From Nothopassalora personata (taxonomy: Eukaryota; Ascomycota; Dothideomycetes; Mycosphaerellales; Mycosphaerellaceae): a stretch of 64,000 nucleotides of DNA. Location: NCBI GenBank assembly GCA_033816765.1, contig CM066289.1, positions 1,798,001 to 1,862,000 of the forward strand. The letters are read 5' to 3'. Positions 1 to 64,000 of the stretch are shown here, in pieces; the first letter of the stretch is position 1, and each line of letters opens with the position of its first letter. The notes under the pieces were generated by a model. That model made no database searches. It was not told the DNA's origin and saw nothing but the letters and a program-made list of their open reading frames with translations. Both the position numbers and the translations under genes were made by a program.

Positions 1-115
1 CGAGCTCACTCCACACCCATTGCACCAGGAATGAACCCAATAGTATACTCCTGCCCTGCAGGTGAATGCAATCTAGTGTGTTGACCTCAACGTTGGTCTT
101 CACCTGTCTGCAACC

Positions 116-517
116 ATGGGGGCACATACTCTCAGCAAGGGCGCATACGAAGCACCATGCAACAAAGTCGTCGACCTGGAGCTTGCTCTCGTAGAGGCGA
201 AGCAAATGCTGCTCAATGTGACGCCTACGTCGAATCCCGCTGCGTCAACAGGAAGTGGTCTGTTTGGTGCCAATGACTTCGGTCAGCCTCAGCATAGCAG
301 CCCTCGACCTCGTTCCGGAAATTCCAATCAGGCCTATGGAGCCCTTGGTGGCGGATTGTTTGGAAACTCTGACCAATCCTATGGAGCTCCCAGTGGTGGC
401 TCGTTTGGACAGTCCAACCAGGGTCATCAAGGTCCTGGTGGTGCTCTTTTTGGGGAATCGGATACTATGATGATGCTGAGGGCATCGATGAAAGATCGCT
501 GGTCTCCTGTGTCTTGA
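116..517 (+). CDS. FG/GLFG-repeat-like low-complexity protein, possibly a terminal exon
   Basis: A 133-codon frame rich in Gly, Ser, Asn and Gln. Four FG-type repeats are visible: GLFGAND near residue 50, GGLFGNSD near 80, GSFGQSNQ near 96 and GALFGESD near 111. GLFG/FG repeats are typical of nucleoporins of the nuclear pore channel, but four repeats in a short frame are not enough to name one. An in-frame stop (TAG at 74-76) precedes the ATG, so this is either a short protein or the last exon of a gene starting left of the window. The ORF ends with TGA before the intergenic region preceding the KDEL-receptor gene. Function not established. Confidence 0.45.
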   Translation: MGAHTLSKGAYEAPCNKVVDLELALVEAKQMLLNVTPTSNPAASTGSGLFGANDFGQPQHSSPRPRSGNSNQAYGALGGGLFGNSDQSYGAPSGGSFGQSNQGHQGPGGALFGESDTMMMLRASMKDRWSPVS

Positions 518-854
518 GATGGACATGTAGCGCGTGGCTTCGACAGTTTTTGGGCTTGATGTTCAATATTGGCCCAGCAGAAGACCGCACCGTGGGATGT
601 AATACCTCCTGAGTCCCTTTGCTTCCCTCAGGGAGACATAGTGCTTATCACGTGCAATGCACATGTTCTGTAGAAGAAAAGGATCCTGCGATGTCGTCAA
701 TAGACTCCGACCCCTGGCGCGTGGACCCTGCGCCGGCTGGCGCGGTACTGATAGATTACTGATACCGCGTGGCAGACTGGAGCTGTTGCCTTTCACACAA
801 CACCTTCGCCTTTGCTACATTAACATGCGCTGACCATCGTTTGATGGTCAGATC
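518..854. other. Intergenic region
   Basis: About 340 bases without a convincing gene. It contains the likely promoter of the downstream KDEL-receptor gene. I see no repeat or RNA gene. Confidence 0.4.
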
Positions 855-2067
855 ATGAGCTTCTCAATGAATATATTCCGCATATTAGGTATGTTGCCTC
901 GACGAGCGGAGATGTTCCAAGACAGTGGGAGCGGTTCTAATCGTTGTTTCCACAGGAGACGTGTCCCACACGGCCTCCAAATGCATCCTGATATGGGCCA
1001 TCCACAACAACAAATCCGCCGAGGGCGTCTCCCTGTTGACGCAGCTCCTCTACATTCTGGTCTTCGGCACGCGATACCTCGACCTCTTCTGGGTGCCGCC
1101 ATGGTACAGCTGGTGGAACTTTGTCCTCAAGATTTTCTACATCGCCAGCAGCGCATATATCGTGTTTCTGATGATGCGCGTGTATGCGAGGACGCGGGAA
1201 AAGGAGTATGCGTGGAAGCTGGCCATGTATAGCTTGGCAGGGAGCTTGGTGGCGAGTCCGGTGGTGTGTCTGTTGTTTGAGGGGTGGCGCCAATTCGCGT
1301 TCGTTGAGGTGAGTATGGGGCGGTGCATGGGGTGACGGGCGACGATTGCGCGGCTGACGGTCATGTCGTAGATCCTCTGGACGTTCAGCATCATCCTCGA
1401 GTCCATGTGCGTCCTGCCGCAACTGCTGCTTCTGCGCCAGACTTCAGTGCCGACCGTCATCGACTCCTTCTATCTGGTGACACTTGGCAGTTACCGCGCG
1501 TTTTACCTGCTGAACTGGGTCGTGCGACTAGCCAGCAGCGAGCACTACTTCGATGCGACGAGTGTCGTCTTCGGCCTCATCCAGACGGCGCTTTACGTTG
1601 ACTTCGCGTGGGTCTACTGGACGAGACAGAGAGTCAAGCTACGAGGAGGCGGCGTTGTGGATAGTGACGACCTCAGCAAGAGCTTCGTCGTAAAGCGCTT
1701 CATCGGACGTCGCGGCAATGCGAGCAACAGCGAGGATGAGGATGACATTGTCGATGAGGACGCGGCGTTGGCGGGACAAGAAAACGGCACAATCAGACCT
1801 TCTGCGAGCCGCACTGGCAGTGGTCGCTGGGGCGCACGAGGCATTTCGGTGTCCGCCGACGATACCCTGCAGGAGCATTTCGACAGCTCTAGCCGCGATG
1901 CAACAATGGTCGACCCATCTCAGTTCGAGGACGACTTCGATGATGATGCGGACGCTCCACCACCGCCAGCGAAGGATACTGCGAAGAAGGATGAGGAGCC
2001 AGGTACTGATGCGGACGACAACGTTGGCAGTAGTGCTGGGGAGTGGCAGGAGAATACTTCCAAGTAG
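855..2067 (+). CDS. ERD2: ER lumen protein-retaining receptor (KDEL/HDEL receptor), extended acidic tail
   Basis: Exons 855-888, 956-1308 and 1372-2067 (360 aa). Both introns are GT-AG (67 and 63 nt). The first is very early, within the hallmark start MNIFRILGD. The seven-helix ERD2 family binds C-terminal HDEL/KDEL signals of escaped ER proteins in the Golgi and returns them by COPI vesicles. The family motifs are clear: SAEGVSLLTQ, LVFGTRYLDLF, ILWTFSIILESMCVLPQ, then VTLGSYRAFYLLNW. The usual family length is about 210-220 residues. Here about 130 extra residues follow the last helix, rich in Asp, Glu, Ser and Pro, with an RRGN basic patch before the acidic run. A Met 12 bases downstream (867) is the more conserved start; 855 is in frame with it. 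Confidence 0.93.
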
Positions 2068-2479
2068 AGAAGTGTGTCTTTTATATGAGCTTTAACAATG
2101 CCGCCCTCTAGTCTCACCAACGGCCATTGCTGCCTGGTAGACAAGGAAGCACAAATCATGACTCACGTGGACAGCGGTCAGACCACGCACGACGATATCC
2201 TCAGCAGTCAATTACGATTAGCTTGACACTGACTACACGGCCATTGAAACCATCACCATCACGACCCACCGGAAGCCACCGAAGTTCGGCGCGCTTTGAG
2301 CCGCAACCCACGTCTACCATGTGTTGCGGGGTTTGGAGCAGCCTTACAAGGTGACGCTTTGCCAGTCATCCCATTCCTGTTGGCTGTCGTTGATCCTTTT
2401 CTCTTATACTGCCATTGACTCACAACACTGCTTCTGATATCGTTTCTAGACTCGTTTCACTACGGACACAGCCGCCGTC
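2068..2479. promoter_or_regulatory. Intergenic region, presumed promoter of the dehydratase gene
   Basis: About 410 bases between two plus-strand genes. It is pyrimidine-rich near 2390-2460. A possible 5' UTR splice acceptor (TTTCTAG) lies at about 2444-2450. No other feature seen. Confidence 0.35.
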
Positions 2480-4288
2480 ATGGACAAGGACAATCTCAGG
2501 AAGCAATTCCAACCACGCCGACCACAAGAAGAGTCTCGATACCTGAGCTTCAAGCACTCACAACCCGGCTCTGGACTGAACAAGTACTCGTCGACCCTCA
2601 CACGTGAACATGACTTCCCCGCTGCCCAAGCAATGCTCTATGCTGCCGGCGTGCCGAACGAGCACCAACTCAAAACCTATCCACAAGTCGGCGTTGCAAG
2701 TGTATGGTGGGAAGGCAACCCATGCAACACACATCTTCTCGACATTGGCAAAGAGGTGAAGCGATGTATAGAGAGCCAAGAGATGCTGGCGTGGCAGTTC
2801 AATACCGTTGGTGTCAGTGATGGCATTGCAATGGGTAGTGAGGGCATGCGATTTTCGTTACAGACAAGAGAGATTATTGCGGATAGTCTGGAGACCGTGA
2901 CCTGTGCGCAGCATCACGACGCGTGTATTGCCATTCCTGGTTGCGACAAGAACATGCCTGGTGTGGTGATGGGAATGGCAAGACACAACAGGCCTTCACT
3001 TATGATCTACGGCGGGTCGATCAACCCTGGCTTCTCGCCACTCCTGCAGAAGCCCATCAACATTGCCACAGTTCTTGAGGCGCATGGAGGATATATCTAC
3101 GACACATTGAGGAACCCGAAAGATCCAAGCCAAACGAAAGAGGAAATCCTTACCGACCTCGAGAAGCACTCCTGCCCAACGCAAGGTGCTTGTGGCGGCA
3201 TGTACACAGCCAACACTATGGCCACCATGATCGAGACAATGGGTCTCTCCCTTCCTGGTTCCTCCTCAACTCCCGCCTCCTCACCTGAAAAAATGCGAGA
3301 ATGCAAAAAAGCCGCTGAAGCGATCAAAATCTGCATGGAGAAGAACATCCGCCCGCGTGACTGCATGACCAAGAAAGCCTTCGAGAATGCCATGGTAATG
3401 ATGATGGCTCTCGGCGGATCCACGAATGGTGTCCTCCATCTTCTCGCAATGGCAGGCACGGCTGAGGTAGAGCTGACCCTCGACGACTTCCAACGCATCT
3501 CCGACAAAATCCCCTTCATCGCCGACATCGCTCCCTCTGGAAAGTATCTCATGGTAGACCTCTACGAGATTGGCGGAATCCCCTCCGTGCATAAACTACT
3601 CATCGCCTCCGGCCTCCTCGACGGCTCTTGCATCACTATAACCGGCAAGACTCTCGCCGAGAACGTGGAATCCTGGCCTTCTCTGAAGCAAGGCCAAGAC
3701 ATGATCCGTCCCCTCACCAACCCCATCAAACCTACCGGACATCTCGAAATCCTTTATGGTAACCTCGCGCCGAACGGAGCCGTGGCAAAAATCACCGGTA
3801 AAGAGGGCATGAAATTTGTAGGGAAGGCGAGAGTCTTCGAAAAAGAACACGAGCTAGACGAAGCCTTGAACAAAGGCCTCATCCCCCGAACCGAAAACCT
3901 CGTCCTCGTAGTCCGATACGAAGGACCTAAAGGCGGACCCGGCATGCCGGAACAACTCAAAGCCTCCGCGGCAATTATGGGCGCCGGCCTCAAAAATGTC
4001 TCGCTCATCACTGATGGAAGGTATTCCGGTGCCTCGCATGGTTTCATTGTGGGACATATCAGCCCTGAGGCTGCTGTTGGTGGACCGATCGCTGTGGTGA
4101 AGGATGGAGATATTATTACGATTGACGCCGATAATAATCGGATAGATTTTGATGTGAGTGAGGAGGAATTGAAGAGGAGGTTGGGAGAGTGGAAGCCGCC
4201 GAGGGCGCCGGTTACGAGGGGTGTTTTGGCGAAGTATGCGAGGCTTGTGGGGGATGCGAGTCAGGGGGCTATGACGGATTTGTGGTAG
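2480..4288 (+). CDS. ILV3: Dihydroxy-acid dehydratase (ILV3/IlvD family), no obvious presequence
   Basis: Intronless, 602 aa. The IlvD/Edd family dehydrates 2,3-dihydroxy-isovalerate and its homologue, the third step of Val/Ile/Leu synthesis, and uses an Fe-S cluster and Mg. The three expected cluster cysteines are present: C82 in GNPCNTH, C155 in PGCDKNMPG and C238 in QGACGGMYTANT. The catalytic serine motif GRYSGASHG is at about 514-522 (S516), and the MMALGGSTNGVLHLLA segment is intact. Fungal ILV3 normally works in mitochondria. The N-terminus here (MDKDNLRKQFQPRRPQEESR) starts acidic and lacks a classic amphipathic presequence, so a cytosolic paralogue or a missed upstream exon is possible. 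Flanking genes suggest no biosynthetic cluster. Confidence 0.92.
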   Translation: MDKDNLRKQFQPRRPQEESRYLSFKHSQPGSGLNKYSSTLTREHDFPAAQAMLYAAGVPNEHQLKTYPQVGVASVWWEGNPCNTHLLDIGKEVKRCIESQEMLAWQFNTVGVSDGIAMGSEGMRFSLQTREIIADSLETVTCAQHHDACIAIPGCDKNMPGVVMGMARHNRPSLMIYGGSINPGFSPLLQKPINIATVLEAHGGYIYDTLRNPKDPSQTKEEILTDLEKHSCPTQGACGGMYTANTMATMIETMGLSLPGSSSTPASSPEKMRECKKAAEAIKICMEKNIRPRDCMTKKAFENAMVMMMALGGSTNGVLHLLAMAGTAEVELTLDDFQRISDKIPFIADIAPSGKYLMVDLYEIGGIPSVHKLLIASGLLDGSCITITGKTLAENVESWPSLKQGQDMIRPLTNPIKPTGHLEILYGNLAPNGAVAKITGKEGMKFVGKARVFEKEHELDEALNKGLIPRTENLVLVVRYEGPKGGPGMPEQLKASAAIMGAGLKNVSLITDGRYSGASHGFIVGHISPEAAVGGPIAVVKDGDIITIDADNNRIDFDVSEEELKRRLGEWKPPRAPVTRGVLAKYARLVGDASQGAMTDLW

Positions 4289-4418
4289 GGTTGGTAGCGA
4301 GCTGGGCATTGGGGGAGATTGGAGGTTGCTTTTTTTGCTTCTCGCGAGATGTGTACATTTTGTCCGCTGGGTTCCGTTTGGATTGCGCCAAAGCGCTTTC
4401 GTCCATTCCCAAGTCAAA

Positions 4419-4814
4419 TCACCTCCACTTCCCACCATCCCCACCACCACCACCACCGTATCCATACCCATGTCCATACCACCAAGGTCGACTCCTATAA
4501 TCATCATAGAAGAAGGGCCTCAAATCGCTCCTGTGCGCCAGGTCCGCAAGCTCGTATCGTCTTGATGTATCAGGTAGCCTTGCCCTCATTGCTCTCTCCC
4601 TTTCATGGTATTGCCGGCAATCTCGGCACCAATGCAAACGGATCACGTTCCGGTTGTGACGGCAGTTGCCGCTGTAGTTGAAGGGCACGTAGCGGGTGTC
4701 GTAGAAGCTTCTTCGATCGTTGATGCGCATCAGTTGGTCGTAGATGCAGGAGCATTCTCGGCCTTGGACGTGACGGGTGTGGCCGCAGGTGTAGTGGTAG
4801 GTTGTTAGGGGCAT
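4419..4814 (-). CDS. Hypothetical Cys/His/Tyr/Arg-rich protein with Gly-rich C-terminus
   Basis: A 131-aa frame starting MPLTTYHYTCGHTRH. It contains CGH and CSC clusters, then CRHNRNVIRLHWCRDC, which gives several Cys/His pairs that could bind zinc. The C-terminus is Tyr/Gly-rich (YGHGYGYGGGGGG). The frame stays open further upstream, but those residues lack a composition bias and the CGH start resembles small fungal cysteine-rich hypotheticals. It is convergent with the dehydratase gene (ending at 4288). No known family is assigned. Confidence 0.5.
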   Translation of the reverse strand: MPLTTYHYTCGHTRHVQGRECSCIYDQLMRINDRRSFYDTRYVPFNYSGNCRHNRNVIRLHWCRDCRQYHERERAMRARLPDTSRRYELADLAHRSDLRPFFYDDYRSRPWWYGHGYGYGGGGGGDGGKWR

Positions 4815-6747
4815 GTGGTGTTTCGTAACAGGTGTTCTATTCTCGGATTTGTTGAGACTTTGTTTGGTTGTTATTGGACGGGGTTGGTGGGTGTGCTTGG
4901 GAGCAGGAATGAGAGGTTTCCTTGGGGGTTGTTCTGTTCGTAGGAGGTACCGAAGGAGAGGTAGCATTAGCAGAACGTCGATGCGGCTATCATATGCTGG
5001 TGATGTACAAAGACAGTGGCTTGCTGGTCGTTGTGCTGGTCCTGATGCTTTGAAGAATGCTGCGACAACAGCGCAGTGTCGACAAAGCGACTGCTGGCTC
5101 TCATCTGTGGGCCTACTGTTTGCATAGTGAAAACGTCTCTCCACATGGCCAGTCGCACCAAGCGTGGCAATTGGTCAGTGAGGCTGGTAGTCTGTATCAA
5201 AGAAGTTGTGACTAGCTGGAAGAGGTCGATACGAGCAGACGTGTCTGGTAGGAGAGGGACATTTCGTGATAGGCGAGTCTTCATAGTTGTGTCAGGTTTC
5301 GTAAGGGAGTGACAATGCCACAAGTAGGAAATGCGCTGTTTTAATACAAACATCCGAGCCGCATCCGTGACAGTGGCTGGCGACAGCTACTGTGCTAGTC
5401 GAAGTGACCGATACAACAGGTCCTGATGCTCGAGTCGAAATGTAGCCTGTTGAGCTGTAAGCAGGATGTCCATAGTCACGAACGGAAGCTCGGTGATTAT
5501 GTCTGCTTCGCAGCTTGATCATAGGTTCCAAAATGTACTTGGCGACTCCTAGCCCGCCAGGACTGATGGTGTGGGCCGTCATAGATTCACTCCAGATGTT
5601 GAGTAATACGACGATAAGTGCACCAAGTACACTGGGAGCTTGAGCATTGTCTAACCAGGTCGTTCACATGAGTGCTCCGGGTCCGCGGTATCACTGGGCA
5701 GGGACAGCCAGTCAAGCACTGATGTGAAAAGTTCAGCCAACTATCGAAGAGTAAACCGCAATGGGTGCCAGGGAGACGTGGAGCAGTCGTGATTGGCTGG
5801 TATCGTCCATTTACACCACATCAATCGTTCGTGGTTATCGGGAAGGCGCACGGCGCCGAAGGACGAAGCGGATAGTATGCAGATCTGCCGAAGGACAGCA
5901 AGGACCTGGAGGAGGCGACAACACGGGTAGAGGTGTTCTCGTGTGACAGAGCGAGTAGATTAGGGGTCGTAAGTGGGCAGTCGGTTCCGAGACGACGTCG
6001 TGTTCGATGCAATACTGAAGAAGAGCGGCGGACGACCTGCCGTAGCCATTTCTTGTTCCAACAAGTCCGAGGTAAATGAAGCGTCCGCGGCATAGTTGAG
6101 CATCAGATTATTGCGCGTGAGAGACCACCTTCGCGGGTCTGCTGACCTCGGTTTTGACGTGCCGCGGACAGAGCCATCTCCCGTCGTCCTGATCCGGGTT
6201 GAGAATGCCAGCCGGCTATGTTTCGAGGCCTGGCCAGCGATCATGACGAAAGCGCTGGCCAGTCAAATCTTCCAAATGATAGCAAACATCTCAAGCAAAC
6301 TGGTAGCGTCAACTCACGGTACTACATGAGAATCTTCATTCCTAGGCCTGAGATGGCCAAGCCTGTACATTGATGGTCTAAGAAGCTCTGCTTTTGAGGT
6401 GTATGTCTTGACTGATGTCGGTTTATGGTCGAGCAGCGGGTAGCTGAAGTGACGTCGGGAATGCCTCGCTTCCGCTGTCAACAGTGCCGATTGAATGGAA
6501 GCTATCCGTTAGTCGGGTAACACACAGCAAGAAGTGCACGCCAAGGCCTGCATCCGCCCGCTGTCACGACTGCCGACGGTAGCTTGCGTGGTTGACAGAC
6601 ACAGTCGACGCGGCGCGCTCTGTGCTTGTACTAAAGGCATCTCCCGCTTATAGGCTGCTTTGGAGATGGTACTTCGGTTGCCTTGAACGTGTCGTGGTTG
6701 TCTCGTGGTGGAGTAGCTTGGTGTGCTGTACTGCCTCCGTTTGTCCT
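4815..6747. other. Long intergenic region
   Basis: About 1.9 kb in which I find only short, mutually overlapping frames on both strands with no recognisable domain and no convincing splice chain. No tRNA or repeat recognised. Confidence 0.4.
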
Positions 6748-7284
6748 TCAACCTTCCTCGAAGCCCTCGTCTGCTCCTCCATCTCCATAGACATCCTCGA
6801 CCGTCGGTATGGTTACATCCCAGTCTTCAACAATGTCACCCTCCACATCGACGATTGCGTCACCTCCTTTGCTGAGCTCATCCTGGCCTGCGAACTTGAA
6901 GGCCACGATATCTCCGTTCTTCAGTCCAATGCCTTGGGGACAGTCTTTGAGCTCGCTCGTGGCGGATTTCGGAGTAGCCGCTGCCTTGCCCTTGCCTTTG
7001 CCAGTGGGGACCTCCTCGGGTATCTCCTTGTCGACGGAGGTGAAGCCAAGCTTCAGATTGTGCCTGTCGACGGCTCTGCCAAGCTTGATGTCATCCGAGT
7101 TCTGCGGTATGTCGTGGCCATTGAGGGTGCCCGTTGGATGTGTCTGCTGGATGGCGTGTAGGAGCAGCTGCCGAACCTCCGACAGCTTCTGTAGCGGCTC
7201 GACCTCAAGCAAGACGGTGGTGCGCTGGTGCTTGAAACGGAGCGTGAGTGTGTGAGGTCGCGGTGTTGCCTGGTTGCTTGCCAT
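6748..7284 (-). CDS. Conserved-looking hypothetical, possible ubiquitin-like (beta-grasp) N-terminal domain
   Basis: 178 aa, intronless, ATG at 7284. The first ~55 residues read as strand-turn-strand-helix (LTLRFKHQRTTVLLEVEPL, then SEVRQLLLHAIQQT, then LNGHDIP). This is the order expected for a ubiquitin-like fold; that is inference from pattern, not a family hit. The middle is Lys/Ala-rich. The C-terminal half (GLKNGDIVAFKFAG, then DVEGDIVEDWDVTIPTVEDVYG) ends in an acidic tail with no terminal GlyGly, so conjugation like ubiquitin is unlikely. It is divergently arranged with the MoaD-type gene at 7733, so the two may share a promoter. Confidence 0.65.
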   Translation of the reverse strand: MASNQATPRPHTLTLRFKHQRTTVLLEVEPLQKLSEVRQLLLHAIQQTHPTGTLNGHDIPQNSDDIKLGRAVDRHNLKLGFTSVDKEIPEEVPTGKGKGKAAATPKSATSELKDCPQGIGLKNGDIVAFKFAGQDELSKGGDAIVDVEGDIVEDWDVTIPTVEDVYGDGGADEGFEEG

Positions 7285-7732
7285 GTTCGTCCTGCGGCGT
7301 GTTCAGCACCGACGCCTTGGATGTTGCTATCACAGGCTACGACGGGCCGTGAAGTGAATGGATGATCATCGTCTCTCGTGGGCGACAACATGAAGATGAA
7401 GCTGGACCACCGCGTGCGTGTCACTTTCGTGTGTCGCCTTTCGGGTGATTCCGCCGTGCATCCTCCTTCACAGCTGAAGTTTGACATGGACCTATCCCTT
7501 TCAGCACCATCCGTGGCCAACAGCACACAGGTATGTCAAAGCATTCACCTCCGACTCTATCGCTTTCCGACCTTCACATGATGTCTTATAGCATGTATTA
7601 CCCGAAGCGCACCTTACCGTGCAGCTGTGGAACCACTTCGGTGTTTAAATATCCTGAACCACACCACTCCCCACCACATGCGTGTCAAAGTAGCAGAGAA
7701 TGTGCATTCACTAACGCATATACGACACAGAC
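7285..7732. promoter_or_regulatory. Divergent promoter region, probably containing a 5' UTR intron
   Basis: About 450 bases between oppositely directed starts at 7284 (minus) and 7733 (plus). A good donor (GTATGT near 7531) and an acceptor (ACACAG just before the plus-strand ATG) suggest a roughly 200-nt leader intron for the plus-strand gene. This is inference. Confidence 0.35.
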
Positions 7733-8026
7733 ATGAGCGGCCCCAAAGCACCTGCCGAGCACTTCACTCTGCTCTACTTCGCAGCTTCAACCTCCTTTAC
7801 TCAGAAAGAGCACGACTTCTTCCCTGCTCCGATGCCCGTGTCTGCCCTGTTCGACAAGCTTGACGAGAAGTACCCGGGCATAAAAGAGAAAGTTTTGTTA
7901 AGCAGTGCCGTGACCGTGAACCTGGACTATGTCGATCTTGAAGAGGAAGCAACCAAGGGCTCCGAGGGACTAAGTATTCAGTCAGGCGATGAAGTTGCTA
8001 TCATACCGCCCGTGAGCTCTGGCTGA
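7733..8026 (+). CDS. Molybdopterin synthase sulfur-carrier (small) subunit, MoaD/MOCS2A type
   Basis: 97 aa, about the usual family length. The ThiS/MoaD beta-grasp protein carries a C-terminal thiocarboxylate that supplies sulfur to molybdopterin. It is activated by the MOCS3/Uba4 E1-like enzyme and pairs with the large subunit (MOCS2B). Supporting segments are FTLLYFAASTSFTQKEHDFF, then VSALFDKLDEKYPGIKEKVL, then AVTVNLDYVDLEEE, and the terminal GDEVAIIPPVSSG. The last two residues are Ser-Gly where the canonical tail is Gly-Gly. A donor-like GTGAGC overlaps the last codons, but the unspliced frame aligns to the end. This is the orthologue type called CnxG in Aspergillus. Confidence 0.82.
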   Translation: MSGPKAPAEHFTLLYFAASTSFTQKEHDFFPAPMPVSALFDKLDEKYPGIKEKVLLSSAVTVNLDYVDLEEEATKGSEGLSIQSGDEVAIIPPVSSG

Positions 8027-9832
8027 TGTTCGTGATGGCGGCTCTCCTCACCTCGGAGCTCCGATCGGGCCTCAGCCTGGCGTGAGCTGATAAATATCAG
8101 GCAGCAGCCACCAAGATAGTGCCTGGCACACAGCGTCCAGCGGAACGGCAGGCTTCACTGCATACAAGACCTGTGCCGATGCCGGCGCAAAGCGATCGAT
8201 GTTCATCATTGGGGTTCAAGCGAGTACATGACCAATCGCTCGAAGGTGGCTCAGCGATGGAGAACGACCACCGGGATTGATATTTACGCATTGTCACTTC
8301 TGTGAACTGGCTCTGTCGATCGAGGTCATGAGCCACGTGGCCGCTTTCTGCGATCAGCCGAGAGAACTACGCACTTACATCCGCCAGACGCGCGAAACAC
8401 TGGCAAGGGATCGGGCGTGCACAACACGTGCTTTTCCAGCCAAGCGGTGTGATTTGACTATCACATCACCGCATTTGCATCAAATTTTCGGACTCTGCGA
8501 CAAGTCTGATATATCTTGTCCACTTCATTGCATTCTTTGTTGGGATCAATGATGAGCACGCGAATAAGTACTCCCATACCTCACGGTGTCTTCGACACGG
8601 GCATAGCTTTCATGTGCGAGGCATCACTCTACCCAACGGTTGTAGGACCTGACCAATAGCCAGATTGGAGCGTGGCTGGAAAGGGAAGCGCCAAGCTTCG
8701 TTGGTGCCTTTTGCACCGTATGTTTGCTGCAATTCTGGAGCACCCCTCGTTGATCATGGCAGCGGTCAAGTACTTGCGATGCCTCCAATCGCCACAAAAG
8801 TTTCTCTATCGAGATAGTAGCGCGCAGTAGAGCCGCGACGAGCCTGTTGACAGCCAGAAATGACAGACTGCAGGCTACTTATGGGCACTCCATAATGCCA
8901 ATACCTCTACCTCCTAGGCTTACCATGCCTCCGAATTCGGATGGCACAAGCCGTCAGGACAGCGTGAACAGTATGAATGACAGCTGAGCAATCACCGACG
9001 TGTTGCGTGCCAAGGGAGCCGTTGACAATACCTACCAAGCCACGTCTAATCTGCTTGTGCCGAGCTGAGAGCTCCCGGAGCAAGAGAGCTTCCTAGCACG
9101 ACCGATCTGCCATTGCGACTCAGCTGCCATGCAAGTTTCAAAATGGATTGGAAAGTCCTGGATTGCTCAGTCTTCTGAAGCATTGCCTAATTGGAAGGAT
9201 GGTTTCATCAGGGTTCTATGAAGAGCTTTGGTTATAACATCCCGGACAAGAGTTCCCGCCCACGTGTGAACAACAACCTTATTTCGACCCACTGCCGGCA
9301 ACCTGGGCAGTGTGCCATCTAGTAGTGGCATGCACAACAATGCCCCTGTAGATCGATGCTATATTAGAGATTGGTCAAATGCTCACTGCATGTTCCAGAC
9401 GGTGAACCTGCGGTCACAATGCGTACGATGCCATTGTCATGACTGGCATGACATATTTTGAGCCGCCAAGATCGCTCCGACGCTAGGATATGTCTTTCCA
9501 CAGCCAGTAGCGGAGTGCAGTCAGCTTGAGTTTGTCTCAGAGACGCAGCCGACGAATCCGTGCGTGTGAAGATTTCCGTCGTCGGCAGCAGGGGCATACT
9601 ATGCCATCCCGCGTCAAAGTCTTCAAAGCAGGTGAACATCACCAGGATCGACGCGCGGGACTAGTATCAGGGAAATTGACAGCTTGGCTCTTCGATGAGC
9701 GCAATGGTATAAAGACCTCTCAAGTCTTCCAAATGATCAACTCATCAGCACAGCACAGCACTTCTCACAACATTCATCCGAATCAACACCAACACAACAC
9801 AGCAAGCCACTCATCATACTTGAATCGTCATT
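8027..9832. other. Long intergenic region
   Basis: About 1.8 kb with only short frames on either strand, none with a domain or a plausible intron chain. It includes the promoter of the secreted-protein gene. Nothing else recognised. Confidence 0.4.
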
Positions 9833-10444
9833 ATGAAGATCATTGCCGTTGCAACCGCTCTCTTCTTGGCACTGTACGCTCAGCCGCATCCTATCGATGA
9901 GAAACTGCACGCTAACAATGCCACTTTCCAGCGCCAGTGCCACGGAACAAGCCAACCAAGGCGAGCAAGGCGAGCTCAGCAGATATGACGGCGGACGAGA
10001 CCGATTAGGTCGCTACGACTACCCTCGTCGCCGGTGGGGTCGTGGCCGCTACGACGGACGATACCCCAACCCAAATGACGGCGGTCGGGACTTTGGCTAC
10101 TCGGACTCCTGCACCTGCAGCCTCAACGGCGTCATCGACGCCGACATTGCCCGTGATGCCTGCGATGAGCTGCGAGCCACTTGGCCTAATCTCAAGTTCG
10201 ATGAGGGCAGTGGCAGTGTAAGTCTTCCCCGAGCGAACTGAGGAATTCGAATGCCAAAAATGGTTGAACTGACGGCGATGTATTGTAGTGTTATGATGAC
10301 GCCGGCACTGGCCTGGAGAACAATGGCTGGGGCGCTGCCTGCCAGAACAATGGTCCTCCACGCGATCAGTTCAACCCTGCATACATCACTAGCACCTGTG
10401 ACTCAAATTCTCCAGATGACTATGACTATGGAAGGTGGTACTAG
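9833..10444 (+). CDS. Small secreted cysteine-rich protein (effector-like candidate)
   Basis: Exons 9833-9873, 9932-10217 and 10289-10444 (160 aa); both introns are GT-AG and phases agree. The start MKIIAVATALFLALASA is a clear signal peptide, so the product should be secreted. An Arg/Tyr/Gly/Asp-rich linker with several RYD motifs follows (residues ~30-70). The C-terminal half contains six cysteines: CTC, DAC, CYDD, AACQ and STCD, which would allow three disulfides. The final residues are YDYGRWY. No family recognised. Size, signal peptide and even cysteine number resemble fungal apoplastic effectors or antimicrobial proteins, but no activity can be read from the sequence. Confidence 0.75.
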
Positions 10445-11248
10445 AGGCAGCGGCATCGTGTCGTGGTGCCCTGCTGATTATCCATGATCTGGTGACGGAA
10501 GAGGTCTTCGACGCGTGAGGGAGGTGGGCGCTGTGGCACTCGCTTTTTGGAGGTTGATAGATCGATCACAATTTTTTTTTCGGAATTGTGATTTTGCGCT
10601 TTTCCAAGAAGATTGCCGATCGTGGCGTTTCGGGAATCTGCTACTCCAATCCTTTAGCGGGTGTACAGTATAGTTGCACTACCCTTCGTTGTATTCGGGG
10701 GATGGAATTACATTCTTCTCTATTGTTCTTTTCGTGTGTCAGGGTCTTTTGTGTTGAAAACTGGTGGACGAGCCCATGGCAAGTTCACGACCGCATGAGG
10801 AGGACATGAGCAGACACTTGTGTGGCGCATCAAATAGTGCAAAACTCCGTGTGAACCCCCGGGCCAGTTCGCTGAATTGGTTGTGTGTGGGGAGGCACCG
10901 TAACTTCTCAACCCAACCGAGTCTAAGCTGCCACTAAAGAGTCAAGTCTCTGCTCGACCAGACCAGCCTTTTGGCCATCTACAGATCATGTATAGCACAT
11001 CTTCCCGCATACAGTCGAAGAGGAAAAGCACTGTCGTGTGCAAGGGTATATAATGAACCAGCCATCGGCCGTTCATGCAGCCGGAGAAATCAGACGCCCG
11101 CTTTTGACCAATACTCGGTGAATCTCGAAGTTCTGTTATGTCGTAATGTCGTGGGTCGTATGTTGCTTTTGATGCCGTGCTTTGAAGCAATCGGGTCGTC
11201 ACGCGGTATGATGGCCTCGAAGTCTGAGCCAGAGGGACGAGATTAGAT
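10445..11248. other. Intergenic region
   Basis: About 800 bases between the secreted-protein gene and the 3' end of the interrupted dsRNA-binding gene. Only short overlapping frames; nothing supported. Confidence 0.4.
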
Positions 11249-12699
11249 TTAGAGCAGAGCCTGCTTGCTCCGCTCGATCTCGGCAAGCAACCTCAAGAGC
11301 TCGCGGCAGCACTCTTCTTTGGCAGTCTTTTTGCCGAAGACTGGGCCGACTCTACAGACCTCGCCCGCAAGTCTCGGTTCCTTGTCTGCGTCGTTCGGGT
11401 TGAAGGTTGCCCACATGTGCACGAATGCGCCGTCTAGCTGCTGAGTGGGAAATGCCGGCTGAGTAAAGCCCAGACGCAAGGCTGCCTGGTGGACCTGCTG
11501 GGCTGGAGACTTGGTGGCGAGGACCGGAGGTTGAGTGTTCTCTGCTTTGACTTCGAGTCGCTGCACGGCCTGGGTGAGTCCAGTGCCGCCAGGCGCGAGT
11601 GTCGTAGGAGATTCGTCAGATTTCCGTCGCTTGCTGGCACTGGCGCTGAGCTTGCCTTCCCTGCGAAGCCATTGCACAGCTTCCATGGCGGCTACCTTCT
11701 TGGCCTCGTCTTTCCTGGCGAATGGGCCCATGCCGTGGCCGAATGGTGTCGACGGACTGCCTCGGAATCTCAATGTGCAGGACCACGGCCCCATGGAAGG
11801 ATGCACTCCTGAAGGGTCGTATTGTGGAGATGGGAGCTGCATGGTCTGCAGATATTCTAATCACAGTCAGTACTCTTGCATCACGGACCTTGTGCATGAC
11901 CAGATGACTTACCGTTCAGTACACCTGGCCAGTTCTCGTCCTCGAATCCTTCCGGAGTCGACGAAAGAGGTTCTTGCTGGTGACTAGAGTTCTGACGTTT
12001 CTTGAGGTTACCGAAGGCTTCGAGCTTACTCAAGTTCTCCTTACAGACGGCCTCCTTTGCGTCCTTCTTGGATGCGTAAGGACCGACCTCGCCAAGTTCC
12101 TTGTCCTGGACCGTAAGTGACACGTAGAAGCAGCCCGGCCCAGTCCGGAACTTGAACTCGGACTTTAATCCGCGTTGTTGACAAGCCATCCAGAAAGCAG
12201 AAGTGTGGACTCCGTTGTTCTGGCTGAGTCGGCGAGGGACGCCCGCAATGAGAGGTGGCGTGTAAGGGTGTGCAGCCTCGAAGTCGCTTACGCTTTGATG
12301 GCCCGCTATCGGGCCAGGCACGAATGCGTCCACGTCTAGATGGTCAATATCAGACATGTCCTCGTCCGGGAGGTCGGATTCGTGGGTCAGACCTAGATCG
12401 TGACCGCCATCATGAACCACGCCGGGATAAGGCAATTGAGCTGATGGTGGTGGCATGTTCTCGAGCGCAAGATGGTCTTGTTGTGCTTGTCGATGTTGCC
12501 GTTTGGCGGTAGTGGAGCAAGAATATGTTTGACCGTGATCCACTTTGGTATGCGGTGTTGTCTGTACTTGAGCCGGAGTTGACTCTGTCTCGGCAGAGCG
12601 TTGCTCTTGTGTATGCTTCTTCCTCTTCGCACGTGAAGACGACTCACAGGTCTTGTGAGGCTCGTGAACATGTGCAAGAGGTCGTTTCTGATAGGCGTT
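11249..12699 (-). pseudogene. C-terminal part of a dsRNA-binding-like protein gene, severed by a retrotransposon
   Basis: Minus-strand exons 12699-11913 and 11856-11249, with a 56-nt GT-AG intron containing a CTGAC branch site. Three dsRBD-like segments are visible: one around FWMACQQRGLKSEFKF...GPYASKKDAKEA, one around WSCTLRFRG...ARKDEAKKVAAMEAVQWL, and one ending GPVFGKKTAKEECCRELL. Each has the helix-strand-helix layout with the Lys/Ala-rich final helix typical of dsRNA-binding folds. The frame runs back without a stop and without an ATG right up to the copia LTR at 12700. It resumes in the same phase at 55412 beyond the element, so this is one gene cut in two. A truncated product could start at Met 12456. 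Family assignment is inference from pattern. Confidence 0.75.
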
Positions 12700-12875
12700 T
12701 GTTGTGAATTAGGTGACCAAGGTCCATGTTAGTCAGGACTTGGCATACACACACTATATCACACTGTTTTCTGTAGCCAGATAGTCTCACACCTTGTGGC
12801 AATTCATAAGGGTTACTAATCCACCCTATCGTTTCAATCTGGAAGCTTGTACTCGTCAAATACCTAATTACAACA
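12700..12875 (+). repeat. 5' LTR of copia A
   Basis: 176 bp, begins TGTTGTGAATTAGG and ends AATTACAACA. Aligns end to end with 55236-55411; the differences I see are transitions. Less damaged than the element interior. Confidence 0.92.
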
Positions 12876-12889
12876 GGTTATAAGCCCGA
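12876..12889 (+). other. Primer-binding site of copia A (anticodon-loop half-tRNA type)
   Basis: GGTTATAAGCCCGA directly abuts the LTR. Its complement resembles a tRNA anticodon stem-loop, not a 3' CCA end, as in Drosophila copia primed by half an initiator tRNA. It differs by one base from the complement of the initiator-Met loop (GGTTATGAGCCC); as written it would fit an Ile(UAU) anticodon. Copia B carries GTTATAAGCCCGA in the same place. Confidence 0.6.
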
Positions 12890-12962
12890 GTGCTCCTCTG
12901 CCTATTTAAATTGGAACCTGAATCGTCATCGAAGCTCTATTAAGGATCAGCTTGCCTTGCTA

Positions 12963-14790
12963 ACGTGTTTGATAAGCATGTGAATCAGATAGGCATGTGC
13001 ATCAACTTCTATCTCGTATCTACCACCACTACTAAACGCGTCCATTATTCCACCATTCTACGCGATGGCACCTCCAAACGAAGAGTGTATTTAGAATGCT
13101 GTTCGCGATTACCTGTTAGGTCGTTTTCTAAGCGTGCGACGCGCTGTAGCCGCCTACGGAGTCAAATATTCTACCGTTAACCGCAGACTCTATAGTACGG
13201 CTCTAAAGACTAGTACACCGCTAACGAACAGAGCCTTAACTCCGGTTAAAGAGGAGGTAGTTTATTAGAAGATTCTAGACCTAGATTCACGTGGTTACTC
13301 GCCAACACAGGCTATAATTAGAAGCTAGGCGTCCTTAATAACCAAGGCACGGAATGGACAAGAAGTTGGCTAAAGATAGGCTTATAACTTTGTCAATCGT
13401 TATCTAGGCTTAGAAACAAGGCTATTACGGAGGTTATTAAGCCAAAGGGCAAAGAATAAGGACCTAGAGGTTATCTTAGAGTAGTTTAGGCTCGTTCACA
13501 ATATAATAGCCTTCTATGGAATTATACAATACGACATTTACAACTTTAACGAGAGTGGATTTAGGCTTAGACATAGTAAGAATACTAGGGTTGTAACTGC
13601 TATAGAGCGTAGGCAACGACCTAAGGCCTTGGTTTCTAATTTAACGCAGTGGCATACTGTTATTGCCTATGTTAATGTAGAAGGCTAGTTAGTGCCTCTA
13701 TATATTATCTTCTCTAGCAAGGAAATAAACAGAGCCTAGTTCAAACACCTACTAACAAACTAGAGGCTTAGAGTTAGTCCTAAAGGCTAGACTTCCTATA
13801 ACTATAGAATAGTATAGATTTAGCACTTTAGTAACTATACTAAGCATAGAACTATTGGTTAGAAGAGGCTCTTAATTCTAGATGGCTATAACAGCTATAT
13901 AACACTAGAGTTTAAGTTATTCTATAAGGAACAAGGTATTATTACCCTCTATATGCCTACACACTCTTCTTATTTATTACAGCCTTTAGATGTTAGCTGT
14001 TTTAGTCTATTAAAGAAGGCATATTTAGCTAGAATCTAAAGGCTTAGTATAGTTAGATACCACTTCTTAATTAAGGAAGACTTCTTACTATAACTTAGGC
14101 CTGCCTATAAGGCTGCATTTACTTCTTAGAACATTAAGGCAGCCTTTAGAGGCTTAGATTTATTGCTATTAGATCTAGAGGCTATGTTATCTAAGCTAAC
14201 ACTACGTTACAAAACACTAACTCCACTACTACCTTGTTTATTAGACACGTAGAATACCCCTTAGAATCTAAGGTAGGTTAAGAGGCAAACAAGTAAGATT
14301 AAGGCTAGGGTTGTGAATTATTAGAATAGCTTACTAACTTCAATCCTTAAGGCAGTAGATAGGTTGTTAAGAGGGTTTAAAAGGTCATAGGCTGCTATAA
14401 CATTACTCTAGGCTAAACATAATAATATAAAGACTATAATTGAAGAATTACAGTCTTATAGGGCACTAAGGAAGAAAATCAAGCTTACTCTTAGACTTAA
14501 CACTAATGAATTAGCTGCTAGAGACATAGCTTAGTTATAGGCTTAAATAGTAATAGAGTTAGTTAGTTAGATTAAGAAACAGCTAAGAGCTAAACTAACC
14601 TACAGCAAGTATAGTATACAAGGACACAACTCAAGAGGTTATCTATTAGATAGAGTAACTTCTAAGCATTTAATTGATCTATCTTTAAGGTAGTTCTAAC
14701 ACCTATAGCATAAGATATCAAGAATTAAAGTTATCCACCTCGTAAAGTTAATGCACATGCCTATCTAATTTACATGCTTATTAAACACGT
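12963..14790 (+). mobile_element. pogo/Fot1-type DNA transposon, RIP-damaged, complete ends
   Basis: 1828 bp with 44-bp inverted repeats at 12963-13006 and 14747-14790. The left begins ACGTGTTTGATAAGCATG and the right is its inverse with only transition changes. TA duplications stand at 12961-12962 and 14791-14792. The size, TIR length and TA target fit the Fot1/pogo group of Tc1/mariner elements. It is inserted in the leader/gag region of copia A. Confidence 0.92.
13065..14699 (+). pseudogene. pogo-type transposase, inactivated
   Basis: One frame of 545 codons reads through many TAG stops without needing a frameshift. The N-terminus has a psq-type helix-turn-helix (RRAVAAYGVKYSTVNRRL). The DDE region is recognisable (NFNESGF where NFDETGF is usual, LDGYNSYITLEF, then PTHSSYLLQPLDV). 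The missing Asp in NFN is explained by G-to-A change. No active product is expected. Confidence 0.85.
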
Positions 14791-15174
14791 TAGTGGACTC
14801 GACCCTACATTTGTTTCACGGACAACTACCTAATCGATTTAAGAACTACTGCAGGAGATCGGCACTAAGCACTAGTACCGTAGTACAGCATCTAAAAGAG
14901 CTGGACTAGAGAAGGATCTAGTTAGATACGTGATCCATAATCTGGACTAGGTTGACCTAAAGTACGCTCTAAACAGGGCAGCTTATAATTAACCCTAAGA
15001 TACAACTAAGAATGTCTAAGATAAGACTGCCTAGAATGAAGCCCCTTAGGACATTACTAGTAGTACAGGATACAAAGCTGCCTATAAGCGATAGAAGAAA
15101 GAGGACATATAAGCATATAGCATTATTATAGCTAGATTGGATTCTACCCTAAGGCTAAACTTTAGAGATATAGA
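14791..15174 (+). pseudogene. Copia A piece: start of gag
   Basis: Sequence of element A between the pogo element and N1. Stop-riddled by TAG codons. No intact frame. Confidence 0.6.
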
Positions 15175-15493
15175 TGTTAGGAACCGCTGTACGTTATCCC
15201 AACTGGGCTTGGATCTTTGCAGTGATGTCTCTGACTCGTTGAGAAGGTAGTGGTTCCAAACAGTATATGGTGTATACTTGAAATGAGTTGAGCACGAGGC
15301 TCCTATCTACTTGCAAAAGAGCGTCGTCTATATAGTGCCGTGTCTTGGCGTGATCTTTCCTGCTCTCTCTGCTCTCTCTGCTCTCTCGAGAGAGCACCCG
15401 AGAGCACTGAGAGCACTCTGCATATCGGGTGCATCCGCTGGTCTGCTGGCATCGATTGGTTGGCTACGGGCTTCCCCAGACCGATCCGTAACA
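15175..15493 (-). repeat. 3' LTR of N1
   Basis: 319 bp, TG...CA ends, contains a TATATA box and a run of CTCTCTG/GAGAGCA inverted motifs. Same family as the N2 LTRs and the solo LTR at 26075, but an evidently different subfamily. Confidence 0.9.
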
Positions 15494-15511
15494 CCATCCC
15501 CCTTCTAGCCT

Positions 15512-15528
15512 AGCTTCGTCCCGAAGCT
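15512..15528. promoter_or_regulatory. Perfect inverted repeat upstream of the N1 antisense gene
   Basis: AGCTTCG-TCC-CGAAGCT: 7-bp arms, 3-nt spacer, 38 bases before the antisense ATG and next to the 3' LTR. The identical palindrome occurs in N2 (45759-45775) at the corresponding place although neighbouring sequence has diverged. Confidence 0.5.
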
Positions 15529-15566
15529 TACAAGATGTCATTCCTTTCCAACTTTGTCATCCAACG

Positions 15567-16206
15567 ATGTCTTCTTCTTCCCTTTCCCTTCCCGTCACCA
15601 AAACCAGTACGCATCGTCGCAAGAAGCTTGCCAAGTTCATTCGAGAGAACGGGATTACTATGGTCAAGTCGTGCTCTTTCTGCACTCGTGAGAAAAAGGT
15701 GTGCCGTGTCCACATCAAATCGGGCCGCTGTTCGGAGTGCAACGAACACAACATCAAGGGTTGTGACGTGCGAGTCACTCCTGCTGAGTGGAAGTCCCTT
15801 CAGTCCGTACGGGACAAGCTCACCCGTGAGCTTGAAGCGGTCCGTCATGATCTCGTTCGCAAGAGTGAAGAGATCGCGGCAGCCTATGCGAAGGAGGCGC
15901 GTCTTCGTCGTCAGCTTGAGCTGCACGAAAAGCGCGAGGGCGAGGCGATCGCTGTCGAGGAGGCGAGCATCCAAGTGTTAGAACAAGGGGAGCTCGAGGC
16001 CGCTCCGCCTTCCATCCCGGAAGACTGGTGGTTTCCTGCCTCCGATCCTTCGGTCTTCGACCCTAGCTTGTCCTTGGATGGGAATCTCCTCCTTCCTGAA
16101 TCCTTCTCGGAGTTGGTCTCGTCGTAAGTTCGTCCTTTATCTGTTTTCCGTGTCGTAGTGTTGACTTCTGTGTCCTAGGTCATCAAATCAAGAAGCCGCT
16201 GTTTGA
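15567..16206 (+). CDS. Antisense cargo gene of N1: Zn(II)2Cys6-like cluster plus coiled coil
   Basis: Unspliced it is 186 codons (15567-16127). A good 55-nt intron (donor GTAAGT at 16124, branch TTGAC, acceptor CCTAG at 16178) would splice to a short exon 16179-16206 ending in TGA (about 194 aa). Residues ~33-63 are CSFC-TREKKV-C-RVHIKSGR-C-SE-C-NEHNIKG-C. The spacing CX2CX6CX8CX2CX7C falls inside the Zn(II)2Cys6 fungal binuclear cluster pattern. A heptad-rich, Lys/Arg/Glu-rich helix follows (~75-130), then an acidic/hydrophobic C-terminus that could be an activation region (inference). It lies opposite to gag, between gag and the 3' LTR. The homologue in N2 keeps every cysteine. Confidence 0.7.
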
Positions 16207-16231
16207 TGCCTTTATCGTCAGGTCGTTTCTG

Positions 16232-17224
16232 CTAGGCAGATTTCGAGAGAAAGCTCTCGCATTCCTGGTATGCATTCTCTTCGCGAATCATCGCGTTGAA
16301 CTCGCGGCTAACTATGTTCTTTTTCTTGCAGTTCCTTGCATAATGGCCTTGCTCGCCACATACGTAGCAGGTGGAACCTTTGCTCTTCAGCCCCCTTCCT
16401 GTCCTACGTTCCGTTACGTCCAATTCCATTGGGTCTCCGTAACCATTAGGGTCCTGACTTCTGGCCTTGAAGCCCCCTCTTCCGCCCGCGGCGGGTCTCT
16501 GGTATCCAGGCTGTACGTGTCGGTCGTACCTCAACTCCTGGAGCCTTTCGTCGATCTCCTTTGCTGCCTTGATCATCGCCCCTAGCGTAACGACGCTGGC
16601 GTTTCGGGATAGTTCGGCTTTGACGTTGTCTTTCAGCCCGAGGTAGAACTGCGATCGCAAAGCTGCGTCGTTCCATTCCAGGTCGGCGGCATATCCTTGG
16701 AATTCTGAGGCGTACAGCGCTACAGAAGTAGTCTGTCGAAGTTGTCGGATATGTCGGTCGGCGTATACCTCCTCATTTGGTATCCCGTATAGATCATCGA
16801 GTTTCATCTCAAACTCGTCGTAGTCGTGGAAAATTTTTCGAGTTTCCGTTTTCGGTGTTTCTCCCTCGCCCTGGTTGTGTAGCCAGTCCTTGAGGTATGG
16901 TCGGAATCCTCTAGCTGCTTTTCCTCGTAGGAAGGATGCGGCGTACAAGACTTTAGAAGCCTCGCCTTGAAACTGGTGTGCGTTGAAGTGAAGGTACAAC
17001 TGAACCTGCAGTTGAAAAGCCTCCAGTTTGTCCTTGGTCCCGTCGAACGTCTCCGGCGTAGACACCTTAGGTGCACGGTGGTGGTCCAATGGGTTCAGCA
17101 TACCCATAGGAGTGTTGTTGTTCTTGCTGCTTCCTGTAATCGACATTTCGCTCATTCGTTCCGTGATGCCAGTTGACTGTGGCTGTTGTCGTGACGGACT
17201 CCGGGTAGCGTCTCTCCCAGACAT
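16232..17224 (-). CDS. Gag protein of N1
   Basis: 330 aa from the ATG at 17224. Ty3/gypsy-type Gag: capsid-like region with TPETFDGTKDKLEAFQLQV and YLHFNAHQFQGEASKVLYAA, then a nucleocapsid zinc knuckle CYVCGEQGHYARNC (CX2CX4HX4C). It packages element RNA into virus-like particles. Nearly identical to the N2 Gag; I find one substitution (Met vs Thr in DEFE-M/T-KLDDL). Intact, so possibly expressed. Confidence 0.88.
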   Translation of the reverse strand: MSGRDATRSPSRQQPQSTGITERMSEMSITGSSKNNNTPMGMLNPLDHHRAPKVSTPETFDGTKDKLEAFQLQVQLYLHFNAHQFQGEASKVLYAASFLRGKAARGFRPYLKDWLHNQGEGETPKTETRKIFHDYDEFEMKLDDLYGIPNEEVYADRHIRQLRQTTSVALYASEFQGYAADLEWNDAALRSQFYLGLKDNVKAELSRNASVVTLGAMIKAAKEIDERLQELRYDRHVQPGYQRPAAGGRGGFKARSQDPNGYGDPMELDVTERRTGRGLKSKGSTCYVCGEQGHYARNCKKKNIVSREFNAMIREENAYQECESFLSKSA

Positions 17225-17256
17225 ATGCAAAGGGCCCTGGTGGTGGTGCTCAAAGT

Positions 17257-17575
17257 TGTTAGGAACCGCTGTACGTTATCCCAACTGGGCTTGGATCTTT
17301 GCAGTGATGTCTCTGACTCGTTGAGAAGGTAGTGGTTCCAAACAGTATATGGTGTATACTTGAAATGAGTTGAGCACGAGGCTCCTATCTACTTGCAAAA
17401 GAGCGTCGTCTATATAGTGCCGTGTCTTGGCGTGATCTTTCCTGCTCTCTCTGCTCTCTCTGCTCTCTCGAGAGAGCACCCGAGAGCACTGAGAGCACTC
17501 TGCATATCGGGTGCATCCGCTGGTCTGCTGGCATCGATTGGTTGGCTACGGGCTTCCCCAGACCGATCCGTAACA
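17257..17575 (-). repeat. 5' LTR of N1
   Basis: 319 bp. On the minus strand the body begins AACTTTGAGCACC just after it. TTGAGCAC there is complementary to GTGCTCAA inside the LTR, downstream of its TATA box, which suggests self-priming. Confidence 0.9.
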
Positions 17576-18042
17576 ATAGACAAGTTAGCTAAGGAATTGT
17601 ATAATTTAATTAAGGCAACATACAAGCTAGTTATTACAATTAATCTATATAACACTCTAAAGGCAGTTAGGCACATTAAACTAGATGCTACAAGACCTAA
17701 TACATTAAAGTACTATAAAGACTTTTAATCATAGGTAAATAACAATAAGACTGCTATAGAGCAATTTATTAGATCTTCCCTAGTTAATAACAAGTTAGGG
17801 CTTAAATCCTTTTTTGTCCTCCTAGATAGCATCTATAGATTGTACTTTATTAAAGGTCTAAACTATATCGAATGGCTTAGGACATAGAGATATAACAATC
17901 CCCTAGAATTAACTACCCTAGAGAGAATGTTTATAACTCTTAGGAAGGAGCAAGTACCTACTACCTACAAGCCTAGCAATAGCTTTGTTAGAGCATTCTT
18001 AAGTAAGAATAATAATAAGCAGTGCATATAGTACTTATATAA
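17576..18042 (+). pseudogene. Copia A piece: gag
   Basis: Continues the gag of element A up to the start of its zinc knuckle. Mostly open (KLAKELYNLIKATYKLV; FVLLDSIYRLYFIKGLNYIE) with TAG stops. Confidence 0.7.
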
Positions 18043-18200
18043 TGTCACGGGTGAACGACGTGTACACTGAGGTTCTGTGTGGTATGCAATAAGTTCGATA
18101 CAGAAGAAGGAGAAAACCGAGCGAAGCCCGGAACAAAGAAAACGGAGTCAGGTCCGCACGGGCTCAGCCCGTGCCAAGATGCAAGGGCTCGCCCCTTACA
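18043..18200 (-). repeat. 3' LTR of G1
   Basis: 158 bp, ends TGTCACGG and CCCCTTACA on the plus strand. Contains a perfect inverted repeat GCACGGGC-TCA-GCCCGTGC (18156-18174). Confidence 0.92.
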
Positions 18201-18654
18201 TTACCCCCCCTCTCCCCTCCGCCGCCTGCAGCGTCTCCTCCGCCTGCTTGTTGTCGCCGTCGAAGGCCGTGCCTTCATTGTCGGGTCCCGCCGTCGCTGT
18301 GTTGTGGTATTGTTGCCTAGGTGAGTGTGAGGTTTCGTATTGTTACCCATGTGACAATGGCTATTGTCACATGTGAACAATAGGACTCCAGAATATATCT
18401 ACCGGATAGCTTCCTCTTTTTTTTTACCCTTTTTTTTTTTGCTCGGCAACCATTAAGCGAATGTATGTGAACACACCCCTTGACAGCACCCTCCCTCCTC
18501 TTCCTCCACTAGCCCTATCACCTCCGCCCCTCTCTACGATCCCCTTCGCCCTCGATCCGATTCCTTCTCGCCGCGCTCCGACAGAAACTAACCGGATTCC
18601 AGCACCAACAACACAACAGCCTCCAAACACCACATCTTCAATCAATACCATCAA

Positions 18655-19339
18655 GTAAGTCCGATTCTTTTGAGCCGGCCTCCGATGCTTTTTAACTGGT
18701 TTCCAGCAGAAAACATGCTCTACCACTGCCTGGAGTGCGCCAACTCTGGCCGCGATTGCGTGGGCCCTGCCGTAAGACGCCTGAGTCCGACGTTTTCCAG
18801 CCGGACTCCGCTCACAAACATCCGCAGGCCGCCACTCAAGTCCGCAGCTGCGACGAGTGCCGCCGCCTTCAGAAGCGCTGCCGCCCGCTGTGAGTCGCTC
18901 TCCGACCCCTTTCGACCGGACTCCGCTAACCCCCCACAGCCCAGCACTCTGCCACAAGGCGTACGCGGCCTGGACCCGTGCCGGCAACGCTTCCAAGGCG
19001 TAAGTCTCCGGCCTGCGATCGTTTTCCGTCGGCTAACGCCTGAAAAGCACCAAACTCGACAATCTCAAGAAGGTTATCAAGGCTTGGCGCCCACTCTCCA
19101 AGCTCGAGTCCGATGGTCTGCTGTCCGGGTAATTTCCACCGGTCTCCGATTGAAAACCATCGCTAACCGTCTCTCAGTCCTGTGGCTGCTCAGGTCACTG
19201 GCTCCATGGAGGGAGCCATCAACGCGCAAGCTGGCTCGTAAGTGTTGCACCCCGATTGAAAGACGTCGCTGACCGATCATTTTCCAGCGGCCCCGTCCCT
19301 CCTGCCCTCCGCCTTGGCACCCGCCGCGACATGTCTTGA
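18655..19339 (+). CDS. Antisense cargo gene of G1: spliced, Zn(II)2Cys6-like cysteine cluster
   Basis: Coding exons 18715-18771, 18828-18889, 18940-18999, 19048-19128, 19178-19237 and 19288-19339 (372 nt, 123 aa). The five introns are 48-56 nt, all GT-AG with GCTAAC/GCTGAC/GCTCAC branch sites, and every phase agrees. A 5' UTR intron (18655-18709) fits as well. Cysteines are C5, C8, C15, C27, C30 and C37 (HCLECANSGRDC, then SCDECRRLQKRC). The spacing CX2CX6CX11CX2CX6C is inside the Zn(II)2Cys6 range; CDECRRLQKRC resembles the basic half of Gal4-type clusters. A basic helical stretch (TKLDNLKKVIKAWRPL) follows. Being antisense to the element RNA, its introns survive retrotransposition. The function is unknown; DNA or RNA binding is inference. 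Confidence 0.72.
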
Positions 19340-19562
19340 GTGGTCTCCGGTGGTTTTCGCGCGGGCCGCGGTCGGGCCATCACAATGCTTTTGCCATCCC
19401 CGTATGGGGTGGGCCGGCCTCCGCTTCTTTTTGGTCGGGCCCCGCTGCCTTTTGGCGGCATGAATGAATGAAATTCTTTAAAACTTTTTCCTTTTCTCAC
19501 GTGCTCTCAATCTGACTCCTGCTCCCAAACGCCTGTGCTCATGTCAACTGACCCGCAATCCG

Positions 19563-22500
19563 TCACTTACCTGTCGCCCTGCCCTTCTTCTTGACTTCCC
19601 ATGCTTGCCTTGGTCCATCGTGCGTCATCGGGTTGCCGTGCTTTTTCTCAAAGTCGTCTGCTGCAGCTGTGTCCGCTAGATACTCCAATGGTTCCCACGT
19701 AGGCTTGTGGTATCCAGTCCATTTCACTAGGACTTCGCGTGCTTTGCCCCTCCCTTTCGCCTTGGTTCTGGCGCAGAGAATCTCCTCTACATGCCATTCC
19801 TCATGAGATTCAATGAGGATGGGGTCCGGCTGTTTGTCGTCGATCTCCTGTCCAGGCAACGGGTCTTGGCTTGCAGGTCGCAACAAGTCTGGGTGAAAGA
19901 CCGGGTGGATTCCATCGGGGATCCCTGACAATCGGATGGACAGCGGTGAGATGACCTCCGCCACCGTGTACTTTGCGTGCTTATGGTCGATACTCTTCTT
20001 CGGCCGGGTCGTAGTGTAGTTCCTTAGATCCAGCCACACCTTGTCACCGACCCGATAAATCGGCGCTGGCTTCCGATCTTTGTTGGCGCTCTCCTCTTGC
20101 TCCTGGGCGGAGTCCGCCATGCTCGCTTGGCACAGGTCCGTGATCTGCTGCATCCTTTCCACAAAGAGCGTTGCCCGTTTGGCGGCATCCAGCGACGAAG
20201 TCGTTGAGTCCGGCTGCAACTGGACGGGGAATGGCGCTTCGTAACCGTGGACGGCAAAGAAGGGGCTCATGCCTAGGCCCGCTTGGTACCGTCCGTTCAG
20301 CGCCAGCTGAGCGGTGGAGAGCCACTTTTTCCAATCGGACTGCTCGTGGTTGACATAATTCCGAAGGTACGCCTGCACTTCTTGGTTCAACCTCTCGGGC
20401 CCTCCGTCCGTTTGTGGGTGGTAGGCGGAGCTAAGTCTCTGCTTCACGCCGGTTAAACGACAGAATGTCTTCCAGAATGTGCTTGTCCAGTTCGTGCCTC
20501 TATCGCTCGTGATGGCCTTAGGAATCCCGTAGTATCTCACCCAGCAGTCCAGGAATCTCTCGGCGCAGTCCTCCGCTTTCATGGTGGACATCGCTTCCAA
20601 GACGACGGTCTTGCTCAGTCTGTCCTTGATTACCCACAAGCAAGTGTTTCCCTGCGACTCCGGCATGTCCGTCATGAAATCCATAGAGATCTCCTGGAAG
20701 AAACGATCGGGTACCGGTAAAGGCTGAAGGAGTCCATGCTTTTGCTCCCTCCATACCTTATTTCTCCCACAGTGATCGCAGTTCCTCAAGAACTGTCTCA
20801 CGTGCCTTGACTGTAGAGGCCAGTAAAAGTTACGTCTCAAGATAGACGCTGTGGAGTCCCTGCCTGGATGGCCGTAGACCGGTGAATCATGAACGGACTG
20901 GATGAGCTTCGTCCGCAGGACATCGTTCTGCAATATCTCCGCGCCCGCCTCTTTGTAGTCGGCTTCCGTCGTTGCTGGGGCTCCCGGCACCCAGATTCTT
21001 CCGCGGTGCCGCAGGTGTCCGTTGTCGTCGATGCTGCAGTCACCGGCTTGTACCTTGAGCTTCACTTCGCTCGGGAGTGAACGCGCCCCGGTTCTTACTG
21101 CGTGGAGTACTGCCTGAAACGTGCTGTCTTCATCGGCGGTCTTCCTCCAGATCTCGTTCAATTCTGGATCTGTGAAGGGGCCCGATGATGCGCCCGGTGA
21201 GTCCGACGTTTTCTCGGTGGAGTCGACTCCGAATTGGGTGGCCATAATCTGGACCGATGAAACCATCGTAGCGGATGAAGGTGCATCTGCTACCACCTCG
21301 CCTTCCCCCCCTGGAGCCGGCCAATTGCGTATGGCATCCGGCCGCAAGAACCTGCGAAAACGCGACAATTTGTCGTCCTGGCCGAGCGTATCCTGCTCCC
21401 TCCGTGACAATGCATCCGGCACAATTGCCTCGGCGCCCGGCCTGTATACCAGGGTAAACTGAAACAACGCGATGTGCTCCACCCACCTGATCTGCCTCTC
21501 AGACAACTGCCTCTTTGTCATAAAGTACTCAAGGTTCTTGTGGTCCGTCCAAATTGTAAAGGGACCACACGTTTTCAGCTCGGGGGCCCACTCTTTGAGG
21601 CAGGAGACTACTGCGAGCATCTCTTTGTCATGGATGTCGTAGTTAATCTCAGCCTTATTCAGTTTCTTTGAGTAGAACCCTACCGGCTTCACTACCCCGT
21701 CCTTTTCTTGCAGGAGAGCGCCACCCAGGGCAAATCCACTGCAGTCCGTCTCCAAAAAGGTGGGAAGCTCCGGGTTCCAATGGGCCAGCACAGGAGCTTC
21801 ACAGTACTTCCTCTTCAGGGCCTGAAAGGCGTCCTCCTGACGTTTCCCCCAGGAGAACGGCGTTTTCTTTCCCGTCAGCGACGTCAAGGGTTCGGCCAAC
21901 TTCGAGTAGTTGGGGATGAACATTCTGTAGTAATTCGCGAACCCGAGGAAACGACGCACTTCTTTCTGAGTGACGGGCGTCTTCCAGTCCCGTACGGCAT
22001 CCACCTTTTCCGGGTCTGGTCCCACCCCCTTTCCGTCGGCGTGGACGATGAACCCTAGGTACTTGATCTTCTTCTGTGCGAACTCGCATTTACCTGGATC
22101 TAAGAACAGGCCTCCGTCCCAAAGCTTATGGAGAACGATGCGAACCTTCTTGAAGTGGTCCTCCTTCGACCCATCCGAGTAGATCACTACGTCATCAGCG
22201 TATGCAGAGGCGAAGTCGTCCAGGTGTTCCCGCAGCAAACTGTTAATATACCGTTGGAAAGTTGCCGGCGCCCCGGACAAACCAAACGGACACACCAACC
22301 ACTCCCACAGGCCAAATCTCGTTCTAAACGCGGTCTTGTACTCCTCGCCTCTTGCCATCCGGAGATGGTGGAACGCGGCAACTACGTCCACCTTCGTCAT
22401 CCATCTGGCTCCCGTTAGATTTCGGATGGTCTCCGGGATCAAAGGCAGCGGGTAGCGATCTTGCTTCGTAATCGCGTTCAGCGCCCTATAATCGCAGCAA

Positions 22501-24542
22501 AAGCGTAGTCCTCCTCCGGGCTTCTTCACAAACAGGACGGGGGCCGCCGCTTCTGAGGTGGAGGGACGGATGTATCCCTTGCGATGCAGCTCGGTTAGCG
22601 ACTTGCGTAGCACCAGCAGCTCGTCTTTCGACATGCTATACAACGGTCCCCAGGGCAGTGGCTCCTGCGATCCGTCTGGTTTCGTCCGGATCTCGATCCT
22701 GTGGTCAAGTTCCCCACGATGGGGCGCGAGCTTGTCGGCTTCCCGCGTGGAAAAGAGTGGGATCATGTCCCAAAGTTCCGGAGGCAGCTTCATTTTGAGC
22801 TCCTCCCTCGTGGGCGGTTCCTTCTTGCTCAGGGCTTTCTTGATGTCCTCCACGGTTGCCGCGGCGATCGTAGCAAAACGTTCGCCCGCCTCGCGTTCTT
22901 TATGGTTGCGTCCTTCGGGCACCCATTTCTTTGCCAAACCGTGGTAGTACCGGTGCTTTTCTGGCGCAGTTCGGATTTGATTGTGCGCTTTCCAAGGGTT
23001 CCCCAGAATCATCGGGAAGTCCAAGTCGGGCACGACGTATGCGTACACGACCTCGTGGATGCCGGCGATTTCCATGTGGAAAGCAACTACTCCTTCAATC
23101 GAGTTTCGCATCGCTTTGGTGAACCCTGTAGCCTTGCGGCTCTCGTTGCTGACATACGTGAGACCGAGTCCTTTCGCTAGGTCTCCGTTAATTACAGCAT
23201 AACACATGCATCCTTCATCGATAAGGGCAAACGTGCCGTAACTTTCGTTCAGGAGTAAGTCGGTATATACAAGGTTCCCGTTCATAGAACTCTTGGCAGC
23301 GTTCCACCCCTTTACCAGTGCTTCTTTGTCTCCTGGTGCTGGCTTTCGCCCAGGAGCTAGTCTTTTCCCAAACCCGTCGTCTTCCAGGATCGGCGCAACT
23401 GAGGCTGCGTTGATCTTGGTGGGGTTGACTGCTGCGGCGTACGGACATTCCTTCACTCGATGCCCGCTCGCTCCGCAACGGAAACAGAGCTGTTCTTGGC
23501 GCCTTCGATCTCTCTCAGCGGTGTCGACCCATTTCGCTCTCTGCTTCCCCTTGTCCTCCTTCCGGTCTCCACGACTTCTAGAGCGGCCTCCGTTCGTTCG
23601 GGTTGGTGCCATGATGGTGTCACCATCATGGTCCACCCGGGTAACGGTAGGTCCCGCAAAAGAACGAGTGGTAACCGTGGTGGTCGCACTGGAGTCCTTG
23701 TTGTTGTCCTTCCACTTCTTGTGGGCTATTCTAAACTGGTCTGTGTCCTCGAGGTTGGTCATGATCCGCTTAACCTCCTCTGCGAACTCGTAGTAATCCT
23801 CCTTTTTCGGCATGGCTGCCGTATACATTCTGGCGGGATTCGAGAAGGTGTTGCGGAGGTAGCCGATCTTCGCGTCATTGCTCCAGTCTTCTCCGCCGGC
23901 GGTCAACAGGAGTCCGTCGAATTTCATCTGGTGATCGTGCCACGGTTGTCCGTTCACGTGTCTAATCTTGGTGAGTTGTTCTAGAGCCTTGGCGCGTTCA
24001 TTGCTATCGCCAAAGACCTTTTCGAGTTGCGCAAAGAAAGCAACGGGGTCCTTCCCAAGTTCACCGTCTCCCTTGTCCCAGAAGTGCCGCATCCTCGTGC
24101 GCTCCCTCGCTAGCAACGTGTCGTTGATCGCGTCCCAGTAGAATTCATTGGAGAGCGTCGGTTTCAGTGCGGAACGCACCCTGAAGGAACTTTTCAACCT
24201 TAGGAAGTAGTCCCTGAATGTTTCGGCTTTGCCATCCCATGAGGGCGGGTTCCAGCCTCTGGGACCCGACGGTTCTCCGCCGCTGCGCGGCGCGTTCGCG
24301 GCGGCATTCAGCGTCTGCAGCAACTGTCTCATTAGGTCACCAGTAGACGCGTCGTCCGGAACTGGTAGTGAGACTGCAGGGGTTGACTGACGTCGAGCGT
24401 CTTCCGACTCTTTCAAGGCGGCGCGCGTTGCAATCAGTTCGGCCTGCATCTCTTCCTGTCGCTGGTACAATTGCTCGAGCATAAGCTGAAAATTTTCATT
24501 CGAGGCACCAACCCCGGGGTTCTCGCTACCCGACGACGCCAT
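19563..24542 (-). CDS. G1 Gag-Pol polyprotein with chromodomain
   Basis: One uninterrupted frame of 1659 codons. Gag, then zinc knuckle CFRCGASGHRVKEC (~354); retropepsin-like segment ALIDEGCMCYAV (~440, DEG instead of the usual DS/TG); reverse transcriptase with FASAYADDVVIYSD (~780); RNase H (LETDCSGFALGGALL). Integrase follows with an H2C2 zinc segment (HPGRDS...NCDHCGRNK) and the core (SMDFMTDMPES; ITSDRGTNWTS; YHPQTDGGPERLNQEV). A chromodomain ends it (WHVEEIL ... VLVKWTGYHKPTWEPLEYL, ~1580-1640), which in this clade guides integration to methylated-histone chromatin. Gag and Pol are fused, so unlike G2/G3 no recoding is needed. It appears intact. Confidence 0.95.
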   Translation of the reverse strand: MASSGSENPGVGASNENFQLMLEQLYQRQEEMQAELIATRAALKESEDARRQSTPAVSLPVPDDASTGDLMRQLLQTLNAAANAPRSGGEPSGPRGWNPPSWDGKAETFRDYFLRLKSSFRVRSALKPTLSNEFYWDAINDTLLARERTRMRHFWDKGDGELGKDPVAFFAQLEKVFGDSNERAKALEQLTKIRHVNGQPWHDHQMKFDGLLLTAGGEDWSNDAKIGYLRNTFSNPARMYTAAMPKKEDYYEFAEEVKRIMTNLEDTDQFRIAHKKWKDNNKDSSATTTVTTRSFAGPTVTRVDHDGDTIMAPTRTNGGRSRSRGDRKEDKGKQRAKWVDTAERDRRRQEQLCFRCGASGHRVKECPYAAAVNPTKINAASVAPILEDDGFGKRLAPGRKPAPGDKEALVKGWNAAKSSMNGNLVYTDLLLNESYGTFALIDEGCMCYAVINGDLAKGLGLTYVSNESRKATGFTKAMRNSIEGVVAFHMEIAGIHEVVYAYVVPDLDFPMILGNPWKAHNQIRTAPEKHRYYHGLAKKWVPEGRNHKEREAGERFATIAAATVEDIKKALSKKEPPTREELKMKLPPELWDMIPLFSTREADKLAPHRGELDHRIEIRTKPDGSQEPLPWGPLYSMSKDELLVLRKSLTELHRKGYIRPSTSEAAAPVLFVKKPGGGLRFCCDYRALNAITKQDRYPLPLIPETIRNLTGARWMTKVDVVAAFHHLRMARGEEYKTAFRTRFGLWEWLVCPFGLSGAPATFQRYINSLLREHLDDFASAYADDVVIYSDGSKEDHFKKVRIVLHKLWDGGLFLDPGKCEFAQKKIKYLGFIVHADGKGVGPDPEKVDAVRDWKTPVTQKEVRRFLGFANYYRMFIPNYSKLAEPLTSLTGKKTPFSWGKRQEDAFQALKRKYCEAPVLAHWNPELPTFLETDCSGFALGGALLQEKDGVVKPVGFYSKKLNKAEINYDIHDKEMLAVVSCLKEWAPELKTCGPFTIWTDHKNLEYFMTKRQLSERQIRWVEHIALFQFTLVYRPGAEAIVPDALSRREQDTLGQDDKLSRFRRFLRPDAIRNWPAPGGEGEVVADAPSSATMVSSVQIMATQFGVDSTEKTSDSPGASSGPFTDPELNEIWRKTADEDSTFQAVLHAVRTGARSLPSEVKLKVQAGDCSIDDNGHLRHRGRIWVPGAPATTEADYKEAGAEILQNDVLRTKLIQSVHDSPVYGHPGRDSTASILRRNFYWPLQSRHVRQFLRNCDHCGRNKVWREQKHGLLQPLPVPDRFFQEISMDFMTDMPESQGNTCLWVIKDRLSKTVVLEAMSTMKAEDCAERFLDCWVRYYGIPKAITSDRGTNWTSTFWKTFCRLTGVKQRLSSAYHPQTDGGPERLNQEVQAYLRNYVNHEQSDWKKWLSTAQLALNGRYQAGLGMSPFFAVHGYEAPFPVQLQPDSTTSSLDAAKRATLFVERMQQITDLCQASMADSAQEQEESANKDRKPAPIYRVGDKVWLDLRNYTTTRPKKSIDHKHAKYTVAEVISPLSIRLSGIPDGIHPVFHPDLLRPASQDPLPGQEIDDKQPDPILIESHEEWHVEEILCARTKAKGRGKAREVLVKWTGYHKPTWEPLEYLADTAAADDFEKKHGNPMTHDGPRQAWEVKKKGRATGK

Positions 24543-24600
24543 CACGTATTCCGTCTCTTTAATGGCGGGTGCCTGGTTGATTCGAATGGATCGAACTTAA

Positions 24601-24758
24601 TGTCACGGGTGAACGACGTGTACACTGAGGTTCTGTGTGGTATGCAATAAGTTCGATACAGAAGAAGGAGAAAACCGAGCGAAGCCCGGAACAAAGAAAA
24701 CGGAGTCAGGTCCGCACGGGCTCAGCCCGTGCCAAGATGCAAGGGCTCGCCCCTTACA
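24601..24758 (-). repeat. 5' LTR of G1
   Basis: 158 bp, no difference seen from the 3' copy. Confidence 0.92.
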
Positions 24759-26074
24759 TATAAGTACACTAACGCGAACTGCTATAAGTAGCATCTAGAG
24801 AAGAATCCTAGGAATAGGTCTAAGAAGGGTAAAGACACCCTAAAGGATAGGGTAAAGAAGGTAAAGGGCAGCAAATTCCCTAGGAAGAGGATTACTATAG
24901 TAATTAATAACTAGTTAGACTTATTATCTAATTAGGAGTATAGCTCTAATAGTAATAGGGACTAGAGATAACTATATAGGAGGTCTAGAGTAGCTGTTAT
25001 AGTTACATAACTAGTGTGTATAGGAAGGATAGTAGCTACCGTATTAAACCTAATGTTAATAGACAAAGTCTATAACATAGGCACATCCTTCTATATCTGC
25101 AATAATCTTATAGACCTTTAGAATGTTAGGCTAAGACTAAGGCCTACATGCTTCTTATAGGCCGTTAGGCAAGGATCTCTTACGACTAAAGGAGAATTAG
25201 AGTAGGTTATAAAGAACTATCTTAGCTAAGAGACTACCCTCCTCCTTCGCAATGTGCTTTACTTACTAGAGTTAGATACGACACTAATCTCTATAGAACT
25301 CCTATATAAGAAACATAGAGTTTACCTAGATAGACTATCTAAAATGCTATTCTAGAAGGATAAGCCGGTAGGCTTAGTTAAGATAATAAAAAATGTTATT
25401 GTCTTTAGGAACCTTAGGGTAAAGAGGGGTTCTAGGAAGGATAAAGACAGATTAGCACTAAAAGGACTTACTACTCTTATATTTACTAAGCTAAGAACTA
25501 ACATAGTTAGATAGTATTAAAGGCTTAGGCATATTAGGAGCATACTACTTAATGCTACAAAAGAAGTAGTTAAGGGCCTAGAAGATGTTAATACTATAGA
25601 GTTAGGACACTGTAAGACTTATAAGCTTATAAGGTTATAAAGAGTTGTTTTAAGAATCCCTAGGAGACCTGCACTAGAGGCATTAGATAAAATCTATACT
25701 AACCTAGTTAGTCTAATTACTCTACTCTCTTATAATAGTTACGCATATTGCCTTATGCTTACGTGTACTAAAACTAGGATAAGATAGTGCTTACCACTTC
25801 TAAAGAAAAGTAATGCTCTAATAGCAATTAAGACTTAGCTTACTATAATGTAGAACTACTATAAGAAGAAACCTAAGATCTAGTTCTTAGATAGTAGTAG
25901 GGAATTTAACAACATTGAACTTAGAATACATACCTAATATAAAGGAATTAGATAGGATTTTGCATTACTATACATACCTAAGTAGAATAGAATTGCTAAA
26001 GCTTCGAACAAAGTTATTATTAATAAGGCTAGAGCTATACTTGTGGACTCTAGCTTACTATAGAACCTCTAGCC
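24759..26074 (+). pseudogene. Copia A piece: knuckle, protease region and integrase
   Basis: Continues the A frame: basic linker (RNRSKKGKDTLKDRVKKVKG), protease/gag-pre-integrase region and the integrase core (ALEALDKIYTNLVSL ... SYAYCLMLTCTKTR). TAG stops throughout. Confidence 0.75.
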
Positions 26075-26415
26075 TGTTACGGATCGATCCAGAGAAGCTC
26101 CAGCTAACTAATCGATGCCTAACTAATCGATGCCTACACACTAGTGGAAGGATCCGATATGTAGAGTGCTCTCCCTAATCTACGTGCTCTATAACAGAGT
26201 AGAGAGAGTAGGACAGATCAACTAATCCGACTAATCAGTTACGCTAAGACATAGCACTATATAGACGACGCTTCTTTACGAGTAGATAGGAGCCTCGTGC
26301 TTAACTCATTTTAAGTATACACTATATACTGTTTAGAACCACTACCTTCTTAACGTTCGAGACATCTCTACAAAGATCCAAGCCCGGTTAGGATAACGTA
26401 CAGCGGTTCCTAACA
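26075..26415 (+). repeat. Solo LTR of the N family, RIP-damaged
   Basis: 341 bp, TGTTACGG...CCTAACA, target duplication TAGCC (26070-26074, 26416-26420). Close to the N2 LTR but with many transitions and a local tandem duplication of TAACTAATCGATGCC. It represents an old insertion reduced by LTR recombination. Confidence 0.9.
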
Positions 26416-27337
26416 TAGCCCTAGGCTATAGATTTCGTATGCTATATTACGAACCGCCTCTTCAACTTAATAATAAAAAATGTACTATAGATTAACTTTA
26501 AGAAGGACCTAGGCATTAATGTTAAAGAGATAGACTTAAGGAATGTAAGGAGGTTTAGATATAAAGCATATAAACATAACGACAATTACACTAAGTCTAA
26601 AAAGTTCTCTATAAGGGCGGACATATAGTAGCATATAGGATTCTAGTGTAGTTTATTAACTAACTACCTACTATAGAAGCTATGGTAGGAGAAAGGAAAA
26701 TAGGTCTATAAGATAACCTATTCCCCCTATATGACTTTTAATAAAGATTTCTTATAGAACTCGCAATACTAAATCCCTATAGGCAAGTAGGTCGCTTAGG
26801 GGGAGTAGATAGGGTAGACTATTAAGAGCTCCTAGCTTACTACTAGTAATAAGCATACTGTCCCAGATAACGAGATTACCTTCCTTAGACATCCCTATAA
26901 TAACCCTAAGGACCCTTACTATAAAGGTATTTATATGCCTTATAAAGGGCTACACGAGCTAGAAGCGAGTTACTAATCCTATAAACCTTTAAGGGGAGCT
27001 ATGCAGCTAGAGGGGGAGCTACTATAGTATAGTAACTAACCTAAAACATAAAGGGCTTCGTAATAAGACTCCCCTGACTAAGGTTAGTCTTAGGGGGAGC
27101 ATAGGACAGAAGATTCACGTCTACTATTTAGAGACACATCCCCCTAGCTCTAGGAATAGTCTCCTATAGAGTACATCTAGCTCTAGGAACAATCTCCTAT
27201 AGAGCATATCTAGCTCTAGGAACAATCTCCTATAGAGCACACCTAGCTCTAGGAATAATCTCCTATAGAGTACACCTAGCTCTAGGAACAATCCCCTATA
27301 GAGCATGAGCCTTAGACTTTATAGTCTAAAGAGCTAC
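26416..27337 (+). pseudogene. Copia A piece: end of integrase and linker
   Basis: Stop-riddled continuation of pol between integrase and RT. It holds a minisatellite at 27144-27308. Confidence 0.7.
27144..27308 (+). repeat. 33-bp tandem repeat, five copies
   Basis: Unit CTAGCTCTAGGAACAATCTC plus 13 bases, five times with a few transitions. In the pol frame it gives an 11-residue Ser/Arg/Asn/Leu-rich repeat, each copy broken by a TAG. An expansion in the disordered linker of copia pol. Confidence 0.85.
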
Positions 27338-27498
27338 TGTGACGGCCCATGGCCGCACAGCGAGTGAACGTGGCGAGTTACGTGACCGGGCCCGGGCCGA
27401 CCCGCGTGCCTCGGCTTGTATATTAACTTCTCGCGCCTCGCGCACCTCTTAGATAGCTTGTCTAACAACTTCGTACTACCTAAGCAGGTGCCCTTACA
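27338..27498 (+). repeat. 5' LTR of G2
   Basis: 161 bp, TGTGACGG...CCCTTACA. TATATTA at about 27419, roughly 40 bases before the presumed RNA start GTCTAACAA. Confidence 0.93.
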
Positions 27499-27727
27499 CT
27501 TTGTTAGACCGTTCTTTTCCGCAGACAAGCTGCGAAGGATCTGCGAAGGGCAGATCAAGTAACGCGACAAGCGCGTTGAGTCCACAGGCCGAGTGCGACT
27601 CCAAGAAAAGTGCGACGACAAACGCACTCAAGTTAAGTCAACAAACGCACGCAGAGAAGACGTGCCCAAGTTAAGTCAACACCCCAAGTCAACAAGCGCG
27701 ACACCCCATCGCGCCCAAGGTAACGAG

Positions 27728-29914
27728 ATGGTGCGTCAGAATGGACGCCAGTCGCTGCTGGCAATGCGACCAGTGGTGCAACGCGAGTCGGTGCTCAACA
27801 CACAGACTCAAGGTCGCGATGCGACGCAAGAGCAAGAACAAGACCGCCAGTATCAGAAGATGATTGAACTAGGCAAGCCCGTCACTGATCCACAGCCATA
27901 CCTCAACATCAGCGATTTCCTACACGACGACGAGATCATCGAGGAAGAAGGCAAGGAGGCTATGGTAGCCGTGGACTACATGGACGATGCAGCGACGGAC
28001 GAAGCAGAAGAGGGAGCCGAGGAAGCACAACAAGTCGCGAAGACCTATCGAGCGACACTCAAGTCCCTCACTCAACTCGATATCGAGAAGTTCGAGAAGC
28101 TGTACGGCAGCGACGTTTCCGCACCTCCCGCCATCCACTTCATCCTCCGCCGCGGCGAACAGGAATACCGCAACGTCTCGAAGCTTGCAGAGATGTTGTA
28201 CACGAGCTGTCACCAGAGCCAAGAATATGGAGACAAAGTTCAGAAGGAACTCGACAAGGTTCAAAAGGATCTCGGGGATGCGAAGAAGCAGGTGTCGGAC
28301 TTGGACAAGTTACTGAAGGCCTCCGATGCCCAGCAAAAGGACCTGCGCGACCACCTGGCTAAAGTCACCGCCGATCGTGACACCGCCAGCGCTGAGCGCG
28401 ACACAGTTATCAAGGACCTGGACACCGTCAAGATCGAACTCGATGCACTTAAGGCCCTGCCCATTCCAACTGACTCCCAGAAAGCGTACGAGCATGCCAA
28501 GCAAGCAATGGTCTGGGTCAAGGAGCGAGAGGCTCGCATTGGAGAGCTGGAGCGTGAAGTGGACAACTACGAAGAAGCCGTTGCCGATCACGAGCGCGAC
28601 ATCCAAGCCCTTCGCAACGCGCATGCTAAGGAGCTCGAAGCAGCCGAGCAGCGTGGGCGCACCGAAGCACGAGGCAAGGATCGTCGCTCCTCGCTCTCAC
28701 GTTCCATCTCTCGTCGACGTGCTGGAAGAGAGCCATCACCGCCGAAGGACCAAGGCAGGACTGGCAAGCAGTCCAGCGGCGGAGACTCATCCGATGAGTC
28801 AGGTGAAGAGGTTAGCAAGAAGGACAGGGCTGGCAAGCAGCGCAAGAGCAGGAAGCCGAGATACGATCCGGATAGCAGTGACAGCAGCAGCAGCAGTAGC
28901 AGCGACGAGTCCTCAGACGATGACCGCCGCGCTCGCCGCCGCAAGTCCAAGAAGACCAAGAAGGTCACCAAGATCAACTTCAACAACATCCTGGACATCG
29001 ACGAGTCACTCGATCGTCCTTGGAAGACGGACCGAAGTGTCGAAGGCCCCAAGCATAAGTTTCAAGGCGACCTCAGCAAGGAAGGCGACCTGAAGGGACC
29101 ATCGCTTGAGAAGTGGCTCAGCGCACTGGAGACCAAGCTCGCCGCCACCACGTTCCGTGACAAGGATGCCGTGCTCAAGTTCATACTGGATTACACCGAC
29201 GGAGGCGCTTGGGCGCTGCTCAACCCGAAGGTTCCATCCATCGCAGGCATCATGAGCGGAAGCGAGCGCCCGTATTCATCAGTCAACAAGATGATGAAGT
29301 CCCTCATCGAGTGGTACGGCGATCGCAACCCCGTCGGCCGCGCTCGCGACAACATGGCTGTGTTGAAGCAGCCAGAGGACAACTCCAAGGACTCCTTCGC
29401 CGAACTCTACCGCGAGTGGCGCCGTTATGCCAACTTGATGCGCATGACCGGAGAAGACGCTATGGACAACCTCATGCGCAAGCTCAACTACCGCTATCTG
29501 ATCCGCTATCAGCAAGCAAACCCTAAGACCCTCAGCGAAGCAGTCGATGCCCTGTTCAAGGCTGAGGAGGATTTCAAGGTCGCCGAGACTCTTCACCCGA
29601 AGAAGAAGTCTACGGCCAAGAAGGACGACAAGAAGGACGACAAGAAGGACGACAAGCCCAACGGCACCACTCCAGCCGGATCTGGCGGAGGCGGCTCAAA
29701 GAATCGCCGCAAGGTGGACCGCCTGCCATGGGACTCTCGCCCAGCTGAGTTCAAGCACCTCACTCTTCTTGACGACGCTGAGACTGAGCGTTGCATGAAG
29801 GAGAGACTGTGCAAGAAGTGCCGCAAGCCAGGTCACCAGCTGACCGACAAGGAGTGTGAGCTCTGGAACTACCAGATGCCACCGCGCCCGACTACCCAGT
29901 CGGAAAAAGCCTAG
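27728..29914 (+). CDS. Gag of G2
   Basis: 728 aa from the first ATG; the open frame continues upstream without an ATG. N-terminal acidic region, then a long coiled coil (Glu/Lys/Ala-rich, ~130-330), an Arg/Ser then Ser/Asp tract (DSSDSSSSSSSDESSDDD, ~400), a capsid-like region (~450-640) and a zinc knuckle CKKCRKPGHQLTDKEC near 695. The knuckle spacing is CX2CX4HX6C, two residues longer than usual. The long N-terminal coiled coil is unusual for gypsy Gag. Ends in TAG inside the junction hairpin. Confidence 0.9.
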   Translation: MVRQNGRQSLLAMRPVVQRESVLNTQTQGRDATQEQEQDRQYQKMIELGKPVTDPQPYLNISDFLHDDEIIEEEGKEAMVAVDYMDDAATDEAEEGAEEAQQVAKTYRATLKSLTQLDIEKFEKLYGSDVSAPPAIHFILRRGEQEYRNVSKLAEMLYTSCHQSQEYGDKVQKELDKVQKDLGDAKKQVSDLDKLLKASDAQQKDLRDHLAKVTADRDTASAERDTVIKDLDTVKIELDALKALPIPTDSQKAYEHAKQAMVWVKEREARIGELEREVDNYEEAVADHERDIQALRNAHAKELEAAEQRGRTEARGKDRRSSLSRSISRRRAGREPSPPKDQGRTGKQSSGGDSSDESGEEVSKKDRAGKQRKSRKPRYDPDSSDSSSSSSSDESSDDDRRARRRKSKKTKKVTKINFNNILDIDESLDRPWKTDRSVEGPKHKFQGDLSKEGDLKGPSLEKWLSALETKLAATTFRDKDAVLKFILDYTDGGAWALLNPKVPSIAGIMSGSERPYSSVNKMMKSLIEWYGDRNPVGRARDNMAVLKQPEDNSKDSFAELYREWRRYANLMRMTGEDAMDNLMRKLNYRYLIRYQQANPKTLSEAVDALFKAEEDFKVAETLHPKKKSTAKKDDKKDDKKDDKPNGTTPAGSGGGGSKNRRKVDRLPWDSRPAEFKHLTLLDDAETERCMKERLCKKCRKPGHQLTDKECELWNYQMPPRPTTQSEKA

Positions 29915-29947
29915 TCCACTCGTTGAGCGCAACAACCAGTGGACTGG
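29911..29947 (+). promoter_or_regulatory. gag-pol junction RNA hairpin of G2
   Basis: Outer stem CTAGTCCACT (29911-29920) with AGTGGACTGG (29938-29947), C.C mismatch (29921/29937), inner stem GTTG (29922-29925) with CAAC (29933-29936), loop AGCGCAA (29926-29932). The gag stop TAG lies in the outer stem. The G3 element has the same layout and loop. Confidence 0.7.
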
Positions 29948-32900
29948 ATACGAACACGTCAACGTCAAGGCCGAAGTCAGAAGGGATTGGGGAAGGTGAT
30001 CTCAGAATATCATCCCATTCCTTACGAATGGTGCACATAGAGCACAACCCTGTAATAGGATCACACCTAGTGGTGCCTTGCACAGCGAATGGAAAATATG
30101 CATTCTCATTCCTTGATGACGGAGCCAATTCAAACTACGTTGACATCGTATATGCGCGAAAGAATGACCTGCCACTCTCGAAGCTGGACAGCCCATTGGC
30201 ACTGGGCCTCGCCGACATGTCCACTGCAAAGGAAATGATCGAATACCGTACGGAGCTCACCCTGGAGATCAACGGGCACTCCGAAGTGATCAATGCCTGG
30301 CTCACCAACCTCGAATACGACATCGTCTTGGGGAGACCATGGCACGACAAGCATCAACCAGGCCTGCATTATGAGTCCGGCACTATGACGCTCGATTCTC
30401 AACACTGCAAGGACAACTGCCTGTCCGGAAAGGAAGCGACGTGGGTGCAGTCAGTCAATGATCAAGACCAGAACCCAGTCCTTACGTTCCAGACCCACGA
30501 GGAGCTTCCTAGCAAGTACCGCTCGGCAACCGTGGAAGAAGATGACGAAGGAGATGTCACTTGGCAGCACGCCCGTCTGCCACTGCCGGCTGACGGCGAA
30601 GACACCATCAAGCGCATGACAACGCGCGGCCCTGGAAAAGTTCGCCGGGCTGCTAAGAGACTCGAAGCAAAGGAAGCAAAGGCCGCTGTGGCAGCAGCAG
30701 TAGCAGCAGCTGCCGAAGCCGCAGCTCAACAAGCAGAAGAGCCTAAGAAGAACATCGACATCAAAGAAGTCAATGCAGACTACTTCGTGCGCCTCGCCAA
30801 GCAAAAGGGCGCGCAAGTTCACCTGATGTATGTCTATGACCCCAAGGTGGAGCAGCAGCGAGCGGGCGACTCGCTTGCCGCTTGCGCCATGACGGCGCAC
30901 AACATGAAGACAGTTGCTGGAGGCAACTGTAAGATGCTGTCAGACGAAAAGACGATCTCAAGGCTGAACGCGCGTGCCGCTGCATTCATACCAGCATCAG
31001 AACGTGTAGCCCCAACACTCCGTTCCTGCAAGATGCACGCACAAGCAGACGTGGACAAGTTCATGAAAGTCAACGACCAAGAGATCGATCCAAAGGACCA
31101 CCTTATGCCAACATACCACGAGTTCGCTGATTGCTTCTCGAAGAAGGCTTCAGAAGAGCTTCCGCCACACCGGCCTGGGATTGACCATGAGATCAAGCTG
31201 AAACCCGATGCCGTGCCACCCTTCAAGCGACCATACCGCATGTCTAAGCAAGAAGACGAGATCATCAAGCACTGGACTGACGAACAGATCGCCCAAGGCA
31301 AGATCCGCAAGAATGAAGGCCGCGCCGATGCTGCATCTCCGTGCCTTATCGTCAAGAAGCCAGGAGGTGGGTTGAGAGTATGCGTTGATTACAGAGCCCT
31401 CAATGCACTTACCATCAAGTCAAGATACCCTATTCCCCTGATGCAGGACACCTTGAACCGCATCGCAGGAAAGAAGTGGTTTACGAAGCTAGATGTGATT
31501 GCAGCATTCAACCGCATCCGCATCGCAAAGGGGCATGAGTGGATGACAGCGTTCACTACCCGCTATGGGCAGTTCGAATGTCTAGTCATGCCATTCGGCC
31601 TATGCAACGCCCCAGGAACGTTCCAAGCTTATGTGAACGACACGCTACGGGAGTTCCTAGATGACTTTGCATCAGCCTATCTAGATGATATCCTCATCTT
31701 TAGCGACACGCTTGAAGAGCACATTGGACATGTGAAGAAGGTGCTAGGGCGCTGCAGAGACGCAGGCCTGCAACTTGATATCAAGAAGTGTGAATTCCAC
31801 ACCCAATCGACCAAGTACCTTGGCCTTATTATTGGCAAGGACGGCATCTCCATGTGCCCGGAGAAGGTGAGAGCAGTGCAAGAATGGGAAACACCTCGTA
31901 ATGTCACGGATGTGCTTGCATTCAACGGATTCGCTGGCTTCTATCGACGATTCATCAAGAACTACAGCAAGATAACACTGCCGCTTACCCGCCTCACCAA
32001 GAAAGACGTGCCATGGCAATGGACGGCAGAGTGCCAAGCAGCGTTCGACGGCCTCAAGAAAGCATTCACCGATGCAGAAGGAGAAATCCTCGCAGTCTTC
32101 CAGCATGGGCTGGAGACAGTGCTTGAGACTGACGCTTCGGACTTCGTCACCGCAGCGGTCCTCTCCCAACGTCATAATGGCATCTTGAGACCAGTGGCAT
32201 ATCTGTCTAAGAAGATGTCACCCCAGGAATGCAACTACGACATCTATGACAAAGAGTTGCTCGCTATTGTCAAAGCGTTCGAAGAATGGCGTCCTGAGCT
32301 GGCAGCAGGTGACATCGATGACAAGGACTGCGTGGGCAGCGATTGCGAGAACTTCCTGGCCGACCCAAGTGGCAAGCCAGTGCTCGTCTACTCAGACCAC
32401 AAGAACCTTGAGTACTTCATGACCACGAAGGAACTCAACCGGCGCCAAGCACGCTGGGCAGAATTCCTATCGCAATTCCACTTCAAGATCATCTACAGAC
32501 CAGGAGTGCAGGGAGGCAAGCCCGATAGCCTTACCCGCCGCTCACAAGATGCGATACGCAAGGACAAGGATGATCCCCGGCACACGCAGCAGCATCGCGT
32601 GTTGCTAGGACCCGAATTGTTTATGCCGAACTTGTTAGCCAGCAGAATCCTACAACTCGCGGCATCGGAAGCCACCGGCGTTGTGGATGAGGACCTACAA
32701 CGCGACATCCGATCCCTATACGAACAGCAAGAACCACAAGAGGCCCTGCAACAGCTGGCAGCTGGCGACAAGGTGAAGATGCTCCACAGGCACAAGATCG
32801 ACCCTAAGCACGCGATGGCAGTAGATGGAATGATCTACGTCAAGAACAGAGAAGGTGGCTACAGCCTGTATGTCCCAGAACCAGCTGAAGATGATGAAGG

Positions 32901-34692
32901 CAACACGGTGTATGCCCGCATAGTGAAAGCATTTCACGACGCCCCAGCCGCAGGTCACCCAGGAAAGACTAAGACCAACACCCTATTGAAACGCCACTAT
33001 ATCTGGCCAGGCATGACACGCTTCATACGCGAGTTCTGCAAAGGATGCACGACGTGCACAAACGTGAACCCAGTGCAGGATGCCGAACACGGATTGCTAG
33101 CACCGTTGCCAGTGCCACTCGACACATGGGACGACATCGCAATGGACTTCGTAGTCGAGCTGCCCGAAGCACGCTGCACCGCAGATGGGCAGAAGTACAA
33201 AAACGTTCTCACAGTGACAGACCGCCTGAGTAAGGAGCGGCATCTGATCCCAGTGCTCAACATGAGCGCAGAGTACATTGCGTTCATCTACCTCAAGTAC
33301 GTGTTCAGCCGCCATGGGCTGCCTAAGTCGATCGTTACAGACAGAGGACCCCAATGGCTTTCCGCATTCTGGAAGCGCCTATGCCAGCTACTAGGCATCA
33401 AGCGCAAGCTGTCAACGGGCTACCACCCCCAAACAGATGGGCAAAGCGAGATCACGAACAAGGCCATGGAGAAGTACCTGCGCACGTATACCAACTATGC
33501 CCAGGACGACTGGCCGGATTGGCTGCCTCTAGCAGAGTTCACTGCGAACGACCACGTGTCAGAATCTACCGGATTCTCCCCATTCATGGCAACGCTAGGC
33601 AAGAACCCGAGGTATTCAGACGCAGAAGTCATGTTGCCGCTGGAACTCATGCCACACAAGCAACGCCTCGATGCACAATCGGCGACTGCATTCGGAGCCC
33701 GGATGAATGAACTCAGGCAGGCACTCAGAGACGCCATGCAAATGGCGCAAGATACACAAGCGGAGTATGCCAACCGACGCAGGACCATAGCACCAGCATA
33801 CAAGTTAGGCGACATGGTGCACATTAGCACCAAGAACTGGCACACCACACGCCCGTCTAAGAAACTGGACTACAAGTATGCGGGTCCTTACCCGATCAAG
33901 GAAGTGCTGCCACACGACACATATCGAGTCGCATTGCCAGACTCACTGAGCAACCTGTATGACGGGTTCCACGCCAATTACTTGCGACCAGGCTACGACC
34001 CAGTCACAGGACAAGTCGTCCCTCCGCCTCCGCCAATCGAGGTGGAGGACGAAGATGGGTCTCACCAGGAATGGCACGTGGAGAAAGTCGTGGACTCGCA
34101 CAGGTCGCTGCCGCCAGGGCGTGCGCCAGCAGGAGGAAAGGTCCCAATCTACAAGTACTGCGTGAAGTGGGTAGGTGATAACGAGCTAACTTGGGAGCCC
34201 GCAGAGACTATGATTGCAACAGCAGCCGCCTCTGTCGCCGACTTCCATCACAACCACCCTACGGCCCCTAGACCAGCCGGCTTCACACCACCGCTAGGAT
34301 GGATTGCGAATGAAGAAGCACCATCTGATGACGCGGGCACCCTCAGTGCTGCGATGATTACGTCCAACCCAGTAACCGCAGGAGGGCCACGCGAATTGAT
34401 CGCGCAGGTGCCTGTGGCTCTTCTGGCAGAAGACAACGGCTCGTATGAAGATGATAACCCGCCAGGCATGGCACCAACAAAGGTAACCGATGACTGTGAC
34501 CGAAGCGACAAGCGAAATGGACATCAAACTTCCCTTGACACGGTGCACAGGAGTGACCGTTTTGAAGGGGGGGGTGGTGTGACGGCCCATGGCCGCACAG
34601 CGAGTGAACGTGGCGAGTTACGTGACCGGGCCCGGGCCGACCCGCGTGCCTCGGCTTGTATATTAACTTCTCGCGCCTCGCGCACCTCTTAG
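29923..34692 (+). CDS. Pol of G2 with chromodomain
   Basis: 1589 codons in the -1 frame relative to gag. The frame is open from 29860, overlapping gag by about 55 nt, and its first ATG is at 30028, so translation needs recoding or reinitiation. Order: retropepsin-like FLDDGANSNYVD (~62; DDG not DSG), RT with SAYLDDILIFSD (~585), RNase H (LETDASDFVTAAVLS), integrase (GHPGKTKTNTLLKRHYIWPG ... CTTC; IVTDRGPQWLSAFW; TGYHPQTDGQSE) and chromodomain (WHVEKVVDSH ... YCVKWVGDNELTWEPAE, ~1383-1440). The frame continues 115 bases into the 3' LTR, so the polypurine tract and LTR start are coding. Confidence 0.94.
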   Translation: MSATTSGLDTNTSTSRPKSEGIGEGDLRISSHSLRMVHIEHNPVIGSHLVVPCTANGKYAFSFLDDGANSNYVDIVYARKNDLPLSKLDSPLALGLADMSTAKEMIEYRTELTLEINGHSEVINAWLTNLEYDIVLGRPWHDKHQPGLHYESGTMTLDSQHCKDNCLSGKEATWVQSVNDQDQNPVLTFQTHEELPSKYRSATVEEDDEGDVTWQHARLPLPADGEDTIKRMTTRGPGKVRRAAKRLEAKEAKAAVAAAVAAAAEAAAQQAEEPKKNIDIKEVNADYFVRLAKQKGAQVHLMYVYDPKVEQQRAGDSLAACAMTAHNMKTVAGGNCKMLSDEKTISRLNARAAAFIPASERVAPTLRSCKMHAQADVDKFMKVNDQEIDPKDHLMPTYHEFADCFSKKASEELPPHRPGIDHEIKLKPDAVPPFKRPYRMSKQEDEIIKHWTDEQIAQGKIRKNEGRADAASPCLIVKKPGGGLRVCVDYRALNALTIKSRYPIPLMQDTLNRIAGKKWFTKLDVIAAFNRIRIAKGHEWMTAFTTRYGQFECLVMPFGLCNAPGTFQAYVNDTLREFLDDFASAYLDDILIFSDTLEEHIGHVKKVLGRCRDAGLQLDIKKCEFHTQSTKYLGLIIGKDGISMCPEKVRAVQEWETPRNVTDVLAFNGFAGFYRRFIKNYSKITLPLTRLTKKDVPWQWTAECQAAFDGLKKAFTDAEGEILAVFQHGLETVLETDASDFVTAAVLSQRHNGILRPVAYLSKKMSPQECNYDIYDKELLAIVKAFEEWRPELAAGDIDDKDCVGSDCENFLADPSGKPVLVYSDHKNLEYFMTTKELNRRQARWAEFLSQFHFKIIYRPGVQGGKPDSLTRRSQDAIRKDKDDPRHTQQHRVLLGPELFMPNLLASRILQLAASEATGVVDEDLQRDIRSLYEQQEPQEALQQLAAGDKVKMLHRHKIDPKHAMAVDGMIYVKNREGGYSLYVPEPAEDDEGNTVYARIVKAFHDAPAAGHPGKTKTNTLLKRHYIWPGMTRFIREFCKGCTTCTNVNPVQDAEHGLLAPLPVPLDTWDDIAMDFVVELPEARCTADGQKYKNVLTVTDRLSKERHLIPVLNMSAEYIAFIYLKYVFSRHGLPKSIVTDRGPQWLSAFWKRLCQLLGIKRKLSTGYHPQTDGQSEITNKAMEKYLRTYTNYAQDDWPDWLPLAEFTANDHVSESTGFSPFMATLGKNPRYSDAEVMLPLELMPHKQRLDAQSATAFGARMNELRQALRDAMQMAQDTQAEYANRRRTIAPAYKLGDMVHISTKNWHTTRPSKKLDYKYAGPYPIKEVLPHDTYRVALPDSLSNLYDGFHANYLRPGYDPVTGQVVPPPPPIEVEDEDGSHQEWHVEKVVDSHRSLPPGRAPAGGKVPIYKYCVKWVGDNELTWEPAETMIATAAASVADFHHNHPTAPRPAGFTPPLGWIANEEAPSDDAGTLSAAMITSNPVTAGGPRELIAQVPVALLAEDNGSYEDDNPPGMAPTKVTDDCDRSDKRNGHQTSLDTVHRSDRFEGGGGVTAHGRTASERGELRDRARADPRASACILTSRASRTS

Positions 34693-34738
34693 ATAGCTTG
34701 TCTAACAACTTCGTACTACCTAAGCAGGTGCCCTTACA
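34578..34738 (+). repeat. 3' LTR of G2
   Basis: 161 bp, no difference seen from the 5' copy. Confidence 0.93.
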
Positions 34739-36271
34739 GCTACACTAAGAAGACATAGCCCTAGCTGTGTAAGAAGACCCTAACTAGGCTATAACACTAT
34801 TCCACCCTACTAAATATATTAGTAAGAGGAAGAGAGATAGGACTTATAAGCCTATAAAGACTAAATAAGCTAAGGTCTATCCTAAGCTAACTAGGAGAAG
34901 TTTAAGATAGAATAGATCCTATTATAATTATAGCAAACTTAAGAAAGTATTCGCTATAATAGCTATAGATAATATAAAGAAGGGGAAGCTTATAGATCCT
35001 ACTACCCTAACTAAAGCATTAAATAGACCTAATAGAGCTAAATAGATTAGGGCAATTAGAAAGGAATTTAACTCCTTAGAAGACATAGAATATGTTATAT
35101 AGATCCTATTATAGAAAGTCCCTAAGGGTAGGAAACTGCTTATAGGAAAATAGGTCCTACACTATAAGTATCTTCCTAATGGGTCTATTAAGAAGCGTAG
35201 AGCTAGATAGGTAGCAAAGAGGTTTACTTAAAAGTAAGGGATAGACTATGTTAAAACCTTTGCTCTAACCCTAAGGCTACTAACAAGTAGGATTCTCCTA
35301 GCCCTATGCATAGTTCTTAGCTAGAAGAGGAGATAGATTGATATTAAAACAGCATTTATAAACCCTAACATTAATAGACCTTTGTATATTAAACTACTAG
35401 AAGGGGTAGAACTTATTAAGAAAGATCTATCTAATAAAGTCCTAGAAATTAAGAAGGGACTATATAGATTAAAACAAGCTACAAACCTCTAGTACTATAA
35501 TGCTAAGGAAGCTCTAGAAGAATTGGGCCTAAAGAGACTTAATTCTAATGCATGTCTTTTTTAGGGGGAGAATCTTTTAGTTCTCCTATATATAGATAAC
35601 TTTTAGATCTTTAGCGACAGTAATTAGAAGATTAAGGAGTTTATTACTGGACTAAAGAACAAGTACTCCATTAAAACTGTTAACACTAACCTTTTCCTAG
35701 GCATACAACTAAAGAGTGAAAAGAATAGAGATCTCTATATCTCCTAAAAGCACTATACTTTAGAGAAACTTTAGAAACATAGCCTAGACTTAGCTAAAAG
35801 TGTTAAGTATCCCCTTAACCGCCTGTATAAAGCTTATAAAGAGCAATGCAACATATAGGATTATAATCTGTTTAACACATTAATTAGGGAACTCTAGTAC
35901 CTAGCTAACTAGACTAGGTTAGATATCTCCTATGCAATAAACTACTTAGCTAAATTCTTAGCTAATCCTTTAGTAGAACATATTGCTATAGTAAAGTATG
36001 TTTAGAGATATATTGCTAGAACAATTAATAAGTGCCTAATCTTTAGAAAAACACAATCCCTAAAGCTAGAGATCTATACAGACTCTAATTTCTCTAGAGA
36101 TCTAATAGGTAGATCCACCTTAGGACTCCTAGTTAAAATAGCTAGAAGTCCTATTATCTAGAAATCTAACCTATAGAAGGAGATAGTGCTATTAAGCACT
36201 AAAGTAGAGTATATAGCCTTAACTAAATGCTGTAGGGAAGTAATGTAGTTAAGAAATCTACTCTATAAAAC
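34739..36271 (+). pseudogene. Copia A piece: reverse transcriptase and most of RNase H
   Basis: Recognisable Ty1/copia RT: GIDYVKTFALTLRLLTSRILLA, then IDIKTAFINPNINRPLYIKL, then LLYIDNF (copia YVDD-like box altered by transitions), then LYRLKQA. RNase H begins at EIYTDSNFSRD. Many TAG stops. Confidence 0.88.
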
Positions 36272-36477
36272 TGTCACGGCCGCTCCGCAAGTGAAGGATT
36301 TGGGATGGATCACGTGACCTCAGAGCACGTGACCAGGATGACTCAGCCCGGCCCGAAGCCGACCCGCGACACCTCGGCCCTTAAGTATAGGCCTCGACCT
36401 TAGAACCTACTTCTCTCTTTAGCTATCGACTTTGTTAATACTACACCCCTGCACTCTCGCACTGTAGCCTCGTGACA
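36272..36477 (+). repeat. 5' LTR of G3
   Basis: 206 bp, TGTCACGGCC...CTCGTGACA, with two CACGTGAC motifs and a TATA-like AAGTATAGG upstream of the presumed RNA start AGCTATCGA. Confidence 0.93.
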
Positions 36478-36636
36478 CTTCGATAGCTCGCCAACAAGGA
36501 CGCTGCCACATTCAGCGCCGCTCAGCTCAAAAATCGCGACATCGCGACTCCTCGAAATCCCCGACTCGCACTAGCGCAAAGATAGCGCAGTGCTCTCTCT
36601 TTCCCCGAGTCGCCAGAAAGGCGCACGTCGGCCAGC

Positions 36637-38709
36637 ATGGCCAGACTAAATCAACCTGGCGGCGGCGCCGATACTCAACGTGTCGAGCGCCGTTCGCGAC
36701 TGACTCGAAACTCAGAACTCTTCACGCGATCCGATCAGCACACCCAGTCCGATGACTCCGTTGCGATAGATCCCTACACCAAATACGCCGAACAGGAACG
36801 AGCGATTCTCGATGAACTTCCCGAGGATGAGGAGGAAGAGGCATCACAAATCCCAGACACATTCAACCTCGCAGCATTGATACACGAGAGTGATGTTGAT
36901 AGCCACATGAACGACGACGGCACGAAGGATACCTCACGAAAGGACTTTGCCGTTGATTGGACAGACACACAAGGTCGCTCGGGCACCTACCGCATCCCAC
37001 TCGAACAGCTGCAGTCACTCGATGCGACCCAGCTTCACGAACACGTCAAGAGCCAACCACAAGCCATCTCGTACGCACTTCGTAAGCTCGAGGCCGATCA
37101 CCGCCAAGCCATCCTGGATGGGGCGGCGCTGTTCGATGCCAATGAGCTGAACAAGAAGAAGTTCGAGGAGGTCTTCACAGAACTTCAGCACACTGCGAAA
37201 TCTGAACACGAGTTGAGGCAGGAAGCCGACACCTGGTATAACAACACTAAGGCTGCTGAGAAAGAGGTCGACGCGCTTAAGGACAAAGTCAAGGAACTAG
37301 ACTCTCTAGTTCCTGACGACACCGCACCTACCGCTACCGATATAGCAGGTCTTCAACAAACCATTCAGAAACTCAAGCAGGACCTTGAGGACGCCAAGCG
37401 CGGTCGTCCTGCTGAGAAGCCCAAGGAACGCTCCGCCCGTGAACTCTCTTTGTCTCGACGTCGCCGCGGCGACAAGCCTGCCGACAATCCTGAGAAGCCT
37501 ACTGAGGAGGCTGAAAAGGAGTCTGCACCTAGCAAGGAGCGCAAGGAGCGCAGCAATCCTTACGACTCCGACTCATCCGATTCATCTTCCTCCGACTCCG
37601 ACTCCGACTCAGAATCCGACTACGACGCACGCCCTCAGCGCAAGAGCAAGAGCAAGGGCAAGAGCAAGAAGAAGGGTGAAGACGAGGACTTCGAAGTCAT
37701 TCCCCTCGACTCAGTCGATGTCGTGCGTTACGATCCCACCATGACAGAAGACTTCAAGACAAATAGCCGTGTCGACATGCCTAAGCCCAAGTTCTCAGGA
37801 GAAAACTACGGCAAGGACTCACCAAGCCTGGATGAATGGACAATCCAGGTGGGTAACAAGTTCTCTGTATCCGTCTTCAAGGACGTTCCGTCCGCCTTGC
37901 GCTTCCTGCAGGAGTGCACCACTGGTCTAGCACAGCAGATGTTGCGAAACCACATCCCTCAGAAGATCGTCTTCGGCAGACAGACCACTAGCAAGCAGTT
38001 CACGTCTGTACGCAAAGCACTCAAATTCCTCAACAAGAACTTCGGCGACTACGACCCAGAAGGAACGGCTCGCAACAACATGGACGCACTCAAGATGAAC
38101 GACTCAGACAAGTTCTCCGTATTCTACGCGAAGTATCAGAAGGAGCGCGCGCGCCTACCACCTGCTACGAGCCGTAAGCAAGAGGCACAGGAACTCAAGA
38201 AGAAGCTTAGCTTCAAATACCGCAACCGCCTGGTAGGACTGCCAGAGTTTAAGACCGCCGAGAGTCTGGCGGCACAGTGCTACCGACTGGAGAGTGAGAT
38301 GGCTCAGCTTGATATCGACCTGCCACGAAAGGTCAACGACAACAAGGACAACAAGAAGCCACCTGGCAAGCCCTCGGGCGCCGCACCAGGTGCAACTCCG
38401 CCAACTGTCGGCCAGGTGACACCGCCAGCAATCCCTGCTGATGTGAATGCACCACTCGGTCGCTCCCCACACACCAACCAGGCGTTGCTTCCATGGAAGG
38501 ACCGACCTGAGCAATACAAGAACCTCGCACCACTCACTCAGGATCAGCGTACCCAGATCATCGCGAGTGGTGGTTGCCTACGCTGCCGCGGCACCGGACA
38601 CGCGTCTGGAGCTGCCGGCTGTCCACTCGACCCGTACGAGCGACCCAAGCGCAAAACTGCTAACAACGGCATGACTGCTGCTGCAGCACCACCGGCGGAA
38701 AACGCCTAG
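36637..38709 (+). CDS. Gag of G3
   Basis: 690 aa, ATG at 36637. Same architecture as the G2 Gag: acidic N-terminus, coiled coil, basic/Ser-rich RELSLSRRRR segment, Ser/Asp tract near 310, capsid-like region (~380-560), Pro-rich linker and zinc knuckle CLRCRGTGHASGAAGC near 646. The knuckle spacing is again CX2CX4HX6C. Ends with TAG at the base of the junction hairpin. Confidence 0.9.
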   Translation: MARLNQPGGGADTQRVERRSRLTRNSELFTRSDQHTQSDDSVAIDPYTKYAEQERAILDELPEDEEEEASQIPDTFNLAALIHESDVDSHMNDDGTKDTSRKDFAVDWTDTQGRSGTYRIPLEQLQSLDATQLHEHVKSQPQAISYALRKLEADHRQAILDGAALFDANELNKKKFEEVFTELQHTAKSEHELRQEADTWYNNTKAAEKEVDALKDKVKELDSLVPDDTAPTATDIAGLQQTIQKLKQDLEDAKRGRPAEKPKERSARELSLSRRRRGDKPADNPEKPTEEAEKESAPSKERKERSNPYDSDSSDSSSSDSDSDSESDYDARPQRKSKSKGKSKKKGEDEDFEVIPLDSVDVVRYDPTMTEDFKTNSRVDMPKPKFSGENYGKDSPSLDEWTIQVGNKFSVSVFKDVPSALRFLQECTTGLAQQMLRNHIPQKIVFGRQTTSKQFTSVRKALKFLNKNFGDYDPEGTARNNMDALKMNDSDKFSVFYAKYQKERARLPPATSRKQEAQELKKKLSFKYRNRLVGLPEFKTAESLAAQCYRLESEMAQLDIDLPRKVNDNKDNKKPPGKPSGAAPGATPPTVGQVTPPAIPADVNAPLGRSPHTNQALLPWKDRPEQYKNLAPLTQDQRTQIIASGGCLRCRGTGHASGAAGCPLDPYERPKRKTANNGMTAAAAPPAENA

Positions 38710-38739
38710 GCCATCTTCTGAGCGCAACAGATGATGGTC
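38709..38739 (+). promoter_or_regulatory. gag-pol junction RNA hairpin of G3
   Basis: Outer stem GGCCATC (38709-38715) with GATGGTC (38733-38739, one G.U), T.T mismatch (38716/38732), inner stem TCTG (38717-38720) with CAGA (38728-38731), loop AGCGCAA (38721-38727). The stem starts on the last base of the gag stop codon. Matches the G2 hairpin in layout and loop with different stem bases. Confidence 0.7.
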
Positions 38740-38750
38740 CGACACAGGAA

Positions 38751-41700
38751 GTGTCACATCAGCACGAACACCATCCCCCACACGAACATGAACATCACGA
38801 AATGAGAACAGTACAGGCATTTTCCTTGCAAGCCCGAACGAACACGCCCTCCTCCATAGAAGTAGATAAAGGACCCGAAGTCTCACATCACTTTGTGGTG
38901 GAGGGTAGGGCAAATGGAATACATGCATATACTTTTCTTGATGATGGTGCCAATTCTGAACTCGTGAACACTTCCTACGCGCACAAACACAAATTTCCCT
39001 TGTATGATATCGAACCCTTCACACTAGGCCTGGGTGATGGCTCTCAAGCACCTACTATCATCACCAAAGCCACGAATATCGAGTTGAACCTCCAAGGCCA
39101 TATCGAAGTCGTCAAATGCTTGGTAACCGACACCTGCTACGACATCGTCCTTGGCCTTGGGTGGCATGCAAAGCACAGCCCACACAAGGACTGGAAACGA
39201 AGCGTGCTCACCTTCAGCGACGACGGATGCCAAGGGCATTCACTTTACAAGAACGTCAACCTGCCAGTCGTGCTCCCTGCCTCCGAACCACCTCCGACGC
39301 CGGACCCCGACTACGACAGCCTTGAGCGGCCAGACATCAGTGACATATCGGCCTCCTCACCTGTCGAAGTCGGCGCCGAACGAGTCGAGCGCGGACGCAA
39401 GCACGACCCAGTTGACATTGAGCAAACCAGCCTCTACGAGTTGCAAAAGCTGTGCCGCACAAGAGGCGCGGAAGTGCACACCATGTGGGTCAACCCACGC
39501 GAAACGCACGCGTCGAAGAGCGCAGCAGATCCAGTCACCGCTCAGGCATTGGGTCTGCATGCTATGACAGCACGGAAAGTCATGGGCGGCAATGCCGCCT
39601 TTGCATGCGCTATGTATGTCGAAGACGACTACCGCAGGACGCTACGCCGCCGGCAGGAACACCAAGCGGAAGTCTACGCCATGAGCGCAGCAGATTATGA
39701 TGTCTTCATGGAGAAACTGCATCGCAAGGAGAAGGAGGCTGATATAACAAAGTTGCCAGCACACTATCAGCACAGAAAGGACCTCTTCTCCAAGAAAGAA
39801 TCCAGCAAACTGCCTCCGCACAGGCCTGGCCTAGACCATGAGATCAAGCTGAAGAAGGACGCTAGGCCACCTTTCAAGAGGCCGTACCCTATCTCCAACA
39901 GGGAGTCTGAAGTGGTGAAAGCGTGGGTGGATGACCAGCTTGAGAAAGGCAACATCCAGCGCAGCAACTCACCAGCAGCGTCACCAGTCATCATCGTGAG
40001 GAAGCCAGGAGGCGGCCTGCGCGTGTGCATTGATTATCGCGCTCTGAACGCGATCACAGTCAAGTCCAGGTACCCCATTCCACTCATCCAAGATACCCTC
40101 AATCGGATCAGTGGCAAGAAGTACTTCACAAAACTGGATGTCATCGCGGCGTTCAATCGACTACGCATCGCTGAAGGGGATGAATGGAAAACTGCCTTCA
40201 CAACGCGATATGGCCAGTTTGAATGCTTAGTAATGCCGTTTGGACTCTGCAACGCCCCTGGGACCTTTCAGTCATACATCAACGACGCCCTTCGAGAATA
40301 CCTTGACGACTTTACCTCGGCGTACCTCGACGATGCCCTGATCTTCAGCGATACTCTGGAAGAACACATCGTGCACGTGGACAAGGTGATGGCCAAGCTT
40401 CAGGCAGCTGGTCTCCAGCTCGATATCGACAAGTGCGAGTTCCACGTTCAGGAGACCAAATACCTCGGACTGGTCATTGGAGCCGAGGGTATTAAGATGG
40501 ACAAGGAGAAGATTGTAGCCATCCAAGAGTGGGAGACGCCACGCAACCCAACCGATATCCTGTCATTCCTAGGCTTCTGCAACTTCTACCGCAGGTTCAT
40601 TCGCAACTATTCAGGCATCGCTTATCCCATGACACAGTTGACAAAGAAAGATGTGCCATGGCTGTGGGATGACACCTGCCAAACAGCCTTCGACTGCATG
40701 AAGCAGGCGTTTGCTGAAGAGGACATAGTGCTCGCTCACTTCGTGCCAGGACGCGAAACTAAGCTCGAAACTGATGCCTCAGATTTCGTCACTGCAGCAG
40801 TCCTGTCACAGAAGGGTGAGGATGGCGTATGGCGTCCTGTCGCATTCATGTCTAAGAAGATGTCACCCCAGGAGTGCAACTACGACATCTACGACAAGGA
40901 GCTCCTTGCCATTGTCAAAGCCTTTGAAGAATGGAAGCCTGAGCTAATTTCAGGGGACATCGACGGGGATAGCGAGGATACCGACTTCGAGAACCTCACT
41001 GATGAGAGTGGCAAGCCTATTCTCGTGTATTCAGATCACAAGAATCTCGAATGGTTCACAAGCACGAAAGTGCTCAACCGCAGACAGGCCCGCTGGTCCG
41101 AGTTCTTGTCACAGTTCTACTTCAAGATCGTCTACATCCCTGGCAAGACCAACATCAAGCCTGACACGCTGACTCGTCGACCGCAAGATGTGCCTGCCAG
41201 CGATGAGGACCCGCGCCGACAACATCAAGAGCAAACCCTGCTGCCCGAGCACAGGTTTCTCAACATTTCACCTATGAAGATCCGCCCCGAAGGCAATGAC
41301 CTTATGACAGAAATTCGCACTGCTTATGGTGCACCAGAAATGCAACAGGCCCTACGAGAGCTGGATGCCGGAGAACCTTGTGGACTGCTACGTCGTCACC
41401 GTATGGACGACAGCGACGCAGTCGCTATAGGCGGCCTGATCTACATGAAGAATAGGTACGGCGGATACAACGTGTTCGTGCCTGATGCTCCGGATCTGCG
41501 CTTCGAGGTGTTCAAGGCCTATCACAGCACCCCTTCTGCAGGGCATCCAGGTCGAGCAAAGACCTTCGAACTGATTACGCGCGATTTCATCTGGCCCGGC
41601 CTCTCGCAGTACGTCCGCAACAAGGTCTTTAAGTGCCACGAATGCCGCTCGTCCAAGCCTTCGCAGACCCAATACCCAGGCCTGCTGAAGCCCCTGCCTA

Positions 41701-43337
41701 TTCCTTTTGAGTTATGGGACGAGATTGCTATGGACTTCGTAGTGGGACTGCCAGAGAGCACCGACTGCAATGGCGTCACATACACTAACGCTCTCACAAT
41801 CACGGATCGCACAGGCAAAGGTTGTCACATGATCCCCGTCAAGGAGATGACGGCTGAGTACATCGCCGAAGTCTTCGTGCGAGACTACTACCGCCTGCAT
41901 GGTGCGCCGCTATCCATTGTCACCGATCGAGGGAGCCAGTGGCTGTCAGCTTTCTGGCAGCGCTTCTGCGAACTAGTCGGCATAGACCACAAGCTGTCTA
42001 CAGCCTTCCACCCTGAGACGGATGGGCAGTCTGAGAACACTAACAAGGAAATGGAGAAGTATCTCCGCGTCTTTATCGACTACGCACAAGGAGATTGGGT
42101 GCAGTGGCTACCCCTTGCGGAGTTTGCGAAGAACAACCACGCTACTGAAGCCACTGGTGTGTCGCCTTTCTTCGCTGAGCGAGGCCGCAATCCTCGCACA
42201 GGTAACTTTAACGGCGATACACTGCCTAAGCGCCTCATGCCGACCAAGCAACGTCTGAGCGCTGAGGGAGCAGAGCGGTTCGCCCAGCAAATGAAGGACC
42301 TCCACGCACATCTCCATGAATGCTTGCGTTACGACCAAGCCCTGCAAGCTGATAATGCCAACATGCACCGCACGGTGCCGCCACGATACGAGCCAGGCGA
42401 CCATGTCTACATCAACACCAAGAACTGGAAGTCATCACGCCCAGCGAAGAAGCTCGACGTCAAGTGGTTTGGACCAGTGACTGTCACTACCGCACTCGGT
42501 GAGAATGCTTACAGTGTTGCCCTTCCAGATAAGATCCGCGTACACAACTCTTTCCACTCAAATCTCCTCAGACTCGCAGATCCGGAAGATGATGCGAGGC
42601 CGCCACCGATCGAAGTCACGGACGAGACCGGCAACACGTTCAAGACCTGGGAGGTTGAGCGTATCCTGGACTCCAAACCGAAGGGCAGAGGCATTACCAT
42701 GCTAGTGAAATGGAAAGGTTACTTGGACAGTGAGTCTACTTGGGAGCCCGCGAGCGTAGTGTGCAAAGATGCACCGAAGGCAGTCGCAGACTTCAAGCAT
42801 AACAACCCAACCAAGTCCATACCGGTCAACTTTCATCCGCCACCTGGTTGGATCCCAAATGAAACGTTGCGCGATATGAGACCTGAAGCAGATGTACACA
42901 TTATGGATCTGGCACCTCAGGTAACCACAGTAGCACGACCGCCCTCTGTCGGCACCGGTGCTGTGGCTCTTCCTGTTGGTGACCACACGCCTTCTAATGT
43001 TGCTGTGGGCAATAGCGAAGGGGTTTCGGTGCCTGCTTCTAATGCAACGACGGATACAACGTCGACGGACGAAGCAATCGAGGCCGCTCAGATGGAGCTG
43101 CTTGATGAAACGGATGGTATGGAGGATGATGAAGCCTTCGCATATGCACTAAGGAAGATTCAAGGTCACACGCTTCGAGACGAAGGTGTTTTGAGGGGGG
43201 GGTGGTGTCACGGCCGCTCCGCAAGTGAAGGATTTGGGATGGATCACGTGACCTCAGAGCACGTGACCAGGATGACTCAGCCCGGCCCGAAGCCGACCCG
43301 CGACACCTCGGCCCTTAAGTATAGGCCTCGACCTTAG
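38751..43337 (+). CDS. Pol of G3 with chromodomain
   Basis: 1528 codons in the -1 frame relative to gag; the first ATG is at 38802. A His/Glu-rich start is followed by retropepsin-like FLDDGANSELVN (~62, DDG), RT (PFGLCNAPGTFQSYIN; SAYLDDALIFSD ~523), RNase H (LETDASDFVTAAVLS), integrase (GHPGRAKTFELITRDFIWPG; IVTDRGSQWLSAFW; FHPETDGQSENTN) and chromodomain (WEVERILDSKPKGRG; LVKWKGYLDSESTWEPA, ~1300-1355). About 150 residues of low complexity follow. The frame runs 132 bases into the 3' LTR. Confidence 0.94.
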   Translation: MSHQHEHHPPHEHEHHEMRTVQAFSLQARTNTPSSIEVDKGPEVSHHFVVEGRANGIHAYTFLDDGANSELVNTSYAHKHKFPLYDIEPFTLGLGDGSQAPTIITKATNIELNLQGHIEVVKCLVTDTCYDIVLGLGWHAKHSPHKDWKRSVLTFSDDGCQGHSLYKNVNLPVVLPASEPPPTPDPDYDSLERPDISDISASSPVEVGAERVERGRKHDPVDIEQTSLYELQKLCRTRGAEVHTMWVNPRETHASKSAADPVTAQALGLHAMTARKVMGGNAAFACAMYVEDDYRRTLRRRQEHQAEVYAMSAADYDVFMEKLHRKEKEADITKLPAHYQHRKDLFSKKESSKLPPHRPGLDHEIKLKKDARPPFKRPYPISNRESEVVKAWVDDQLEKGNIQRSNSPAASPVIIVRKPGGGLRVCIDYRALNAITVKSRYPIPLIQDTLNRISGKKYFTKLDVIAAFNRLRIAEGDEWKTAFTTRYGQFECLVMPFGLCNAPGTFQSYINDALREYLDDFTSAYLDDALIFSDTLEEHIVHVDKVMAKLQAAGLQLDIDKCEFHVQETKYLGLVIGAEGIKMDKEKIVAIQEWETPRNPTDILSFLGFCNFYRRFIRNYSGIAYPMTQLTKKDVPWLWDDTCQTAFDCMKQAFAEEDIVLAHFVPGRETKLETDASDFVTAAVLSQKGEDGVWRPVAFMSKKMSPQECNYDIYDKELLAIVKAFEEWKPELISGDIDGDSEDTDFENLTDESGKPILVYSDHKNLEWFTSTKVLNRRQARWSEFLSQFYFKIVYIPGKTNIKPDTLTRRPQDVPASDEDPRRQHQEQTLLPEHRFLNISPMKIRPEGNDLMTEIRTAYGAPEMQQALRELDAGEPCGLLRRHRMDDSDAVAIGGLIYMKNRYGGYNVFVPDAPDLRFEVFKAYHSTPSAGHPGRAKTFELITRDFIWPGLSQYVRNKVFKCHECRSSKPSQTQYPGLLKPLPIPFELWDEIAMDFVVGLPESTDCNGVTYTNALTITDRTGKGCHMIPVKEMTAEYIAEVFVRDYYRLHGAPLSIVTDRGSQWLSAFWQRFCELVGIDHKLSTAFHPETDGQSENTNKEMEKYLRVFIDYAQGDWVQWLPLAEFAKNNHATEATGVSPFFAERGRNPRTGNFNGDTLPKRLMPTKQRLSAEGAERFAQQMKDLHAHLHECLRYDQALQADNANMHRTVPPRYEPGDHVYINTKNWKSSRPAKKLDVKWFGPVTVTTALGENAYSVALPDKIRVHNSFHSNLLRLADPEDDARPPPIEVTDETGNTFKTWEVERILDSKPKGRGITMLVKWKGYLDSESTWEPASVVCKDAPKAVADFKHNNPTKSIPVNFHPPPGWIPNETLRDMRPEADVHIMDLAPQVTTVARPPSVGTGAVALPVGDHTPSNVAVGNSEGVSVPASNATTDTTSTDEAIEAAQMELLDETDGMEDDEAFAYALRKIQGHTLRDEGVLRGGWCHGRSASEGFGMDHVTSEHVTRMTQPGPKPTRDTSALKYRPRP

Positions 43338-43411
43338 AACCTACTTCTCTCTTTAGCTATCGACTTTGTTAATACTACACCCCTGCACTCTCGCACTGTA
43401 GCCTCGTGACA
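43206..43411 (+). repeat. 3' LTR of G3
   Basis: 206 bp, preceded by a polypurine run (TTTGAGGGGGGGGTGG). No difference seen from the 5' copy. Confidence 0.93.
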
Positions 43412-43916
43412 AAAACCTAGAAAATAACTAACTATAAAGCTTAAGCCTTTAAGATCTTTATAGATAACTAGTCTACTATTAAGCTAGTTAGAGATTACAC
43501 TAAATATAGAAGAACTAAGCATATTAGACTAAGGAACCACTTTTGTAGACATGTTCATAAAGAAGGCTTAATTATAGTTAAGTATATCCCTACTATATAG
43601 TAGCTTATAGATTGGCTTATAAAGCTAAAGTTACTAAACTACATTCTCTAAGGGAGGCTTCTAGAGACTAACCACACTTTTATTTGTACATAGCAAGACC
43701 TTTATTTGTTCACAAGTATTTATAAAGTAATATCTTATTTGTTTAGAGACAGTAGAGGAAAGTTTGTATTTTATTAGCCTTAAGGGCTAGATTTATTTAG
43801 GGTATTGCATATCTTGCTATGCTCATGTAACTAGACTATAGAGAGGCCTGCTTTAGAACCGTCTTTTAAGGTAAGATCTAGTTCATTATTATAGACTCTA
43901 ATTTAGGAGAGCTATA
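43412..43916 (+). pseudogene. Copia A piece: end of RNase H and following non-coding stretch
   Basis: RNase H tail to about 43640 (HIRLRNHFCRHVHKEGLIIV, then KYIPT), followed by AT-rich sequence without a frame. A purine run AAGGGAGGC at ~43650 looks like a possible earlier polypurine tract. Confidence 0.65.
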
Positions 43917-44246
43917 TGTTACGGATCGATCCGGAGAAGCTCCAGCCAACCAATCGATGCCTACACACTAGTGGAAGGATCCGATATGCAGAGTGCTCTC
44001 TCCGATCTGCGTGCTCTGTAACAGAGCAGAGAGAGCAGGACAGATCAACTGATCCGACTGATCAGTCACGCCAAGACATGGCACTATATAGACGACGCTT
44101 CTTTACGAGTATAGATAGGAGCCTCGTGCTCAACTCATTTTAAGTATACACCATATACTGTTTGGAACCACTACCTTCATAACTGATTGAGACATCCCTG
44201 CAAAGATCCAAGCCCGAGTTGTGATAACGTACAGCGGTTCCTAACA
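43917..44246 (+). repeat. 5' LTR of N2
   Basis: 330 bp, TGTTACGG...CCTAACA, TATATA box near 44090. GTGCTCAA inside pairs with TTGAGCAC just downstream of the LTR. Confidence 0.92.
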
Positions 44247-44278
44247 ACTTTGAGCACCACCACCAGGGCCCTTTGCAT

Positions 44279-45271
44279 ATGTCTGGGAGAGACGCTACCC
44301 GGAGTCCGTCACGACAACAGCCACAGTCAACTGGCATAACGGAACGAATGAGCGAAATGTCGATTACAGGAAGCAGCAAGAACAACAACACTCCTATGGG
44401 TATGCTGAACCCATTGGACCACCACCGTGCACCTAAGGTGTCTACGCCGGAGACGTTCGACGGGACCAAGGACAAACTGGAGGCTTTTCAACTGCAGGTT
44501 CAGTTGTACCTTCACTTCAACGCACACCAGTTTCAAGGCGAGGCCAGCAAGGTCTTGTACGCCGCATCCTTCCTACGAGGAAAAGCAGCTAGAGGATTCC
44601 GACCATACCTCAAGGACTGGCTACACAACCAGGGCGAGGGAGAAACACCGAAAACGGAAACTCGAAAAATTTTCCACGACTACGACGAGTTTGAGACGAA
44701 ACTCGATGATCTATACGGGATACCAAATGAGGAGGTATACGCCGACCGACATATCCGACAACTTCGACAGACTACTTCTGTAGCGCTGTACGCCTCAGAA
44801 TTCCAAGGATATGCCGCCGACCTGGAATGGAACGACGCAGCTTTGCGATCGCAGTTCTACCTCGGGCTGAAAGACAACGTCAAAGCCGAACTATCCCGAA
44901 ACGCCAGCGTCGTTACGCTAGGGGCGATGATCAAGGCAGCAAAGGAGATCGACGAAAGGCTCCAGGAGTTGAGGTACGACCGACACGTACAGCCTGGATA
45001 CCAGAGACCCGCCGCGGGCGGAAGAGGGGGCTTCAAGGCCAGAAGTCAGGACCCTAATGGTTACGGAGACCCAATGGAATTGGACGTAACGGAACGTAGG
45101 ACAGGAAGGGGGCTGAAGAGCAAAGGTTCCACCTGCTACGTATGTGGCGAGCAAGGCCATTATGCAAGGAACTGCAAGAAAAAGAACATAGTTAGCCGCG
45201 AGTTCAACGCAATGATTCGCGAAGAGAATGCATACCAGGAATGCGAGAGCTTTCTCTCGAAATCTGCCTAG
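44279..45271 (+). CDS. Gag protein of N2
   Basis: 330 aa from the ATG at 44279. Capsid-like region and zinc knuckle CYVCGEQGHYARNC; one residue difference seen from the N1 Gag. No pol follows. The stop TAG at 45269 is followed by a leader-like block shared with N1 up to about 45350, where similarity to N1 stops. Confidence 0.88.
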   Translation: MSGRDATRSPSRQQPQSTGITERMSEMSITGSSKNNNTPMGMLNPLDHHRAPKVSTPETFDGTKDKLEAFQLQVQLYLHFNAHQFQGEASKVLYAASFLRGKAARGFRPYLKDWLHNQGEGETPKTETRKIFHDYDEFETKLDDLYGIPNEEVYADRHIRQLRQTTSVALYASEFQGYAADLEWNDAALRSQFYLGLKDNVKAELSRNASVVTLGAMIKAAKEIDERLQELRYDRHVQPGYQRPAAGGRGGFKARSQDPNGYGDPMELDVTERRTGRGLKSKGSTCYVCGEQGHYARNCKKKNIVSREFNAMIREENAYQECESFLSKSA

Positions 45272-45324
45272 CAGAAACGACCTGACGATAAAGGCATCAA
45301 ACAGCGGCTTCTTGATTTGATGAC

Positions 45325-45717
45325 CTAGGACACAGAAGTCAACACGACGACACGGAACAGGCTACGGGACTTCTTTTCCCACGCGGCAGCTTCTTCCTCT
45401 TGGAGGCGCTGGAGTGTCGCCCGCAACTCGCGCATTCTGCGCAGATGCAACGACATTTTCTCCTCTAGAGCGGCGCGCTGTTTTCGCAGGCGGGACCAGT
45501 CGCCTTCCGACACAACAATGTCGCAACCCTTGTGGTTTGAACGAACACAAGCACCACACTTTCCAGATGAGATATGCACGCGGCAGGCGATATCCTTTGC
45601 GACGCAGCGACTGCATTTTTGGACCATGACGACCCCAAGTGACTCGATCTTGTCAGCAAGGCGGGTTCGACGGACGGATGAACTGATCTTGGAGGATGGT
45701 TTGCGAGAGGACGACAT
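45325..45717 (-). CDS. Antisense cargo gene of N2: Zn(II)2Cys6-like cluster plus coiled coil
   Basis: About 130 codons from the Met at 45717, chosen because it aligns with the N1 start; the frame opens 11 codons earlier at 45750. Cluster: CSRC-VAKDIA-C-RVHISSGK-C-GA-C-VRSNHKG-C, spacing CX2CX6CX8CX2CX7C, identical to N1 in every Cys position though most other residues differ. A Glu/Arg/Leu-rich coiled coil follows (RKQRAALEEKMSLHLRRMRE). The splice acceptor block TTGACTTCTGTGTCCTAG of N1 is present, but the GTAAGT donor is not obvious, so this frame reads through the intron-like part and ends earlier. Confidence 0.65.
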   Translation of the reverse strand: MSSSRKPSSKISSSVRRTRLADKIESLGVVMVQKCSRCVAKDIACRVHISSGKCGACVRSNHKGCDIVVSEGDWSRLRKQRAALEEKMSLHLRRMRELRATLQRLQEEEAAAWEKKSRSLFRVVVLTSVS

Positions 45718-45758
45718 CGTTGACGAAACATGAATTAGGGACACATTCATTATGTAAG

Positions 45759-45775
45759 AGCTTCGGGACGAAGCT
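45759..45775. promoter_or_regulatory. Perfect inverted repeat upstream of the N2 antisense gene
   Basis: AGCTTCG-GGA-CGAAGCT, the reverse complement of the N1 copy, between the antisense start and the 3' LTR. Confidence 0.5.
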
Positions 45776-45793
45776 AGGCTAAAGGGGGGATGG

Positions 45794-46123
45794 TGTTACG
45801 GATCGATCCGGAGAAGCTCCAGCCAACCAATCGATGCCTACACACTAGTGGAAGGATCCGATATGCAGAGTGCTCTCTCCGATCTGCGTGCTCTGTAACA
45901 GAGCAGAGAGAGCAGGACAGATCAACTGATCCGACTGATCAGTCACGCCAAGACATGGCACTATATAGACGACGCTTCTTTACGAGTATAGATAGGAGCC
46001 TCGTGCTCAACTCATTTTAAGTATACACCATATACTGTTTGGAACCACTACCTTCATAACTGATTGAGACATCCCTGCAAAGATCCAAGCCCGAGTTGTG
46101 ATAACGTACAGCGGTTCCTAACA
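45794..46123 (+). repeat. 3' LTR of N2
   Basis: 330 bp, no difference seen from the 5' copy. Confidence 0.92.
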
Positions 46124-47352
46124 CTATAGTATTAAAATAAAAGGAAATAGAGAAGTAGACCGCCCTTACTTATAACGGCTATTTTATCCTTTAGCCCTAA
46201 CTAAATCACTAAGACCTAATGTAAGTACACTATCTAGACTACTACTTGCTACTAAAACTACTAGAGCCTCTAGAACCCCTCTTATAGGAAGTCGAGTTTA
46301 ATATAGCACCCTCCTAAAAGTTATTATTAGTGCCTAAGCGCTGTAGGAACTGACGAATTAAAGTGGTGACCTTATCCTAAGAGAGGGAGTTAGAAAATAG
46401 GAGGCGAAGCTCTAGGAGGACAGTTCTAGAACTATTACTAGGAGCCCTAGGGATGTTTAGGCGCTAGTTCACATCGCTAGGAATGAGCTAGGTAGGTAGT
46501 ATCTAAAGACTATATCTAGAGGTACTTATACTAGGAGAGTATAGAACTAGAGATAGGAAGCCCTTACGTAGAGGACTGCTACGCATAATAGGAGGAGATT
46601 AACTATACTATGCACTACCCTACAATGCAGTACTAGCGGAGCGAGTATAACCTACACTAGGCTACTAGTAGGTTCTAGATAGACTAGCGGTACTCTACTA
46701 TAGGGTCCGTAGAGAGAAGAAGCTATACTTGTCGTAATAATTGTTAAGAGCGTAGTTAGTATAGTAGCCCTTAAACTATCCTAGAATAGTATAGTAACTA
46801 GAAAAGGGAAGGTTAGATCTCTCCTTATAGCGGTTATATACGCTGCCGAAGTACTAAATAAGATAGTCTATAGCGGAAGCCTATAAGGTAGGAAGGTAGT
46901 TCTAACTACTATTAAGGTTTATAGTAATAGTGTTAGAAATACGACCTTGAGATTGACTATTATATAATTAAAATCCTAGGCAGCCGCGTTAATCTAACCC
47001 TAGTTCGGTAGATTAGTAATACTACCCTTAGTAGTTAGAAGCTTCTTCTTATAGAAGGTAACCTTAAGGGATGCTATAGTAAGCTGCAAGGTTATATTCT
47101 TCTTAGTAATCTTGCGCCTACTCTCGATAATCTACTTAACTAGTCTAAGTGCCTTAATAAGGGTCTTACGCTTAGAGATCCTACTAGATGTAGGTAGACC
47201 CTTTCTACTATTACTAGGAGGACGCTTGTTAGGATCTTAATCGTTACTAGAGCTAGATCCACTACTAAAGACATTACTAGTACTACTAAACTAGTTTATA
47301 GGAGTCTACTTAATAACATCTACTATAATGCTACTTACAAGTTAGTAATACC
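46124..47352 (-). pseudogene. Unidentified minus-strand relic in the 3' part of copia A
   Basis: About 1.2 kb of RIP-damaged sequence between N2 and copia B. On the minus strand it reads as coding interrupted by TAG stops: Ser/Asn-rich, then a Lys/Arg-rich helical stretch near 47100-47250 (ISKRKTLIKALRLVK; IIESRRKITKKN). It is opposite to the copia pol that ends before it and no family is recognised. It may be an antisense cargo of A, or a remnant of another insertion. Confidence 0.4.
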
Positions 47353-47558
47353 TATTACGATCTAAGCGTGCACCGGCGCTATAGCCTAATTAAACCTAAG
47401 GTAGCAGCCGCTAAGAATTAGGTAACATTAATTAGTTACCTATAGCCTTTTTATAAGTAGCCCCTTCAATTCTAGCTTAGACATATGCAATCTACTATCT
47501 ACTTTTAAAACACCTTTATAAGCCTATTTCATGACTTCTAACCACTTGTAACGTGATA
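47353..47558 (+). repeat. 5' LTR of copia B
   Basis: 206 bp. Starts TATTACGATC where the other copy has TGTCACGATC, and ends GTGATA instead of CA: damaged ends, all transitions. Confidence 0.88.
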
Positions 47559-49244
47559 GTTATAAGCCCGATAGGCGCTTACTAACGTTCGCTATATAAA
47601 ACGAAGCCCTAGAGCAGATTTTGCATCGTTATTAAAAACTAGTGGGATCCATTATTATCCCATTAATAACTATTGTACAGTAGTGTAGTAACCCTAGTAG
47701 ACCTATAGGAACTTTTATTAGGCCCATTAATACCGTTATAGCGACTACCGAGACACCCGGTAGTACCGGTACTTTACCGCACGCTACTATCGTTCTTAAG
47801 AGTTATAACTAATGGGATAAGTTTAACCGTTAGTTAGAGCTCTACGCTAAGTCTCTAAACATCTAGAAGTATGTGGATCCGAACGACACTACCGCCGAGC
47901 TAATAGAGCCGGTGTACTTAACGTTCGAGCAAATCCAATTAGTATATACTGCTAAAGACGCTACGGCTAAAGACAAGGAGCTTATTAAGCTCCGCTAGTT
48001 AGACGCCGACCGTAGGTAGCGGATATATAACATCTTTACGTCCGTAAGGTCTAAATTAGTTACCTACCTAATTAGGACTACTATAGAGCTAGGCTAGAAG
48101 CTAATGTATAGTAAACGTACCCTTAGAGACAAGGTCTAGGCTCTAAAGGATTAGTACGGACTAAATGACATGTTGCGTAAGCGATAGCTTACACTAGAGC
48201 TAAATAGGCTTTAGAAGAGCTAGGCCCGAAGGGTCGACGACTAGTGTTTAGACTAGCTAGTACTATAGACTAAGATGCTAGATTGCAACTATACCGAGTA
48301 CGGAGACCTACTACGACACTTCCTACTTGCGATATAGTAGAAAACTCCTACCTATAGAGCATTACTATAGAACGAGTAGAAGCGTAATAAGCTCTCGCTT
48401 AGTAAGCTTACCGAGCGATACCTCGAATGGATACGCGATACTACCCTAGTTACTACGAACGGTCGATTAGTCTTCGTAACCTTTATAGGCGAACCCTTAG
48501 TAGAGGACGAGCCTCTACTACTAGCGCCTATAGTAGGCATAGTCGGTAGGAACGATAATAATAATAACGACCGTCGTCGTAGCCGCGGCGACAAGAGTCG
48601 TAACCGTAGTAACGGTGTAAACAAAGGAAAGAGTAGTAATAATAACGATAGGCTAAGCGGCTACTAGAACATTACCGGCGAGCCTAAGGAGAGTTATTAT
48701 AAGAACCTCTATTTATACGATGTAGTTAACCCTAAGAAGCGTCTATTAAAGGATTAGCGCTCTAAGCAGTGGAAGAAGTGCTAGAAGCACTTTATTAATT
48801 ACTACTTAGGCGATAATAGTAAACGCTTACTAGGCGTATTGAACCGTAATAGGCGTACGGATAAGGAACGAGATAAGGCAATTGCTAAGGGCAAGGCCGC
48901 ACCGCACGGCTTTACTAGTCTTACTGTCCTTTCGAGCTCGATAAGCTAATTAAGCTTTAACTTTAGGGATTACTAGGTATACGACAACTGCTCGGACACC
49001 TATGTTATTAATTACTATAACTAGTAGGGCGTAGCATTCATTGTAGAGCGCCTAACTACATTATTAATCTAAGCCGGAACCACGACATTCCCTATTGCCG
49101 CATTAGGCAAGGTTCGTATAAAGATAGAGGGGATACTATTCACCCTATTAGATGTAGCCTATTGCCTAGGCTTTTATGTAAACGTTATCTCCTACTTACG
49201 TATAGAGACGGCTAGACTTTAGTGGCACGGACGTACTAATTTAG
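47559..49244 (+). pseudogene. Copia B gag and protease, inactivated
   Basis: Begins with the PBS-like GTTATAAGCCC. The plus-strand frame holds a copia gag remnant, a basic region and a protease-like segment (VYDNCSDTYVIN) near 48975. Many TAG stops. Confidence 0.7.
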
Positions 49245-49441
49245 TGTTAAGGGGATGTCGCAATGTATAGCACGCCCACGACCTGCCAGTCGTAGATGAA
49301 CTAATTCTTGCCTTTTGTTCAAGACGCATCGCGCGTCGCAAGGTGTACTCATGCGTGTCACGTGCGGCTTGGCAGCCGGTCGCGACCGCATGTCACATGC
49401 AAGGCCACATGTAGGGGTTAGCCACTGGGCTGCCCCTTACA
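49245..49441 (+). repeat. Solo LTR, undamaged, inside copia B
   Basis: 197 bp, TGTTAAGGGG...CCCCTTACA, target duplication TTTAG (49240-49244, 49442-49446). GC-rich (CGCGACCGC, CACGTGCGG) in strong contrast to the TA-rich surroundings, so it arrived after RIP. The 3' end resembles the G1 and G2 LTR ends; family uncertain. Confidence 0.85.
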
Positions 49442-49446
49442 TTTAG

Positions 49447-52400
49447 TCTATTACAATAATAAGAAATTGATGGACCTATACCGCCCTACTAGCACAATCC
49501 CCTTCTTTAAGGTAGTTACACCGCCTTAGTTAGAGATAGTCTATAAATAGCTATCAAGTAATAATAGGAGCATCCTACTAAAGATTACTAAGAAGCAGCG
49601 TACAGCGCACTTCATTAGTACAATTAGTAAGGGTAATACTATCTAAACACCGCCTGTTTAGGACTCTAACGGCGACCGTACCGTTATAGTAGTAATGAAT
49701 AGTACAGGGGGTACTAAAGGTGTAGTAACGTCTAGTAGGACCCCCATTAAACACCGTAAGCTCTTAGGCCGCTAGTGGCACTAAATCTTCGGCTATATTA
49801 GCGCTAAACGCATTAACTAGCTTCCGTTTAGAGTTAAGGGGGTGGTTATTAACCCTAATGTACCTAAGGTACCTCTTACTGCACATTGTAGAGCATGTAG
49901 CCTAGCTAAGGTACACAAAGTGTTTAATAGGACTAAGCCAATGAGGGCAATGACTCCCTATAGGCACGTAGCTATAGATTTAGCTAAGTTTATACTAGTA
50001 TATAATAGTGATCGTTACCTAGTTTATTTCTACGATTTAGATACCTATAGGTACTTTCAATTCACCATTAAGAATAGGGACTAACCATTAGTATTGGCTT
50101 GCTTTAATAGCCTACTTAGCTTTATTAATTTTATTAGGCGTAGGTTTGTTTACTTCTATAGCAATAATAAAGTAGCTATTAGCATAGCCTTCCGCTTAAC
50201 CATTAATAACAATTAAATTGAGTGGCATAATACTGCTAACTACGCGTCTAACTAGGACCTAGTAGAACGAGCGGGCGGCGTTATTATTACGATGTCTCGC
50301 ACAATCCGCATTTATGCTCGCCTACCTAAAAAGCTCTAGAATGAATGTATAGTAGCTACCGTCTACATTCTCTAGCGGTCACTAATCTAATTAAAAGGCT
50401 AGAAGACTCCCTTCGAATTAGTAATAGGCAGGGTACTAAATGTAGGCTATATAGTAGTGTACGGCTACCTAGCCTACGTGTACATTTATAGCACTACTTA
50501 ACTAGGCAAGACTAAGAAGCTTAAAGAACGAGCACTCATCGGATACCTTGTAGGCTACGGCTCTACTAACATCTATAGGGTGTGGGACCTATCGAAAGAT
50601 AGGGTTATGAGGGTAAAGGACATCCTCTTTAATAAGACTACGTTCTACGACCTATTAATTCTCACTACTAGTTACTTAACCCCTATTAAGAACATCGTAA
50701 TAGTAGAACCGGCTAAAGAGCCTAAACAGTACTACGACCTATATATAGCTTACTATAAGCAGGACATAGCATAGGCCGAGGGGGTAGAAGAATAGGCTTA
50801 ATAGTAGCCGCTCTATTAAAACCCTCGTTAACACGCCTATTAACAATTACTACTTAGGTATGAACTATACTAGCTACAATACCGAGCGCTAGTAACATTT
50901 AACTAACCTAAAGGTAACAGCAGTTTCTAGCTACTTAATTGGCCGTTATTAAATAACGCTACAATCCCTACACTTTTACGAGACTAGGTTAAATCCGGGG
51001 TCGAACTATCGACTAATAAGAGTATAGAGAACTCTGACTATAATAATAGCTATTAAAACAACGCGGTTAACAGTAACGCGTCTTAACAGTACATTAACGA
51101 CTTTAAGTAGCAATTAATAGATGCACTTATAGAGGAAGACCGTAAGGAGATTATAGTAGACATAGATGCTTCGAACATAGATGCTTCGACGACTCTAGAC
51201 GTCGCTACCGCTCCTCCTTTAGCAATCCCCTTCGAAGAACTTAGTTAAATGGATAAGTTTTCCCCTAATTCTAGATATACCCTTACCGATACTAGGAAGA
51301 GGCTTAGAACGGCCTACTTCTACTATACTCCATACAATATTATAGTTACTAACGTTGTCATTAGCTAGATAGCGGGCCTCCGCTAGAGACCTCGTTATCT
51401 AGGCCGTAAGTACTACGATGTCCTTCGATCTAAACGTACACGCGACTTCTCTCCTCTACGCCGTGTTAATACTATTACGTCGATGTACCGCGATAACCTT
51501 CCGCCCGAACCTCTAAACTACCGTGCCGCTATAAAGCACCGCTTTGCCTAATAATAGCGTAAAGCCATAGCTAAGAAGTTTACTAAGGTAATCTCTACTA
51601 GCACATTTAAATAGGTAACTTAGTAAGAGAAGGATTATAATGCTTAGTAAGAAGAGGAGGGACTTTAGCTACTACTACCGCTAAAGTAGGTGTATAAGTA
51701 TAAGCTAGATAAGTATAGTATGCTAAAGAGCTTTAAGGCCCGGCTATACGTAAGAGGCGATCTATAGGGTACATACTTAGATACATACGCCGCTACACTA
51801 CTAGTAAGCATGTTCCGCCTCTACTATACTATAGCCGCGAGCTTCGACCTAGAAGCTAAATAGTTTAATGTTATGAATGCCTTTCTAAATTCGGACCTAC
51901 CGTATACTATGTACCTATAACTACCTCCTAGAATCGACCGACTATCGGATGGATCTAGCTATGCTCTTAAACTAGTTAAGGCTCTCTACGGACTTAAGGA
52001 ATCCCCTCTCCTTTAGTATAACTCCCTTACTGCAACGCTCTCCTCTTTAGGCCTAGTTCCCCTATTAGACTCTAAGTGCATCGATTATAACGATAAGGTT
52101 ATGTTCTTCTTCTACGTAGACGACCTAGTTATGCTCTACTATCGTAAGAATAAGGCCTATACGGCATACATTAAGCAATAGCTTCTTAACGTATACGAGA
52201 TGCACGAGCTCGGAGATCTAACCTAGTTCTTAGGAATTAAGGTAACACGAGACCGGTAAAAGAGACTACTATAGCTCTTATAAGAGGACTATATAGAGAA
52301 GCTCGCCGCTAAGTTTAGCATATCTACTAGCGTACGTAAGACTAATGTGCTAGTGGATTAACACCTCAACTAGACGGTACCCGAGGATTACGTCGTAGAC

Positions 52401-53190
52401 GCTATAAAGATCCTTACGTACTAATAACGCATTAGGTCTCTAAACTTTGTAGTAACGTATATACGCCTAGACATCGCCTTTTCCCTATCTATGCTCTCGT
52501 AGTACCTAACTAAGCTAACGGACACACATCTAAAGCTTACGGATTAGTGCTTACGCTACCTCCTAGAGACTAAGAACCTCTACCTTATATATAGCGCTAG
52601 TAAGCACATTACTAGCCTACATAGTTAGCCTAAACATCTCGGTAAGAACTATAAATTCTTTAGCGCATTAGATGCCTCCTACGGTATAAACGTCGATAGG
52701 ACTAGCTCTAGCGGATAGATCTTTATACTGTTCGGCGGACTAGTCGATTATAAAGTCTCTAAGTAGATTACTATTACTAAGTCCTTAACCGAAGCCAAAC
52801 TCCTTAGCCTATTATAAGCGGCATTAGAGCTAATCTAGTAGGAATGTATCTTCGCCGAGATCTATCTCGAGTTTAACTAGTGCACACACCTATACTATAA
52901 TAACACCTAGACTATTCGACTTATTAACTAGTAAGGGTAAAAGCTTAATACTAAGCTACGCTATATTAACATCTATTACTATTAGCTCCGCTAGAGAGAC
53001 TAACGAGGAGATATCGAGATTCGGTATCTTAATACTAACGACATGCCTATAGATAGGCTTACTAAGCTACTACTACTATAAAAGTATAAGCACTTTGTGA
53101 AGCTGCTTAATATAGCTAAGGAAGACGTAGATCTACGCTCCTTAGCGCCTACTATAGATACTAACACTAGCCGCATTACCTTATGAGGTG
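49447..53190 (+). pseudogene. Copia B pol (integrase, RT, RNase H), inactivated
   Basis: Integrase zinc segment CRACSLAKVHKVFNRTKP near 49890 and core (YRHVAIDLAKF, YLVYFYDLDTYRYFQF), RT with FYVDDLVMLYYRKN near 52110 and a C-terminal RNase H to about 53185. Open stretches (49842-50084, 50580-50774) are chance survivors between TAG stops. Confidence 0.85.
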
Positions 53191-54566
53191 ATAATAACGC
53201 TTAAGATGCGTAGGCCTACTATACTAGTAGCTCTTCTCGACAGTTACTAGCACTAGGCTTTAACTATAGGACTCCTCTTCTCGGCGCATTATAGCATGCA
53301 CGACATAGTAATTAGCTACCACTAAGCGCTACTTCTATTATGCCTCTCCTTCCGTATTCGGATAGATGCAACTTCCCTTTTATCCTTTTTATACTAAAAT
53401 AGGAAGGAACTAGTAGTAGGACTATATAAAAACACCTCTTTAGTTCTAAACCCTTCCTCTTTCTTTAACTAACATAGACCGGTAGAGGCTGTATAGTATG
53501 TTCGGTACTACTGTCTCCTCTACCGGCTCCGTACTACCGCCTAGCGCCGCTAGCGCCGCTACCGCTAGAGTAAGCGTCTACTATTTACCGGCGCTACCCT
53601 AGCACTATTATTACTAGGTGTTTCTTGGACTCCTATTGGCCTATAGTAAAAGGACCGGAAACACCCCTATTACTAGTAGCGGTGTAGCGTATAAGCACCT
53701 ATAACGGCGTAGCTAATTATAGGCGCCGAAACACTATTAACCTCGCTACTAGTAGCATTACTATCACTACCTCCGTTACTATATTATAACGATCGTTATG
53801 ACATCATCGATACCTCTATTATCGTCCTTACCTCACTTAGAGACAGTATCTCTACCCGCTAGGCGTGTAGTACCTGTAGCACTACCGTCGCTAGGATTAC
53901 CCTTGCCCTAAGTAAAAAGATAAGGCCTTCATAAGCTATAAAGACCTTTTATTAGGTAAAAGAGTTCCTACTAGGACGTAGCTAAATGGTAATCTCTACC
54001 TAAGGCAGGAAGCGGAGTTCTCTAAGACCGTGACCGAAGTTATATGTGCGCGGTTATTAGATAGTAGCAAGGCACCCTAATTGCCGAAGTAACAGCGTAC
54101 TATAACACCTAGGATTTTAATTAAGAATAATAGAGCGGACATTAAAGCGGACGATAGGCCAAGTAATAAATTCAGCAGATATAATAACCCCTAGGACTCG
54201 AACCCACAACCTTATATATCCGTTAAAATGTAGGGAGATAGCACGCCTTACCGTTTAGTGCTATAAGAATAGCTTAGCTACCCTACCGGACAAGATTCAC
54301 ATCGTTTAGAACCTATTATATAGGTTAACTATAGTATAAGGGACTTAGTAAGATTATAAATAGGGATGTAAGGCTAGGACAATAGCCTTACTTAAAACGC
54401 TAACTTAGCGCCCTACTATATAGCTTACAATGGAGCTCTAACAAGCACGTAGTAACGAAGCCTAACGTTATAAGGTGGGTGGGTGGGGTGATAGGTAATA
54501 GATAGGGTGCACGCGATTATATGCGATTAGCTTATTCACCTGTAAGCCGTACGAGCTAAGGGGGTG
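53191..54566 (+). other. Extra 1.4-kb region between RNase H and 3' LTR of copia B
   Basis: Longer than expected for a copia tail. A TATA-like ACTATATAAAAAC (~53422) is followed by pyrimidine-rich sequence and an ATG at 53500. The frame then gives a Ser/Thr/Ala-rich start and hydrophobic stretch, interrupted by TAG. It could be a captured or extra gene in sense orientation, now ruined by RIP. No family recognised. Confidence 0.35.
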
Positions 54567-54772
54567 TGTCACGATCTAAGCGTGTACCGGCGCTATAGCC
54601 TAATTAAACCTAAGGCAGCAGCCGCTAAGAATCAGGTAACATTAATTAGTTACCTATAGCCTTTTTATAAGCAGCCCCTTTAATTCTAGCTTAGACACAT
54701 GTAATCTACTATCTGCTTTTGAAACACCTTTATGAGCCCATTTCATAACTTCTAACCACTTATAACGTAATA
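54567..54772 (+). repeat. 3' LTR of copia B
   Basis: 206 bp beginning TGTCACGATC; aligns end to end with 47353-47558. Confidence 0.88.
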
Positions 54773-55235
54773 ATACCCTTAAAACACTATTATATATAGC
54801 ATACCTTACTAAAAGCTTCTTAAAAAGCTTTAAGAATAGGTGTGTAGTAGTTGTTAGGGTATGTAAGTGTGTATAGTAGTCTAAAAAAGGTAGGAAGAGA
54901 GGTATAAAGTAGTATAAAGTAGAGAGAGTTGTTTAGTAAAGAACTAGCTTCTTTTATACGTACCTACGAGGTTTGTACGTTACTACCTAGCTAGACCTTC
55001 TTAAGCCGAGAGAACCTTCTGTTCAATTCTAAAAGCGGAAAGATAAGGCCTAAGTATGTCTAAGAGTAGGTCTCTTATATATGCAAATCTAATAAGATTA
55101 CTGTCCTTAGTATGTGCTTGCTTATAGCAGAAACCTAGTATCTAGAACTAGTAAAGGTGTTCGAGACTAATACAGCAATATAGGTAATATTAAGTTAATT
55201 AGACTGTCTTTATAGTAGTTAGTCTAAAGGGGGAG
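54773..55235 (+). pseudogene. Last piece of copia A with polypurine tract
   Basis: AT-rich remnant ending in AAAGGGGGAG (55226-55235) immediately before the 3' LTR, a standard polypurine tract. No intact frame. Confidence 0.75.
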
Positions 55236-55411
55236 TGTTATAAATTAGGTAACCAAGGTCCATGTTAGTCAGGACTTAGCACACACATACTATATTATAC
55301 TGTTTTCTGTAGCCAGATAGTCTCACACCTTGTGGCAATTCATAAGGGTTACTGATCTACCCTATCGTTTCAATCTGGAAGCTTGTACTCGTCAAATACC
55401 TAATTACAACA
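55236..55411 (+). repeat. 3' LTR of copia A
   Basis: 176 bp, TGTTATAAATTAGG...AATTACAACA, followed by the duplicated target GCGTT. Confidence 0.92.
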
Positions 55412-55584
55412 GCGTTCACCACGTTGCCCGGCTTCTCAGGCCGCACTTCTTCCGATTCTCCTGCAGTAGCGCCGCCACGTTCAATGCTCTCGTCTGCAGC
55501 AACCCGCGGCTGCCGAGACGATGCAGAGGATGCTGGAACCAATTGACCATCTTGATACACAAGCAGCGACGACAATAAGTCCAT
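55412..55584 (-). pseudogene. N-terminal exon of the interrupted dsRNA-binding-like gene
   Basis: Minus-strand start MDLLSSLLVYQDGQLVPASS at 55584, then a Glu/Arg-rich stretch that runs into the LTR. A 58-nt leader intron (GTGAGT ... CACCTCAG, about 55590-55647) precedes the ATG. The reading frame at the LTR matches the one that continues at 12699: removing the element and one GCGTT copy gives 521 continuous codons over 1563 coding bases, introns excluded. Confidence 0.75.
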
Positions 55585-57142
55585 GTTCGCTGAGGTGCAG
55601 CACGAGCTGTTTTGTGCAGGCGGCAGAGACTCCGACGCGAAACTCACGCGGCCCTGCGCGTCGCGTGCTTCAGTATGAAATCTGGTGTTTTTTGCTGCCG
55701 GAGAGGATAAGAATCGATTTCTTGTGACTTGGGCATGGTTTGCTTGAGATCAGACGATTCGAAAATGCCGTGAGCTCGACCTTTACATTGAGTCTAGGCG
55801 TCCACGACATCGCCACGAGATTGGAGAGCATGTGATCCAGGGCTTGGAGGAAGATGCCACTTCTGATGAGAGAAGGTGCTCTCGTGAAGAGTTCGGTAGG
55901 CAGAGTTTCGCGAAGAAGCAACGGATTAGTATGCCACTGAGGCAGCGTGTTTACTCCTGCTCCTATCTGCCCGTCCGACGAGAGTTCATCAATCATCAAA
56001 TCAGACCAAAGCACCCATAGATGATATCTGCATCACCGATGGAGTAGAGTGTTCAACGAACACGTCCGATCAATCCTGTTGACAGTGCGATAGTTACCAC
56101 GGAAGCAACATCGCTCCAGAAAAGGCCATCGTCGTACCTCCTTACACGGACAAAGAGCTAGCATGGCTTGGTACGAATTGGATAGACGAGTACAGATTCA
56201 TGTTGGCATGGGGACTGGATCACAGCATGGTCGACCACCGCGCGGAAGGTCGGCTGCTTGTTAGAGCCTTGATCAGCGAAGGAAGAGGCAGGTGTGAACG
56301 GGAGGCTGCATCATGGAGGGATGGATGCGACCCTGCACACATGGGAGTCGAAACCCGGAAAGCGGTCAGAGCGGATTCCGTGACTGAGATGACTGGCACC
56401 GAAGCGACCTCTCCGCAAGAGAGGCAGGAGAGCAATAAAGCAACATCTCGATGTACCGGCGACGCAGATGGCCAGAAGCCACTCGAAGAATGACTGTGGG
56501 CACAACACCGCCAGGCAACGAGCCAGCGCCAGGGGTGGAACGGACTATGGCGAGCGCACAGCAGGGCGGTGCCAGACGCGAGCCAAAGGCAGTATTAGGA
56601 CGGCCCTGTCAAACACACAGATATGCTACCAGTGGGTGAGGTGACTCCAGCTGATCGCGGCATGCTGTTGACCGAGTGTCTGATGGGAAGACGACCAGAT
56701 CGATGTCAACAGTGGCAATCTTGTGTACAAAATTGTTCCGTGTTGTGCTCCAACAACACAGAGCTCCATCATATTAATGCTGATGTAATAAGCATTGCAG
56801 GGATCAGCGCAACACGACTTGGTGCCGACAGGTGTATCATCAACGTCACTCTCCTCCGCCTTGGAGCCCGCTTCCACCATTTTCACCGTAATGATGGGAT
56901 ATGGGAGCAACCTCGCTGGCACCGTGCGCCCAGAAAATGTTGGCACAGAGCTCGTTCGAGCTCTTTGTGTGGATGCCACAAGCCGTCAATCCGCTGTTAT
57001 GACGCAAGCATGAACAATGTAGGCGCATACATACATCGCCACGCATTGCTAAACACGGCTTTCTGTCTGCTCCACAAGAATCTTGCTCTCCTTGATCGTT
57101 GCGATATTCTTTCCCACGGAGACCACAGAACAATAGCAAAAC
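55585..57142. other. Intergenic region right of the transposon block
   Basis: About 1.5 kb. A minus-strand frame (Met at 55996 to 55670) of ~109 codons is the only sizeable candidate and has no recognisable domain. The rest has short overlapping frames. Includes promoters for the flanking genes. Confidence 0.35.
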
Positions 57143-58990
57143 ATGTCAGGCGAAGGACAAAGCAGAGGAGGAGTTGCCGATGCTCTCAAGGCTGGTGTCA
57201 ACTACCTCACGGGCTCGAGCAACACGACAACTACTGGCAATTCTGCCATACACCAAGATGGTGTGGATCACATTAAAGACAAGCTGAACGAGAGAGGTGA
57301 TTCACGTCGTCTGGCTATGCCTGAAGTAGCAGACCCTAATCTCATTGCAGATCCAAACACGATCTCGCCGCCAGGCTTGTCATCTCAGGACACACCGCGG
57401 ACCAGCAGCAGAAACTTCTCACTGAACATAGCAAGCAGTACGTCACAATCAGGCCTCAGCCAAGAAGGGCGACCGCAAACACTGCCGACTTCCGAGTTGG
57501 AACAGCGTGAGCGCGAGCAAGGCGAGCGAGACGATAAGACTGGTCTTCCACGCCAGGTCGAAGACTCATATCGGAGTGCTCCAGACGTAGCTCCGCCAAC
57601 GACAGGAAGTGCAGAAGCCATCCACGACAAGCGCGAAGTGCAGCAAGAGCTTGAGAGCATTGTGGCACAGCCTGCACCAGCTACTAGTGAGGGCGTTGGC
57701 CATGGTACCGGAGAGCCTCTCGGTAGTGGTGTTACCAGCAGGTCTCATGCCGGAACGTCGAATTCGGGAGCAGTGGGTTCACAATCCGCTACAGGTACAC
57801 ATGGCGTGCAAAGCAGTGGCTACTCAGACGTAGGCACTGAGCAAACAGTCACTGAAATTCACTCAGGCACATACTCTGACAGTGGCGTTCGCGGAGGAGG
57901 TGTCGGCACAACCAATCAGACTGGCGGCGTTGCTCCCGCTGGTGTTGCGAGTACAATGAGCTCAGCACCAGGACAGTACAACCAAGGTGTTGACTTCACT
58001 GGCCACAGATCAGCAGAAGAGATTGCCGGCAACGTGGCGGGGCTCGCAGCAGAGAGCACACACGGTGTCCCACCTCCAAAGGCAGGATGGCATCCAGACA
58101 AGGATGCTGCCGCCGATGGTACTGAGCGCAAAGATCTTCGTGCACCCGGCTTCACTGCAGGTGGCGCAGACGCCGCGAGAGGTTCAGGCTTGGCTGACCG
58201 CACGAAGAACGATCCAGCATTCGACAAGTCTGGTCACTCTACTGGCTCTGACCTCACTGCTGGCGCTGCCGGTCTCGGAGTTGGTGCCATTCTGTCGAAC
58301 AGTACTCGCAACGACCCAGCACACGATCAATCTGGTACATTTGCACCCAATACTCAACAAAGTGGTCGTGATCGCCAGACTCACTCGTGGGAGCACCATA
58401 CTTCCGCACTAGGAGCAGGGGCTGGCGGAGCTGGTCCGGCTCCTGGTGTAGCTGGCGCAGAATCCCTGCGGGATCACGACACCACACGCAAAGAGCGCAC
58501 AGACCCAACCGACACAGCCACCGACAAGCTTCGAAGGGACCCAGCCCACTCCGCTTCCGACGATGCAGTCCTTGGCTCATCTGCTGCTGGTCCACAAGCG
58601 GGCCGCGGTGAACGTGGCACGAACAGCAGCGACCTCGACACCACAGTCAAAGAACGCACCGATCCGACCGACAGCGCGATTGAGAAGCTCCGCAGGGATC
58701 CAGCACACTCCGCATCTGACGATCACGTCCTGGGCAGTGATGCACCGGGTCCCCAGGCAAGCCGCGGCGAGCACGTTGATCGCAAGCATGCTGAGGGCCA
58801 CAAGCACGACCCCAGCGCGGCTGGAAAGGATGATCCGTACTGGCAGGGCAAGGAGAGCGCGAGAGAGCATTTGGAGCATGAGGCCAGGGAGGGCAGAACT
58901 GTTAAGGAGAACCCGGATTCTATTCCTACTGCAGGTGGTGAGAAGTTGGGGAGCAAGCATTGGGGTGAGAGCAAAAAGCTTCCTGAGTAA
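57143..58990 (+). CDS. Hydrophilic, repeat-containing disordered protein (hydrophilin/LEA-like)
   Basis: 615 aa, intronless, rich in Gly, Ser, Thr, Asp and His with almost no hydrophobic core. Two tandem ~50-residue repeats lie at about 443-491 and 493-545 (each with DTT-KERTDPTD, then KLRRDPAHSASDD, then VLGS-A-GPQA-RGE). Related NDPAxDxSG motifs occur near 350 and 390. There is no signal peptide or membrane segment. The composition suggests a desiccation- or stress-protective hydrophilin, but that is inference; no catalytic domain is visible. Confidence 0.75.
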   Translation: MSGEGQSRGGVADALKAGVNYLTGSSNTTTTGNSAIHQDGVDHIKDKLNERGDSRRLAMPEVADPNLIADPNTISPPGLSSQDTPRTSSRNFSLNIASSTSQSGLSQEGRPQTLPTSELEQREREQGERDDKTGLPRQVEDSYRSAPDVAPPTTGSAEAIHDKREVQQELESIVAQPAPATSEGVGHGTGEPLGSGVTSRSHAGTSNSGAVGSQSATGTHGVQSSGYSDVGTEQTVTEIHSGTYSDSGVRGGGVGTTNQTGGVAPAGVASTMSSAPGQYNQGVDFTGHRSAEEIAGNVAGLAAESTHGVPPPKAGWHPDKDAAADGTERKDLRAPGFTAGGADAARGSGLADRTKNDPAFDKSGHSTGSDLTAGAAGLGVGAILSNSTRNDPAHDQSGTFAPNTQQSGRDRQTHSWEHHTSALGAGAGGAGPAPGVAGAESLRDHDTTRKERTDPTDTATDKLRRDPAHSASDDAVLGSSAAGPQAGRGERGTNSSDLDTTVKERTDPTDSAIEKLRRDPAHSASDDHVLGSDAPGPQASRGEHVDRKHAEGHKHDPSAAGKDDPYWQGKESAREHLEHEAREGRTVKENPDSIPTAGGEKLGSKHWGESKKLPE

Positions 58991-59186
58991 ATGCTCCGTT
59001 TTGAAGTGCGTATGAAAGGGCGTGTTGATGAGAACAATGAATAACCGCCGAGATGTCTTGTTCCACTATTTCCAGGTAGTGAAGCAATCGATTGTGTCAT
59101 GGCTATCTCAACCCACATGCGGAGCTTTTCTGCAGCTTGTATCGAGGAGAGAGCATGAGCCGCAACGTTTCGACGTCTTCCACTGG

Positions 59187-60044
59187 TCAAGACGCGCTGC
59201 ACTTGCGTAAGATGTCCTGCAATGCCCGCCTGCGAGGAGCTAAGTACAGCGAAAATCCGACATGTTCTGTCTCCAAGACCTCGCCAGATTCAGCCAATGT
59301 CTCCACCCGAACAGCAAGGCTGACCTTACTTAAAGACTGAAAAGACAGCAAGATGCTCTCCAAGCGCTCTTCGATACGCCATAAGCCCCGCATAAGGTGA
59401 TCCTTACGGGGCCTGCGCCGCCCCACACGCGAATGCCGGATCTCTAGTCGAAGGGTCTCTAGACCGCGCATGACCCGCAGCCGCTTGCAGACAGCTTCGA
59501 AGCTTTCGTAACGTCCAAAGACCACAGTGAGGTCCCTGATGGCCGTGAGGCGCAGAGGACTGAGTGAAGCCCAGAACTGTCCCGGACCGTCTTCGCCACA
59601 TTGGAGTACAGCACTGCTCTGTGGATAGAGATCGTAGCAATGTAAGAGGAGAGCGTTGCACCGATAGAAGAGAGCGGCGACCTCAAAGTAGACGAGTCGA
59701 CAGGTCGTTAGAAACTCCAAGACAGTTGGCCCTGGAATGGTCTCTGGATAGGGGTGTTCCCATAGGTCTTTGCGAGGTCTGAGCTCGATCGCCGGGGCGA
59801 GGTCAGACTTCTTGCGCGGCTCGACGGTGAACACGAGTCTGAAGATCTCATTTCTGATTTCTGGAGGTAGCTTGAATAATGGTGATCGATCTTGCGTGCA
59901 TGCAGGATACTGGGCCAGACTCCTGAGGATCGAGTTCCTGGTGGTTCGCGGTGCCATGATGAATGCTGTAATTTGAATTTGGAAAGTCTTGTCAGCCGAG
60001 CTTGAATGATTGGGAGTACTTGTGCACATCGTATTTGAGGACAT
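59187..60044 (-). CDS. F-box-like/DUF fungal protein (LPPEIRNEIF motif)
   Basis: 285 aa from the first ATG; Met-30 (59957, MAPRTTRNS) is an equally good start. FKLPPEIRNEIFRLVFTVEP near residues 57-76 is the degenerate F-box-like opening of a large fungal-expanded family. It continues with PTVLEFLTTCRLVYFEVAALFYRCNALLL and a C-terminal half of alternating helices and strands. F-box proteins bridge Skp1 to ubiquitylation targets, but many of these fungal proteins are uncharacterised. No truncation visible. Confidence 0.75.
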   Translation of the reverse strand: MSSNTMCTSTPNHSSSADKTFQIQITAFIMAPRTTRNSILRSLAQYPACTQDRSPLFKLPPEIRNEIFRLVFTVEPRKKSDLAPAIELRPRKDLWEHPYPETIPGPTVLEFLTTCRLVYFEVAALFYRCNALLLHCYDLYPQSSAVLQCGEDGPGQFWASLSPLRLTAIRDLTVVFGRYESFEAVCKRLRVMRGLETLRLEIRHSRVGRRRPRKDHLMRGLWRIEERLESILLSFQSLSKVSLAVRVETLAESGEVLETEHVGFSLYLAPRRRALQDILRKCSAS

Positions 60045-60423
60045 GTGGCAAGCTTTGATCAGGATGCGCAGCTCTGGAAACCAGCTGCACTCGATATCTT
60101 ACCATAGCTGCTGATGAGCTTGATGTTCGCTGTCAGAACAGACACTGATCATCCATTACCACTCCTTACAGCTCGGCCTGGTATTGAGCAGGCCTCAGTA
60201 CGAGGGGTCCTTCTCATCAAGTCTGAATGAGGTTGCAATCCATTAAAATTAGGTGATGATGTCGCTACATAGGTCAAAGCTGTGAAAGCCTGAAAGAATA
60301 TCGTGAAAGGAGCAAGGATTGTCTCGGCTAGCTCCGCTAGCCGCAAACTCTATGGATAAGCGATACTCGTCCCAAAATTTACAACCCTGTGCCTCTTTCC
60401 TTAATGCCTCGGTAGCACAACAT
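60045..60423. promoter_or_regulatory. Divergent intergenic region
   Basis: About 380 bases between the F-box-like gene (minus) and TMA23 (plus). An in-frame ATG at 60352 would give TMA23 a 24-residue extension, judged less likely. Confidence 0.35.
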
Positions 60424-61065
60424 ATGGACGCCGCCTCCTACCTCAAGCGCCAAGGCTGGCGTGGTGATGGTCACTCGCTTGATCAGACTGGTCGCGGGAT
60501 CAGCCGGCCTCTCCTCGTCAGCAAGAAGGTCGACGTCCTCGGCGTAGGCCTGAACAAGCATGCCGCAGTCTCAGATCAGTGGTGGATGCGCGCATTTGAT
60601 CAAGGCCTCAAAGACCTGGGCACGGGGAAGAGAACAGCTTTGGCAGATGTGAGAGAAAAAGGACATTTGTACGGAGGACTGTACGGCCGGTTTGTGAAGG
60701 GCGACGGCGTGGCAGGAACGTTCGAAACGCCAACGCCAGAGGACAGCGGAGTCGAGCTGCCCGAGGTAGTGTTGAAGAAGCGGAAACGAGGCGACGAGGT
60801 GGAAGGAAAAGTGTCGAAGAGGTCGACAGATGCCAAGAGCGACAGCAACAAGTCGAAGGGAAAGTGTGAGGGCAACGCAACGAAGCAAGTCACATCAGAC
60901 GACAGTGCTTTGGACAAAAAGGCTATGCGAGAGGTGAAAGCTGCCAAAAAGCAGGCCAAGCGAGACCTCAGAGCGCAGAAGGCGAAAGATGCGGACAGCG
61001 TATTGAAAGCAGTAGAAAAGGTCGACATGAAGAAGGCGAAGCGGACGAAAAGTGCAACTGGATGA
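60424..61065 (+). CDS. TMA23: G-patch nucleolar protein TMA23
   Basis: 213 aa. The N-terminus MDAASYLKRQGWRGDGHSLD, then RGISRPLLVSKK, then LGVGLNK, and QWWMRAFDQGLKDLG, matches the TMA23 pattern: a G-patch-like segment that in yeast acts in ribosome biogenesis and co-purifies with ribosomes. The C-terminal half is Lys/Asp/Ser-rich with repeated KAAKK/KKAK blocks, as expected for a nucleolar protein. Start chosen at the family's conserved MD-x-YL. Confidence 0.85.
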   Translation: MDAASYLKRQGWRGDGHSLDQTGRGISRPLLVSKKVDVLGVGLNKHAAVSDQWWMRAFDQGLKDLGTGKRTALADVREKGHLYGGLYGRFVKGDGVAGTFETPTPEDSGVELPEVVLKKRKRGDEVEGKVSKRSTDAKSDSNKSKGKCEGNATKQVTSDDSALDKKAMREVKAAKKQAKRDLRAQKAKDADSVLKAVEKVDMKKAKRTKSATG

Positions 61066-61323
61066 AGCAAAACTTGGTGCCGATGGAGCCTCCTTGAGTC
61101 TATACGCAGCAATGCAGTCTGCGATGGATGGATACGCATTTCACGCCAACCCTGTGCGTTCGGATTGACAGCCAGACCACCCATAGGCTTTCCTCAGGAA
61201 AAAAAAAGCCGAACGGGGATCAGTGGGATACTAGGCCCAGCTTACTTTCGAACTGTTGGTTTCCTGTGCAGCTGCGAATGTTGGAAGATGGCCTTGGAAG
61301 GTGACCCATAAAGACATCCCAGC
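61066..61323. other. Short intergenic region
   Basis: No feature recognised; an A-run at about 61199-61207. Confidence 0.3.
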
Positions 61324-62541
61324 ATGTCTTACGCAAGAGGCAACTTTGCCACGCTGTGCCTAGCCGCAGTTGACGGCAGACGCAATGCTTTGGTTGGTGC
61401 GTCTCGTTCATGTGCCCTTCATTCTGATGGCCACGGGTGCAGCTGCATCCGCCTTTGTCAAAGACTCTAAAGACCATAAAGGCAACAGGCTTGGCATTCA
61501 CGGTCCACTCCGCAAAGAACTGGAAGCTGGCCATTCTCTCGCCGCATTCGAAGGAGTTGGCAGCTCAGACTGTCAAATCTTTCAAGACGTCGACTTTGGC
61601 ATTCCGTGCAGCATTGAAGGAGCACCAAGCCCGTGTTTCCGCGCCGAGACTTTCAATTGAGCGAAGTGCCAGCTGCTACTCGATAATCAGGGTGAGAATT
61701 GCCAGAACCGGGATTGCTATTTCGCTTTCGGCACCGGTCATGATCTGACTTTGAATGGGTTCACGTATTACAATGGCCAAGATGTGGTAAGAGCAGCTGG
61801 CTTCAGTGGTGTAAGCAAGCTTGATACTCGTGCCATCGAGAATCCTCACATTTCGACATTCTTTAGTCTCAAGGTCTATCAGTCCGAACGAACCTCAACT
61901 GCAAATCCTGGTGCGTATTAATCTCCGCCGAGACAACCCCTCTGATGTCTATCACATCGCGTTCCATCGGCACTTTTCAGATGACACCTCCACCTAGTGG
62001 TACTAGGCGCCCACCCTGCCCTCAACCACTTTGTGGGAAATCCATCCCCACGAACCTCTTGCTGCAGATTCGGAGTGCCGGCAGGCGGGGCGTCGAAAGG
62101 CCCCTCCCCTATCGCCTGGATCCGCACCAATATTCTTCGAAAATCTGACCATCGACCGGGATCGGTATTCTGTGCAACCACTGATCAGATCTCGGAGCTC
62201 GGGCACATCTTGATGGTTCTGGTGTGGCAGAAACGATACCAGAGGTCTCCTACTTACCCGAAGTGCGTGCGCTGTCAGATTACGGCTTCGTCTGCACGAA
62301 CAAAGACAACTCTGCGGACGCTCGCCTGCAGCAAATGCGCAGATGTATCGAAAGCTCTTCACTATACAGTGGCGCTTCATCCGGCAACTTCAACACTCCA
62401 AAAGAAAACACAGATGGAATGGTTCCGGAGATCGGCTGGCCGGCGGTGGGGATGCGATTCTGCAAAGCGTCTATCACGTGCGATATTGATGTCGGCGAGG
62501 AATTGAAGCGTGGAGTGCTAGTGGGCGATGCATGTGAGTAA
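61324..62541 (+). pseudogene. Unresolved, probably degraded gene(s)
   Basis: Coding-like segments exist but no clean model. ATG at 61385 gives a signal-peptide-like MLWLVRLVHVPFILMATG start; its frame meets TGA at 61658 and then stays open to about 61919 with Cys-rich, Tyr/Phe-rich sequence (CQLLLDNQGENCQNRDCYFAF). A possible intron follows (GTGCGT ... TTTTCAG, ~61913-61979). A further open stretch at 62224-62541 (VSYLPEVRALSDYGFVCTNK) lies in another frame. Either a multi-exon gene I cannot assemble or a recently broken secreted-protein gene. Confidence 0.3.
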
Positions 62542-62644
62542 CGATCGGATCTCAGGCAGCGCGCTTAGCACGCAGTTTGAGGATAACGGACTTTGGCGTC
62601 AAAATGAAAGAGAATCTATTCGGGAAGACTCAATACGACTTTTC

Positions 62645-64000
62645 TCACTCCGATGAGCTGCACCCAGTTGACACAACAGCATGGTCCGCAAGCTCTCTAT
62701 CCATTCTTCTTTTCTTGAAAATGCTGCCGCCAGTCCAGATAGCCGTTGGGACGGCAGTAAACATACTGATGCAGCCCAGTATTAGAGTAGCAGTCGGCCA
62801 GCCTTGGGCATCCACCACAAATCCGGCAAGAAGTGGTCCTATCATGGCCCCAGCGGCCCAAGCCATGTTGAAGAGAGCATACGCTTGAGCGAAAGCACCG
62901 TTCTTGCCGAAGAATCCCGGAGGATGGCGTTGTGCTTTGGCTTCCACAGCGTATGCTATCTCTGCCATGATGGGAGTAAGGGCCAGAGTCAAGCCAAATC
63001 CAATGAGCGCCAGCAGTGCGCAGAGAAGGACTTTTTGACCCATGCTGTCGTGTGAGACCAGCCGAAGGAGGATCTGGAACGGACAGCAGAGAACGAAACC
63101 AGCTGTCGCAAACCACCTAGGTCCGTACTTGTCTGACAAGCGGCCAATCAGGGGACCTGCGAACGAGGCGACCACAATCGGCAAGAAGACCAAGCCTGCT
63201 CCTGTCGAGTCCCAATTGAATGTATCCCGGACGAACAATGGTAGTGTTGAGTCGAAAGAGGTCATAAGTGAAGATTGGATGACACATGCCTGTTAAAATG
63301 ACGATTAGAACCACTCTCTTCGTCTCAAAATGTCTCAGGGGTGTGGAGATCTAGTCGGGGCAACATACCCATAATGCGCACAGCACTCTTCGAGAACCAA
63401 AGAGGAAGACCACGGGCGGAAGCCGCGCGACCACCGCTTTCACGAACCCTCGAGCGCTTTCAGGGATTAGCGAAGTAGCGTGACTGGGTGCGTGGCTCGC
63501 TTTGGGTTCCATTGGAGGTTCTTCTGACATTTCCTGTTCGACCTCATCTCCACTCCTCGTCGAACCGCCTTTTCGCGCCTGCTTTTCCACATCGGCCCAA
63601 GACTCCTGATTCTCGGCCCTAAGAGCCTCTTCTGCGGATGGCGATTGGTCTGGCAACCATTTCCTGGCGTTCTTCTTTTCGATCATGGCAAATCGCATGA
63701 TTATGTCCAGCACAATCAGTCCGAACGCCATGGCATAAACCTGGTAGTACCCAGCGTACTGGAATACAACACCTCCTAGGAGTGGTGCAAGAAGGATGCC
63801 GAGACTCATGGAGAGTCCAACATAACCCATAGCGCTGCCGACATCATCGGGACCCACTGTGTCGACCAATAGGGCTAAGCCAACCACCCAGACCACGGCA
63901 GCGCTTGCTCCTTGCAAAACACGACCGGCCGCGAGTAGTCCGATGCTGTCACCGACGGTCAACATAGCTGTCGAGGCTCCTAGAAGTAGCAGTCCCACCA
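62645..64000 (-). CDS. MFS transporter, partial (start lies beyond the window)
   Basis: Minus-strand exons from the window edge to 63369 and 63289-62645, separated by a 79-nt GT-AG intron in phase 0. About twelve-helix MFS layout: helices around LLAAGRVLQGASAAVVWVVG and GYVGLSMSLGILLAPLLGG, then a long charged central loop (~63480-63660). The second half has FAGPLIGRLSDKYGPRWFA and GAMIGPLLAGFVVDAQGW. The RxSDKxGxR motif at a loop is the MFS signature. It resembles the fungal multidrug/vesicular amine-like DHA1 group (inference), so the substrate is unknown. Confidence 0.85.

Follow-up and report, generated by a model that had tools for sequence, protein, structure and literature searches.

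Organization of the locus

The window, a stretch of 64,000 nucleotides from the genome of Nothopassalora personata (G000:C3:1798001-1862000), contains a complete Ty3/gypsy retrotransposon, here designated G1, and a smaller neighbouring element, E2 (Table 1). The single open gag-pol frame of G1 encodes reverse transcriptase (RT), RNase H, integrase and a chromodomain in gypsy order, which identifies the element as a chromovirus. The LTRs of G1 are enclosed in an exact repeat of 162 bp (18040-18201 and 24598-24759). A search of viral and prokaryote genome contigs with a piece of the G1 RT found no relatives. Next to the 5' LTR (24585-24650), the sequence AATGGATCGAACTTAA pairs, by eye, with part of the LTR. 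Tf1/sushi-type elements are self-primed through pairing of this sort.

A putative spliced gene (18655-19339, plus strand) lies in the interval that separates pol from the 3' LTR and is read in the direction opposite to gag-pol. Its presence had been proposed in a sequence-only reading of the window, and the position and orientation were confirmed.

Table 1. Features of elements E2 and G1 in the window. GT and AG counts refer to the donor and acceptor of each intron in 16 copies of a diverged sister family. TSD, target site duplication.
Feature	Position	Strand	Basis or remarks
E2, non-autonomous gypsy element (gag only)	15175-17575	gag on -	identical LTRs 15175-15493 and 17257-17575; TSD ATAGA
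E2 antisense ORF, CX2CX6CX8CX2CX6C and coiled-coil	15567-16127	+	ORF list, model; possible 3' intron 16124-16178
E2 gag frame, stop to stop	16232-17275	-	domain search
G1, chromovirus (Ty3/gypsy)	18043-24758	-	complete element; TSD TATAA
TSD of G1, TATAA	18038-18042 and 24759-24763		sequence flanking both LTRs
3' LTR of G1, 158 bp, TG...CA	18043-18200	-	exact repeat; limits set by TSD
Leader intron, 52 nt	18655-18706	+	GT...AG; sister copies GT 15/16, AG 16/16
Exon 1, start codon and first CX2CX6C	18715-18771	+	splice model and sister family
Intron 1, 56 nt, phase 0	18772-18827	+	GT...AG; sister copies GT 6/16, AG 16/16
Exon 2, second CX2CX6C	18828-18889	+	splice model and sister family
Intron 2, 50 nt, phase 2	18890-18939	+	acceptor lost in 11/18 G1 copies; sister copies GT 13/16, AG 15/16
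Exon 3	18940-18999	+	splice model and sister family
Intron 3, 48 nt, phase 2	19000-19047	+	sister copies GT 15/16, AG 16/16
Exon 4	19048-19128	+	splice model and sister family
Intron 4, 49 nt, phase 2	19129-19177	+	sister copies GT 16/16, AG 15/16
Exon 5	19178-19237	+	splice model and sister family
Intron 5, 50 nt, phase 2	19238-19287	+	sister copies GT 15/16, AG 16/16
Exon 6 with stop codon	19288-19339	+	splice model and sister family
gag-pol of G1, single open frame (CCHC, RT, RNase H, integrase, chromodomain), stop to stop	19563-24596	-	ORF list and domain search
5' LTR of G1, identical to the 3' LTR	24601-24758	-	exact repeat; TSD

Structure of the antisense gene

The splice model was rebuilt and gave one leader and five coding introns (48-56 nt), all bounded by GT and AG, and a frame of 123 codons plus stop, as had been read before. 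The phases of the five coding introns are 0, 2, 2, 2 and 2, and the six exons measure 57, 62, 60, 81, 60 and 52 nt, respectively. The cysteine spacing given earlier for the 123-aa product, CX2CX6CX11CX2CX6C, was recovered in the spliced translation. Branch-site motifs had been claimed for all introns; by eye, CTAAC/CTGAC-like motifs are present in introns 2-5, whereas the motif of the leader intron is weaker (TTTAAC) and that of intron 1 is poor. Other acceptors for intron 2 also give open products of 89-164 codons, in other frames, and the evidence for the gene from a single sequence is therefore weak.

Five pairs among the six introns (18655-19287) resemble each other at z 3-5, and the exons are not alike. 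Introner-like introns were considered and rejected: the core of intron 2, used alone as query, occurs at 18 places with three or fewer mismatches, and these are the 18 copies of G1.

Conservation in a diverged sister family

The 54.5-Mb genome that contains the window was searched with the RT-RNase H region of G1. At least 17 near-identical copies of G1 and at least 98 older copies were detected (115 of 2393 candidates scored); the older copies show 74-85% protein identity with the query and carry many TAG stops. The 3' ends were fetched for 20 of the older matches, and a homologous antisense region is whole in 16 of them (15 distinct sequences). Among the remaining four, L042 is partial, L023 and L030 match near pol only, and L024 is a G1 copy with mutations, to which the antisense region of copy L018, some kilobases off, probably belongs. 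A weak protein match on C7 (L022, 25%) showed no nucleotide match to the 3' part of G1.

The copies of this sister family are mutated in the manner of RIP. They contain six exons and six introns as in G1, and the intron positions, the phases and the positions of the six cysteines recur. The exons of sister copy L025 measure 66, 59, 60, 84, 54 and 52 nt and differ from those of G1 by +9, -3, 0, +3, -6 and 0 nt, all multiples of three; the length differences of introns 1-5 are not divisible by three. All twelve splice sites are kept in five of the 16 sister copies. The weakest site is the donor of intron 1, where the copies without GT carry a G-to-A change, and L027 has lost most of exon 5 together with the preceding acceptor. 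In-frame stops over the gene in the sister family comprise 129 TAG, 14 TAA and zero TGA. The codons of the six cluster cysteines read TGC, TAC or TAT in all 16 copies, none of which has TGC at all six; a change from TGC to TAC is a G-to-A change of the RIP type. The same signature is found in the mutated G1 copy L018, in which C-to-T and G-to-A changes make up 110 of the 136 substitutions relative to L004; CpA is the context of 94 of these changes. The cysteine positions of the sister family are spaced CX2CX6CX10CX2CX6C, with a middle spacer of X10 rather than the X11 of G1, and an additional cysteine in exon 3 of G1 is absent from the family.

An unguided six-frame comparison of G1 with the sister family was ambiguous, because nucleotide homology raises several frames, and an exon-anchored comparison was used in its place. 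The spliced frame of G1 scored 180 against L025 at the protein level and the other five frames 25-93; permuting the substitutions gave 58 +/- 22 with a maximum of 126 (500 permutations), and relative to residue shuffles the spliced-frame score reaches z 15. Three of the four sister copies tested exceed all of their 500 permutations, namely L025, L027 (100, null maximum 94) and L032 (135, null maximum 119), whereas L038, the most mutated of the four, scored 110, just under its maximum of 112. Since the splice structure, the frame and the cysteines are shared with a diverged family, the gene is more than chance, and the sequence comparison makes it very probable that a real spliced protein gene belongs to element G1.

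State of the antisense gene in the G1 copies

The following counts rest on 18 aligned G1 copies; a nineteenth match of 45 nt on C7 was excluded. The antisense gene is undamaged in five copies (L001-L004 and L015) and damaged in 13, of which 11 have lost the intron-2 acceptor, one (L005) carries a nonsense codon and one (L018) is mutated by RIP. Ten of the acceptor losses are due to a common 1-nt deletion, and L016 has a separate 10-nt deletion at the same site. L017, which belongs to the ten, contains further indels in the exons. The next intron-2 acceptors available to the acceptor-less copies lie downstream and shift the frame. The six-cysteine pattern of exons 1-2 is whole in 16 of the 18 copies.

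To judge by their target site duplications (GTATC, TCCAC, TTCGC, TAAAG and ATATC), the ten acceptor-less copies represent at least five insertions, and the two LTRs are identical in nine of them (all but L017). Six of the ten, L009-L013 and L017, lie at G000:C1:5714969-5775357 with the single duplication ATATC, three on each strand and at spacings of about 5.4 and 10.8 kb; they are a segmental or inverted array derived from one insertion. Because the acceptor-less lineage has inserted at least five times, the full-length protein is not needed in cis, and damaged copies could receive help in trans from intact ones. Four of the copies with an intact gene are flanked by a 5-bp duplication, and the 5' end of the fifth, L004, was not found in the piece that was fetched. 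The antisense gene is damaged in nine of the 11 copies that have the full gag-pol frame of 1677 codons. The RT-containing frame has 1274 codons in L003, L004, L007, L014 and L015 and 1383 in L017, which means that some G1 copies have an interrupted or split gag-pol as well.

Frame-breaking indels in the exons of other G1 copies had been named beforehand, together with missing plus-strand spliced reads, as observations that would speak against the gene. The damage in 13 of 18 copies bears this out in part. The proposed comparison of synonymous and nonsynonymous changes gave 11 nonsynonymous to two synonymous changes over 17 copies, compared with 2.96:1 expected for an unconstrained sequence, and gives no sign of present constraint. 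This excess, the origin of the damage in at least four separate events and the spread of the acceptor-less lineage with its mostly identical LTR pairs would all suit a formerly useful accessory gene, one that was of use to the ancestor shared by G1 and the sister family and is now dispensable and drifting in the present burst. Such decay is considered rather unlikely, given that the cysteine module has stayed whole in nearly all copies, that the five intact copies could serve the damaged ones in trans, and that the events are few and the power of the comparison correspondingly low.

Rate and mode of evolution

Between G1 and L025, pN is 0.42 and pS 0.56 in the antisense gene, compared with 0.106 and 0.70 in the adjacent piece of pol (uncorrected values, stop codons excluded). 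In the other three sister copies, pN/pS is 0.70-0.74 for the antisense gene and 0.18-0.19 for the pol piece. Nonsynonymous change in the antisense gene is thus three to four times that in pol. RIP makes no transversions, and these were counted separately between G1 and three sister copies. Transversions per site amount to 0.08-0.09 in the LTR, 0.12-0.18 in the flanks, 0.22-0.31 in the gene block and 0.04-0.11 in pol, except for its last window (0.18). By this measure the G1 LTR does not follow the divergence of the antisense gene. Transversions in the antisense gene are spread evenly over the codon positions (39, 37 and 39), which speaks against strong constraint. The exons are no better kept than the introns (205 of 343 and 189 of 288 aligned sites identical between G1 and L025, respectively), and since the introns have diverged as much as the exons, the whole block is old or has been exchanged, beyond the codons alone.

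The equal conservation of exons and introns at the nucleotide level would also be expected if the antisense RNA were the functional product, for example by pairing with the sense RNA and lowering expression, and the protein were incidental; noncoding antisense transcripts have been reviewed for retroviruses (PMC10186651). This explanation is improbable, because it does not account for the conservation of frame, phase and cysteines. A self-restraint factor controlling copy number, whose loss lets a lineage spread, would fit the predominance of the broken lineage (10 of 18 copies) and its repeated insertion, and the antisense proteins HBZ and APH are described as lowering viral LTR activity or replication (PMC10186651). 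It is judged slightly more improbable still: the five copies with an intact gene, four of them with a target site duplication, do not tie spread clearly to loss, and six of the ten broken copies form one array with one duplication. That the gene is a product of chance in a GC-rich stretch where GT-AG pairs and open frames come easily, as the open products from other intron-2 acceptors might suggest, is very improbable, since a diverged family conserves the cysteines, the positions and phases of the introns and the lengths of the exons modulo three.

Zinc-cluster-like character of the product

Proteins of the Zn(II)2Cys6 type (PF00172) are defined by the spacing CX2CX6CX5-12CX2CX6-8C. The earlier description of the product as carrying a Zn(II)2Cys6-like cluster holds as regards the spacing, which falls within this definition and is conserved in the sister family, but not as regards the Pfam model. 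The proposed HMM search with the 123-aa product matched no Pfam family at E<=1, Zn_clus included. The product is therefore classed as cluster-like only, on its spacing and the conservation of that spacing. If the gene is accepted, it is likely, from the sequence pattern, that the module is a metal-binding cluster. The arrangement CX2CX6C...CX2CX6C is common to the product and to fungal Zn(II)2Cys6 transcription factors (PF00172; Gal4, Hap1, Leu3 and Put3), from which it differs in having no Pfam match, whereas the E2 class described below matches weakly. No homologue of the product was found at E<=10 among 5.8 billion proteins (155 candidates), and a profile search of the PDB with the G1 family gave one irrelevant match (E 1.1). 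When profiles of the G1 family and the E2 class were compared across the cluster, the result (E 0.012, probability 3.7%) did not establish kinship.

Element E2 and its class of antisense genes

E2 is inserted in AT-rich, TAG-rich sequence (12944-15170 and 17580-18037), which looks, by eye, like a RIP-mutated older transposon. The antisense ORF of E2 is present in 32 near-identical copies in the genome, five of which have an internal TAG. An E2-like gene was found antisense to gag or pol and beside the LTR in all eight fetched loci, which represent five families by sequence. In an alignment of 12 proteins of this class, only the six cysteines and a single leucine are invariant. Zn_clus is matched at E<=1 by six of 12 and five of 14 members (best E 0.064), and the first member of each set falls below the cut-off.

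The predicted structure of the E2 class contains a long helix after the cluster, as in Zn(II)2Cys6 factors. A Foldseek search with the E2 model gave 21 weak matches, 20 of which we take, partly by title, to be Zn2Cys6 proteins. The E2 protein folded without an alignment (mean pLDDT 69.7) had two matches, neither of them significant; one was the zinc-cluster protein PPR1 (E 7.5). In a profile search of the PDB with the E2 class, a non-zinc protein ranked first (E 0.0021), followed by LAC9 (0.0053), LEU3 (0.092) and GAL4 (1.4) among coiled coils.

Linked exchange of the antisense gene and U3

Two autonomous elements, L060 and L064, show 98.6% identity on the gag-pol side (5312 nt) and 99% on the U5 side of their LTRs, but they differ in U3, and identity between their antisense proteins is 38%. 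Likewise, the non-autonomous elements E2, L061 and L063 share 99.2-99.8% of gag over 982-983 nt, and their antisense proteins are 40-42% identical. Copies with the E2 gag backbone were surveyed further (237 candidates, 40 scored, 20 typed). Eleven of the typed copies belong to the E2 type (two with an early stop), two are L061-like, four are L079-like, and L080, L084 and L073 represent one each; L073 has a U3 of the L079 type without a recognisable antisense gene.

Between representatives of the types, identity is 0.92-0.99 on the gag side and 0.91-1.00 on the U5 side, except for 0.60 in the five pairs with L080. Identity between types falls to 0.52-0.70 in U3 (the same-type pair L079/L073, at 0.99, excluded) and to 0.53-0.66 in the antisense segment (pairs with L073 excluded on account of its short segment), both close to 0.57, the baseline that shuffling gave for the antisense segment. 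In 13 within-type pairs, U3 and the antisense segment are identical at 0.99-1.00 and the U5 and gag sides at 0.94-1.00. The antisense gene and U3 thus change together between elements with 92-99% identity on the gag or gag-pol side (L060, L064, E2, L061, L063 and L067-L086).

The ordinary explanation is that the antisense gene and U3 move together when the template is switched once, close to the 3' end of pol or gag. Recombination in bursts is already described (PMC5668417). Since a single switch suffices, the linkage is no proof that the protein acts on U3. The many unlike cassettes on one backbone suggest that change there is tolerated or favoured. A more specific reading is that the antisense zinc-cluster genes of fungal gypsy elements supply the specificity of a control cassette that can be exchanged. 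Each protein would act on its own U3, and lineages would swap the linked pair while gag-pol remains constant, in analogy to the exchange of repressor and operator among temperate phages. G1 would then represent a variant rich in introns, whose gene block was replaced or diverged fast and whose LTR stayed. This reading is tentative and, on balance, doubtful.

Relation to known antisense genes of LTR elements

Antisense genes in the interval between pol and the 3' LTR are a known kind. An additional antisense gene of Boty-like retrotransposons in Botrytis cinerea, brtn, was reportedly described by Zhao et al. in 2011 (Virology 417:248). The G1 gene has the position that defines the brtn and aORF-3R kind, namely the pol-3' LTR interval on the opposite strand. 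These genes are also present in most copies of a family; the corresponding region occurs in 18 G1 copies, undamaged in five, and is whole in 16 of the 20 older 3' ends. The brtn gene of Boty is cited as an antisense additional gene in several texts (PMC7264820, PMC8365987, PMC4227169, PMC5987419). As with the G1 gene, its host is presented as a chromodomain Ty3/gypsy element with one gag-pol gene, in which it lies antisense between pol and the 3' LTR (PMC7264820, PMC4227169). The name brtn-106 (PMC4227169) suggests a small product. G1 differs in its six introns and C6 pattern, and the likeness to BRTN is positional and by description only.

The aORF-3R genes of plant gypsy elements (Grande, RIRE2, and Retand with TRP28) have the same place and strand as the G1 gene and are described in most copies of their families (PMC11963269, PMC7264820). 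The Grande antisense protein is given as nuclear and TRP28 of Retand as predicted to bind DNA (PMC11963269, PMC7264820). The proteins are of families other than that of G1, and the word "intron" is absent from the main text of PMC11963269. Section 5 of PMC7264820 gives the function of this kind of gene as unknown.

Retroviral counterparts are HBZ of HTLV-1 and APH. They are reviewed as antisense, spliced genes driven from the 3' LTR that encode regulatory proteins, nuclear in the case of HBZ (PMC10186651). HBZ is a bZIP protein of an infectious retrovirus and not a zinc-cluster protein, and the likeness is one of working, not of kinship. Among the papers listed in literature searches that covered few subscription journals, none concerned, by its title or the first lines of its abstract, a fungal gypsy element with an antisense zinc-cluster gene that is spliced. 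What is new in the present finding is the conserved arrangement of several introns, together with the cysteine pattern.

Proposed role of the antisense gene

The best overall explanation, which we hold to be probable, is that the antisense gene is a genuine accessory gene of G1 with a spliced mRNA, a trans-acting, DNA-binding regulator being the likeliest role of its product. Transcription would run opposite to gag-pol, from beside the 3' LTR toward the 3' end of pol, and the antisense mRNA would be spliced six times. The introns would be readable as such only in the antisense RNA; they would remain unspliced in the sense genomic RNA and so survive retrotransposition. Antisense orientation had been offered earlier as the explanation for the persistence of introns in the element, and the occurrence of all six introns in the diverged sister family fits it. 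Translation would yield the 123-aa protein, with the six-cysteine module in its first third, at spacings that resemble those of binuclear zinc clusters in fungi. This product may be a nuclear, DNA-binding regulator of element expression that acts in trans, in the manner of the antisense proteins HBZ and those of Grande and Retand.

The regulatory role is favoured by the cysteine module, the resemblance of the E2 class to zinc-cluster activators, the place of the gene beside U3, and the precedents of HBZ and the plant antisense proteins. For regulation of the element's own LTR, as suggested earlier, the closest support is indirect and comes from E2 and its relatives, in which a comparable antisense gene varies jointly with U3. 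The role is weakened by the absence of a Pfam match, the loss of the gene in many copies, an LTR that has not diverged along with the gene in G1, and the lack of an established kinship between the G1 and E2 products. Weighing these points, and taking the gene as given, we rate regulation of LTR or element transcription by its product as a candidate role with somewhat less than an even chance.

Elements of plants and fungi, as well as retroviruses, repeatedly have an additional antisense gene close to the 3' LTR. In G1, where such a gene combines a recognisable six-cysteine module with introns that are conserved and a counterpart in a sister family, binding of the product to the element's own LTR becomes a testable question. 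Elements with 98-99% identical gag or gag-pol but a different U3 and antisense gene constitute a natural experiment on element-specific regulation.
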